From Flavobacteriales bacterium (lineage in GTDB: Bacteria > Bacteroidota > Bacteroidia > Flavobacteriales_D > Parvicellaceae): DNA of 45,663 nucleotides. A program made the position numbers and the translations under genes. The stretch is from NCBI GenBank assembly GCA_029251405.1, contig JAQXDK010000026.1, positions 1-45,663 on the forward strand, in the 5' to 3' direction. This document shows positions 1 through 45,663 of this stretch, in pieces. The stretch's first letter is position 1; every line of letters starts with the position of its first letter. The notes beneath the pieces are model-generated. The model saw only the letters and a program-made list of their open reading frames with translations, ran no database searches and was not told the DNA's origin.

Positions 1-140
1 TTTTGTTTAACAAATATAGAAAAAAACTAAACAAAAACAAATTATGCACGAATTCCATTCCTCCAACGCGCTGTACACCAGTCAATTGTAATAATTGTCA
101 ATTTATTAATTATTTTTAAATTACGATTTAACCAAACCCT

Positions 141-3100
141 ATGAAAAATTACTTTTCTCTTTTACTTATTTTTTTCTCAATAAGCTTTTTTTCTCAGTCT
201 GCTGGAGATACGACAATCATTGAAACGCTAGATTTTAATGACATCACCAAAAGACGTGGTTGGTATATATTTCCATCAGACACCAATTCTTATCACAAAG
301 TACTTATGTATTACACCCTTAAGTGTGATGCCGCAACCACTCAAGATAATTACGCATGTGGAGAGTGGGATTATACTACTTACACGAGACTGTATAATCA
401 TAACAATGTAAACACACCATATTATTATTACAAGAATTCAACTCCCGAAAACATTACCTATAATAACAGCCCTAAGTTTGACATTCATCAATCAAACACC
501 TTTAACTTAGTTGTTGATGCTACACTTTCGGAAAATAGTTTTACAATTGGATCAGGAGCCAATACCTCTTCGGAATTTTTGAATACAAGTTCTAAGAATG
601 GAAGCGCACAATACCTTGTAACCGCAGTAGAGTTACAAAATCAAGGGTTAACAGCTGGATTTATTTCTAGAATGTCTTTTAATATTCAATCTCAGGGAGA
701 TCAGTTAAATAATCTTTTAATCAAAATGAAACCTACAACGCTTACTGCTTTAACCGATTCTACTTTTGAAACCGATAATTTTATAAAGGTTTACGATAAT
801 TCGAATATTCAGCAGCCGCAATCCTCATCTTATTTTAATTTTTTACAACCCTTTAATTGGGACGGAATAAGTAATGTGTTAGTTGCTGTTAATTTTACAG
901 CTGTTTCTAATAATTTCAACTACATCGTAAATGCTGACAGTGTTTCACCAAATATAGGTTTACTACAAAGCTACAATGGAGTTTTAGAATTTAAAGATGA
1001 CGAAATAGTGGATATCCCAGCAACTGTATTTGCAGCTATCGACAGCGCGATTACCGTTTCTTTTTGGTGCTATGGCGATGAGGATTTAATGCCTTTTAAT
1101 TCCTATATTTTTGAAGGAAGAGACGCCAGCGGCTACAGAGTAATTAATTGTCATTTACCTTGGAGTAATAGCAGAGTTTACTGGGACGCTGGTAATAATG
1201 CAACGAGTTCTTACGATAGGGTTCACGACTTAGCGAATGTAAACGATTTTGCCGGTCAATGGAATCATTGGGCATTTACTAAAGATGTAGCAACAGCTAA
1301 AATGAATGCCTATTTAAATGGTGAACTTTTTATGACCGCTTCTTCTAAAACAAAATTAATGTCTGGGATTACAAAATTCAGAATTGGTGGAAATGCAGCA
1401 GCCAATTTTAACGGCGCCTACGACGGAAAGATAGACGAATTTAGAGTTTGGAATACGGCTTTGGATTCTACAACTATAAAGTCTTGGATGAATAAGTCTG
1501 TAAACAGTAACCATCCGTACTTTAATAATTTACAAGCAGCCTATAATTTTGATGACGGCGGCGGAACAATTGCCCATGATTACAGTATTAATAATAGAAA
1601 CGGAATATTGTTAGGATTACCTAAGTTGGAACAAGGAGACTTGTCCTTAAGACCCTTTAATATCTTGGAAACATCCGTACGTCCGCAACTCACTTTTTAC
1701 ACCGGAAATTATCAAACACATTTAGACTCTGTCCTAGTGAATGATACCTCATTTTATGCTCCTGTATCCATTATTGAATCGCAACCTTATATAGATATGA
1801 ATGAAACAGGGATATCTAAAAATTTCATGGACACCCTTTATGCCTACGAAAGTGGTTGGGGATTTACTTTCAATAGTGTTGGAACAAAAATTGATTCTAT
1901 TGATTTTGGAATAGACCATCAATTAACGAACCATTATAAACAAGATATTCACCAAATACAAAATTATGTGACCCCGTATGGTATTGGTCTCAGCCTTGGA
2001 TCTTCTGGTTTCAGATGGGTTTACGATGTCACAGACTACTTACCTTTATTTAAAGATACTTTAGAAATATCTGCAGGTAATCAACAAGAATTAATTGATT
2101 TAAAATTTGTATTTATTCACGGAACATCACCAAGAGATGTGCTTGACTTTAAAACTATTTGGAGAGGTGATTACGGACATGCAAACATTGCTAACGATAT
2201 TTCTATGCCTGCTGTAGATGTACCTTTAACTACAAACGCCACAAATTACAAACTTAAAACTAGAACTACTGGACATTGGTTTGGAGGGTTTCAGAATTGC
2301 GCAGAGTTTTGTCCTAAACTCCATCATTTAAAAGTAAACGGGACCAAAGAATTTGAATGGTTAAATTGGAAAGAGTGTTCTGATAATCCAGTCATCGCCC
2401 AAGGGGGTACCTGGATTTACGATAGGGCAGGGTGGTGTCCAGGTACTTTTGGAACCACTTACGACCATGAAATAACCCCATTAATTAGCTCAGGTGATAC
2501 TTCTGTGAATATTGATTATGGGATGGAAGTTACTAGTGGTGGGATGGAAGGAAATTACAGAACTACAGTACAGATGGTTTCCTACGGGGATTATAATTTT
2601 CAAAACGATGCAGGAATAGTAGATGTACTAGCACCCAACGAATGGGAATTTCATAATCGAATTAATCCGATTTGTGATCAGCCAAAGATATTGTTAAAGA
2701 ATACAGGCGAGCAAAATTTAATTTCAGTAGAATTAGATTACTGGATTTGTGGTGGTCCGCATGAAACTTTTACATGGAACGGACAATTAGAGTTCGATCA
2801 AGAAACAGAAATAGAGCTACCTATATCTAGTCAATCTTTTTGGAATCATTCACAGTTTTGTAAAGATTTTCATGTAGAAATTATGCAAGTCAATGGTGTT
2901 GCAGATGAGTGCTTGGAGAACAACCACTACCAAACTACTTTTGAAGTTCCCCCTGTTTATCCGGAAGATTTAGTTCTTTGGGTTAGAACCAATGCAGCTG
3001 GAAATGAAACGAGGTTATATGTTAAAGATGTAGATGGAAATGTAGTGTTTTCAAAGACAAATTACCAAAGCAATACCCTTCACAAAGACACAGTTAATTT

Positions 3101-3551
3101 ACCAATGGGATGTTATAAAATAGAGTTGAACGATACTGGGGAAGATGGACTAGATTTTTTTGCTAATAACGATGGTACTGGGTTTTTTCAAATTAGAAAA
3201 CTAACAAGCGCTCCTTTGGCTGGTTTTGAGTCAAATTTTGGTAAAAACATCATTCATTACTTTACTGTTGGCTACGGATTATATATTAACGAAACGAATC
3301 ATAAAGTTCGTTTTAGTTGCTATCCTAACCCCGCAAGAGAAGTCTTAAATGTAGCTTCTGTAGGCTTTACAGGGGACATTAAAATTCAAATATTTGACGC
3401 TTCAGGAAGAAGGGTTTTTCAAGAAATGTGGCCTTCTAATTATTTAAACAACACCAAGAAAGTTGATATTTCTAATTTTGAAAATGGAGTTTATATAATT
3501 CAGATGTCGGATAATTTCAACACAAACACACAAAGGTTTATTCGCCAATAG
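141..3551 (+). CDS. Secreted PNGase F-like glycosidase with LamG domain, T9SS type A cargo
   Basis: This is an 1136-residue exported protein related to peptide-N-glycosidase F, which removes N-linked glycans from glycoproteins. A signal peptide covers about residues 1-20. A cysteine-containing conserved block (CDAATTQ...YACGEWDYTTY) lies near residues 58-82. A LamG/concanavalin-like beta-sandwich spans about 280-455 and includes GQWNHWAFT and the IDEFRVWN signature. The PNGase F-like core follows at about 505-810, with VTPYGIGL, WVYDVTDY, RTTGHWFGG, CAEFCPK and GGTWIYDRAGWCPG. Residues about 1057-1136 form a T9SS type A sorting domain (YPNPARE, IQIFDASGRRVF, GVYIIQM). Family membership is clear from these motifs. 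Actual deglycosylation and the substrate are inferred. It stands alone, convergent with the next gene. Confidence 0.85.
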   Translation: MKNYFSLLLIFFSISFFSQSAGDTTIIETLDFNDITKRRGWYIFPSDTNSYHKVLMYYTLKCDAATTQDNYACGEWDYTTYTRLYNHNNVNTPYYYYKNSTPENITYNNSPKFDIHQSNTFNLVVDATLSENSFTIGSGANTSSEFLNTSSKNGSAQYLVTAVELQNQGLTAGFISRMSFNIQSQGDQLNNLLIKMKPTTLTALTDSTFETDNFIKVYDNSNIQQPQSSSYFNFLQPFNWDGISNVLVAVNFTAVSNNFNYIVNADSVSPNIGLLQSYNGVLEFKDDEIVDIPATVFAAIDSAITVSFWCYGDEDLMPFNSYIFEGRDASGYRVINCHLPWSNSRVYWDAGNNATSSYDRVHDLANVNDFAGQWNHWAFTKDVATAKMNAYLNGELFMTASSKTKLMSGITKFRIGGNAAANFNGAYDGKIDEFRVWNTALDSTTIKSWMNKSVNSNHPYFNNLQAAYNFDDGGGTIAHDYSINNRNGILLGLPKLEQGDLSLRPFNILETSVRPQLTFYTGNYQTHLDSVLVNDTSFYAPVSIIESQPYIDMNETGISKNFMDTLYAYESGWGFTFNSVGTKIDSIDFGIDHQLTNHYKQDIHQIQNYVTPYGIGLSLGSSGFRWVYDVTDYLPLFKDTLEISAGNQQELIDLKFVFIHGTSPRDVLDFKTIWRGDYGHANIANDISMPAVDVPLTTNATNYKLKTRTTGHWFGGFQNCAEFCPKLHHLKVNGTKEFEWLNWKECSDNPVIAQGGTWIYDRAGWCPGTFGTTYDHEITPLISSGDTSVNIDYGMEVTSGGMEGNYRTTVQMVSYGDYNFQNDAGIVDVLAPNEWEFHNRINPICDQPKILLKNTGEQNLISVELDYWICGGPHETFTWNGQLEFDQETEIELPISSQSFWNHSQFCKDFHVEIMQVNGVADECLENNHYQTTFEVPPVYPEDLVLWVRTNAAGNETRLYVKDVDGNVVFSKTNYQSNTLHKDTVNLPMGCYKIELNDTGEDGLDFFANNDGTGFFQIRKLTSAPLAGFESNFGKNIIHYFTVGYGLYINETNHKVRFSCYPNPAREVLNVASVGFTGDIKIQIFDASGRRVFQEMWPSNYLNNTKKVDISNFENGVYIIQMSDNFNTNTQRFIRQ

Positions 3552-3564
3552 GGAGCATTTAGAA

Positions 3565-3864
3565 TCAATCTTTAAAAAATCTTTGGTCTTGAATTCCCTT
3601 ATCGTCGATAAATATATCGGCACCAATTTTAACTCCGGTTCTAACGGTATGAAATTTTACTCCCCAAGATTTTAGTTGATTAACAGTAAAGAAAAAATAA
3701 TTTTTGCCACTTACAGAACCCCTTGCAGTATCAATTATAATGGTATTCCCTTCTTCATACAGCTCGTTAACTTTTTCAATTCGCTTTTTTTTAGGAGTGG
3801 AATCATTGTAGTTATTACCATCGGTATGACACAAGGTTCCATCAAGATCAAAACAATAAACCAT
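3565..3864 (-). CDS. Small HAD-superfamily phosphatase
   Basis: This is a 99-residue protein of the haloacid dehalogenase superfamily. Motif I is visible at the N terminus (FDLDGT; nucleophile D6, general acid D8). A motif II-like Thr lies in IIDTARG, and the acidic motif IV is DIFIDDKG near the C terminus. There is no cap domain. The length is close to the minimum for this fold and resembles the small phosphatases found in capsule or polysaccharide loci. No polysaccharide genes are next to it, so the substrate is unknown. It ends 13 bp from the end of the PNGase F-like gene and is divergent from the lipoprotein gene at 3934. A promoter-like sequence lies 43-76 bp upstream. Confidence 0.75.
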   Translation of the reverse strand: MVYCFDLDGTLCHTDGNNYNDSTPKKKRIEKVNELYEEGNTIIIDTARGSVSGKNYFFFTVNQLKSWGVKFHTVRTGVKIGADIFIDDKGIQDQRFFKD

Positions 3865-3906
3865 AGTTTTAAAAAATTATTTAATTTAACTGATCAATTA
3901 AGAATT

Positions 3907-3940
3907 CAAATATAAATTTTTAATAAAAACAAGATGCAAA
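3907..3940 (-). promoter_or_regulatory. Bacteroidota-type promoter for the HAD gene
   Basis: On the minus strand there is TATATTTG (3907-3914), a full match to TAnnTTTG, with TTTG (3937-3940) 22 bases upstream. This fits the Bacteroidota housekeeping pattern TTG-N17-23-TAnnTTTG. It would give a leader of about 35-40 nt before the HAD start at 3864. The upstream TTTG overlaps the first codons of the divergent lipoprotein gene. Confidence 0.45.
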
Positions 3941-4254
3941 AACTCATTACATACATCCTACTATTTTTTTTAATAGGCATTTTATCTTTTAGTTGTAATA
4001 AAAAAAAGTTCGGTAGTGTGAGTTTTTGGCAACAAACAGGTAGCGGTTTTGGAATTATTAATGTTACCATAAATGATAAAACTTCCAGTATTACATCGGA
4101 ACATAATTCAGATCCTGGATGTGAGTCTTCAACAACAGCATTATTTTCTAATCTCGAAGAAGGGGTCTATAATTATTCTGCATTTGACGGAACCAATTCG
4201 TGGTTGGGGACGGTTACGGTTTTAGAAGGCTGCGTGTCTGTAGAACTTAATTAG
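3934..4254 (+). CDS. Small lipoprotein, unknown function
   Basis: This is a 106-residue predicted lipoprotein. A hydrophobic signal ends in LSFSC, with lipidated Cys21 followed by NKKK. The mature part is short and beta-rich (GSVSFW, GIINVTIND, GVYNYSAFD, WLGTVTV) with two further cysteines, in DPGCESS and EGCVSVE, that could form a disulfide. It reads like a single small beta-sandwich domain. I do not recognise a family. It is divergent from the HAD gene and 53 bp upstream of another unknown gene on the same strand. Confidence 0.6.
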   Translation: MQKLITYILLFFLIGILSFSCNKKKFGSVSFWQQTGSGFGIINVTINDKTSSITSEHNSDPGCESSTTALFSNLEEGVYNYSAFDGTNSWLGTVTVLEGCVSVELN

Positions 4255-4307
4255 TTATTTTTAAAATAAAATACAGTCTCACCAATAGATATTATTAATT
4301 TTACCAC

Positions 4308-4700
4308 ATGGATATACTAGATTTTGAAAACAGCACCTATAGTGTTAACCTTAGAAAGTTAACCAGAAAGTCAAGATTAGGTTTTGGTTATAGAGATATA
4401 AAACATATAACTATTCAAGATATTATGATTATGAATAAGCATAAAGAGCTCATAAAAATATATTTTGGTTTAGGGAAAATTAATTTTACAGACGATATTT
4501 TAGATGAGTTAGGGATTAGTGAAGACATGAGAATTGAAAAACCTGGAAAAATTGAAGATTATGAAAAGAGAGATATTCAGGTTGCTAAAGCCTTAAAAGT
4601 TGTAAAAGAGAGGAGAAAAGAAGAAGTTGCTGCTTTTAGAGAAATGGCTAGGCAAATGAGGGAAGATCAAAAAGAGGTAAAGGTCAAAAAGGTAGACTAA
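4308..4700 (+). CDS. Hypothetical charged cytoplasmic protein
   Basis: This is a 130-residue protein with no signal peptide or membrane segment. The N-terminal part (about 1-70) looks globular, with RKLTRKSRLGFGYRDI followed by short helices. The C-terminal 50 residues are an almost uninterrupted charged helix (KALKVVKERRKEEVAAFREMARQMRED) ending in a lysine-rich tail, so a coiled coil or nucleic-acid contact is possible. I do not recognise the family. It overlaps the 3' end of the endonuclease gene by 17 bp, tail to tail. Confidence 0.6.
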   Translation: MDILDFENSTYSVNLRKLTRKSRLGFGYRDIKHITIQDIMIMNKHKELIKIYFGLGKINFTDDILDELGISEDMRIEKPGKIEDYEKRDIQVAKALKVVKERRKEEVAAFREMARQMREDQKEVKVKKVD

Positions 4701-5757
4701 CAAATATTTTTCTAATTAATACTTCATTTTCCAAGTTCAATTTTATAAAATATATTCCTTTAGAAATATTAGGTAAACTAAAATTAGAGCCATAAAATAT
4801 TTCTATTATTTGCCCATTCAAATTTAAAAGTTCAACAGTTTTTAAGTTTTCATTTTCAACATGATTTAACGAAATAGTATTCTCATAACAGTTGTATGCC
4901 ACCTCAATTGCATGGTTGTATTTATTATTCGTAGAATTAAAATTCCATTTATTCTCAGCATTCGGGCCGCTCCAAATAAGAGTTGCTAAAAAAGGATTAT
5001 CAATAAAAGGGTTTCTATTTCCTTGTGCTGTAAAAATTTCTTCGTTTCGTAATTCTTCAAAGTTGGATACAGGATCGTCTTGGTTCCAATCTAAAAATAG
5101 ATCTGGAATGTCTCCATTAGGGCTGTACTGCTGTGTTCCTTGTCCAACGGATGTTGCCTCACATTGATTAGGGTATCTAAGAAACATATACATAATTATT
5201 CTAGCAACATCGCCTTTCCATTCGTCTCCCGGGTACCAATCTCCTTGGTTGGTAGAACCAGAATTACCGTTTCCAAGGTTGTATTTTTTATTTCCACGAC
5301 TAGAATTGGTAGTGTAATCACAGGCTCTCAAATTGTGAACATCTGTCCCCGGACCTGGAGAATTGGTTACTAGATTAGGGGAGGCTAAAGATTTTGGGAA
5401 AACATGTTCTCTGTTCCAAAGTCCGAAACAAGAACCTGAATGACATGAAAGTGTTTTGTCTCTTGTTCTGTCGTTTTCTACAACAGCATCGTTATCGTTA
5501 TAACCGTAAACCAGCATTACCTTTGACGGGTCACTTGAGTAGATGTCTGAAGATTTGATAACATCCCAGGTGTCAACACTATTCGTGGATGTGTATGGAA
5601 TTAAGTTTTGGTGGGTAGAAATTATTAGGTTGGACAATTCAGTTTTAAGTAAGTCACCTGTTAGATTGAGGTTTATTGATTGGTAGTAACTAGGTACTTG
5701 TCCAAAATTTGACAAATACAAGACTGAAAATATAAGATTGAAAATTATTTTTTTCAA
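4684..5757 (-). CDS. Secreted endonuclease I family nuclease, T9SS type A cargo
   Basis: This is a 357-residue exported nuclease of the endonuclease I (EndA/NucM) family, which degrades extracellular DNA and sometimes RNA. A signal peptide ends near residue 19 (NFG-Q). The family signature NREHVFPKS is at residues 115-123 with His118 as the likely catalytic base. Downstream conserved pieces are DVHNLRACD, GNKKYN, and GDWYPGDEWKGDVARIIMYMFLRY. The last 70 or so residues are a T9SS type A sorting domain (VELLNLNGQII, GIYFIKL), so it probably leaves the cell through the outer membrane. Its likely role is nutrient scavenging or biofilm DNA turnover. Cysteines 105, 110 and others may form disulfides. 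Confidence 0.88.
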   Translation of the reverse strand: MKKIIFNLIFSVLYLSNFGQVPSYYQSINLNLTGDLLKTELSNLIISTHQNLIPYTSTNSVDTWDVIKSSDIYSSDPSKVMLVYGYNDNDAVVENDRTRDKTLSCHSGSCFGLWNREHVFPKSLASPNLVTNSPGPGTDVHNLRACDYTTNSSRGNKKYNLGNGNSGSTNQGDWYPGDEWKGDVARIIMYMFLRYPNQCEATSVGQGTQQYSPNGDIPDLFLDWNQDDPVSNFEELRNEEIFTAQGNRNPFIDNPFLATLIWSGPNAENKWNFNSTNNKYNHAIEVAYNCYENTISLNHVENENLKTVELLNLNGQIIEIFYGSNFSLPNISKGIYFIKLNLENEVLIRKIFVSLPF

Positions 5758-5773
5758 AAGATTAATGTTTTTA

Positions 5774-5781
5774 CAAATTTA
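5774..5781 (-). promoter_or_regulatory. Possible -7 box for the endonuclease gene
   Basis: The minus strand reads TAAATTTG, a full match to the Bacteroidota TAnnTTTG element. It lies 17 bp before the start codon of the endonuclease gene. I see no clear TTG at the expected distance upstream, so this call rests on one half of the promoter only. Confidence 0.28.
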
Positions 5782-5824
5782 CTAAATTGTTTAATGAACT
5801 GTATAAATAATACAGAATCATCAA

Positions 5825-6817
5825 TTAAAGAGTAATTATTTCTTTAAAATGGGCAACACTAAACCCTTGCTCGTTAATTTTTTTTGTAGCATTACTATTG
5901 TCATTCAATAATGGATTTGTATGGTTGAGATGAATAAATTTAATTTTAGATTTTAGTTTTTTTTTCTCTGATTTAAATAACTCGATAGTCTCTACTACAA
6001 AAGGGTGTGGGATTTCTGAAATATCTCTGTGGTTTACTTCTTCTGCATCGTAAAAAGTACCGTCTACCAATGCTAAGTCTACCTTTTTAATTTCTGTTAA
6101 TAAGCTTTTATTCCATTTCCCCCACTTATCTATATCTGGAATAAATAAAATTGATTTATTAGGACCTTTAATTTTAAAACCTACTGTTTCAGAAAATTCG
6201 TCTCTATGAGGAACTAAAAATGGGGTAATGGTTATTTTATTAGAAAGAGAAAATATTTTTTCATGATCGATGTTATTTATTTTAATATTTTCAAGTTTGA
6301 ACAACTGACTCCAGGGCCCATTTTGAATTAAAAAACCCTTCATTCTAGTCATGGCGTATACAGGTACATTATCACTATTAAAAGACTCTTTTCCTAAATA
6401 CATTAATCCTGAATAATGACCAATATGAGCATGTGTTAAAAAGATTCCATCCGGTGTTTTAGAATGTTCGAAATTGGAAATGTCTTTTAACAATCTAGAT
6501 TGTGTTGAAAAGTCAGGACTTGCTTCTATCATCCAATATTTTTTATTATTGGGATCTACTATTCCAATACTCACCACTTTTCTGGATGGGTCAGGGGTTT
6601 TAAAAAGCTCTTTACAACACGCTTTTTCACATCCCATATGTGGAGAACCCGCATCTTGGACGTTACCAAGGATTACTAAATAAGGTGCTTTAGAGGAAGT
6701 TATTTCTTGTCCAAGAATAGTATTAAATAGTATTGGGATTATAAGTAATATTTTTGTGATCGTCAATAAACAAAATTGAATTATACTTTTCAATATTTTC
6801 ATCTCAACTATTTGCAT
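5825..6817 (-). CDS. Exported PqqB-like metallo-beta-lactamase-fold hydrolase
   Basis: This 330-residue protein is related to PqqB and other metallo-beta-lactamase-fold hydrolases. A signal peptide precedes GQEI, and an alternative start at Met6 (6802) would give a tidier one. Family pieces include LGNVQDAGSPHMGC near residue 50, a cysteine cluster CEKACC (63-68), the metal site THAHIGHYSGL (His129, His131, His134), and FIHLNHTNPLL near the C terminus, as in PqqB. The usual aspartate of HxHxDH is glycine here. No other PQQ genes are nearby, so a role in PQQ synthesis is unlikely. A periplasmic hydrolase is the better guess, with unknown substrate. A terminator separates it from the gene upstream. 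Confidence 0.75.
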   Translation of the reverse strand: MQIVEMKILKSIIQFCLLTITKILLIIPILFNTILGQEITSSKAPYLVILGNVQDAGSPHMGCEKACCKELFKTPDPSRKVVSIGIVDPNNKKYWMIEASPDFSTQSRLLKDISNFEHSKTPDGIFLTHAHIGHYSGLMYLGKESFNSDNVPVYAMTRMKGFLIQNGPWSQLFKLENIKINNIDHEKIFSLSNKITITPFLVPHRDEFSETVGFKIKGPNKSILFIPDIDKWGKWNKSLLTEIKKVDLALVDGTFYDAEEVNHRDISEIPHPFVVETIELFKSEKKKLKSKIKFIHLNHTNPLLNDNSNATKKINEQGFSVAHFKEIITL

Positions 6818-6847
6818 TCAATTTACTCGTTTTTAAGCAAAAAAAAA

Positions 6848-6865
6848 GGGAAGACACGTCTTCCC
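6848..6865 (-). terminator. Rho-independent terminator
   Basis: GGGAAGAC (6848-6855) pairs with GTCTTCCC (6858-6865). It is flanked by a run of A on the left and TTTT on the right, so it can act in both directions. On the minus strand it sits 24 bp after the stop of the 47-residue gene and before the start of the PqqB-like gene, separating the two transcripts. Confidence 0.8.
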
Positions 6866-6888
6866 TTTTAATATTATTTAGTAGCTAA

Positions 6889-7032
6889 TTAAGCTTTTCC
6901 CATAATTCTGAACATTCCTGTACCACAACTTGGACATTTACCTTTCATAGCTTTTCTTCCATTTTTCATGGTCACTTCATTAGCACCACTAATTTCTTTT
7001 TTGCTTTTGCATTTTACACAATAACCTTCCAT
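6889..7032 (-). CDS. Small two-CxxC protein (DUF5679-like)
   Basis: This short gene encodes 47 residues starting MEGYCVKCKSKKEI and ending CPSCGTGMFRIMGKA. Two CxxC pairs (Cys5/Cys8 and Cys33/Cys36) flank a conserved VTMKNGRKAMKG stretch, which makes it a probable zinc ribbon. The pattern matches what I recall of the DUF5679 family, short proteins found in many bacteria and of unknown function. It has its own promoter-like sequence upstream and a strong terminator downstream, so it is probably an independent, well-expressed transcript. Confidence 0.85.
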   Translation of the reverse strand: MEGYCVKCKSKKEISGANEVTMKNGRKAMKGKCPSCGTGMFRIMGKA

Positions 7033-7063
7033 AATTATTTTTTTTTAAGTTAAAATTCAGTTT

Positions 7064-7094
7064 TAAAGATAGCTTTTATTTATAGTTCAGCAAA
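7064..7094 (-). promoter_or_regulatory. Bacteroidota-type promoter for the two-CxxC gene
   Basis: The minus strand has TTTG (7091-7094), 19 bases, then TATCTTTA (7064-7071). This matches seven of the eight TAnnTTTG positions at an accepted spacing. The start codon at 7032 is 31 bp downstream. Confidence 0.45.
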
Positions 7095-7120
7095 AAAAAC
7101 AGGGGAAACTTAAAGTCTAA

Positions 7121-7167
7121 GAACTAAAAAAGGCCATAATTTGAAAAATTTAAACCCTTTTTAGTTC
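7121..7167. repeat. Inverted repeat in the 298-bp gene-free stretch 7033-7330
   Basis: GAACTAAAAA (7121-7130) is a perfect inverted copy of TTTTTAGTTC (7158-7167), and two further G-C pairs (7132-7133 with 7155-7156) sit inside the arms. The loop is A/T rich. It could be a weak terminator or processing hairpin after the DoxX-like gene. Apart from this and the promoter at 7064-7094, I see no gene, RNA or repeat between 7033 and 7330. Confidence 0.35.
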
Positions 7168-7330
7168 AATTTCTTAGTTATTAATGTTTAATAATTCTAG
7201 TGTTCTAGGTATTCATTCTTTCTAAAAAGACTTATCAGAAAAAGTATTTTTAAACACTTACTCATTAAATGAACACTTTTTTTGCATTTCAGTACTACGG
7301 AGAATGATTATTGGCAAAATATTAAAACAA

Positions 7331-7702
7331 TTAATTTTTAGAACTTATATAAGCTAATCCAATAAGAATAAATTGTATTGGTAATCGAACCCATGAAGCC
7401 GCAAAACTAGAGATGCCAATTTCGTTCTGGACACCTTCATTAAAAGCTAAGTATATATTTGCTGGAAAAACGGCTATAAGCAGCAAAATAATTCCAATGG
7501 AAGCATAGTATCTAGTTTTTCTAAAAAGAAGTCCACATCCAAATAGTATTTCACAAATTCCGCTTATAAAAACAGATTCTAAGTGGTAAGGAAAGCTAGG
7601 GGGCATTATTTTTAAAAAAAAAGATGTATTGTAAAAGTGACTGATTCCAACCCAAATGTATCCCAACCCCATAATACATATTAATAGATTTTTAAGATTC
7701 AT
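7331..7702 (-). CDS. DoxX-like four-helix membrane protein
   Basis: This 123-residue integral membrane protein has four predicted helices, at about 5-20, 43-61, 66-85 and 101-119. The spacing and the pattern GLGYIWVGISHFYNTSFF, SGICEILFGCGLLF and IQFILIGLAYI fit the DoxX/DoxX-like family. Some members of that family associate with quinone or thiol redox enzymes. The start overlaps the end of the CapA-like gene by 11 bp, so it is the last gene of the minus-strand operon that includes MsrB. A redox link with MsrB is suggestive only. Confidence 0.7.
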   Translation of the reverse strand: MNLKNLLICIMGLGYIWVGISHFYNTSFFLKIMPPSFPYHLESVFISGICEILFGCGLLFRKTRYYASIGIILLLIAVFPANIYLAFNEGVQNEIGISSFAASWVRLPIQFILIGLAYISSKN

Positions 7703-8900
7703 TTTTTCTTTTCTTTCTTTTTTTTCTCAAAGTTTCTTTATTTCTAAAACTTGGAAGATGTACTTTATCCGACTTAATTTGTTTAATTGTAGCATAGCCA
7801 TAAGGGGCGCCTTCATGAACACCCTCATTGTTTTTTTGAAGATGTTCTCTTGAGTTATTTAAAAATAATTGCATTTGATTAAAGTCTTCAATATTAGAAA
7901 AGTATTTTTCATTATATGTAGGTTTTGAACAGGGTAATATTTCGTAATGATACTTGTCTTTTTTTAAAGACTTATTGACCCAGGTAAGTAGGTACTCTTT
8001 TTTAGAAATCTTGATATTATTTCCTTTTTTTTGAAAGGAAAGCCTAAACATTGCTCCACCATCTTTTCTTTCCTCTCTTTGGTTGGAGACAAAATTTCCT
8101 AAAGAAAAAACAGTTAAAAATTCTTTCTTTTTTTCCTTTTTGTAGATCATAGGTTGAAGCACATGTGGATGAGAACCGATAACGACGTCTACACCCATTC
8201 TGTAAAATAATTGATTGAATTTCGTTTGGTATTTATTAGGAAAATCTTGGTATTCCGACCCCCAATGAACAAAAACGATCAACTTATCTAGTCCTTTTTG
8301 TTTTGCACTTTCAATATCTTTAATAATTAAATTAGAATCTAACATATTTACGAATGTGGGAGAAGTAAAAGGAATACCATTTGTCCCGTACGTATAGTTT
8401 AGAAGTCCTACATGAAGCCCCTCTTTACTAAGAATTAATAAATTTTCTCTATCTCTAGTATCCTCATTTTTAAAAGTGCCCGTATGTAAAATTTCTAAAC
8501 TATCTAAAACCTTAACGGTTCTAATAATTCCATTATTTTTCCTGTCACACGAATGGTTGTTTGCAGTAACCAAGACATCCATTCCAGAATTTTTACATGC
8601 AACAGCTAATTCGTCAGGGGAACTGAATTGAGGATACCCCATAAACGGAGGCCCTGCCAAGGTGACTTCTAAATTAGCTACAGCAAAATCTACAGAAGAA
8701 ATGATTTCTTCTAAAGGATTAAAAACCTCTTGATAGTCGTATTTGTTTTTAGACTCTTGAAAAGCAGATCGAATTTGAGGACCATGACCCATAATATCAC
8801 CCATAAATAAAAAACTTATTTCTTGGCTATGAATTGAGTTAATTGGAATGGTAAAAAAACAAAATAAAATCGGCAGTATAAAGTGAAGTCTATGCATCAT
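7692..8900 (-). CDS. CapA family exported metallophosphoesterase-like protein
   Basis: This protein of about 402 residues belongs to the CapA/PgsA family (PGA_cap), a calcineurin-like fold named for poly-gamma-glutamate capsule synthesis. Motifs are LFMGDIMGHGPQI, FAVANLEVTLAGPP, VTANNHSCDR, VFVHWGSEYQ and VIGSHPHVLQP, which carry the expected Asp, Asn and His metal ligands. I place the start at 8900 (MMHRLHF), since this gives a clean signal peptide ending IHSQ and only a short overlap with the 57-residue gene. A longer start at 8930 adds [10 protein letters not shown]. No capB/capC genes are present, so capsule synthesis is not supported. A stand-alone hydrolase or polymer-binding role is possible. 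Confidence 0.8.
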   Translation of the reverse strand: MMHRLHFILPILFCFFTIPINSIHSQEISFLFMGDIMGHGPQIRSAFQESKNKYDYQEVFNPLEEIISSVDFAVANLEVTLAGPPFMGYPQFSSPDELAVACKNSGMDVLVTANNHSCDRKNNGIIRTVKVLDSLEILHTGTFKNEDTRDRENLLILSKEGLHVGLLNYTYGTNGIPFTSPTFVNMLDSNLIIKDIESAKQKGLDKLIVFVHWGSEYQDFPNKYQTKFNQLFYRMGVDVVIGSHPHVLQPMIYKKEKKKEFLTVFSLGNFVSNQREERKDGGAMFRLSFQKKGNNIKISKKEYLLTWVNKSLKKDKYHYEILPCSKPTYNEKYFSNIEDFNQMQLFLNNSREHLQKNNEGVHEGAPYGYATIKQIKSDKVHLPSFRNKETLRKKRKKRKNES

Positions 8901-9063
8901 GAGAAGTAAAACATCTGTGATTTTCTTCATCTATCTCTTGAATTATATCGTATAATTCGTCTTTGATGGCTTCAATTTGGCTTCCATTATTGACATTAAT
9001 TATGGAGGCTACTTTTTTTAATTTCTTAGAAATAGATGCTATGGTTTTTGGTGCTAGTTTCAT
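8890..9063 (-). CDS. 57-residue hypothetical protein
   Basis: This small gene starts with an ATGA overlap on the stop of msrB (start at 9063) and ends TAG at 8890, just inside the CapA-like gene. The product begins [20 protein letters not shown] and is predicted mostly helical, with a basic N-terminal half and an acidic middle ([14 protein letters not shown]). It has one cysteine near the C terminus. It has no signal peptide. The tight coupling on both sides argues for a real gene. I do not recognise it. Confidence 0.6.
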
Positions 9064-9524
9064 GGACTATCAGGAATAAATTTTAATGAAACAGAGTTAA
9101 CACAATGTCTTGTATTTTTTTCGGTAAGCTGTTCACCACTAAATACGTGACCTAAATGCCCACCACACTCATTACAAAGTATTTCTGTTCTTCTTCCGTC
9201 TGCATCTGTAATCCTTTTTACTGCTCCTTTTATTTCATCGTCAAAACTGGGCCAACCGCAGTTAGACTTAAACTTATCATCTGATTTGTAAAGAGGTGTA
9301 TCACACTGTCTGCAGATGTAAGTCCCTTTCGCATAATGATTGTTATATTCTCCAGTAAATGGATATTCCGTTCCCTTATCAATAATCACCCTCTTTTCTT
9401 CTCTATTTAATGAATTGTATTCTTTGTTTTTCATGTATGTGTTTTCTTCTGTTTGACACCTAATATCTAAAGATAAAATTAGTATCATAATCGTTATTAA
9501 CTTTATTTTACGGAGTAATTTCAT
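9060..9524 (-). CDS. msrB: Peptide methionine-(R)-S-oxide reductase, exported
   Basis: MsrB reduces the R-isomer of methionine sulfoxide in proteins. The 154 residues include an N-terminal hydrophobic segment with a possible lipidation cysteine (LDIRC, Cys23), which suggests an envelope location. The catalytic domain has both zinc-binding pairs, CRQC (71/74) and CNEC (117/120). GWPSFDD (90-96), GGHLGHVF (121-128) and the catalytic Cys141 in [11 protein letters not shown] are also present. The start overlaps the pterin dehydratase gene by 17 bp, and its stop overlaps the 57-residue gene by 4 bp. It probably repairs oxidised envelope proteins and is cotranscribed with its neighbours. Confidence 0.92.
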
Positions 9525-9789
9525 CGATTAACTTATTAATTAGTGTTGCTAATTGTAAATCTTTTCTTGTTATTTTTCCTTCGTCGTGAGTAGATAAAAA
9601 CAACTCTACAATATTGTAGGAGATAATGACTTTAGGATGATGTTTTTCTTCTTCCGCTAAAATTGCTACGCTGTCAAAAAATTTTTTTGCAGCAATAAAA
9701 TTTTTGAAAGTGAATTTCTTATATATCTCATTACTGATTACTTCCCATTGTTTTTTTTTAGAAAACTCTTGCAATTCTTTTATATTCAT
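9508..9789 (-). CDS. Pterin-4a-carbinolamine dehydratase
   Basis: This 93-residue protein has the full family signature EEEKHHPKV...[21 protein letters not shown]. The catalytic histidines are His50 and His51, with His68 in STHD. The enzyme dehydrates 4a-hydroxytetrahydropterin, the product left after aromatic amino acid hydroxylation, so that the pterin can be recycled. No phenylalanine hydroxylase gene is in the window. The gene lies one base after the epimerase gene and overlaps msrB, so it is the second gene of the operon. Confidence 0.9.
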
Positions 9790-9790
9790 T

Positions 9791-11164
9791 TTAATTCTTT
9801 AAGTTAGAAAGATGATTCTCAAATTTTTTCATTACAAACAGGTGTGCTTTTGCTTGAGTAAACTTGTAGATGATCCATGGTAATCGAGGGACAAATTCAT
9901 GAATAGCAGTAATGATATATTTATCGTTCAATATCGATCTAAATTCTAACCAACCACGATTGGTTCTTTTGGTTAAATACCCTCCAGTTATATAAAACAA
10001 TTGCCTGTTAAGGTCACTTCTATTTTTAATATATTCCAATTGCAATAGAGTAACTCCTAAAAGTTTAAATTTTAATATATTATTTTTTTCCTCAGCATTT
10101 ATTAAACTACTAAATATTTTACTTAGCCAAATGGGATAGGCATGGGCGACCCATTCTGCTGTTTTTTTAGTTGGATTGGCAATTCGTTGCACACTTCTTA
10201 CCGTATTTTTATCTTTTGTTGGAGGAACCCCTTTTGGAGTAGATGGAATTTTGATTGTTTTATCAGAAGCTCTTTTGATGGTTTCTTTTAAAGAAAAAGT
10301 AGGTAATTCTTTAATAGTTACTTTATCTTCTAATGTCATATCATGTCTTAGACTCTCAATTAATGGCGATACAAAATTGCTATTGGACCCGCTAAAAACA
10401 CCTACCCATAATTTAGACATTCCAAGAGAAAAGAATGGTATGGAAAAAATCCACCTTTTCTTTTTCATTTCTTTGGCGGTAATTTTTAAGACATCCATAT
10501 AGGTAACAATTTCATTTCCACCTATTTCAATAGGCTTATTAAAATGTTCTGGTTGACCAAAAATCTTTTCAATAGCTTTAAGGGCCACTCTTAAATCTAC
10601 AGGTTGGTTTTTGGACTTTGTCCACTCTGGGCAAGCCATTACAGGGAGGTTTGTAACCAATTTTTCTATAATTCTAAAGGAAGATCCCCCAGGTCCAATA
10701 ATAATCCCTGCTCGAATAGTTGTTAATGGAGTTTTGCGCGAACCTAAAACTTGTTCCACTTCAAATCTAGATTGTAAATGTTTGGATATATTCAGATTAT
10801 CTTTTGGAAGTATCCCACCAACATATACAATGTGTTTCAAGTTACACTCTTCTGCAGCTCTAGAAAAATTATCTGCTAAAAGTAAATCTGTATCTTCAAA
10901 ATTACTTTGATTTAATCTTGTTGAAGGCTGCATAGAATGGACTAAATAAAGGGCATAATCAGCACCTTTTAAAGCTTCAGTACTACTAGATATTGAAAAA
11001 AGGTCTACCATTCTCCATTCAACACCGTTACCCACAGAATTAATTTTTTTTCTGGAAAGGGCGATAATCTCAAAATGGTTTTTATAGGTTTCTATAAACC
11101 ATCGGCCAATAAAGCCAGTTGCTCCAGCAATTGCTATTTTTTTTTTGTTTGACAATTTTTTCAA
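9791..11164 (-). CDS. SDR/NmrA-type NAD(P)-binding protein with DUF2867-like C-terminal domain
   Basis: This 457-residue cytoplasmic protein begins with a Rossmann dinucleotide site, IAIAGATGFIGRWF (about 10-23). It continues as an atypical SDR with YALYLVHSM, LADNFSRAAEECNLKHIVYVGG and TTIRAGIIIGPGGSSF. The second half, about 320-457, resembles DUF2867 and contains RQLFYITGGYLTKRTNRGWLEFRSIL and FVPRLPWIIYKFTQA. The family is related to YlbE/Ycf39-like and NmrA-like proteins; substrates are mostly unknown. It heads the minus-strand operon and is divergent from the EI24-like gene 63 bp away. Confidence 0.75.
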   Translation of the reverse strand: MKKLSNKKKIAIAGATGFIGRWFIETYKNHFEIIALSRKKINSVGNGVEWRMVDLFSISSSTEALKGADYALYLVHSMQPSTRLNQSNFEDTDLLLADNFSRAAEECNLKHIVYVGGILPKDNLNISKHLQSRFEVEQVLGSRKTPLTTIRAGIIIGPGGSSFRIIEKLVTNLPVMACPEWTKSKNQPVDLRVALKAIEKIFGQPEHFNKPIEIGGNEIVTYMDVLKITAKEMKKKRWIFSIPFFSLGMSKLWVGVFSGSNSNFVSPLIESLRHDMTLEDKVTIKELPTFSLKETIKRASDKTIKIPSTPKGVPPTKDKNTVRSVQRIANPTKKTAEWVAHAYPIWLSKIFSSLINAEEKNNILKFKLLGVTLLQLEYIKNRSDLNRQLFYITGGYLTKRTNRGWLEFRSILNDKYIITAIHEFVPRLPWIIYKFTQAKAHLFVMKKFENHLSNLKN

Positions 11165-11227
11165 TAAATTTAATATTAGATAAAAGATAATGATATTTAG
11201 TTTAAATAATAATTTTCAACCCAAGCC

Positions 11228-12013
11228 ATGACTTATTACAGTAGTCAATTCAAAGATGGGCTATTATCCTACAAAAAAGCTATGGTTTTTTTGTCAAAAA
11301 ACAACCTGACTTACTTCTTTGTATTTCCTCTAATTTTTAATCTATTCATATTTATTTCGGGGTTTTATTATGTGGATCAGTTTTTAGAGTTTCTAAACTC
11401 AGAATTAGCATCCTATATCGAGCTACAAACCTCTAATAATAGTTACTTAAGGTCGGATTATATTTTCAAATTCATGTATGTTCTTACTTGGATGATATCT
11501 AAAATAATTTTTGTTTTTATTTTCTCTTTATTTGGGGGCTATTTAACCATAATATTACTTTCTCCAGTATACACCATTTTGTCAGAAAAAACAGCAACTA
11601 TTTTAAATGGGACTAAGATGAATTTTGACGCAGTGCAGTTTATGAGCGATATTTTAAGAGCAATATTGATAGCTTTCAGAAATATATTATTACAGTTGGT
11701 GCTACATATTATTTTATTATGTTTTTCAATAATCCCTGTTTTAGGTTGGGCAGTTGTTTTTATAGGTAATCTTGCTTTTGCCTCTTATTTCTATGGGTTT
11801 TCTTTTATGGACTACACCATGGAAAGGCACCGACTTTCTATTAAGGATTCTGTGTTGTTTGTCAGAAAGAATAAGGGTTTAGCAGTGGGGCTAGGAGTTG
11901 CTTTTCAAGTATGCATGTTAATTCCGTTTATTGGCAGCTTTACGGCCAGTTTTTTATCGATTATTTTTGTTGTATCAGCTACTATTACTTTGGAAGAAAA
12001 CAAGTTGTTATAG
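11228..12013 (+). CDS. EI24/CysZ-like integral membrane protein
   Basis: This 261-residue membrane protein belongs to the EI24 domain family, which also contains the sulfate transporter CysZ. Visible features are the N-terminal FKDGLLSYKKAMVFLSKNNLTYFFVFPLIFN, several long hydrophobic helices, FGGYLTIILLSPVYTILSEKT in the middle, and the late SFMDYTMERHRLSIKDSV segment typical of the family. No sulfur-assimilation genes are nearby, so a sulfate role is not supported by context. It overlaps the TlpA-like gene by 6 bp, tail to tail. Confidence 0.78.
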   Translation: MTYYSSQFKDGLLSYKKAMVFLSKNNLTYFFVFPLIFNLFIFISGFYYVDQFLEFLNSELASYIELQTSNNSYLRSDYIFKFMYVLTWMISKIIFVFIFSLFGGYLTIILLSPVYTILSEKTATILNGTKMNFDAVQFMSDILRAILIAFRNILLQLVLHIILLCFSIIPVLGWAVVFIGNLAFASYFYGFSFMDYTMERHRLSIKDSVLFVRKNKGLAVGLGVAFQVCMLIPFIGSFTASFLSIIFVVSATITLEENKLL

Positions 12014-12523
12014 TAAACTTTTTATTTTTTCAACCATTGAATTAAATTCTTTTTCAGCATATAGTCTTGTTAAAAAAGCTATTTCTCCATTTTTATTTAC
12101 TACAATATTTCTTGTTACTCCTGCTCCTTCTAAAGTAAAGTCTGAAAATATTTTTCCTTCAGGATCGTAAGCTATCGGATAGGTAACCCCCATTTTTTCA
12201 ATGAAAACATCCACTTTTTCCTTAGCCTCTTTGGTGTCGATGCCAATTAGTAAAAATTCTTCATCTTTAAATTGTTGCCAAACTTGTTCTTCCAATGCAG
12301 GCATTTCTCTTCTGCAGACACTGCACCAAGATCCTGTAAATTGCAAAACCACCACTTTCCCGTTAAGTTTTTCACTATTCCAAACCTCCCCATTTCTCAT
12401 TTCCATTTCCAGATCGGGCAACTGGTCTCCAATTTTTATTTTATATCCTCTGTTGGTTTCGTTTTGAGTAACCCCAAATACGGCTATACCAACAAATAAA
12501 GTTAGAAGTAAAGCATTTTTCAT
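12008..12523 (-). CDS. TlpA-like exported thioredoxin
   Basis: This 171-residue protein has a signal peptide ending near residue 19 and a thioredoxin/AhpC-TSA fold. The redox motif is SWCSVCRREMP with Cys67 and Cys70. The segments KVVVLQFTGSWC, EFLLIGIDTKE and YPIAYDPEGKIFSDF (close to the cis-Pro region) fit the TlpA/ResA group. It is probably periplasmic, where such proteins reduce disulfides, for instance in apocytochromes. The CxxCH genes starting at 12643 are close by on the other strand, which makes help in cytochrome c maturation an attractive but unproven idea. Confidence 0.85.
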   Translation of the reverse strand: MKNALLLTLFVGIAVFGVTQNETNRGYKIKIGDQLPDLEMEMRNGEVWNSEKLNGKVVVLQFTGSWCSVCRREMPALEEQVWQQFKDEEFLLIGIDTKEAKEKVDVFIEKMGVTYPIAYDPEGKIFSDFTLEGAGVTRNIVVNKNGEIAFLTRLYAEKEFNSMVEKIKSLL

Positions 12524-12567
12524 TTATTAATGTATCTTAATTATTTAATAGTCTATTTATTTGATAT

Positions 12568-12599
12568 TTGTTAATGTAAAAATATAACCCTAAATTTGT
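12568..12599 (+). promoter_or_regulatory. Bacteroidota consensus promoter for the CxxCH module
   Basis: TTTG (12568-12571) is followed after exactly 20 bases by TAAATTTG (12592-12599). Both are full matches to the Bacteroidota sigma-factor consensus TTTG-N19-21-TAnnTTTG. The start codon of the heme lipoprotein gene is 43 bp downstream. It is the best promoter match I found in the window. Confidence 0.65.
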
Positions 12600-12642
12600 T
12601 TAGACTTAAATAAAAAAAGCTAAACAAAACAACAATTACATA

Positions 12643-12975
12643 ATGAATTTAAAAAGTTATTTATTTATTTTATTGATATCTGCACTAATTAGTTGCTCTA
12701 AAGATAAGACGAATACTTGTACGATCATACCATCTTACGATGTAGAAATATCATCAATAATTAATTCTTATTGTATAGTTTGCCATCAGTCTGGAAATGC
12801 AGCTGGTGGAATAAACTTAGAAAATGAAAATTTTGTTGAGCAACACATCGATCAAATTATTTCAGAAATTGAAACACAGTCAATGCCGCAATACGGATCA
12901 CCAGCACCAACAGATGCAGAAAGAGATTCTATAATCATAATACTTAATTGTTGGTTAGACAATGTTGTTAGATAA
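12643..12975 (+). CDS. Heme-binding lipoprotein with a single CxxCH
   Basis: This 110-residue lipoprotein has the lipobox LISC (Cys18). One c-type heme site is visible, CIVCH at residues 44-48, in the context ISSIINSYCIVCHQSG. A candidate axial methionine is Met81 in QSMPQYGSPAPT, followed by a C-terminal helix IIIILNCWLDN. The layout is that of the short cytochrome c-like domain common in Bacteroidota and Planctomycetes. It is probably attached to the outer membrane or periplasmic face and passes electrons. It heads the plus-strand set 12643-15510 behind a consensus promoter. Confidence 0.8.
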   Translation: MNLKSYLFILLISALISCSKDKTNTCTIIPSYDVEISSIINSYCIVCHQSGNAAGGINLENENFVEQHIDQIISEIETQSMPQYGSPAPTDAERDSIIIILNCWLDNVVR

Positions 12976-12999
12976 TGAACCATTAATGAAAAAATTAAT

Positions 13000-13848
13000 A
13001 TGAAAAAAATTATTTCCATAACACTCTCCATAACACTTTTAACTACTTGGCTTTTAACCGAGAAAAATCCTCACTCTGTTATTAATCACGCTTCTTTAAT
13101 AAATTCTGGCGGAGCTCCTACAGGTAAAACCGGAGCACCAGGGGAAAATAATTGCACCATGTGTCATAGTGGAACACTGAACAGTGGAGCCCAAACATCT
13201 AATGTTGTTTTTTCAGGATCTAATTATGAATATGTTCCTGGAACCACTTATGATCTAAATTTAATCTTAAATAATGGTGATGCTAAAAATGGATTTCAAT
13301 TGGTGGTTTTGGATTCAGTTTCCAATAACAATGCAGGAAATTTATTAGTTACAGACGCTGTAAATACCCAATTAGCAACGGGTAACAATCGAACATATTT
13401 AAATCATACTGCAGCAGGAAATGGGTCAACAAATTGGAATTTTCAATGGACCGCACCAACAACCGATATCGGACCTGTTGTAGTATATTATGCTTATAAC
13501 GTTGCCGGGTATCCACTTAGCAATACCTCGGGAGACAATATCTACACTAATCAAATCACCCTAAGTCCTGCAAATACTTCTTTTCTTATATCAACACAGT
13601 CTATAGATTTTGATTGTTATATAGATGACTACAACCGACTAAATATTATATCTAATTATACTTTTAGACAATCGGCTGCTATAGTAACTTTATATAATAT
13701 TACTGGAAAAGAAGTTTTTTCTAAGACTCTATCGTCCAATATTAACGATACTCAATCTTTAGAACTACCTCAAGATTTAAAATCGGGTATTTACATTGTT
13801 TCATTTAAGTCAGGTTCTTCGGTCAAAACAAAAAAAATAATTATTTAA
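13000..13848 (+). CDS. Choice-of-anchor V protein with CxxCH and T9SS type A domain
   Basis: This 282-residue exported protein has an N-terminal signal and then GAPGENNCTMCHSGTLNSG, which holds a heme-attachment motif at Cys52-Cys55-His56. A Reeler-like beta-sandwich of the choice-of-anchor V type follows at about 70-195 (YVPGTTYDLNL, GFQLVVLD, NFQWTAPTTDIGPVVVYYAYN). The last 75 residues are a T9SS type A sorting domain (VTLYNITGKEVF, GIYIVSFKSG). So a monoheme protein seems to be exported to the cell surface. The family is known but its function is not. It lies 24 bp after the heme lipoprotein gene. Confidence 0.8.
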   Translation: MKKIISITLSITLLTTWLLTEKNPHSVINHASLINSGGAPTGKTGAPGENNCTMCHSGTLNSGAQTSNVVFSGSNYEYVPGTTYDLNLILNNGDAKNGFQLVVLDSVSNNNAGNLLVTDAVNTQLATGNNRTYLNHTAAGNGSTNWNFQWTAPTTDIGPVVVYYAYNVAGYPLSNTSGDNIYTNQITLSPANTSFLISTQSIDFDCYIDDYNRLNIISNYTFRQSAAIVTLYNITGKEVFSKTLSSNINDTQSLELPQDLKSGIYIVSFKSGSSVKTKKIII

Positions 13849-13851
13849 ACA

Positions 13852-14121
13852 TTGTTATCCGAAATTGACATAGATAGAATAATCCAAATGGCATGGGAGG
13901 ATAGAACACCATTCGAGGCCATTAAATACCAATTTAATATTTCAGAAAAGGAAGTAATTCAACTTATGAAAAAAGAAATGACTTTGAAAAACTGGAAAAA
14001 ATGGAGAGAAAGAGTTCAAGGAAGAAAAACAAAACATTTATCTTTAAGAGATGAAGGTGTAAACCGATTTAAGTGCTCAAGACAAAGAAATATTAGTGGA
14101 AATAAAATCAGTAAGAGATAA
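13852..14121 (+). CDS. TIGR03643 family small protein
   Basis: This 89-residue protein probably starts at a TTG codon 3 bp after the preceding stop. It has the conserved core IDRIIQMAWEDRTPFEAI followed by helix-turn-helix-like FNISEKEVIQLMKKEM and then WKKWRERVQGRKTKH, which matches what I recall of TIGR03643. The C-terminal tail is basic. A nucleic-acid-binding role is possible, but the function is unknown. It is cytoplasmic and sits between two envelope genes, with 3 bp on each side. Confidence 0.75.
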   Translation: MLSEIDIDRIIQMAWEDRTPFEAIKYQFNISEKEVIQLMKKEMTLKNWKKWRERVQGRKTKHLSLRDEGVNRFKCSRQRNISGNKISKR

Positions 14122-14124
14122 AAA

Positions 14125-14994
14125 ATGAAATATTTGTTGTTCTACATGTTCTTATTTTCTATCTTACCATTTTTAGGTCAAGAAAATTGGGATTTCGACA
14201 ACAAAGAGCCACAAAAAAAATTATTTTTAGATACTAGAGCTGTCAACGGTCACACTGCCAATACGCTGGAGGAAAAAGTATTAGACTTTAGAATTACTCA
14301 TCGTTTTGGAGAAATAGCAACCCCTCAATCATACAGGACTTTATTTGGCTTTGATAATTCCACAGACATTAGAATTGCTTTGGAATATGGAATAACAGAC
14401 GAATTAATGTTAGGTTTTGGAAGATGTAAAGGTGCAGGTCCTTATCTTGAATTTTGGGACACATTTTTAAAATATAATTTCATTTCTTCTAGCGATGAAA
14501 ATTTCAAAGCAACCTTAAATACAAAGCTTTTTTATACCAGTATGGCCAGTTCTTCGGATATATCTTCGATAACTTTTTTTGATAAAGCTATCCATAGAAT
14601 TTCTTATCATTCTGAAATACTATTAGCGTACCAAGTGCATCAAAAAGTTGCAATTCAGTTAAGCCCAGGATTTTCTTACAGGAACTTAACTAATGCTGAG
14701 GATGAAAATTTGCTTCTGGATTTAGCAAGTACAGCTAAAGTTCACCTTTTCAAAAAGGTGAGTTTAATGCTTGAACATTTTTGGATTATTAATGCTAATG
14801 AATATAGAAAAGAAAGTTATCAAAACCCTTTTGGAATAGGAATTGAGATAAATACTTTTGCTCATGTTTTTCAGCTTAATTTTATGAATTCTAAGGGTTT
14901 AGGAGCAGGACAATTTATTCCGTTCACAACTAGTAATTGGTCAGAGGGTGAATTTAGATTTGGCTTTACTATTGCAAGAAAATTTAATTTATAG
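14125..14994 (+). CDS. DUF5777-like outer-membrane beta-barrel protein
   Basis: This 289-residue protein has a signal peptide ending FLGQ and many short alternating beta strands with aromatic girdle residues. Examples are EKVLDFRITHRFGEI, IRIALEYGITDELMLGFGR, YSEILLAYQV-type strands and a C-terminal strand ending in FRFGFTIARKFNL. This fits a transmembrane barrel. The block LDTRAVNGHTANTLEEKVLDF with RFGEIATPQSY is what I recall of DUF5777. Its position between a surface heme protein and a YceI protein suggests a porin or conduit for that module, but this is inferred. Confidence 0.72.
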   Translation: MKYLLFYMFLFSILPFLGQENWDFDNKEPQKKLFLDTRAVNGHTANTLEEKVLDFRITHRFGEIATPQSYRTLFGFDNSTDIRIALEYGITDELMLGFGRCKGAGPYLEFWDTFLKYNFISSSDENFKATLNTKLFYTSMASSSDISSITFFDKAIHRISYHSEILLAYQVHQKVAIQLSPGFSYRNLTNAEDENLLLDLASTAKVHLFKKVSLMLEHFWIINANEYRKESYQNPFGIGIEINTFAHVFQLNFMNSKGLGAGQFIPFTTSNWSEGEFRFGFTIARKFNL

Positions 14995-14997
14995 AAT

Positions 14998-15510
14998 ATG
15001 AAAAAAACATTATTAATTGCCATTTTAAGTTGTTTAATCTCTTCAGTATTTACTCAAGATTTTAAAATAAATTCAGCTGAATCTGTTGTGGAATTTAATT
15101 ATGTCAGCGAAGAGGCTGTAGGTACCATTAAAGGAGTTTCTGGTAAAATTCATTTTGATGTGATAACACCATTGGCTAGTTATTTTGAAGTTAAGGCAGA
15201 TATTAAATCTATTAACACCTCGAATAAAACTAGAGACAAACATTTAAATGCAGCAGATTTTTTCTATACAGAAAAGTACCCGTATATCTCCTTTAAAAGC
15301 GAGAGTTTGTCTGTTAATGAGAATAATTTTATTTTAGTTGGAGCGCTATCAATAAAAGAAATTTCTAAAAAAGAAGAAATTAAGTTTACCTATGAAAACA
15401 AGGTCTTTGTTGGGAGAATGGTCATATATTCAAATGATTATGGAATCAAAGAACAAAAAACCCGTGATAAAAGCAAAATCTTAGTTAAAATTACCGTACC
15501 GATTTTTTAA
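14998..15510 (+). CDS. YceI family exported protein
   Basis: This 170-residue protein has a signal peptide ending near residue 19 (VFT-Q) and a YceI-like lipocalin-type barrel. Motifs are SAESVVEFNYVSEEAVGTIKGVSGKI, IKSINTSNKTRDKHLNAADFF and YPYISFKSES. YceI proteins bind isoprenoid-like lipids, such as quinone precursors, in a hydrophobic tunnel. It starts 3 bp after the DUF5777 gene and closes the module 12643-15510. A role in carrying a quinone-type lipid for the heme proteins is possible. Confidence 0.85.
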   Translation: MKKTLLIAILSCLISSVFTQDFKINSAESVVEFNYVSEEAVGTIKGVSGKIHFDVITPLASYFEVKADIKSINTSNKTRDKHLNAADFFYTEKYPYISFKSESLSVNENNFILVGALSIKEISKKEEIKFTYENKVFVGRMVIYSNDYGIKEQKTRDKSKILVKITVPIF

Positions 15511-15574
15511 TCTCAATCCTAAATTATACTGCAATATTTGGTTAATACTTTAAATTGTTCTTATCTTCCGTTGG

Positions 15575-18112
15575 TTGAGAAGACTTATTTTCACTTTCGG
15601 ATTTTTATTTTTAAACTCATTTCTTGTCTATTCTATTGATCAGAAAGAAGCGTTGCATTACAGTGAATTATTAGACTCTTTAACTGATAACAACCTAATT
15701 TTATCCAAAGAGTACCTTAAAGACAATCCAACTAAAGCTATAAGTTTTATTACTCAGACGATTGAAACTTCAGACAATGAGCTTTTAATAGCAAAATGTT
15801 ATCTGCAAGCAGCTATAATTTATAATTACTCTTTTTTAAATAAAGGTAAATCTGCATTAGAAAATTTATCGAATGCAAAGGAAATTTATTTCCGAACGAA
15901 AAATCAAGAGAAATTAATTTTTACAGACATTCTAATTGGACAAGTGTATGTTAAGACTGGCGACCTTTTAGCAGCTAAAAACATTTTTAAAAAAGCATTT
16001 GAAGAAGGTCAGGAATTCAAGGCTTTCCCCTTAGCATTTTTAGCACATCTAGCTTTAATTGATATAGATAATAGTTTACTAGTATTTAATGACGACGAGT
16101 TAATTAAATTAATAGATAAGTTTGATAACTCTAAGCAAAAGGCACATGCTTTTTTTATTAGTTTTAAGAGGGCAGCACTAAACAATTGGGAAAACTTAGC
16201 AATTGAATACTTAGATAGTGCGGAGACACTTTATAATAAAAGTAGTTTGCACAATTTATCTATTGACATGCTAATTAAAAAAGCAGAACTCTATGAATCA
16301 AAAGATAACGTTCAAAAAGTAGTGCAATTAAATGAAAATATTTATCAAAAATCTATAGCAAATAACTACGGAAAGGGATTAATCTACAGCTGCTACAAGT
16401 TAGCTGACTTTTTTGAATCGATTGAAAGATATGATTTTGCAAATCCTTATTTAAAATATATCAATAAAATAGAGATGGCTGAGGGAGAAAAAGAACTCAA
16501 CCAAAAAATTTTGTTAGCGGAAAAAGAAAAGAAAATTGACCTTGAACGTGTAAGCGCAAAAAATGAAGTAAAATATCAGGGATATTTAACTATGTTAGGT
16601 TTTGGTGTCGCACTTTTGATACTCATTTTAGCGATATACATATTCTCTGCATATAAAACCAAATCAACATTAGCCAACGACCTACTTTTAGCTTATAACA
16701 ACAACGAAGAATTAAAAAAAGAAAAAGACGATTTTTTAGCCTATACAACTCATGAAATAAGAACACCTCTTTCTGCAGTAATTTCAGCTTCTGAAATATT
16801 GGATAGAACCAAATTAAATTCAGCCCAAAAGGAACATTTAACAGCCTTAAAAAGTAGTGCAAGTAATATATTATTTCTAGTTAATGACATTTTAGATTTA
16901 GCAAAATTAGAAAAAAGAAAAATTGTTTTGGAAAAAACACCATTTTCTCCAGTACAGATTATCCAAAATACGATATCAATCCTTAACAGCAAAGCAATAG
17001 GTAATAATGTAGAAGTTGATTTTATTTGCGAGGAGAATTTTCCAAAAAATATATTGGGGGACCCTTTTAGGTTTCAACAGATTATGGTCAATTTATTAGA
17101 CAACGCCATAAAATATGCTCCCAATGGAAAAGCAAGTATATTTCTTAAAGTTCAAAATAAAAATCACCTAAAAGTAATTGTAAAAGATAACGGTAAAGGA
17201 ATTGATAAAGACAAGTTGAAAATCATTTTTAAGGCTTATGCTCAAGAAAAAATCAATACTTCAAGACAGTACGGTGGTACCGGGTTAGGACTTGCGATTT
17301 GTGATTTAATTATAAAATTAATGGAAGGAAATATACATGTTAATTCCAATTCTAAGGGAACAGAATTCAGTTTCGAAACACCCATGCAAATAGTTAAAGA
17401 GCTAAGTATAAAAAATCCAAAACAAAATGATTTACAACTCAATAACATCAATATTTTAATGGCAGAAGACGATGAACTTAACGGTCAGTTATTTAAAAAT
17501 TTAATTCAAGACTCTAAGAATAACATTAAAGTAGATTGGGTTAAAAATGGGATAGAAGTTATGGAAAGAATTACTGAAAAATCCTATCAAATCATTTTAA
17601 TGGATATTGAAATGCCTTTAAAAAACGGATTTGAAACCAGTCAATTAATACGAAAGCACAAGGACTTAAAGTTAATCAATATTCCTATTATAGCTATGAC
17701 TGCTCATTTGGTCGAAGATGTTTTACAAAAATGTTATGAATCAGGAATGAATGACTGTATTTCTAAGCCATTTAAATTAGATTTTCTTTATAAAAAAATT
17801 CATGAAACTTTAAATCTTTCAGTTCCCAACTATAACCCAATAAAAGAAAACATAGAAAAATACTTGAAAATTTACATTAAAAATTTTAAAGCTGATTTCA
17901 GCAATTTAATTTCCTTTATCGAAGCTGGAGATGTTGAAAATATTAAAAGTAAATTACATAAAATGAAAGGTTCTTCATCAACTATGGAATTTAAAAATAT
18001 TGTTGCAACTCTTGCTGAAATGGAAAACAAAAAAAGAGTAGATTTAAAAGACGATTTATTGAAATTAAAAAGACAATTTTTTAATTCCACCAATGAAAAT
18101 ATAGAAATATGA
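15575..18112 (+). CDS. TPR-containing hybrid histidine kinase with REC and HPt domains
   Basis: This 845-residue sensor kinase probably starts at TTG. A signal peptide (LVYS-ID) is followed by TPR-like helical repeats to about residue 330, one membrane helix near 338-360, and a HisKA domain with phospho-acceptor His393 in THEIRTPLS. The HATPase domain has NLLDNAIKYA, DNGKGID and GGTGLGLAIC. A receiver domain follows with acidic pair EDD and phospho-acceptor Asp677 in LMDIEMP. The C-terminal HPt domain has His795 in LHKMKGSSS. This is a complete internal phosphorelay. The LytTR regulator overlaps it by 4 bp and is the obvious output. The periplasmic TPR part is the likely sensor or partner-binding region. 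Confidence 0.88.
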   Translation: MRRLIFTFGFLFLNSFLVYSIDQKEALHYSELLDSLTDNNLILSKEYLKDNPTKAISFITQTIETSDNELLIAKCYLQAAIIYNYSFLNKGKSALENLSNAKEIYFRTKNQEKLIFTDILIGQVYVKTGDLLAAKNIFKKAFEEGQEFKAFPLAFLAHLALIDIDNSLLVFNDDELIKLIDKFDNSKQKAHAFFISFKRAALNNWENLAIEYLDSAETLYNKSSLHNLSIDMLIKKAELYESKDNVQKVVQLNENIYQKSIANNYGKGLIYSCYKLADFFESIERYDFANPYLKYINKIEMAEGEKELNQKILLAEKEKKIDLERVSAKNEVKYQGYLTMLGFGVALLILILAIYIFSAYKTKSTLANDLLLAYNNNEELKKEKDDFLAYTTHEIRTPLSAVISASEILDRTKLNSAQKEHLTALKSSASNILFLVNDILDLAKLEKRKIVLEKTPFSPVQIIQNTISILNSKAIGNNVEVDFICEENFPKNILGDPFRFQQIMVNLLDNAIKYAPNGKASIFLKVQNKNHLKVIVKDNGKGIDKDKLKIIFKAYAQEKINTSRQYGGTGLGLAICDLIIKLMEGNIHVNSNSKGTEFSFETPMQIVKELSIKNPKQNDLQLNNINILMAEDDELNGQLFKNLIQDSKNNIKVDWVKNGIEVMERITEKSYQIILMDIEMPLKNGFETSQLIRKHKDLKLINIPIIAMTAHLVEDVLQKCYESGMNDCISKPFKLDFLYKKIHETLNLSVPNYNPIKENIEKYLKIYIKNFKADFSNLISFIEAGDVENIKSKLHKMKGSSSTMEFKNIVATLAEMENKKRVDLKDDLLKLKRQFFNSTNENIEI

Positions 18113-18807
18113 TTAGAGTAATTATAGTCGATGACGATGAATTGTGTATCTCCGTTATCGAAGATATGATAAGTCAACTGGACGATTTCATTTGTATCGA
18201 AACCTTTCAGAATGCATTAGATGCCTACAATTATCTTGAAGCTAATGATGTTGATGTTGTTTTTCTAGACGTAGAAATGCCTAAAATGGGGGGGATAGAA
18301 CTCTTAAAAAGTCTAAAAAAATCTCCAATGGTGGTTATGATTACCTCACATGAAGAATTTGCATTAGAATCGTATGAGTACAACGTAACAGATTTCTTAA
18401 AAAAACCAGCAGAATGGTCTCGATTTCTTAAAACGATAGAAAAAATCAGGAAAGAATTTCTTGACTTAGCTGCTCAACTCCTTGAAAGTTCTGATCAAGA
18501 ACATGTTTTTATTAAAACAGACTCTAAATTGGTACAATTAAACTTGAGCCAAGTTTTATGGGTTGAGGCACTCGGGAATTACATAAGAGTTCACACAGAA
18601 GAAGATAAATACACGGTGTTATCAACAATGAAAGAAATAGAAGCAAAGTTGCCTCCTAAGGACTTTATAAGAGTTCAACGTTCTTTTATCATAAGAGTAG
18701 ATAAGGTAAAGGCTATTGAGGACAATTACATTATTATTAAAGACAAAGAAATACATATAGGAAAATCTTACAAAGAAGATTTTAATAAAAGAATTAATTA
18801 TTTGTAG
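18109..18807 (+). CDS. LytTR-type response regulator
   Basis: This 232-residue regulator has a receiver domain (VDDDE near the N terminus, phospho-acceptor Asp54 in VFLDVEMP, switch Thr in MITSHEE, and Lys in FLKKP). From about residue 135 comes a LytTR DNA-binding domain with VQLNLSQVLWVEALGNYIRVHT and FIRVQRSFIIRVDKV. LytTR proteins bind short direct repeats in promoters and often control surface or secreted functions. The ATGA overlap with the hybrid kinase supports a pair. Targets are not visible; the adjacent CxxCH/YceI genes are a possibility. Confidence 0.9.
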   Translation: MIRVIIVDDDELCISVIEDMISQLDDFICIETFQNALDAYNYLEANDVDVVFLDVEMPKMGGIELLKSLKKSPMVVMITSHEEFALESYEYNVTDFLKKPAEWSRFLKTIEKIRKEFLDLAAQLLESSDQEHVFIKTDSKLVQLNLSQVLWVEALGNYIRVHTEEDKYTVLSTMKEIEAKLPPKDFIRVQRSFIIRVDKVKAIEDNYIIIKDKEIHIGKSYKEDFNKRINYL

Positions 18808-18852
18808 TATTATTTTATGAATATATAGACTTGTTCTAAGCCAAATGCACTT

Positions 18853-19515
18853 TTATAATTTCATTTCTGGGATTTCCCGATTAGGAATAATTAGTTTTCC
18901 AGATGTAGCTTTTTTAATCTGATCTACTGAAACATCTGGTGCTCTTTCCACGAGTTGAAAACCGCCATCGGGAAGAACATCTAATACAGCTAAATTTGTA
19001 ATTACTTTTTTAACACAATTCACCCCGGTTAAAGGCAAAGAACATTCTTTTAGTAATTTACTTTCACCTTTTTTGTTGGTGTGCATCATTGCAACAATAA
19101 TATTATCTGCGCTCGCTACTAAATCCATGGCTCCGCCCATTCCTTTTACCATTTTACCTGGAATTTTCCAATTTGCTATATCTCCTTTTTCAGACACTTC
19201 CATAGCTCCCAATACTGTTAATTGAACATGCTGACCTCTTATCATTGCAAAACTCATTGCAGAATCAAAGAAAACAGCACCTGGTAGGGCACTTATGGTT
19301 TGCTTCCCAGCGTTAATTAAGTCAGCATCAACATTCTTTTCTTCGGGGAATGGTCCCATTCCTAAAATTCCATTTTCTGATTGAAACTCCACATTAATAT
19401 TTTCGGGAATATAATTAGCTACAAGAGTAGGAATACCAATACCTAAGTTTACATACCAACGATCTTTTAATTCTTGGGCTATCCTTTTAGCAATTCCTAT
19501 TTTGTCTAAACTCAT
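18853..19515 (-). CDS. scoB: 3-oxoacid CoA-transferase subunit B
   Basis: This 220-residue beta subunit of a class I CoA-transferase has the catalytic glutamate in QSENGILGMGP (Glu47). The glycine-rich DRWYVNLGIGIPTLVANYIP and GGAMDLVASADNIIVAMMHT are also typical. With subunit A it moves CoA from succinyl-CoA to acetoacetate, letting the cell use ketone-type or leucine-derived acids. The length is normal. It starts 1 bp after subunit A. It is convergent with the LytTR gene. Confidence 0.9.
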   Translation of the reverse strand: MSLDKIGIAKRIAQELKDRWYVNLGIGIPTLVANYIPENINVEFQSENGILGMGPFPEEKNVDADLINAGKQTISALPGAVFFDSAMSFAMIRGQHVQLTVLGAMEVSEKGDIANWKIPGKMVKGMGGAMDLVASADNIIVAMMHTNKKGESKLLKECSLPLTGVNCVKKVITNLAVLDVLPDGGFQLVERAPDVSVDQIKKATSGKLIIPNREIPEMKL

Positions 19516-19516
19516 A

Positions 19517-20218
19517 TCAGTTTATTTTTTTAACGGTTTTTTGCTCTATTCTCTTTTCGTACTTAGTCCCTTGAAAAATTCTCTGAACAAATATCCCTGG
19601 AGTATGAATTTGGTTTGGATCAAGCTCTCCAGGCTCCACTAATTCTTCAACTTCGGCTATGGTTACCTTACCCGCCATAGCCATAGGATGGTTGAAGTTT
19701 CTAGCTGTTGCTTTATAAATAAGATTTCCTGCTTTGTCTCCTTTCCAAGCTTTTACGATTGCAAAATCAGCTACTAATGCGGTTTCCAAAATATGTGGTT
19801 TACCATTAAATTCTCTTACTTCCTTTCCCAATCCTAATTCAGTACCATATCCAGCTGGAGTATAAAACGCAGGTATACCAGCTCCACCAGCACGACACCT
19901 TTCAGCCAAGGACCCTTGGGGGATCAAATCAACAATTAATTCACCAGAAAGCATTTGCCTTTCAAATTCATCATTTTCTCCAACATATGAGGAAATCATT
20001 TTTTTAATTTGTTTACTTTTTAGAAGGTAGCCTAAACCAAAATTATCAACACCAGCATTGTTAGAGATGCAGGTTAAGTTATCAATTTTAGATTTAACAA
20101 GTGCTTCAATGCAATTTTCCGGGATTCCACAAAGACCAAAACCCCCCAGCATTATAGTGGCTCCACTTTTAATGTCTTTGCAGGCCTGCTCAGCATTTAA
20201 AATTTGCTTATCAATCAT
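19517..20218 (-). CDS. scoA: 3-oxoacid CoA-transferase subunit A
   Basis: This 233-residue alpha subunit shows the CoA-binding motif [10 protein letters not shown] (25-34) and family blocks [54 protein letters not shown] and [13 protein letters not shown]. It pairs with the next gene. The exact acid substrate (acetoacetate or another 3-oxoacid such as 3-oxoadipate) cannot be decided here; the sequence looks most like the succinyl-CoA:acetoacetate type. It follows the penicillin-binding protein gene by 3 bp, so the three genes may share a transcript. Confidence 0.88.
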
Positions 20219-20221
20219 ATT

Positions 20222-22684
20222 TTACCAATTATCTTCATCGGACCATTTATCTTGCTGTTGGTCATTGTTTTTTGAATTAATTATTTTATAATCACAATCT
20301 ATAGGCGATTTAATCATAGTTTCTGGCATGGTAAAATCATCTTGAGAAATTTGCAGAGAATCATCTGAATTTATGTATTTGGTATAGTAGGCAAAGACTG
20401 GAAGCGCTGTATTGGTTCCCATTCCCAAACTTAAAGTATTGAATCTTACCGATCTATCTTCTGCACCGACCCAAACACCAGTTACCAAATCTGGAGTTAA
20501 ACCCATAAACCACCCATCTGATTGATTTTGAGTTGTTCCAGTTTTCCCAGCTATGGGTTGTGATATTCCTGCGTAAGGTCTTTCTTTAGATTCCTTACCT
20601 CTAATTCTTATAGCTGTTCCACCAACTAGAGGGCCACCCCAGGAGTTCTTTAATGTGGAATGTTTGACACCGTTTGTTACTAATTTCATCATTTCTAAAA
20701 TAGAAAAAGCGGTTTCTTTATTCCATACTTGTTTAGACTCCGTTTCACTCTCAAAGATTATGTTTCCAAATTTATCTTCAATTCGTAATAGATATATGGG
20801 TTTAACGTAGACCCCTTCATTTGCAAATGGGGCAATTGCGCCAACAATATTTTTTACGCTTATATCAAAAACTCCAAGAGCCATTGCTGGAACTTGATCA
20901 AACTTAGAAGTATCTATGCCTAACTGAGCAACTCTGTTAAATACATCATTTATCATTGACCCTTTTTTAATTATGCTTGCAGTAATGTTATTCATAGAAT
21001 TTGCAAGTGCAAATGAAATAGAAGTTAATTCGCCACTAAAATGATCTCCAGAGTTAGTAGGACACCAGAGTTTTTTTCGGTATTCATTAAAAGGCACTTC
21101 GATACAGTATTCAATATCAGGAACTCTGTAACACGGATCAATCACGCCAGATTCTAAAGCGGTTGCATAAACAAATGGTTTGAATGTGGAGCCAACTTGT
21201 CTTTTCCCCTTTGAAACCATGTCGTATTTAAAATGTTTAAAGTTAGGACCTCCTACCCAAGCTTTAATATGTCCATTGTGTGGATTCATAGACATTAATC
21301 CTGACCTTAATAGGCCCTTATAATATCTAACAGAGTCTTTAACAGTAAATAATGTATCTTTTTCATAGTTGGTGCTATTCCAATCAAAAATCTTCATTTT
21401 CCTCTTCTGTTTCAATTTATTATCTATTTCTAGTTTACTTAGAAATGGCTTTTCAGTTTTGCAGTATGAACATTTGTAACCAGTACTTGTTTTTTGAATA
21501 TATTTTTTTGGACGTTCGCAATACGAACACGTTTTACCTGTCAGTTTCTTATAATACATTGATTGTCTAACGGCCTTGTTAAGAATTGTATCAATTTGAC
21601 CTGTGCTTAAATCATTTGAAAATGGAGGATTTTTATTTTTACTATTATTTTTACTGAAAGCAGCTTGTAAATAATTTTTAAAATGTGCTTTAACTGCATT
21701 TTCAGCATGGTTTTGCATTTTACTATCTATAGAAGTATAAATTTTCAATCCATCTGAATAGAGATCATATTTTTCACCATTAGACTTGCTAATTAAATAA
21801 TTTCCGTTTCTGTCTTTTCCCGCCAATAATCTTCCCAATTCCATTCTTAATACTTCTCTAAAATAAGGTGCAAGGCCAGTTTGGTGGTCAACTTTATTGT
21901 AATCCAATCCTAATTCTAGGGCTTTAGTTGAATCGTAAATCTCTTTGGATATGTATTTGTTTTTATACATCTGAAAAAGAACAACAGACCTTCTTTTTAA
22001 AACAGTATCAGGTCTTCTTATGGGGTTGAATAACGATGGGTTTTTAGCCATACCAATTAGCATGGCAGATTCATGTAAATCTAGCTGTCTAGGTGTTTTA
22101 TTAAAATACACCTGCGATGCACTATTAATACCAACAGCATTATTAAGAAAATCAAACTTATTCAAATACATAGCTAAAATTTCTTCTTTAGTATAATTTT
22201 TTTCCAATTTTGCAGCAATAATCCATTCTTTAAACTTCCTAATTATTAATTCTTGTTTAGTTAATTTTTCTCTTGGGAAAAGTAGTTTAGATAGTTGTTG
22301 CGAAATAGTTGATCCGCCACCCTGACTAGAGTTTCCTGTTAACACCCCTTTAACAACTCTTGCTAACGCTCTTACATCAATTCCAGAATGTTCAAAAAAT
22401 CGTTCATCTTCAGTAGCTATTAAAGCATTAATTAAAGTTGTGGGCAAATTATTAAAATGAATATTGGTTCTGTTTTCGTGATAATATTTACCTAAATGAA
22501 TATAGTCTGCACTGTAAATGACACTAGCTAAGTCTGTTTTAGGATTTTCAAGTTCCTTAATTTTTGGAAGTGTTTCGTCATCGGCCACTTTTATTAGTCC
22601 CCAAATCACAAAAGCTGGAGATAAAACAAGTCCCCAAATAAATATTAGTTTAATAAACTTCTTAAATATTGATTTCTTTTTCAC
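20222..22684 (-). CDS. Class A penicillin-binding protein 1A with four-cysteine insert
   Basis: This 820-residue bifunctional peptidoglycan synthase has a membrane anchor at about 11-32. The glycosyltransferase domain has catalytic Glu92 in TEDERFFEHSGID, then GGSTISQQL and KLEKNYTKEEILAMYLN. The transpeptidase domain has Ser499 in GSTFKPF, SMN, and Lys714 in GKTGTT. It polymerises glycan strands and cross-links peptides outside the inner membrane. Between the two domains lies an unusual CSYC (386-389) and CSYC (405-408) pair separated by 15 residues, like a zinc ribbon. It is divergent from the ATPase operon and upstream of scoAB. Confidence 0.9.
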   Translation of the reverse strand: MKKKSIFKKFIKLIFIWGLVLSPAFVIWGLIKVADDETLPKIKELENPKTDLASVIYSADYIHLGKYYHENRTNIHFNNLPTTLINALIATEDERFFEHSGIDVRALARVVKGVLTGNSSQGGGSTISQQLSKLLFPREKLTKQELIIRKFKEWIIAAKLEKNYTKEEILAMYLNKFDFLNNAVGINSASQVYFNKTPRQLDLHESAMLIGMAKNPSLFNPIRRPDTVLKRRSVVLFQMYKNKYISKEIYDSTKALELGLDYNKVDHQTGLAPYFREVLRMELGRLLAGKDRNGNYLISKSNGEKYDLYSDGLKIYTSIDSKMQNHAENAVKAHFKNYLQAAFSKNNSKNKNPPFSNDLSTGQIDTILNKAVRQSMYYKKLTGKTCSYCERPKKYIQKTSTGYKCSYCKTEKPFLSKLEIDNKLKQKRKMKIFDWNSTNYEKDTLFTVKDSVRYYKGLLRSGLMSMNPHNGHIKAWVGGPNFKHFKYDMVSKGKRQVGSTFKPFVYATALESGVIDPCYRVPDIEYCIEVPFNEYRKKLWCPTNSGDHFSGELTSISFALANSMNNITASIIKKGSMINDVFNRVAQLGIDTSKFDQVPAMALGVFDISVKNIVGAIAPFANEGVYVKPIYLLRIEDKFGNIIFESETESKQVWNKETAFSILEMMKLVTNGVKHSTLKNSWGGPLVGGTAIRIRGKESKERPYAGISQPIAGKTGTTQNQSDGWFMGLTPDLVTGVWVGAEDRSVRFNTLSLGMGTNTALPVFAYYTKYINSDDSLQISQDDFTMPETMIKSPIDCDYKIINSKNNDQQQDKWSDEDNW

Positions 22685-22789
22685 TTTTCTTTTAACTAAT
22701 AGATTAATTAAAAATCTAACTTTATCATAAAATTAACTTAAGTTTTATTGAAAAAATGAATTTTATTTTTTTTTGCTTAACAACCTCTT

Positions 22790-22990
22790 ATGGATAACCA
22801 CAAAAACTTTTTGTTTTTCAGCAATTTAGCAATCCAAATGGGAGTGATAATTTTTGGTGGAGTTTATATAGGTAATTACCTGGACAAAAGCTCTGATAAT
22901 ACAACTCCTTGGTGGACGTTACTTTTTTCGTTGGTTTCGATTGCAATTGCTTTTTATCAAGTATTTAAAAGCTTAAAAAAAAATGTTTAA
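22790..22990 (+). CDS. AtpZ/AtpI family ATP synthase accessory protein
   Basis: This 66-residue protein has two membrane helices (about 8-27 and 42-60), with the family pattern NLAIQMGVIIFGGVYIGNYLDK between them. AtpI/AtpZ proteins sit first in ATP synthase operons and help in c-ring assembly or Mg/Ca supply. The position at the head of this operon supports the call. It overlaps the next gene by 8 bp. Confidence 0.8.
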   Translation: MDNHKNFLFFSNLAIQMGVIIFGGVYIGNYLDKSSDNTTPWWTLLFSLVSIAIAFYQVFKSLKKNV

Positions 22991-23348
22991 AAAAGGGCTT
23001 TTATTGCTGATTATAGCTACGGCAATTTTTATGTTGGATTTTATACTTTTTAATCTTCTAAAGTTTAGAAACATTACGTTACCAGATGTTGTTTATGCAA
23101 ATCTATTTTTATTGTTGCTTACGATTTTATTTTTTGCAGTTTATAAGTGGCTTAAAAAAAGAAAAACTAAATCACCATTCACATTTTTGTCATTAAGTTT
23201 TTTAAAAATGATTTTGAGTTTAATTTTTTTATTCCCAGTTATTTTTAATAATTCAGATTATTCTTCCTCATATATCATACATTTTTTTTCACTGTATTTT
23301 CTCTATTTATTTGTGGAAATTATTTTTTTAATAAAGTTTAGTAAATAA
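22983..23348 (+). CDS. Small membrane protein of the ATP synthase operon (DUF6168-like)
   Basis: This 121-residue protein has four predicted membrane helices and a basic loop (KKRKTKSPF). It occupies the place between the AtpZ-like gene and atpB where flavobacterial operons carry a four-helix protein of unknown function, which I recall as DUF6168. The topology is like that of AtpI. It may assist Fo assembly, but this is inferred from position. Confidence 0.65.
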   Translation: MFKKGLLLLIIATAIFMLDFILFNLLKFRNITLPDVVYANLFLLLLTILFFAVYKWLKKRKTKSPFTFLSLSFLKMILSLIFLFPVIFNNSDYSSSYIIHFFSLYFLYLFVEIIFLIKFSK

Positions 23349-23422
23349 TAAACTCAACAAAATACCATAGTGATTGAAATAATTAATTATTTTTGGCCGA
23401 ATTTTAAATTCTAGATAGTAAA

Positions 23423-24755
<1,333 letters not shown>

Positions 24756-24781
24756 TTTTACTAATTATAAATTTAAATAGA

Positions 24782-24804
24782 CGCTGAAGCGTTTGGCTTC
24801 AGCG
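24782..24804 (+). terminator. Stem-loop between atpE and atpF, terminator-like
   Basis: CGCTGAAGC (24782-24790) pairs perfectly with GCTTCAGCG (24796-24804) around a five-base loop, followed by CTATTTTAT. It is 27 bp after the atpE stop and 25 bp before the atpF start. The U tract is imperfect, so it may act as a leaky terminator or protect the upstream mRNA end. Either would favour the high atpE dose needed for a c-ring. Confidence 0.6.
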
Positions 24805-24828
24805 CTATTTTATAACTAAATTTACACA

Positions 24829-25329
24829 ATGGATTCAATGCAACTGGTAACACCAGCAATAGGTTTAATGTTTTGGACAGTAGTTATTTTCATTCTACTT
24901 CTTTTAATTTTAAAGAAGTTTGCATGGAAACCTATATTAAAAGCGGTAGATGATAGAAATAATTCTATTAAAGAAGCTCTTTCTTCAGCAGAAAATGCAA
25001 AAAAGGAGATGGAACAACTTACAGCTGATAATGATAAAATATTAAGTGAAGCTAGAGTTGAAAGAGACTCAATAATTAAGGAAGCAAGAGAGATTAAAGA
25101 TCAAACAATAGCCGAAGCTAAAAGTAAGGCATCAGAGGAAGCTGAAAAAATAATTTCCTCAGCAAAGAAACAGATTAAGAATGAGAAAATGAAAGCTATG
25201 ACAGAATTAAAAAATGAGATAGCTGATATTTCTATTCAAATGGCAGAAAAAATAATTAAATCAGAACTAAAAGATGGCAAAAGCCAAAAAAAACTGATTG
25301 AAGCAGACCTTAAAAATTACATGAATTAA
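24829..25329 (+). CDS. atpF: F-type ATPase subunit b
   Basis: This 166-residue subunit forms the peripheral stalk. An N-terminal membrane helix (about 9-28, GLMFWTVVIFILLLLILKKFAWKPI in two overlapping parts) leads into a long charged coiled coil (ALSSAENAKKEMEQL, EAREIKDQTIAEAKSKASEEAEK). The C-terminal region contacts delta. The length is typical. It is followed by atpH after 3 bp. Confidence 0.93.
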   Translation: MDSMQLVTPAIGLMFWTVVIFILLLLILKKFAWKPILKAVDDRNNSIKEALSSAENAKKEMEQLTADNDKILSEARVERDSIIKEAREIKDQTIAEAKSKASEEAEKIISSAKKQIKNEKMKAMTELKNEIADISIQMAEKIIKSELKDGKSQKKLIEADLKNYMN

Positions 25330-25332
25330 TTT

Positions 25333-25890
25333 ATGATAGCTTCTAAAATTACTAAAAGATATGCAAAAGCTTTACTGGATCTAGCAATAGAACAAGGTAA
25401 GTTAGAAAACACTTATCAAGATTTAGTGTTATTAGATAAAGTGTGTTTAGAAAATAGTGATTTTATATTAATGTTGAAAAGCCCTATTATTAATACCGAT
25501 AAAAAATTATCAGTTATTAACTCTATTTTTTCTAAAAAATTGTCTCCTTTAGCCCTACTTTTCATAGAAATTATTACCAAAAAGAAAAGAGAGTATTTGC
25601 TTCATTTAATTACTAAAAACTTCATTGGCTTATATAAATCACACAATAAAATAATATCTGCTAATGTAATTACTGCAGTTGCTGTAGAGAAATCAACTAG
25701 AGATAAAATTATTGAATTGGTTAAAAGAAATACTGATTTTGATGTGGAATTAGAAGAAAAAGTTAATCCAGAAATCATAGGTGGGTCAATTATAAATATA
25801 GGTGACTACCAATTAGATAATAGTGTCAAAACACAATTAAAGAATTTAAAAAACAACTACAATAAAAATCTTTTCATTAAAGATTTATAA
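25333..25890 (+). CDS. atpH: F-type ATPase subunit delta
   Basis: This 185-residue subunit links the F1 head to the b stalk. It has the N-terminal helical domain ([21 protein letters not shown]), [15 protein letters not shown], and the conserved C-terminal [10 protein letters not shown]-type motif, here [26 protein letters not shown]. It lies between atpF and atpA as usual in F-type operons. Confidence 0.92.
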
Positions 25891-25901
25891 AAATTAAAAA
25901 A

Positions 25902-27482
25902 ATGGCAGAAATAAAACCAGCAGAAGTTTCAGCAATTTTAAGAGAACAATTATCAGGATTTAAGTCTGAAGCTCAGCTTGAAGAAGTAGGTACTGTTCTT
26001 CAAATAGGAGACGGAATTGCAAGAATATATGGTCTTGGAAGCGTTCAATATGGCGAACTTATAGAGTTTAATAATGGTCTTCAAGGAATTGCATTAAACT
26101 TGGAAGAAGATAATGTAGGGGCTGTATTGTTAGGAGCTTCTAACGACATTAAGGAAGGCGATACCGTTAAAAGAACCAATACCATTGCATCTATTAAGGT
26201 TGGTGAAAAAATGCTTGGAAGAGTAGTAGATACTTTAGGCCAGCCGATAGATGGAAAAGGACCTATTGAAGGAGAGCTTTTTGAAATGCCCATTGAAAGA
26301 AAAGCACCTGGTGTTATCTACAGACAACCAGTAAATGAACCGCTTCAAACAGGAGTTAAAGCTATTGACGCAATGATCCCAGTTGGCAGAGGCCAGAGAG
26401 AGCTAGTTATTGGCGATCGTCAAACAGGAAAAACAACGGTTTGTATTGATACAATAATTAACCAGAAGGAATTTTATGACAGAGGAGAACCTGTTTTTTG
26501 TATTTATGTTGCAATAGGCCAAAAGGGGTCAACAATTGCTGGAATTGTAAGAAAATTAGAGGAAGCAGGTGCTATGGATTACACAGTAATAGTAGCAGCA
26601 AATGCTTCAGATTCTGCACCAATGCAATTTTATGCGCCTTTTACTGGAGCTGCAATTGGAGAATATTTTAGAGACACAGGAAGACCTGCCTTAATTATAT
26701 TTGATGATTTATCTAAGCAAGCTGTGGCTTATAGAGAGGTCTCATTACTATTAAGACGTCCTCCAGGTAGAGAGGCTTATCCTGGTGATGTATTTTATTT
26801 ACATTCCAGATTATTAGAAAGAGCTGCAAAAATCAACAACTCCGATGAGATTGCTCAAAAAATGAATGACTTACCAGATTCCTTAAAAGGCAAGGTAAAA
26901 GGTGGTGGGTCTTTAACTGCACTTCCAATCATTGAAACGCAAGCGGGAGATGTTTCTGCATATATTCCTACTAACGTAATTTCTATCACAGATGGTCAAA
27001 TTTTCCTAGAAGCTGATTTGTTTAACGCTGGAATAAGACCTGCAATAAACGTAGGTATATCTGTTTCTCGAGTTGGTGGATCTGCTCAAATAAAATCTAT
27101 GAAAAAAGTATCTGGAACTTTGAAATTGGATCAAGCCCAGTACAGAGAGTTAGAAGCTTTTTCAAAATTTGGTTCTGATCTAGATCCAGCTACTATGGCT
27201 GTTTTGGATAAAGGAGCTAGAAATGTTGAAATCCTAAAGCAAAATGAAGGATCTCCTATGCCGGTGGAAGAGCAGGTTGCTATTATTTATTGTGGATCAA
27301 CAGGAATTTTATTAGACATACCAACTGCAAAAATTAGAGAGTTTCAATCTAACTTTTTAGATTACATGAGATCCAAACATAGAGCAGAATTAGATGTACT
27401 TAAGTCAGGTAAAATTACCGATGAGGTAACAGATTTAATTAAAAAAGTTGTTGCTGATATGTCTAAGAATTATAAAGCATAA
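25902..27482 (+). CDS. atpA: F-type ATPase subunit alpha
   Basis: This 526-residue regulatory nucleotide-binding subunit of F1 has a Walker A motif GDRQTGKT at 171-178. Walker B is within [12 protein letters not shown], and the family signature [17 protein letters not shown] follows. The DISAILR-like N terminus reads [11 protein letters not shown]. The length is slightly above the E. coli protein. The beta partner (atpD) is not in this operon, so the two genes must be controlled separately. Confidence 0.96.
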
Positions 27483-27488
27483 ATTTTT

Positions 27489-28361
27489 ATGGCCAATCTT
27501 AAAGAAATACGAACAAGAATTACTTCCGTAGAGTCCACCATGCAGATTACTTCTGCAATGAAAATGGTTTCTGCTGCTAAATTAAAAAGAGCACAGGATG
27601 CAATTGTTCAAATGAGGCCTTATGCAAAAAAATTCAATGATATTCTAGTTAATGTTTCGTCTTCTTTGGATAATTCAGACCATCCTATGATGTCTAATAA
27701 TGATGGAAAAAGAATACTACTTATCGCATTTTCGTCCAATCGTGGTCTTTGTGGGGGGTTTAATAACAACATTATTAAAGAGGTAAAGAAAACTGTTGCA
27801 AACCATCCTGATAATAACTATTCTATTTTAACAGTTGGTAAAAAAGTAAACGACGCTTTTAAAAAATCAGATTTACTAAATAAAATAGACAGTTTACCCG
27901 TTGATGCACAAAAAATTTGGGATGATTTAAGCTATGAAAATTCTTTAGAAATAACTTCTAAAATAATTAATGCTTTTAAAAACAATCATTTTGATAAGGC
28001 TTATTTAGTTTATAATTCTTTCAAAAATGCAGCTGTACAAACTGTAGAAAATGAAGCTTTTCTACCTGTAGTTGCTCCAGAAAGTGAAAACACTACTAAT
28101 ATCGATTATATATTTGAACCAGATAAAGAAGAAATTTTAAACGACTTAATCCCCCAGTCTTTAAAAATCCAACTTTACAAAGCCCTCTTAGACTCTTTTG
28201 CCTCTGAACATGGGGCTAGAATGACGGCAATGCATAAAGCAACTGACAATGCTAATGAAATGAAAAACGATTTGAAGTTGTTCTATAATAAAGCAAGACA
28301 AGCTGCAATTACCAACGAAATCCTAGAAATTGTAGCTGGAGCTGAGGCTTTGGGTGGATAA
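27489..28361 (+). CDS. atpG: F-type ATPase subunit gamma
   Basis: This 290-residue central rotor shaft has conserved ends: MANLKEIRTRITSVESTMQITSAMKMVSAAK at the N terminus (given here as the first helix in full family form) and ASEHGARMTAMHKATDNANEM with AAITNEILEIVAGAEAL at the C terminus. SSNRGLCGGFN near residue 75 is the standard core motif. It closes the operon: no atpD or atpC follows, and the next gene is a histidine kinase 48 bp away. Confidence 0.95.
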   Translation: MANLKEIRTRITSVESTMQITSAMKMVSAAKLKRAQDAIVQMRPYAKKFNDILVNVSSSLDNSDHPMMSNNDGKRILLIAFSSNRGLCGGFNNNIIKEVKKTVANHPDNNYSILTVGKKVNDAFKKSDLLNKIDSLPVDAQKIWDDLSYENSLEITSKIINAFKNNHFDKAYLVYNSFKNAAVQTVENEAFLPVVAPESENTTNIDYIFEPDKEEILNDLIPQSLKIQLYKALLDSFASEHGARMTAMHKATDNANEMKNDLKLFYNKARQAAITNEILEIVAGAEALGG

Positions 28362-28409
28362 TCCCTCACTTTATTTTTTCTTTTAAACTTTTCCATAAAT
28401 TTACTATGG

Positions 28410-29867
28410 ATGCACTGGTATTATTCCTCACTCAAAAATAGATTTTACATTTCCATATTGGCTTTGATTGCCTCCTCTTTGGTAATAATTGGAATCACTA
28501 CCTTTTATTTTTTTAAGGATCAAAACTCACAATATCATCATCAAAGATTAATTAGAAAAGAAAAAACTGTTACAAGTTCTTTACAATATTTCTTGAATGA
28601 TTTATCTCCCAATCAAGTCCATGAGTTTATAACAAAAGAGTTTGACTACAAAGTTCGAGAGATTTCGGATGTAAATAATCTCCCTATTATTATTTATAAT
28701 TTATCAGGAGATATATTAATAAATACCCAAGACAGCCTTTTAAAAGAAAAACTTTCTATAAATTCTTTAAATATAGATGTTGTTCAATCACTTATAAATA
28801 GCAAATCAGGTAGTTTAACAGAAACAAGCAACTTGGGTGTTATTAACTCCTATTCTTATGCTTACAACAACTTAAAAGAGAAAATGCTAATCATTAAAAT
28901 TTTCTACAATCCTTCCAATTATTCAGACAAAACAGAGCTCTGGCTTTTTTTAGAAAAATTACTTAAAATATTTCTCTTACTTTTTATCGGAGCTGGTATT
29001 ATCGCATATTTTCTTTCGACTTACATTACTAAATCTATTGCATCTATAAGTCAGAAGATTAAAAACGTAGAGATTGGTGAAAATAATGAGCGCTTAAAGT
29101 GGAAAAGTAATGATGAAATTGGAGTTTTAGTCGCAGCATATAATGAAATGCTTACAAAATTAGAGTTGAGTAAAGAAAAACTTGCTCAAAATGAAAGGCA
29201 GTCTGCTTGGAGAGAAATGGCAAAACAGGTTGCACATGAAATAAAAAACCCTCTAACACCTATGAAATTGAGTGTTCAACATTTGTCTCGTTCATTAGAA
29301 ACAGCAAAAAAGAAAGATAAACAAACAATCAAAGATTTTCAAAATAATATGATTCAGCAAATTAATTTACTAACTGAAATTTCAGACGAGTTTTCCAACT
29401 ATGCAGAGTTGCCTAAAGGAAATATGAGAGAAATAGATCTACTCGTTATAATTGATAAAATTGTCAGCCTCTTTAAGCACGAGAAAAAGGTTAAATTTCA
29501 TATAAATTCATCTGACTTAACAACAGCCAATATCCTTGGAGACGAAAATCAACTAATTAGAGTATTTAATAATTTGATTCAAAATAGTCTAGAAGCTATG
29601 AATGCGGAAGGTAGTATTACCATTGATATTTTATTGAATAAGAAGTTTCTATGCGTTTATTTTAAAGATAGCGGACCAGGGGTTCTTAAAGAAATTCAAC
29701 CAAAAATATTCGAACCACAGTTCACCACCAAATCCAAAGGAAAGGGTCTTGGTTTAGCCTTAGTTTGGCAAATTTTACTTAGTCATAAAGCAACTATTTC
29801 GCTTACTGACTCACAATTTGGAGCTCATTTTATTATTTCATTCCCTAGCTATGAGTCAGAGAGTTGA
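28410..29867 (+). CDS. NtrY-like sensor histidine kinase
   Basis: This 485-residue membrane kinase has helices at about 12-35 and 182-205 that enclose a periplasmic sensor domain. A HAMP segment follows (IKNVEIGENNERLKWKSNDEIGVL), then HisKA with His276 in VAHEIKNPLTPMKLS. The catalytic domain has NLIQNSLEAM, DSGPGV and GKGLGLALVWQI. The HEIKNPLTP form and the HAMP spacing resemble NtrY. No response regulator gene adjoins it, so it is an orphan kinase. Its 3' end overlaps recO by 17 bp. Confidence 0.85.
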   Translation: MHWYYSSLKNRFYISILALIASSLVIIGITTFYFFKDQNSQYHHQRLIRKEKTVTSSLQYFLNDLSPNQVHEFITKEFDYKVREISDVNNLPIIIYNLSGDILINTQDSLLKEKLSINSLNIDVVQSLINSKSGSLTETSNLGVINSYSYAYNNLKEKMLIIKIFYNPSNYSDKTELWLFLEKLLKIFLLLFIGAGIIAYFLSTYITKSIASISQKIKNVEIGENNERLKWKSNDEIGVLVAAYNEMLTKLELSKEKLAQNERQSAWREMAKQVAHEIKNPLTPMKLSVQHLSRSLETAKKKDKQTIKDFQNNMIQQINLLTEISDEFSNYAELPKGNMREIDLLVIIDKIVSLFKHEKKVKFHINSSDLTTANILGDENQLIRVFNNLIQNSLEAMNAEGSITIDILLNKKFLCVYFKDSGPGVLKEIQPKIFEPQFTTKSKGKGLGLALVWQILLSHKATISLTDSQFGAHFIISFPSYESES

Positions 29868-30561
29868 AGGACTTTATTTAAGGTCTACTAAGATAAATCA
29901 CAATTCATTAATTGCAGAATTATTCACAAAACAATTTGGCAGGGTAAGTTTTATATTTTCAATTTCTTCTAAGAAGAATAAATCTTTCTTATTTCAACCT
30001 TTTCATTTTATAGAATTTTCCACTGCTTATAATCCAGAAAAAAAAATTAATCGTGGGTCTAAGCCCGAGATGGTTCTACCAATTTTGGATATAATAAGCG
30101 ACATAAGAAAAACAGGTTATGCGCTTTTAATAACAGAAATTTTAAACAAGGTTATTCACAAAGAAGATAAAAATGAATATTTATTTTCTGTTCTAAAAAC
30201 CATGATTTTATCATTTGAAAATAAGAAGTTCAACCCAGTTTTTGGAGTCTTTGTTATTAAAGAAATATTACACCATTTTGGTGTTCAGCCAATAAACAAC
30301 TATTCTAGTACAACTCCTTTTTTTATTGTATCAGATGGCAGATTTGCCGCTACTATAGATAATTCTATAGATGAAAATTTCCCATATGAAATCTTCCACC
30401 AATTATTAGGCACGAAAATTGATAATGTATTTTCCTTTGAAATAAGTACTTTAAACAGAAGATTAATTATGGAGACATTATTAAGATATATGAATTATCA
30501 CGATTTAATAAATACTGACAAGTTAAATTCCATAAAAATCTTACAATCTTTATACGATTGA
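29851..30561 (+). CDS. recO: DNA repair protein RecO
   Basis: RecO helps load RecA at single-strand gaps covered by SSB in the RecFOR pathway. I place the start at 29851 (MSQRVEGLYLRSTKIN), which gives about 236 residues and the normal N terminus; a start at 29818 would add 11 odd residues. The OB-fold segment has HNSLIAELFTKQFGRVSFIF, and the helical part has PILDIISDIRKTGYALLITEIL and a late NRRLIMETLLRYMNYH. Family cysteines for zinc are not present. It overlaps the kinase and receptor genes. Confidence 0.85.
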   Translation: MSQRVEGLYLRSTKINHNSLIAELFTKQFGRVSFIFSISSKKNKSFLFQPFHFIEFSTAYNPEKKINRGSKPEMVLPILDIISDIRKTGYALLITEILNKVIHKEDKNEYLFSVLKTMILSFENKKFNPVFGVFVIKEILHHFGVQPINNYSSTTPFFIVSDGRFAATIDNSIDENFPYEIFHQLLGTKIDNVFSFEISTLNRRLIMETLLRYMNYHDLINTDKLNSIKILQSLYD

Positions 30562-32984
30562 TTGAGCATTTAAAAATATATATATATATAATATTTCATT
30601 TTCTCATTTTATTACAGCCCACTGGGCAAGTGATATCTTTCAAAAACGAGTTTGGGAGTACTGTGAAACTTTCTCAAGTTATCGTTTCCAATGAGGTTAA
30701 AAAAGACACCTTTTATTTTTCAAAAAAAAGTAAATTTAATTCTAGATTATTTCCAAACTTTGATTCTATATCCGTAGTTTTTAATGATACCATTATCTCT
30801 AAATCGTACAGTAGTTTAAAAGAAAATAGTTATGAGTTTATAATTACGACATCGATCACCAATGCTCTTCCAATTTTTGAAACAAGCGCTATTAAAAAGT
30901 CTTTTTTACCTAGTGGTTTCAATGAATTAAATCATCAAGTTATAAATCAACAACAAATCCAAAATTCAAACACAGCCACTAGTGCAGAGTTATTGTTATT
31001 GTCTCCCTCTGTCACCATCCAAAAAAGTAGTTTCGCAGGTGGGAGTCCAATTTTACGTGGTTTTGAGGCGAATAGAGTTCTTTTAATAGTGGATGGAGTT
31101 AGGATGAATAACGCTATATATAGAGGAGGTCATTTACAAAATAGTTTAACTATAGATCCATTTATAATAGAAAATTGTGACGTAATTTTTGGACCATCTG
31201 CTGTTACCTATGGTAGTGATGCAATTGGGGGAGTGGTTCATTACAGAACAAAAACACCGTTATTAAATTCTTTAGATAGTACAAAATTTTCTGGAATCTA
31301 TTTTGCAAGATTGAACAGTGCTTGTCAAGAAGTTTCAAATCATATAGATTTTAGTCTTGCTAAATCCAACATTGCTTCTTTAACCTCGATTAGTTATAAA
31401 CGTTTTGGAGATGTGTCTATGGGACAAAACAGGCTTCATGGTTTTTCAAATTGGGGCTTAAATTCTTTTAACGTTAATACGTTTAATTTTCAAGATTCAA
31501 TAGTACCTAATAGCACTCCAAGTGTTCAAGTAGGCTTTGGTTACAATCAAATAGATTTAATGAATAAAATACTCTTTAAAATTAACCCAAAATCTACATT
31601 ATTAATCAATTCTCAATTTAGTAATTCTTCAAGTTTAGCCAGATGCGACCAGCTTAATAATACAGATAGTACGGAAAGCCCTCAGTTTAGCAAATGGAAT
31701 TATGGACCTCAGAAAAGAGTCTTTAATATGATGGAGTATTCTTCAAAATCAGCATCTTCCATCTTCGATTTTTTCAACGCAAACTTATCCCATCAGTTTA
31801 TAGAAGAATCGAGAATAACGAGAAGGTTTAATAGCCTCAGGGAAAAAAACCAACTGGAGCAAGTAAATATTTTTGGCGCAAATGTTCAATTTTCAAAAAA
31901 ATTAAAATTGCGCTCTACACTTGTTTATGGTGCAGAACTTTATTTCAATAATGTAAATAGTAATGCCTTTTCTTTAAATATTAAAGATTCTTCTTTAACT
32001 ATTATTGATTCAAGATATCCTGATGCTGGTGCCCAAACTTTTTTCCCAGCTATTTTTGCGAATTTAAATATTAAAAAATCAAATTATTCTATTATTGGAG
32101 GAGTGCGCTATACTTGGAATGATGTATTTGCTTCTTATTCAAGTAATTATTCTGTACCATTACTACATAGGACCTTTAAAATTAATAAACATTCTATTAA
32201 TGGATCTTTAAATACCATTCTTTACCCCAGTAAAAGCACAAAAATCTTACTTGAATTAAGCACTGGATTTAGAGCTCCTAATATTGATGACTTAGGTAAA
32301 ACTTTCATAAAAGATAACAGTATTACAGTACCTAATAATAACTTAATTCCTGAATACGCTTACAATACTTCTTTAGGAATAAGTAAAAAATTAGACTTAG
32401 TTAACCTTTCATTAGCATTTAGTTCTTCAGCTTTTATCACCATTTTAGAAAATACGGTTATTAAAGCGCCATTGGAATTAGACGGTAGTAATATTTATAA
32501 TGTGGATGGTATTAATTATTCAATTTTAGCGAATCAAAACGGACCAAACTCTTTAGTTACAGGAGCTACTGCCTCATTAGAAGCCATGATTTTTACCAAG
32601 TTAAAGCTAGTGTCAAGTATATGCTATACAAAAGGAAAGACTATTGCTACCAATCTTCCTTTAGGACATATTCCACCAATCTTTGGCAAAATTAATTTCA
32701 GCTACTCTCTCAAAAAATTTCAATACTCTGTGGTTACTTTATTCAATGGCAATAAACAACTTAAAGACTTTGGCTCTGGAAATGTTGATAATCAAGAAGA
32801 GGCCACGCCAGCCGGGTACCCAAGTTGGTGGGTAATAGATACTCAGTTAAATTATAAGTATAATGATAATATCGTATTTAATGTTCGAGGTTGTAATCTT
32901 TTAGATATTCACTACAAAACATTTGGATCTGGAATTTCTTCTCCAGGAAGAAGTTTAATGTTTTCTATAAAACTAGTTTTATAA
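30558..32984 (+). CDS. TonB-dependent outer-membrane receptor
   Basis: This 808-residue receptor probably starts at TTG overlapping the recO stop (TTGA). After a signal segment it has a plug domain with SAELLLLSPSVTIQKSSFAGGSPILRGFEANRVLLIVDGVRMN in pieces, FGPSAVTYGSDAIGGVV, and a 22-strand-type barrel. The barrel contains FRAPNIDDLG and ends with LLDIHYKTFGSGISSPGRSLMFSIKL. The GGHLQNSLTIDP stretch is shared with heme and siderophore-type receptors. The substrate is uncertain. It ends 6 bp inside the convergent Lrp gene. Confidence 0.88.
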   Translation: MIEHLKIYIYIIFHFLILLQPTGQVISFKNEFGSTVKLSQVIVSNEVKKDTFYFSKKSKFNSRLFPNFDSISVVFNDTIISKSYSSLKENSYEFIITTSITNALPIFETSAIKKSFLPSGFNELNHQVINQQQIQNSNTATSAELLLLSPSVTIQKSSFAGGSPILRGFEANRVLLIVDGVRMNNAIYRGGHLQNSLTIDPFIIENCDVIFGPSAVTYGSDAIGGVVHYRTKTPLLNSLDSTKFSGIYFARLNSACQEVSNHIDFSLAKSNIASLTSISYKRFGDVSMGQNRLHGFSNWGLNSFNVNTFNFQDSIVPNSTPSVQVGFGYNQIDLMNKILFKINPKSTLLINSQFSNSSSLARCDQLNNTDSTESPQFSKWNYGPQKRVFNMMEYSSKSASSIFDFFNANLSHQFIEESRITRRFNSLREKNQLEQVNIFGANVQFSKKLKLRSTLVYGAELYFNNVNSNAFSLNIKDSSLTIIDSRYPDAGAQTFFPAIFANLNIKKSNYSIIGGVRYTWNDVFASYSSNYSVPLLHRTFKINKHSINGSLNTILYPSKSTKILLELSTGFRAPNIDDLGKTFIKDNSITVPNNNLIPEYAYNTSLGISKKLDLVNLSLAFSSSAFITILENTVIKAPLELDGSNIYNVDGINYSILANQNGPNSLVTGATASLEAMIFTKLKLVSSICYTKGKTIATNLPLGHIPPIFGKINFSYSLKKFQYSVVTLFNGNKQLKDFGSGNVDNQEEATPAGYPSWWVIDTQLNYKYNDNIVFNVRGCNLLDIHYKTFGSGISSPGRSLMFSIKLVL

Positions 32985-33461
32985 TATTATTTCTTTTTTA
33001 TAATTTAATGGAGCTATTCTGGAATTTTTTTTAACAGCGATTACTACAGAAGTTTGTAATTGTCCAATTTCTTCAATTAAACCTAATTTTTCTTCCAGTA
33101 TTTTCTCAAAAGATGGAATATCATTAGTAATTACTCTTAATTGGTAGTCAAATTTCCCGGTAAGTTGTAGGCATTCTTGAACTTCATGGATGGTTTGTAT
33201 TTGTTCTAAAAAACTGGCAACAGCTCCTGTTTTTTGCTTTACAAGAGATAAGTGAATAAGGGCAGTAAAACCCAACCCCAATTTTGTATTATTTATAACG
33301 GCATGATAGCTTTTTAGAACTCCAGCCTTTTCAAGTTTTTGAACCCTACCTAATGTTGGAGCAGCTGAAAGACCTATTACTTTACTCAATTCAATGTTAG
33401 TAATTTTACTATTATTTTGAAGAGATTTTAGTATTTTTAAGTCTATTAAGTCAAGTTTCAT
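32979..33461 (-). CDS. Lrp/AsnC family transcription regulator
   Basis: This 160-residue regulator has an N-terminal helix-turn-helix (about 5-60; LDLIDLKILKSLQNNSKITNIELSKVIGLSAAPTLGRV read in pieces) and a C-terminal RAM effector domain (about 66-150; FTALIHLSLV, VQECLQLTGKFDYQLRVIT). These proteins form octamers that sense amino acids. The palindrome just upstream is a natural candidate for its own operator. Targets may include the neighbouring cyclase gene. Confidence 0.9.
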   Translation of the reverse strand: MKLDLIDLKILKSLQNNSKITNIELSKVIGLSAAPTLGRVQKLEKAGVLKSYHAVINNTKLGLGFTALIHLSLVKQKTGAVASFLEQIQTIHEVQECLQLTGKFDYQLRVITNDIPSFEKILEEKLGLIEEIGQLQTSVVIAVKKNSRIAPLNYKKEIIL

Positions 33462-33475
33462 CCTTTTATTTAAAA

Positions 33476-33505
33476 TAAAATTACTCTTATTGACTTATTT
33501 ACAAA
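33476..33505 (-). promoter_or_regulatory. Possible promoter of the Lrp/AsnC gene
   Basis: The minus strand has TTTG (33502-33505), 18 bases, then TAATTTTA (33476-33483). It matches the Bacteroidota pattern at all but the last base of the -7 element. The upstream element lies inside the palindrome at 33501-33512, so a protein bound there could block transcription. Confidence 0.35.
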
Positions 33506-33531
33506 ATTTTGTTTCAATTTATTTTGTAAAT
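33497..33531. promoter_or_regulatory. Palindrome upstream of the Lrp/AsnC gene, candidate operator
   Basis: ACAAAATTTTGT (33501-33512) is a perfect 12-bp palindrome. In addition, ATTTACAAAA (33497-33506) is repeated in inverted form as TTTTGTAAAT (33522-33531). AT-centred palindromes with repeated half-sites are what Lrp/AsnC proteins usually bind. The site lies 36-70 bp before the regulator's start codon and runs into the end of the cyclase gene. Confidence 0.45.
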
Positions 33532-34275
33532 AACAGGTCTTGACGGAGACGCATCATTTTCAATATTTGCCATTGACAGATTCAAGAGATATTTCCCATC
33601 AGCTACATTATCTGGTACTCCAATAAGCTCAGTAATAGTCCTTTTTTCGTCTATTTCATTGGGGTAATTCCAGAACGCTTTATGGGCAAGTAGCTTTCCA
33701 TCATCAAATTCTTTATCTACCGAAGGTTGGTCAATTAATAGATGAAAAACTCCCATTTCTCTAATATATGCAGCTGCTTCTTTTTTTAAAAATGGCCAAT
33801 TGGTGTTATGATATATTTTCTGAGCTAATACTTCATAATTTTCCTGGGTTCTAAGAATTACTGCTTCTGTGTTTGGTAATATTTTATTTTTGAGCTGCTC
33901 TAATTCTATGGTATAATTTACTTCCTGCTGACCATTTGCATTGGTCTTAATTTCTTTAGTAGGAACGATGGTAATAACCTGGGCAATAAAATGGAATCTT
34001 TTAAGAATATCATTAACGTAAATTTTTTCACTGCTTATGTGTCCTACTGACTCTGTGTGAGTCATATTTCCATGTGGGTTTATTAAAACTTCTCTAAAAT
34101 TCACTGCTCCACCCTCATTGACACTACCAACAAATTCTTCATTTCTAATGGTATTAATAGTGATTTCATCCACATACCATGCTTTAAAACCATTTTTCAC
34201 TCTAGATGTTAAGGATAAGTCAATAGGGTTATTGAAGTCAACCTCTAATGTTTCGTTATTTAGTTCCATTTTCAT
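33514..34275 (-). CDS. Cyclase/kynurenine formamidase-family hydrolase
   Basis: This 253-residue cytoplasmic protein belongs to the cyclase family (Pfam Cyclase, which includes kynurenine formamidase). The metal site has the form PHGNMTHTESVGHI with His68, His73, Glu75 and His79, a variant of HGTHxDxPxH. Further pieces are GAVNFREVLINPHG, EAVILRT and the ending ELIGVPDNVADGKYLLNLSMANIENDASPSRPVIYKI. The substrate is unknown. No other tryptophan-degrading genes are here. It starts 3 bp after hemW and is followed by the Lrp gene. Confidence 0.75.
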   Translation of the reverse strand: MKMELNNETLEVDFNNPIDLSLTSRVKNGFKAWYVDEITINTIRNEEFVGSVNEGGAVNFREVLINPHGNMTHTESVGHISSEKIYVNDILKRFHFIAQVITIVPTKEIKTNANGQQEVNYTIELEQLKNKILPNTEAVILRTQENYEVLAQKIYHNTNWPFLKKEAAAYIREMGVFHLLIDQPSVDKEFDDGKLLAHKAFWNYPNEIDEKRTITELIGVPDNVADGKYLLNLSMANIENDASPSRPVIYKIN

Positions 34276-34278
34276 ATT

Positions 34279-35403
34279 CTAAACAGTAAATAATTCTCGA
34301 GCTGCGTATTCAGATAACAACCATTTCTTTTTATTCATAAAAATATTATTTTCTTTCAGAGTTAATAAATCTTCCTGAATTAATTTCTGGATTTTAGTAT
34401 TCAATATTTTTTGTTTATTCCTACTTAAATTACTGTAGATTTTATCTAAATCAAAACCATCTTTAGTCCTTAAGCCTAACATTATTGTTTCATTTACTAA
34501 GTCAAGACTTGATAGTTTTTCATCCTCAAAGTATGATTCCTTGGTGCCAACTCTCTTAATGTATTGTGCATTATTAGAAACATTCCATCTTCTCTTTCCT
34601 TTTAGAAAAGAATGAGCACCAGGGCCAAAACCGATATAGGGGAGTTGTTTCCAATAGTTAGAATTATGAAAAGATTGTTTTCCTGCTAGAGAGAAGTTAG
34701 AAATTTCATAATGGTTATATCCTGAAGATTCTAATCTTTTAGAAAGCCATAAAAACTCCTGCTCACTTTTTTGATCTTCAATATTTTCCAATTCTTTTTT
34801 ATTTTCTAAATGCCCAAAGTAAGTACCTTTTTCTATTGTTAAATGATAGGAGGAAATATGAGATGGCAAATGTTCTATTAAAGTAGATATTTCCTTTTCA
34901 TAATCTCGATTTAAAAATGGAGGTGTCCCATATATAAAATCAATACTAAAATTCTCAAATTCATATTCCTTTGCTAGCTTTAAACTTAATAATACTTGTT
35001 GTTTATCATGAATCCTATTCATCCATTTTAGTACCTTATCGTTTGTAGACTGGACACCTATACTTAAACGATTCACTCCAATTGATTTTAAAAAATTTAG
35101 TTTTTCCCTGTTAACATCTTCTGGATTTACTTCTATTGTTACTTCTTTTAAAGATGAAATATCTATCACTTGTTTTAGGGAATTAAAAATAATTGATAAT
35201 TCATTATTTGTTAATAAAGACGGGGTGCCTCCTCCTAAATATAAGCTATTTATATTATTTGGAAATTCCTTTTTTCTTAATTCAATTTCTTTAGTAATGT
35301 AATTTACTAGCGTTGTTTTAGACTTTAGTGAGGTGCTAAAATGAAAATCACAATAATGGCAAGCTTGCTTACAAAAGGGAATATGTATGTATATGCCACT
35401 CAT
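34279..35403 (-). CDS. hemW: Radical SAM heme chaperone HemW
   Basis: This 374-residue radical SAM protein has the 4Fe-4S motif CKQACHYCDF (Cys11, Cys15, Cys18) close to the N terminus. The following YLGGGTPSLL, TIEVNPEDV, RLSIGVQS and SIDFIYGTPP are family blocks, and GFGPGAHSFL with the C-terminal HemN-like helical domain completes it. HemW binds heme and hands it to target proteins; it lacks the extra cysteine (CxxxCxxCxC) of HemN coproporphyrinogen oxidase, since position 20 is Phe. It is divergent from the biotin carrier gene. Confidence 0.9.
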   Translation of the reverse strand: MSGIYIHIPFCKQACHYCDFHFSTSLKSKTTLVNYITKEIELRKKEFPNNINSLYLGGGTPSLLTNNELSIIFNSLKQVIDISSLKEVTIEVNPEDVNREKLNFLKSIGVNRLSIGVQSTNDKVLKWMNRIHDKQQVLLSLKLAKEYEFENFSIDFIYGTPPFLNRDYEKEISTLIEHLPSHISSYHLTIEKGTYFGHLENKKELENIEDQKSEQEFLWLSKRLESSGYNHYEISNFSLAGKQSFHNSNYWKQLPYIGFGPGAHSFLKGKRRWNVSNNAQYIKRVGTKESYFEDEKLSSLDLVNETIMLGLRTKDGFDLDKIYSNLSRNKQKILNTKIQKLIQEDLLTLKENNIFMNKKKWLLSEYAARELFTV

Positions 35404-35481
35404 TATTTTTTATTAATATTCATTACAATAATTTATTTAATTAAGAAGATAATAATTGTAAATTTACTTTATTCAAATGTT

Positions 35482-35967
35482 ATGATAAAAGGCGTATTAA
35501 ACGGAGAATTTCAATCAGATTTAAGTAAATACAAGCTTAATGAATTCGAAGTTTTAGAAATTAATTACGAAAAAAAAGAAATAATTCTTCAAAAAGGTTC
35601 TCGAAAATTTCAATGTAAAATACTTAAAAAAAACAATAAGGACCAGTCATTCGTAATTAAAATAAATGGTAATATATCAACTATTAGAATTGTAAAGTCT
35701 GTAGAAAAAACTATTGAGAAATTAGGCATTAACAAAAAATCGCAACAAAATATTAATATTTTAAAAGCACCAATGCCCGGGCTTATTCTAAAATTGATGG
35801 TAAAAGTAGGTGACCAAATTAAAAAAGGTGAGGCGTTAATAATTTTAGAAGCTATGAAAATGGAAAATATACTTTCTTCACCAGTTGATGGTATTATTAA
35901 AGAAATTAAAGTAAAACCTCAACAAACAGTTGAAAAAAACAATGTATTAATTAATTTCGAATCATGA
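35482..35967 (+). CDS. Biotin carboxyl carrier-like protein
   Basis: This 161-residue protein (start at 35482, MIKGVLNGEF) ends in a biotinyl domain with the attachment site EAMKMEN, Lys126. PMPGLILKLMVKVGDQIKKGE and SPVDGIIKEI mark the beta-barrel halves. Such proteins carry carboxybiotin between a carboxylase and a carboxyltransferase, for example in acetyl-CoA or propionyl-CoA carboxylation. No partner subunit is in the window. The start at 35341 is rejected: it adds a hydrophobic leader that overlaps hemW. It overlaps the following gene by 4 bp (ATGA). Confidence 0.82.
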   Translation: MIKGVLNGEFQSDLSKYKLNEFEVLEINYEKKEIILQKGSRKFQCKILKKNNKDQSFVIKINGNISTIRIVKSVEKTIEKLGINKKSQQNINILKAPMPGLILKLMVKVGDQIKKGEALIILEAMKMENILSSPVDGIIKEIKVKPQQTVEKNNVLINFES

Positions 35968-36590
35968 AAAATCTATTTGTAATTATCCAGTTATTCTTTT
36001 TTGTTAGTTGTTCAGCACCAGTAAAATCAGAATCTATAAATGAGCCTGAAGAGAAACAGCTAACCGAAAAACAAGATTATGTCTATACCTTAGGTGAAGT
36101 TCTTATCAAATGGACGGCTTTCAAGCATACAGCAAAAGCACAAGTCGGAGGAGCATTTAAATCTGCAGTAGTAAAGGGGTTTACAGAAAGTACCAACTTA
36201 AATACTGCTGTTTCAGGAGTTACCTTTGAAATCCCAGTTAATTCTACAAGTACTAACGATACTATAAGAGATTATAAAATTGTAAATTCTTTTTTTAAAA
36301 CAATGGTTAATACTGATAATATTACTGGAAAAATAATATCCTTAGATAATAATGGAACTGGATTACTAGCTATTAATATGAATAATGTAGAAGTCCAAAA
36401 ATCTTTTTCATGGGAAATGGATCAAACTACAAAAGAAATTTACATCAAAACAGCTATAGATGTATTGAATTGGGGAGCACAATCTTCACTAGACGCACTT
36501 AATGAAGTTTGTTTAGAACAACATACTGGACCAGATGGAAAGAATATATTGTGGCCTAATGTAGATATCACAATAATTGTTGATTTATAA
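35964..36590 (+). CDS. YceI family lipoprotein
   Basis: This 208-residue lipoprotein has the lipobox FVSC near residue 16 and a YceI-like barrel (EVLIKWTAFKHTAKAQVGGAF, VTFEIPVNST, NSFFKTMVNTDNITGKI). It differs from the shorter YceI protein at 14998 by the lipid anchor and length. It probably binds a lipid-like ligand in the envelope. The ATGA overlap with the biotin carrier gene suggests translational coupling, but a shared function is unclear. Its stop abuts the stop of ribE with no gap. Confidence 0.78.
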   Translation: MKNLFVIIQLFFFVSCSAPVKSESINEPEEKQLTEKQDYVYTLGEVLIKWTAFKHTAKAQVGGAFKSAVVKGFTESTNLNTAVSGVTFEIPVNSTSTNDTIRDYKIVNSFFKTMVNTDNITGKIISLDNNGTGLLAINMNNVEVQKSFSWEMDQTTKEIYIKTAIDVLNWGAQSSLDALNEVCLEQHTGPDGKNILWPNVDITIIVDL

Positions 36591-37175
36591 TCAATGCTTA
36601 ATATTTTTTAAAATATACTTTCCTAAAATATCATATTCTATATTAACAAATTCTCCTATTTTTAATTTTCTAAAGTTTGTGTTTTCATAAGTGTAAGGAA
36701 TTATAGCTACTTCTACGAAACCTTTTCCTGAATTAGCAACAGTTAAACTAACCCCGTTTAAACAAAGAGACCCTTTACTAACTATAAGTCTATCGTTAAT
36801 GTTTTTAGATTTAAAACGAATCCTCCAACTGCCATTTTCTTCTGAAATTTCCGAACATTCTATAGTATCATCAATATGCCCTTGCACCATATGTCCATCC
36901 AATCGATCGCCAATTTTCAGGCACCTCTCAAGGTTCAGTAATTGCCCAACTTCTAGATTCCCCATATTGGTTTTTTGAATGGTCTCATGGATAGCTGTTA
37001 CTACATGTTCACTATTATTTTGAGAGATCACCGTTAAGCATACACCGTTGTGTGATACACTTTGATCTATTTTCAGCTCTTTGGATATTTTTGAAGATAT
37101 CGTGAAGTGATGGTTATCACCTTCAATTTCTATGGCTTTTATATTACCAACACTTTCTACAATTCCTGTAAACAT
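36591..37175 (-). CDS. ribE: Riboflavin synthase (alpha subunit)
   Basis: Riboflavin synthase joins two molecules of dimethylribityllumazine to give riboflavin. The 194 residues form two similar lumazine-binding barrels, the first starting MFTGIVESVG and containing VSHNGVCLTV, the second with GHMVQGHID and SLCLNGVSLTV. The length is normal. No FMN riboswitch or other rib genes are visible. It follows the large type B surface protein gene on the same strand with 2 bp between. Confidence 0.93.
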   Translation of the reverse strand: MFTGIVESVGNIKAIEIEGDNHHFTISSKISKELKIDQSVSHNGVCLTVISQNNSEHVVTAIHETIQKTNMGNLEVGQLLNLERCLKIGDRLDGHMVQGHIDDTIECSEISEENGSWRIRFKSKNINDRLIVSKGSLCLNGVSLTVANSGKGFVEVAIIPYTYENTNFRKLKIGEFVNIEYDILGKYILKNIKH

Positions 37176-37177
37176 AT

Positions 37178-39835
37178 TTATTTGTTATTTGTATTAATAT
37201 CTCTGATAAGTTGTAAATGGCCGTTTAATTCCAGTGTTTCAATCCCAAAAAATCTAATAGAATTTATCAGACACTGAAAGTAGTAGGTGCCACTGGGGCA
37301 TTCCAACAAAGTTTCTTGGTGCGTACCGTCCCATTTAAATTCAGGATCTGAAGAATTGAAAACAATTTCTCCCCATCTATTGAGAATATTTAGTTCTATT
37401 TCATCTATATATTTAATCGGTAGTATCGCTTGAAAATAATCGTTATTGTTGTCTTTATTTGGAGTAAAAATATTTGGAAAAAGATATCTTGGACAATTAT
37501 CAAAACAAACCGTATCACTTGGAAAGCTTTCGTTGCTGTATATTAAAGAATCTGTTGCAGTTACGTAGTAACATCCAGCAACTGAGTTGATACCGTTATA
37601 TTGTGACTGGTGTTCGAAGGAGGTGTCATTGATGTCGTTAAAATTATTTATGAGATTAAAATTACTATCTAAAAAGGGTTGGAAATAAAGCGAATAAGAA
37701 ACAGCATCGTCAGAACAGCTGTTGTTTGGATTGGTCCAATTAAGCAGATTCACTTCATTTTCGCAATCTCCTAAAATTTCTATTTGCGGGGGACAAGGTG
37801 GAGTGAAGTCAAAAGGTACGTCACAAACTATCTGTGAAGCATTAATTAAAGGTTTAAAAATACTGCTGTCTTGGTAACTTCCATAAGATTCTATGTAATA
37901 ACAGTACTTTTTTTGGTTGAACAGCCCAGTGTCTATGTAGTAGTAGTTAATAGAAGAGTCTATAAATTGAAATATACCATTTGAAGAATCCCCTCTGTAT
38001 ATGTTGTATTTATAATTTATCCACGGAACATTTTCTGACCAAAACAACTCAATTTGATTATCATTTGGAACGGTTAATGCATGAATACTGCTTGGGGAGT
38101 TACTGAAACCAATAAGACTGTCATTATTGAAATAGCTATAATACAATCCGATTTTATAAATTCTGTTGGTATCTGTTGTATTAATATTACTTACCAAATA
38201 ACTTGACGGCAATTGGTATAAATAGTTTGAGTTAGGAAACTGGTGAATTAAATTTAGATTTTCGTCAGTTACTTCATAATGGTAAGGCCCTTGGTACTGG
38301 TTCGTATCCAACTCAGTAGGAGCAATCCAAAAAAGAGAATCTACACCCAATAAAGAGTCGGTATTTAATACACTAACGTTTGTTATTATGGGAACTTCTT
38401 TTTTTAAGGTGCTACATGAAGTATCAGATGGGCAGCTCTCCAGTAATCCGAAATCATAAATACTTGTAATAAAATAGCAGTAGTTATTCCCTAAAACCAA
38501 ATTATCTGAATCTATAAAAGACGTATCACTAATTGAATTGGTTTGGTGAATTAGCGTTACCCCATAAGAGTATAAATCAGGAGAGTCACAGCAATCCTCG
38601 TTGATATTTATGGTACTGGATTTTTTATAAATATTGTATCCTAATGCATTTGAACAAAATGCTTTGTCCCAAATTAAAAAATTACTATTACCTATAGATT
38701 GAACCTCCAAACCGGTTACTTTAGGAGGCCTCACTTTTATATTAAATGACTCGTAGTCTGAAAGAACAGGTTGCCCATTATCTTCTAATTCAACTAATAT
38801 AGGATAAGAAGAATTTTGTATATGACTGCAAGTTGTAGCCCATTGGAAAATCCCATTAGCTAAACCACTTGTGGCAACAGATGAAAATGTAGCAGGAGAA
38901 TTACTTAAATTAAATGGTAATCCAGAAACTAACAAAGAAACAAAGTCTAAGTTAGAGTCTGTTCCTTGAATATTTATATTTAGGCTATTACCTGCTTCGA
39001 CACAAGTATCGTTAATAGAGCTAATAGACGGGGGATCATTGTTACAATTATTTTTAATGGTTAACTGAACGTCTCTTAATACAGAACCTCTTAAATATCC
39101 GTTTCTCCATTCAGAAATTTTAATAGTAATATTAAATTCTCCAACTACCATAGGATTATTCCAGCAAACAGTTCCGTAAACGGGGTCAATAGTTAAACTA
39201 CCACCACCAATAGCATCAGGAAAAACATAATAATTACCTAAAATTAGAGGATTTGCCCCTGTACCTAGTGGAATTTCTAATTCATATGATAGTGAATCAC
39301 CATCTGGATCATATCCCATAGGATTGTAACAATATGGTTTATTTACACATCCAATAGCAGGGCAAGGGCAATCTGAAAATTGGACGGAGGTATTTCCATT
39401 AGAAACTCCTAAAACAGGGGAAATTATTAAAATCGACTCTAATGCAAAAACGACATCGTCACTATTCCCTCCAGGCCAAATATTTAAAATACCGGCATTT
39501 CTATTAGGATCTTCCATGGATATCCTATGTGTTCCTGAAGATGTAAATGTATGAACTCCAACATAAATATTTTTTTGATGATTGAATGACAAAGGTTGTT
39601 GAGAAACTCGCAAAAGCGTATCCCTTTGACCATAAGGAGCCCCCAAATCAAAATCTAAATACAGTTCCGGTCTATCAGCTCCAGTTGAAGAACCTAAGTC
39701 AGTACAAGTTGTAATGGTAAATTCATAGGTCAATCCAGCAATATGTTTATATGTGATTTCACCTCCTCTATTATGAGAACCTAAAATTGTAATAGGAACC
39801 AATAGTATTACAATATGAAGAAATTTACCTAACAT
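37178..39835 (-). CDS. Large T9SS type B surface protein with Fn3-like repeats
   Basis: This 885-residue exported protein starts with a signal peptide and the block SHNRGGEITYKHIAGLTYEFTI, an N-terminal domain common in gliding-motility-associated proteins of Bacteroidota. A proline-type cysteine cluster DCPCPAIGCVNKPYCYNPMGYDPDGDSLSY follows near 160. Several Fn3-like repeats with WD/CYYI patterns make up 370-780. Residues about 783-885 are a T9SS type B (CHU_C) sorting domain: FPNIFTPNKDNNND, LNILNRWGEIVF, WDG and PSGTYYFQ. It is probably a surface adhesin. Function beyond that is not visible. It is divergent from pdxA. Confidence 0.85.
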   Translation of the reverse strand: MLGKFLHIVILLVPITILGSHNRGGEITYKHIAGLTYEFTITTCTDLGSSTGADRPELYLDFDLGAPYGQRDTLLRVSQQPLSFNHQKNIYVGVHTFTSSGTHRISMEDPNRNAGILNIWPGGNSDDVVFALESILIISPVLGVSNGNTSVQFSDCPCPAIGCVNKPYCYNPMGYDPDGDSLSYELEIPLGTGANPLILGNYYVFPDAIGGGSLTIDPVYGTVCWNNPMVVGEFNITIKISEWRNGYLRGSVLRDVQLTIKNNCNNDPPSISSINDTCVEAGNSLNINIQGTDSNLDFVSLLVSGLPFNLSNSPATFSSVATSGLANGIFQWATTCSHIQNSSYPILVELEDNGQPVLSDYESFNIKVRPPKVTGLEVQSIGNSNFLIWDKAFCSNALGYNIYKKSSTININEDCCDSPDLYSYGVTLIHQTNSISDTSFIDSDNLVLGNNYCYFITSIYDFGLLESCPSDTSCSTLKKEVPIITNVSVLNTDSLLGVDSLFWIAPTELDTNQYQGPYHYEVTDENLNLIHQFPNSNYLYQLPSSYLVSNINTTDTNRIYKIGLYYSYFNNDSLIGFSNSPSSIHALTVPNDNQIELFWSENVPWINYKYNIYRGDSSNGIFQFIDSSINYYYIDTGLFNQKKYCYYIESYGSYQDSSIFKPLINASQIVCDVPFDFTPPCPPQIEILGDCENEVNLLNWTNPNNSCSDDAVSYSLYFQPFLDSNFNLINNFNDINDTSFEHQSQYNGINSVAGCYYVTATDSLIYSNESFPSDTVCFDNCPRYLFPNIFTPNKDNNNDYFQAILPIKYIDEIELNILNRWGEIVFNSSDPEFKWDGTHQETLLECPSGTYYFQCLINSIRFFGIETLELNGHLQLIRDINTNNK

Positions 39836-39860
39836 GATATTGTAAAATTACTGAAAACCA

Positions 39861-39876
39861 ATGTAATCTATTACAT
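39861..39876. promoter_or_regulatory. Perfect palindrome in the divergent region before pdxA
   Basis: ATGTAATCTATTACAT is a perfect 7-bp inverted repeat with a 2-bp spacer. It lies 26 bp from the start of the type B surface protein gene and 53 bp from the pdxA start, inside the shared promoter region. This is the size and symmetry expected for a dimeric repressor or activator site. No regulator gene adjoins. Confidence 0.45.
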
Positions 39877-39928
39877 ATGATTAATATTTAAATAGTTATT
39901 GTAGTATTTTTACAGATAATTATTCAAA

Positions 39929-40918
39929 ATGAAAAACACAATAAAAGTTGGTATTACTTTAGGAGACGCTAATGGAGTAGGCCCTGAGATAATTATTAAA
40001 ACATTTTTAGAAACCAAATCAATAAGAGATACTATTTTCATAGTCTATTCACCTGTTGACGTTATTCAATACTATTTAAAAAATTTAAATTTCACTCTAG
40101 ATCTTAATATTATTGATGCAGTTTCAAATGCAGAATGTGGTAAATTCAATATTATCTCGATAGATTATGAAAGATTTCAATTATCTCCTGGATTCCCAAG
40201 TAAAAAAACTGGGGAACTAGCTTATAGATCTATTGCTGAAGCATCAAAAGATATTTTGAATAATTCAATTAACTGTATAGTTACAGCTCCGATTGATAAA
40301 AATACCATCCAAAATAATAGTTTTTCTTTTCATGGTCATACTGAGTTTTTCACCAGTATTGCTAATAAAAAACAATCATTAATGTTAATGGTGAAAGAAA
40401 AATTAAGAATAGGTATCGTAACTAATCATATTGCTGTTAAAGGAATTTCAGAGGCTTTAACAGAAAAAAAGATAATCAGTAAAATTAATTTATTAAATGA
40501 AACTTTAAAAAGTGATTTTACTATAAATAATCCAAGAATTGCTTTATTGGCTCTTAATCCTCATGCTGGAGACAAAGGTTTAATTGGCAATGAAGAAATA
40601 AACTTGATAAACCCAATTATAAATTCTTTAGATAATGTAAATATTTCTGGCCCATTCCCTGCAGATGGTTTTTTTGCTAGCGGAAAACATCATCTTTATG
40701 ATGGTATACTAGGAATGTATCACGACCAAGGTCTTATTCCTTTTAAAATATTAAGTCAAAATCAGGGAATCAACTTTACTGCTGGGTTACCTTTTGTTAG
40801 AACTTCACCAGACCACGGTACTGCTTATGAAATAGCTGGAAAAAATAAAGCAAACCATCAATCTTTCAAAAATGCTATTGATTTAGCTAAAGAAATATAT
40901 TTGGCCAGGGTTACCTAA
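39929..40918 (+). CDS. pdxA: 4-hydroxythreonine-4-phosphate dehydrogenase
   Basis: PdxA oxidises 4-phosphohydroxy-L-threonine in the DXP-dependent route to pyridoxal phosphate. The 329 residues show TLGDANGVGPEI at the N terminus, TAPIDK, metal ligand histidines in HGHTEFF (about 137), LNPHAGD (212) and YHDQGLIPFK, and the C-terminal TSPDHGTAYEIAGK. The length is typical. It is the only PLP gene here. It is followed after 13 bp by the type B secreted protein gene on the same strand. Confidence 0.94.
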   Translation: MKNTIKVGITLGDANGVGPEIIIKTFLETKSIRDTIFIVYSPVDVIQYYLKNLNFTLDLNIIDAVSNAECGKFNIISIDYERFQLSPGFPSKKTGELAYRSIAEASKDILNNSINCIVTAPIDKNTIQNNSFSFHGHTEFFTSIANKKQSLMLMVKEKLRIGIVTNHIAVKGISEALTEKKIISKINLLNETLKSDFTINNPRIALLALNPHAGDKGLIGNEEINLINPIINSLDNVNISGPFPADGFFASGKHHLYDGILGMYHDQGLIPFKILSQNQGINFTAGLPFVRTSPDHGTAYEIAGKNKANHQSFKNAIDLAKEIYLARVT

Positions 40919-40931
40919 ATTTTAAACTTTT

Positions 40932-42008
40932 ATGTTAATTAGTATTTTAAACTCTAGAAAGTATCTAATGATGATGAAATTTATTTTAAGTCTATTTTTT
41001 TTATTAAATATTTCTTTATCTAACTTTTATTCTCAAACACACCCAAGTAATTTATTTGAAAATGCTGAGCAACTTTGTTTTGATCAGTTACTAACATCTA
41101 ATAATCTTAATGCCAACAGCACTAGTTCTTTTCTAAATGTCAATTTTGATTCTCTTATTTCTTGTTTTGATATTGTTAAGTCTACATTTTATAAGTTCAA
41201 TACTAATGAATTTGGAGGTAATGCAGAACTTTCAATTAATGCTATTTCTTGTACTGGAGATTCCAATATAATTTTTCAAAACTCGATTGAAGTACTTGTT
41301 TTTACATTTGAAAATCAATCAATTTTTTCTAATTTTCAATTGATTGAGACATGTTCTTTAAGTTCTAGTGAAATCATTTTTAGTCTTAATAATCTTTTGC
41401 CTAATCATTCTTATTTTTTGCTTGTAAACGGATACTCTTCTATTGATTCACTTGTCTTGAATTCTGTTTGTAATTATAATTTAAACATTTTAGGTAGTGG
41501 GGTTAAACCTTATTTTTCTGCAGGTAATGATATCTATACTTTTCCAAATTCTGAATTTCAGTTAAATGCCTTTGGACAAGGAACCCCGGTTTGGTATCCG
41601 GATTATTTTTTTGATAGTACTAATTCTTACAACCCCGTTTTAACTCTCGGAGAAACTACTGAATTGCTACTCACTATGGAGGAATTTAATGGTTGTTCAT
41701 ATAAAGACAGTTTAAAAGTTTTCGTCAAAAACCCCTTAGTTTTTCATAATATAATAACACCTAATAATGATGGTATTAATGATATTTGGGTGGTTGATAA
41801 TAGTGAAAATTACCCACAATGTCAGGTCTCAATATTTGATAAAAATGGGGTTTTAATATTTAATAGTATTGGGTATAATAATTTTAAATATTGGGACGGA
41901 TCCCTAAATGGATCTTTCTTACCCGCTGGAACGTATTACTATATTTTTAATTCAGACGCTAACTCCTCCGATGATTTATTTCAAGGGTTCATAACTTTAT
42001 TAAGGTGA
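40932..42008 (+). CDS. T9SS type B secreted protein beside SprF
   Basis: This 358-residue exported protein likely starts at one of three tandem ATGs (40968-40976), giving the signal peptide MKFILSLFFLLN...NFYSQ; a start at 40932 adds 12 residues. The middle part has cysteines in pairs (EQLCFDQ, ISCFDIV, ETCSLSS, SVCNYN) typical of extracellular adhesin-like domains. The C-terminal 90 or so residues are a CHU_C type B sorting domain: ITPNNDGINDIWVV, VSIFDKNGVLIF, WDGSLNG and PAGTYYY. It overlaps the PorP/SprF gene by 4 bp, the usual cargo/translocon pairing. Confidence 0.82.
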   Translation: MLISILNSRKYLMMMKFILSLFFLLNISLSNFYSQTHPSNLFENAEQLCFDQLLTSNNLNANSTSSFLNVNFDSLISCFDIVKSTFYKFNTNEFGGNAELSINAISCTGDSNIIFQNSIEVLVFTFENQSIFSNFQLIETCSLSSSEIIFSLNNLLPNHSYFLLVNGYSSIDSLVLNSVCNYNLNILGSGVKPYFSAGNDIYTFPNSEFQLNAFGQGTPVWYPDYFFDSTNSYNPVLTLGETTELLLTMEEFNGCSYKDSLKVFVKNPLVFHNIITPNNDGINDIWVVDNSENYPQCQVSIFDKNGVLIFNSIGYNNFKYWDGSLNGSFLPAGTYYYIFNSDANSSDDLFQGFITLLR

Positions 42009-42928
42009 GAGTACTTTTTATTATCTATCTTTTTTTACCGTTAAGTTTTTTATCTCAACAAAAGCCTGTTTTTTCCAACTTTCTTGAAACATCCGTTTAT
42101 TTAAATCCCTCAATAGCTTCACCATTAAAAAGTAATTTTTTTATTAATCATAAAATTCAATGGTCTGGTTTTATTGGCGCCCCTAGGGTATTTCTAGCTG
42201 GTTTCCAAAAGCCAATTTTTTTTAATTCAACTAATTCTACCTTTTCAAATATTGGAACTTTATTTCTTTCCGAAAAAGCAGGGGTTTTTAATTCAACCAC
42301 TTTATCAGTTAATTATTCTTATTCTTTTTTATGTAACGATAGACTGAGATGTTCTTTTGGTACTTCATTAAATCTTCAACAAATCTCTGTTGACGTTACT
42401 ACTTTTAACCCTCATCAATCCAATGATCCACTTATTAATAAATCAAGAACAGCTCTTATAAACCCCGACTTCTCATTAGGGCTATTATTCTCTAATAAAA
42501 ATAATTTCTTTGGCCTTAGTGCTACTAATGTTTTAGAAAATAATTGGAAAAACTTGGTAGATAGTCAATTATCTAAAACGGAGTCCAGTATTACATTGCT
42601 TTTAGGCAGGAAATTTCATATTTCTAATTTTGTGTTTTCTCCCACTCTTTTATTAAATAGGTATTCAAAAAACAATACGTTATTACTACTCGCTATAGAT
42701 TTAGAGTACAACAACCTGCTTACCCTGGGGCTCTCTCTTAAAAATGATGATGCAATCCAAAGTAGACTTAAAGTTAACTTGTCATCCAAAATTATGATTA
42801 CTTATGGTTACGAATTTTATTATTCATCTAACGAAATAAATCCAATAAATTCGCATGAATTTTTATTAACATTTCGTTCTTCAATCGTTGAAAAATTAAA
42901 AAGATCAACTATTATTTCTTATTTTTAA
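42005..42928 (+). CDS. PorP/SprF family type IX secretion membrane protein
   Basis: This 307-residue outer-membrane barrel starts at GTG overlapping the previous stop. It has a signal peptide ending LSQQ, then KPVFSNFLETSVYLNPSIASPLKSN and HKIQWSGFIGAPRVFLAGF, the family N-terminal signature (PxY...NPAxxG, QW.G..GAP). Beta strands fill the rest. PorP/SprF proteins hold or export specific type B cargo, such as SprB in Flavobacterium gliding. Here it lies between a type B cargo gene and an SprB-repeat gene. Confidence 0.86.
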   Translation: MRVLFIIYLFLPLSFLSQQKPVFSNFLETSVYLNPSIASPLKSNFFINHKIQWSGFIGAPRVFLAGFQKPIFFNSTNSTFSNIGTLFLSEKAGVFNSTTLSVNYSYSFLCNDRLRCSFGTSLNLQQISVDVTTFNPHQSNDPLINKSRTALINPDFSLGLLFSNKNNFFGLSATNVLENNWKNLVDSQLSKTESSITLLLGRKFHISNFVFSPTLLLNRYSKNNTLLLLAIDLEYNNLLTLGLSLKNDDAIQSRLKVNLSSKIMITYGYEFYYSSNEINPINSHEFLLTFRSSIVEKLKRSTIISYF

Positions 42929-42979
42929 TCCATAAAATTAGGTGTTTCACCAGTTGTTTATCGATTTTTACCCTTATTA

Positions 42980-43012
42980 TTTGATGGTTTTCAACAATTA
43001 TTGGTATTTTTC
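42980..43012 (+). promoter_or_regulatory. Possible promoter of the SprB-repeat gene
   Basis: TTTG (42980-42983) is followed after 21 bases by TATTTTTC (43005-43012), which matches the Bacteroidota consensus except for the last base. It lies 76 bp before the start of the SprB-repeat gene in a 159-bp gap. A second weak candidate is TATGTTTTG near 43063. Confidence 0.3.
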
Positions 43013-43087
43013 CACAAATTAAATGGAACTTTTTAATAATTCTAACGTTATGTTGGTATTAATATGTTTTGTAATAACCTTGAATTG

Positions 43088-45663
43088 ATGAAGTTTTTTA
43101 AAATTTTTTTAATTTTTATTCTCACTAGCGTTTCTCTTGAATTTATTGCTCAATGGACTGATGACAATACTCAAGTTTCAGGTAACGGATTGGACGTTAC
43201 TGTAGCTACCTTTCAGTACAATGGACCTCCTTTGAATTACGCGGTTAGTTGTTTTGGTGGTTCTGATGGACAAATTAGAGCTACTGTTAATTCCGGTTCA
43301 GGTGGGCCATATTACTATGAGTGGAGTAATGGTGATGAAGGTGAAACAGTTACAACGATAACTGGTCAATCAGCAGGTACATTTCAAGTAACTGTTTATG
43401 ATACTAGAAATGATCTTGGTGGCGGTTTATATGACGAAGTTACGTTAACGGTTTCAATTTCTTCTCCACCAGAATTAAGATTTAAAACCTCAGGTTTTGG
43501 TGTTAGTCAATCAAATCCGCTTTGTAGTTACACATCAGATGGTAGTATTAGTTCTAAGGCTACGGGGGGTATATCTGGTGGTTATTCATATTCTTGGGAT
43601 GACACACCTTCGACTACAAATAGAGTAATCAATGGTATTGGTCTTGGTGTTTATGTTGTTACGGTAACAGACATAAACTCTTGTACCGCCCAAAAATCTT
43701 ACACTATCGATCAACCAACCGAAATAATTCCAAATTTAGAAATCACTTCTGAAGGTTGTGATGGAGCTTCAGGTGTAATTACAGCAGTCCCTTCGGGTGG
43801 TTCCGGTGTTTATTCTAGTTATTTATGGGACGATGGATTAGCTCAAACATCCAATCCTGCTACCGGGTTAGTTCCGGGAAATTATACGGTTACTGTTACA
43901 GACGATGACGGATGTTTTAGAACGGAATCAATAGCATTAAATTCTCCAACCGCAATTACTTCTTCAACTTCAGAAACTCAAACTATCTGCTCCACTTCTA
44001 GCGACGGAACTTCTACCATAACTGTTAGTGGAGGGTTAGCACCATATAACTTAAGCTGGTTAGGTACAGGTGGGTCAAGTGGGGACCCTGTGGGAGATGA
44101 AATTGATAATGCTGGCGAAAATTTTCTAATTAGCCCTTTAGCTGCCGATAACTACACTGTAACAATAACAGATGCAAGCGGCTGTGTAGAGACAGAATCC
44201 TTTACAATAACAAATCCTATTGCTATATCTCAGACAAATACTAAAACACATATTGCATGTAATGGAGACGGGAATGGAGTTATTGACTTTACTGTTGAAA
44301 ACGGATCTGCACCCTATGACATTAGTTGGACGGGGCCTTCCAATGGATCTCAAAACGATGCTATAAATATATCTGGTGGTAGTTACCAAATTACTGGATT
44401 GTCTGGAGGAGATTACGACGTAACTATTACTGACAATAATGGTTGTGTTCTTAATGCTAATGCAAATACGATAAATGAACCAGCTATTTTATCTCAAACT
44501 AATATAAAAAATGAAATCAGTTGCAATGGAGGAACCGATGGTTCTGTTGATATTACAGTAACAGGAGGAACAGCTCCTTACAATGTTAGTTGGGCAGGAA
44601 CAGCAGCAGCAGATCCTGCTGGAGATGAAATTGTTATTGACGGTGGAAGTTATTCGGTGCCATCTTTAGGTGTAGGTAATTATACAATAACAATTATTGA
44701 TGCTAATAATTGTAATGTATCCTTTGTTAGAAATTTTTTAAATCCACCCGCTTTAGTAGCAAATATTACTTCAACAACAGATATATCATGTAATGGACTT
44801 ACAGATGGAGCTGCTACAGTAACAGTTTCTGGTGGGAATTTTCCATATTCTTATTTATGGAGTAACGGTGAAAATACTGCAGGTGATGTTTCAGGATCCA
44901 ATACAGCCAGTAATTTTTCACAAGGAGCTATTAATGTAACTGTAACAGATGGAAATTCTTGTTCGGTTATCGCTACGGAAACCATAAATGAACCAACGGC
45001 GTTAACAGCTGCAGCGACAAAAGTACAGGATGTGCAATGTAATGGAGCTGCAGATGGTAGTATTTCTGTTGTTGGAGCTGGAGGAACAGTAGCTACAGAT
45101 TACACGTACTTGTGGGATGATGGTGCTGGGCAGACAACGGCAACAGCTACGAATTTAGCACCTGGGAATTATACGGTAACAGTAACAGACGATAATGGAT
45201 GTTCGTTTACGACATCACCAGCAGTGTCAATTACGGAGCCAACGGCGTTAACAGCTACAGCGACAAAGGTACAGGATGTGCAGTGTAATGGAGCTGCAGA
45301 CGGTAGCATATCAGTATCAGCATCAGGAGGCACACCAAATTACACGTATTTGTGGGATGATGGAGCAGGCCAGACAACGGCAACAGCTACGAATTTAGCA
45401 CCTGGGAATTATACGGTAACAGTAACAGATGATAATGGATGTTCATTTACGACATCACCAGCAGTTTCTATCATAGATCCAACGGTGTTAACAGCTACAG
45501 CGACAAAGATACAGGATGCGCAGTGTAATGGAGCTGCGGATGGTAGCATATCAGTATCAGCATCAGGAGGCACGCCAAATTACACGTATTTGTGGGATGA
45601 TGGAGCAGGCCAGACAACGGCAACAGCTACGAATTTAGCACCTGGGAATTATACGGTAACAGT
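43088..45663 (+). CDS. SprB-repeat surface adhesin, 5' part (runs off the window)
   Basis: The reading frame starts at ATG 43088, stays open to the window end and so encodes at least 858 residues of a larger protein. A signal peptide is visible (FFKIFLIFILTSVSLEFIAQ). The rest is a series of about ten SprB-type repeats. Each begins with a cysteine and DG motif such as CNGAADGSIS or CNGGTDGSVD, then a W (YLWDDG, YSWDD) and ends NYTVTVTDDNGC. Repeats 8-10 are nearly identical. SprB proteins are cell-surface filaments moved by the gliding motor or used for attachment. A type B sorting domain is expected beyond the window. It follows the SprF gene on the same strand. Confidence 0.88.
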   Translation, partial: MKFFKIFLIFILTSVSLEFIAQWTDDNTQVSGNGLDVTVATFQYNGPPLNYAVSCFGGSDGQIRATVNSGSGGPYYYEWSNGDEGETVTTITGQSAGTFQVTVYDTRNDLGGGLYDEVTLTVSISSPPELRFKTSGFGVSQSNPLCSYTSDGSISSKATGGISGGYSYSWDDTPSTTNRVINGIGLGVYVVTVTDINSCTAQKSYTIDQPTEIIPNLEITSEGCDGASGVITAVPSGGSGVYSSYLWDDGLAQTSNPATGLVPGNYTVTVTDDDGCFRTESIALNSPTAITSSTSETQTICSTSSDGTSTITVSGGLAPYNLSWLGTGGSSGDPVGDEIDNAGENFLISPLAADNYTVTITDASGCVETESFTITNPIAISQTNTKTHIACNGDGNGVIDFTVENGSAPYDISWTGPSNGSQNDAINISGGSYQITGLSGGDYDVTITDNNGCVLNANANTINEPAILSQTNIKNEISCNGGTDGSVDITVTGGTAPYNVSWAGTAAADPAGDEIVIDGGSYSVPSLGVGNYTITIIDANNCNVSFVRNFLNPPALVANITSTTDISCNGLTDGAATVTVSGGNFPYSYLWSNGENTAGDVSGSNTASNFSQGAINVTVTDGNSCSVIATETINEPTALTAAATKVQDVQCNGAADGSISVVGAGGTVATDYTYLWDDGAGQTTATATNLAPGNYTVTVTDDNGCSFTTSPAVSITEPTALTATATKVQDVQCNGAADGSISVSASGGTPNYTYLWDDGAGQTTATATNLAPGNYTVTVTDDNGCSFTTSPAVSIIDPTVLTATATKIQDAQCNGAADGSISVSASGGTPNYTYLWDDGAGQTTATATNLAPGNYTVT
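44993..45663 (+). repeat. Near-identical tandem DNA repeats in the SprB-repeat gene
   Basis: Three consecutive units begin at 44993, 45239 and 45479, giving periods of 246 and 240 bp (82 and 80 codons). The second and third units differ at only six positions in the 185 bp that can be compared, and their last 75 or so bases are identical. The first is more divergent. The third unit is cut by the window end, so more copies may follow. Confidence 0.9.

Follow-up and report, generated by a model that had tools for sequence, protein, structure and literature searches.

The window, a stretch of 45,663 nucleotides from a Flavobacteriales bacterium (contig JAQXDK010000026.1), carries five ORFs in a run on one strand, separated by gaps of 24, 3, 3 and 3 bp (Table 1). 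The gene run, its tight spacing and all five family names given in a previous sequence-only reading were borne out by ORF calling and profile searches. The proposal that the five genes form a single system stood for three of them, a c-type-cytochrome-like lipoprotein, a YceI protein and a DUF5777 barrel, whose linkage is kept phylum-wide and which constitute the core, and did not stand for the five together.

Table 1. Features of the five-gene run and its flank
Feature	Position	Strand	Basis or remark
TlpA/ResA-like thioredoxin	12008-12523	opposite to the five-gene run	profile matches
Bacteroidota-type promoter-like match, TTTG-N20-TAAATTTG	12567-12598	+	44 bp before first ATG
Core 1: small c-type-cytochrome-like lipoprotein, 110 aa	12643-12975	+	ORF and profile match
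Accessory: choice-of-anchor V protein, 282 aa	13000-13848	+	profile matches
Passenger: DUF2805/TIGR03643 protein, 89 aa, start codon TTG	13852-14121	+	profile matches
Core 2: DUF5777 outer-membrane barrel (predicted), 289 aa, 12 predicted strands	14125-14994	+	profile match, structure prediction
Core 3: YceI lipocalin-like protein, 170 aa	14998-15510	+	ORF and profile match

The window contains two matches to the pattern TTTG-N20-TAAATTTG, which we take to be the Bacteroidota-type promoter consensus; 0.95 would be expected, and 23 of 100 shuffles reach two. TANNTTTG lies below chance (61 versus 80 expected). The distance of the upstream match to the first ATG is plausible, and the count in the whole window is no more than chance, so the description of this site as the best consensus promoter in the window was not upheld.

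Products of the run

The first product matches Cytochrome_CBB3 (PF13442; E 2e-6, 28.5 bits, cutoff 27) and features a lipobox Cys18 (CSKDKTN), a CIVCH motif at 12772-12786 and an MP motif farther on, in agreement with the monoheme-type lipoprotein named earlier. By its C-x(2-5)-CH motif within a cytochrome-like profile it classes as a c-type cytochrome with predicted heme attachment. The motif is kept in 80/80 sequences of an alignment of the window protein and its relatives (two duplicates included), 56 of them with the CxxCH form. A surface location received no support from the lipoprotein start, as CSKDKTN with its net charge of +1 mismatches the published export signals, namely the net-negative C-X-K-(D/E)2-X or SDDFE/SDDDD-like starts; these rules were established in Capnocytophaga, Flavobacterium and Bacteroides (PMC5080379) and not in this cytochrome family. 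The starts of 89 cytochrome lipoproteins averaged a charge of -1.28, compared with -0.66 for 77 other lipoproteins at the same loci (p 0.019), a slight difference among related sequences.

The YceI product was likewise confirmed by its family profile (PF04264; E 3.8e-25, 89.4 bits, cutoff 23.7); it bears a Sec-type signal, and inspection by eye revealed no convincing lipobox. The DUF5777 product matches PF19089 with E 2.8e-61 (207.3 bits, cutoff 23.1).

The choice-of-anchor V protein was assigned by NF041895 (E 1.9e-24, 86.4 bits, cutoff 42), with a type A tail of the type IX secretion system (T9SS) at approximately 13636-13845 (TIGR04183; E 6.7e-10, 38.8 bits, cutoff 23) and a CTMCH at 13153-13167, as expected of the surface-exported protein with its own motif that had been proposed. 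No Pfam match was obtained for it at E 0.1. Its predicted structure suggests a reeler-like fold, since the Foldseek matches include the reeler domain of F-spondin (17-20% identity, TMt 0.63-0.68), although the two top ranks are other proteins and many beta sandwiches come further down. Of the 27 genomes in the order sample that carry this family, 12 have it in linkage with the barrel, and among the matches listed for the 295-genome sample, compared by eye, most copies lie off the barrel's contig. We class the surface CxxCH protein as an accessory that recurs but stands outside the core; at locus L066 its slot is occupied by a cupredoxin with a T9SS tail.

Two further candidates were dropped as module parts. 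The TIGR03643 protein carries its family name correctly (DUF2805, E 1.7e-33; TIGR03643, E 2.8e-31), and is a local passenger, given that it neighbours the barrel in just 3 of the 48 order genomes carrying it, all of one genus, and additionally at the MAG locus L064. The TlpA-like thioredoxin does lie next door on the other strand, as had been pointed out, and its participation was rejected, as it was found in only 4 of 87 in-class neighbourhoods.

Linkage of the trio and exchange of the carrier

The neighbourhood of the three core genes is conserved well past the source genome and above chance. Of 87 in-class loci, 77 encode a C-x(2-5)-CH protein and 61 encode YceI no more than four genes away from the barrel, and ten have no C-x(2-5)-CH neighbour. 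These loci are no random sample, because most were taken from the top-scoring matches, with roughly one locus for each genus or family. Counted per gene, the motif occurred in 138/672 near and 12/579 far genes, and YceI in 61/672 and 7/579. Outside the class, where the 35 loci L151-L185 represent 31 genomes with many from one family, a cytochrome lay within the same distance at 44 and YceI at 50 of 55 loci (per gene, 49/425 near versus 7/331 far and 54/425 versus 1/331, respectively). The counts exclude loci L001-L061 (n=61, most of ~3.7 kb), and left out beforehand were L072 and L080, taken to be the same contigs as L062 and L070 on account of equal length and gene content, and L116, whose barrel ORF was uncalled. 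In the 36 contiguous cytochrome-YceI-barrel cases the median gaps were 2 and -1 bp, values that are lower bounds since the ORF picker uses the longest reading frame, or 4.5 and 2.5 bp when counted from the first Met. Distances of the three core proteins compared across 91 loci gave Spearman coefficients of 0.47-0.51, which were left out as evidence because shared ancestry alone can yield such values. That the run is a plain operon of unrelated envelope genes, of which the TIGR03643 passenger would be an example, is extremely unlikely given the tight spacing and the phylum-wide retention of the trio.

Eleven of the 55 out-of-class loci have no cytochrome near the barrel. In five of them (L154 and L216-L219) the carrier is a Rieske protein (E 3.7e-10 to 1.3e-13), and in three others (L158, L184 and L226) a cupredoxin (E 8e-14, 4e-11 and 1e-14, respectively); no carrier was found at L212, and L153 breaks off at the contig end. 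A 341-aa neighbour with two CxxCH motifs returned cytochrome c6 as the sole match in a PDB sequence search. Since the carrier may be of the heme, copper or iron-sulfur type from one locus to another, electron movement in the outer envelope is the probable role of the trio. Linkage and carrier exchange together show a common need for an electron carrier and say nothing of membrane crossing.

DUF5777 is carried by 259 of 295 sampled class genomes (16 of those without it identified by absence from the match table) and by 82 of 198 phylum genomes. The barrel co-occurs with heme-copper oxidase, being absent from 10 of 12 genomes without the oxidase, five of these ten belonging to one family, versus 26 of 283 others (Fisher p 1.2e-8).

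The barrel compared with known systems

A model built from eight sequences predicts a closed barrel of 12 strands (pTM 0.68, mean pLDDT 68), which aligns with KdgM over 170 residues (Z 17.6, rmsd 2.2), and models of this moderate quality support the putative assignment of DUF5777 as an outer-membrane beta barrel. Sequence searching of the PDB with the barrel gave no match at E 1. Of the three outcomes that the sequence-only reading had named as refuting it, a missing conserved neighbourhood and a missing barrel fold were put to the test, and neither was observed.

The top structural matches are small oligosaccharide porins (KdgM and NanC), and some barrels without YceI neighbour EB_dh, NrfD and ferredoxin-type proteins, both of which would suit a solute channel merely co-expressed with periplasmic respiratory cytochromes, with no electrons crossing the outer membrane. 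This explanation is rather unlikely in view of two proteins, at L170 and L211 in two genomes, in which a cytochrome-like domain and DUF5777 are fused, since fusion to the barrel together with exchange of carrier types points to the carrier as a direct partner of the barrel. The fused domain was called by a CxxxxCH motif and a custom HMM (E 1.6e-5 with one sequence and 1.3e-5 with 20 loci), and Pfam gives no call for it; genomes G553 and G529 had been chosen since long frames hinted at fusions, and G553 alone was confirmed as one.

Cyc2 is a monoheme cytochrome fused to a porin of 16 strands. The L170 and L211 proteins, the only ones in which the fused form was seen, share this layout of a single-heme cytochrome and an outer-membrane barrel; in the window, by contrast, the genes are separate, 12 strands are predicted and YceI is a core partner. 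MtrAB-type porin-cytochrome conduits hold a multiheme cytochrome inside a large barrel. They resemble the module in combining a c-type cytochrome with a barrel at the outer membrane, and differ from the window, where the barrel is narrow and the cytochrome lipoprotein and the choice-of-anchor V protein have one CxxCH each. To our knowledge, there is no room for a cytochrome inside a 12-strand barrel.

YceI has been placed in redox chains elsewhere. In Cellvibrio japonicus, Cbp2D and Cbp2E have a quinone-binding domain of the YceI type (X158), which Cbp2D joins to c-type cytochrome domains with one CxxCH each for redox work outside the cytoplasm (PMC8981238; PMC12542752); in vitro, LPMOs receive electrons from the X183 cytochrome domain of this protein (PMC8981238). 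Here a single multidomain secreted protein includes a carbohydrate-binding module, in contrast to the module of the window, with its barrel and its exchangeable lipid-anchored carrier. By analogy with the electron supply proposed for Cbp2D and LPMOs, the surface CxxCH protein or the cupredoxin could feed an extracellular oxidoreductase, and surface-sorted partners do occur; such a supply line is very unlikely, as the core is much wider than the linkage to the surface partner and the ten window proteins scanned contain no LPMO or carbohydrate-binding domain.

BcnA/LcoA offer a second parallel: in the envelope, the YceI-type lipocalin has a heme protein as its genetically linked partner; mutants show increased lipid peroxidation, and quinone recycling was proposed (PMC9113575). 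Their partner is a b-type membrane cytochrome, b561, and an outer-membrane barrel is no part of the system. A similar antioxidant, in which reduced quinone held by YceI quenches lipid peroxyl radicals, the carrier recharges or drains it and the barrel only organises the outer-membrane site, would fit both a core that includes YceI and the tie to aerobic respiration. We regard it as unlikely, if deserving of weight, because that role needs neither a barrel nor a surface-sorted carrier and no cytochrome b561 was detected in the ten scanned window proteins. In Shewanella, a YceJ-YceI chain was proposed for extracellular reduction (PMC8981235), and expression results on Riemerella under iron limitation list a YceI gene and cytochromes (PMC5429918), for which no tie to the present operon could be made.

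A candidate electron-transfer module of aerobic Bacteroidota

Taken together, we favour, with a probability of roughly 60%, a module that transfers electrons at the outer membrane of Bacteroidota with aerobic respiration and is composed of an exchangeable lipid-anchored carrier, YceI and a docking barrel. The envelope redox module with a barrel that had been envisaged from the window is supported by the trio linkage, the carrier replacement, the two barrel fusions and the surface cupredoxin of L066. The carrier would be a lipid-anchored one-electron protein, mostly a small c-type cytochrome and at times a cupredoxin or Rieske protein; YceI, in the periplasm, probably holds an isoprenoid redox lipid, e.g. 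menaquinone; and DUF5777 may form a narrow 12-strand barrel on which the carrier docks. At the barrel, the anchored carrier would exchange electrons either with the lipid bound by YceI or with the pool of periplasmic cytochromes, and would in turn give them to, or take them from, a redox partner at the surface. In the lineage of the window, the added surface-sorted CxxCH protein could be such a partner outside the cell.

A more specific version is tentative and on balance doubtful: the trio with its interchangeable heme, copper or iron-sulfur carrier might be an undescribed outer-membrane conduit of aerobic Bacteroidota lacking any multiheme cytochrome, in which YceI ferries menaquinol, the carrier docks on the barrel and electrons flow to or from type IX-secreted surface heme or copper proteins. 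Both "DUF5777" and "choice-of-anchor V" were absent from the open-licence literature searched. If the module reading is true, a major phylum, largely aerobic in the sample, keeps an outer-membrane redox module to which the searched literature assigns no role, and the carriers exchanged in nature provide a simple handle for testing it.

Conservation of the gene neighbourhood

The window is one complete contig out of the 53 that make up a 2.23 Mb assembly, and its nearest named relatives are Crocinitomicaceae MAGs. ORF calls and profile matches confirmed the strand, gaps and families described for the five genes by the sequence-only reading, and the promoter-like match 5' of the first gene is present, but its alleged exceptional quality was not borne out. 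The kinase and regulator genes that follow the module also adjoin it in L062, L063 and L071, which are DUF5777 loci of relatives.

Features of the window with their coordinates
Feature	Coordinates	Description
Five-gene run	12643-15510	same strand
Small cytochrome	12643-12975	equivalent of the conserved lipoprotein start: CSKDKTN
DUF5777 barrel	14125-14994	H59 and H247, kept in 99%, seem from strand alternation to share a face with phenylalanines
Genes after the module	15575-18807	hybrid histidine kinase with receiver and Hpt domains; second gene response-regulator-like (by eye)

HMMs were built from the window proteins and iterated, ORFs were called, and neighbours within four genes of the barrel were recorded for 90 in-class DUF5777 loci (the window and L062-L150), 87 of which were counted after removal of two duplicates and one locus without a called barrel. 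A C-x(2-5)-CH protein was found near the barrel in 77/87 loci, a small cytochrome in 72 and YceI in 61, with the choice-of-anchor V label, which catches sorting tails too, in 18, DUF2805 in five and TlpA in four. Per gene, the C-x(2-5)-CH motif occurred in 138/672 near versus 12/579 far genes and YceI in 61/672 versus 7/579. The motif was absent near the barrel in ten of the 87 (L073, L074, L077, L082, L110, L115, L126, L128, L130 and L150). The gene order varies among relatives, both named ones and those at order level: choice-of-anchor V and cytochrome genes diverge from barrel and YceI in L064, L065, L067 and L070, whereas in L068, L100 and L106 barrel and YceI come first and are followed by cytochrome and choice-of-anchor V, with one extra gene intervening in L068 and L100. 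That the parts are reordered and still remain neighbours argues for a joint function.

As an independent test, the same HMMs were run on 55 loci that belong to the phylum but lie outside the class. Among L151-L185 (n = 35), 31 carried the cytochrome and 32 YceI, with the same-strand order cytochrome-YceI-barrel in 28; the numbers for L211-L230 (n = 20) were 13 and 18. Near and far genes differed again, both for the motif (34/271 versus 2/217 and 15/154 versus 5/114 in the two sets) and for YceI (35/271 versus 0/217 and 19/154 versus 1/114), the independent events being fewer than these counts suggest because one family supplies many loci. In 36 strictly contiguous trios the median gaps were 2 and -1 bp for the longest frames and 4.5 and 2.5 bp when taken to the first Met, the largest single gaps being 84 and 351 bp.

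Many small cytochromes begin, after the lipidated cysteine, with the conserved start C-Y-Y-D-[KN]-E-E-E-L-Y-P, and 80% of 74 sequences, a few with a misplaced start, have an acidic residue at +4. Other CxxCH proteins also occur near the barrel. Cluster c7, a ~340-aa protein that bears the motif twice, is present in 12 loci (L075, L076, L093-L095, L098, L099, L101-L103, L105 and L145), and its one scanned member matched known cytochromes mainly in its C-terminal part; L169, L171 and L172 have ~545-aa CxxCH proteins, of which the L169 one matches Temptin_C and a T9SS tail.

The predicted barrel and its proposed surface partner

The DUF5777 barrel was modelled from eight sequences with 12 strands (mean pLDDT 68, pTM 0.68), and the top structural relatives of the prediction were KdgM, NanC, FapF and autotransporter barrels. 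KdgM and NanC have 12 strands, and a folded cytochrome does not fit inside a barrel of this size. The structural matches show a common barrel type and say nothing on function. In contrast to MtrAB, in which electrons pass directly from heme to heme through the barrel, such transfer is unlikely here because the barrel is too small for a folded cytochrome; electron passage would require a small redox molecule, a peptide segment or lateral contact. Conservation across 147 barrel sequences is 99-100% at H59, F61, G75, H247, F249, G280, F281 and R285.

The choice-of-anchor V family was found in 27 of the 60 order genomes, within 2 kb of the barrel in 12. All 15 different proteins near a barrel keep the motif, as CxxCH in 13 and CxxxxCH in L138 and L140, a spacing variation shared with the small cytochromes; an additional match in L131 is a small cytochrome. 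The window protein is predicted with moderate confidence to be a reeler-like sandwich followed by a sorting domain. In L066 the choice-of-anchor V place beside the cytochrome is taken by a cupredoxin that bears a type IX sorting tail, and L129 encodes a cupredoxin lipoprotein together with a second protein that bears a sorting tail and scores slightly below the Pfam cutoff for cupredoxin.

Respiratory context and known parallels

Across the 295 class genomes, DUF5777 is present in 259 and the heme-copper oxidase COX1 in 283. DUF5777 is absent from 10/12 genomes without COX1 versus 26/283 with it (Fisher p 1.2e-8, genomes taken as independent; the ten belong to six families, five of them to one). 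The COX1-less genomes with DUF5777 are G036, a 69% complete assembly, and G190, whose sister genomes of the same genus have COX1. Some barrels without nearby YceI (L108, L167, L186, L189 and L190) sit among other respiratory-type genes, identified by Pfam for EB_dh in L190 and ferredoxin and NrfD in L167 and otherwise by eye.

Heme and isoprenoid synthesis genes flank the module in one lineage (L122, L130, L142 and the relatives L115, L128 and L129), including HemD (Pfam match in L142, shared cluster c21 in six loci), HemB in L130 and a polyprenyl synthase in L122. Cluster c3 is a small protein whose N-terminus carries a hydrophobic segment, and 22 in-class loci have it in the same-strand run; its one scanned member matched no Pfam family, and a neighbour in L187 resembling it by look is tRNA_anti-like.

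Parallels are described in several papers. Cbp2D joins YceI-type domains, one with bound ubiquinone-8, to c-type cytochrome domains (PMC8981238) and is required for growth on insoluble cellulose (PMC12542752); in Burkholderia, YceI and cytochrome b561 guard against lipid peroxidation (PMC9113575); and a YceJ-YceI chain has been proposed in extracellular reduction by Shewanella (PMC8981235). In the open-licence literature searched, no paper named DUF5777 or choice-of-anchor V, and no title on YceI with Bacteroidota/Flavobacteria, cytochromes or extracellular electron transfer pointed to the operon.

Exchange and fusion of the electron carrier

Eleven out-of-class loci have no separate cytochrome. 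A Rieske protein beside YceI replaces it in L154 and L216-L219 (barrel and Rieske genes lie on opposite strands in L219), and a plastocyanin-type cupredoxin does so in L158, L184 and L226, both kinds having signal peptides with a lipobox-like cysteine by eye. In L211 a cytochrome-like domain is fused in front of the barrel, the L153 neighbourhood is cut by a contig end, and the out-of-class profile scan found no carrier near the barrel in L212. In addition, L170 has both such a fusion and a separate cytochrome, and a Rieske protein adjoins the barrel besides a cytochrome in the in-class L148.

The envelope redox module first proposed from the window is upheld for the three-gene core and its accessory protein, strengthened by evidence beyond the reach of that reading, and we infer that a path across the membrane and a quinone may be part of it. 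Carrier replacement is the strongest evidence that the gene slot serves electron transfer, wherever the electrons go, as two unrelated kinds of carrier take the cytochrome's place in it.
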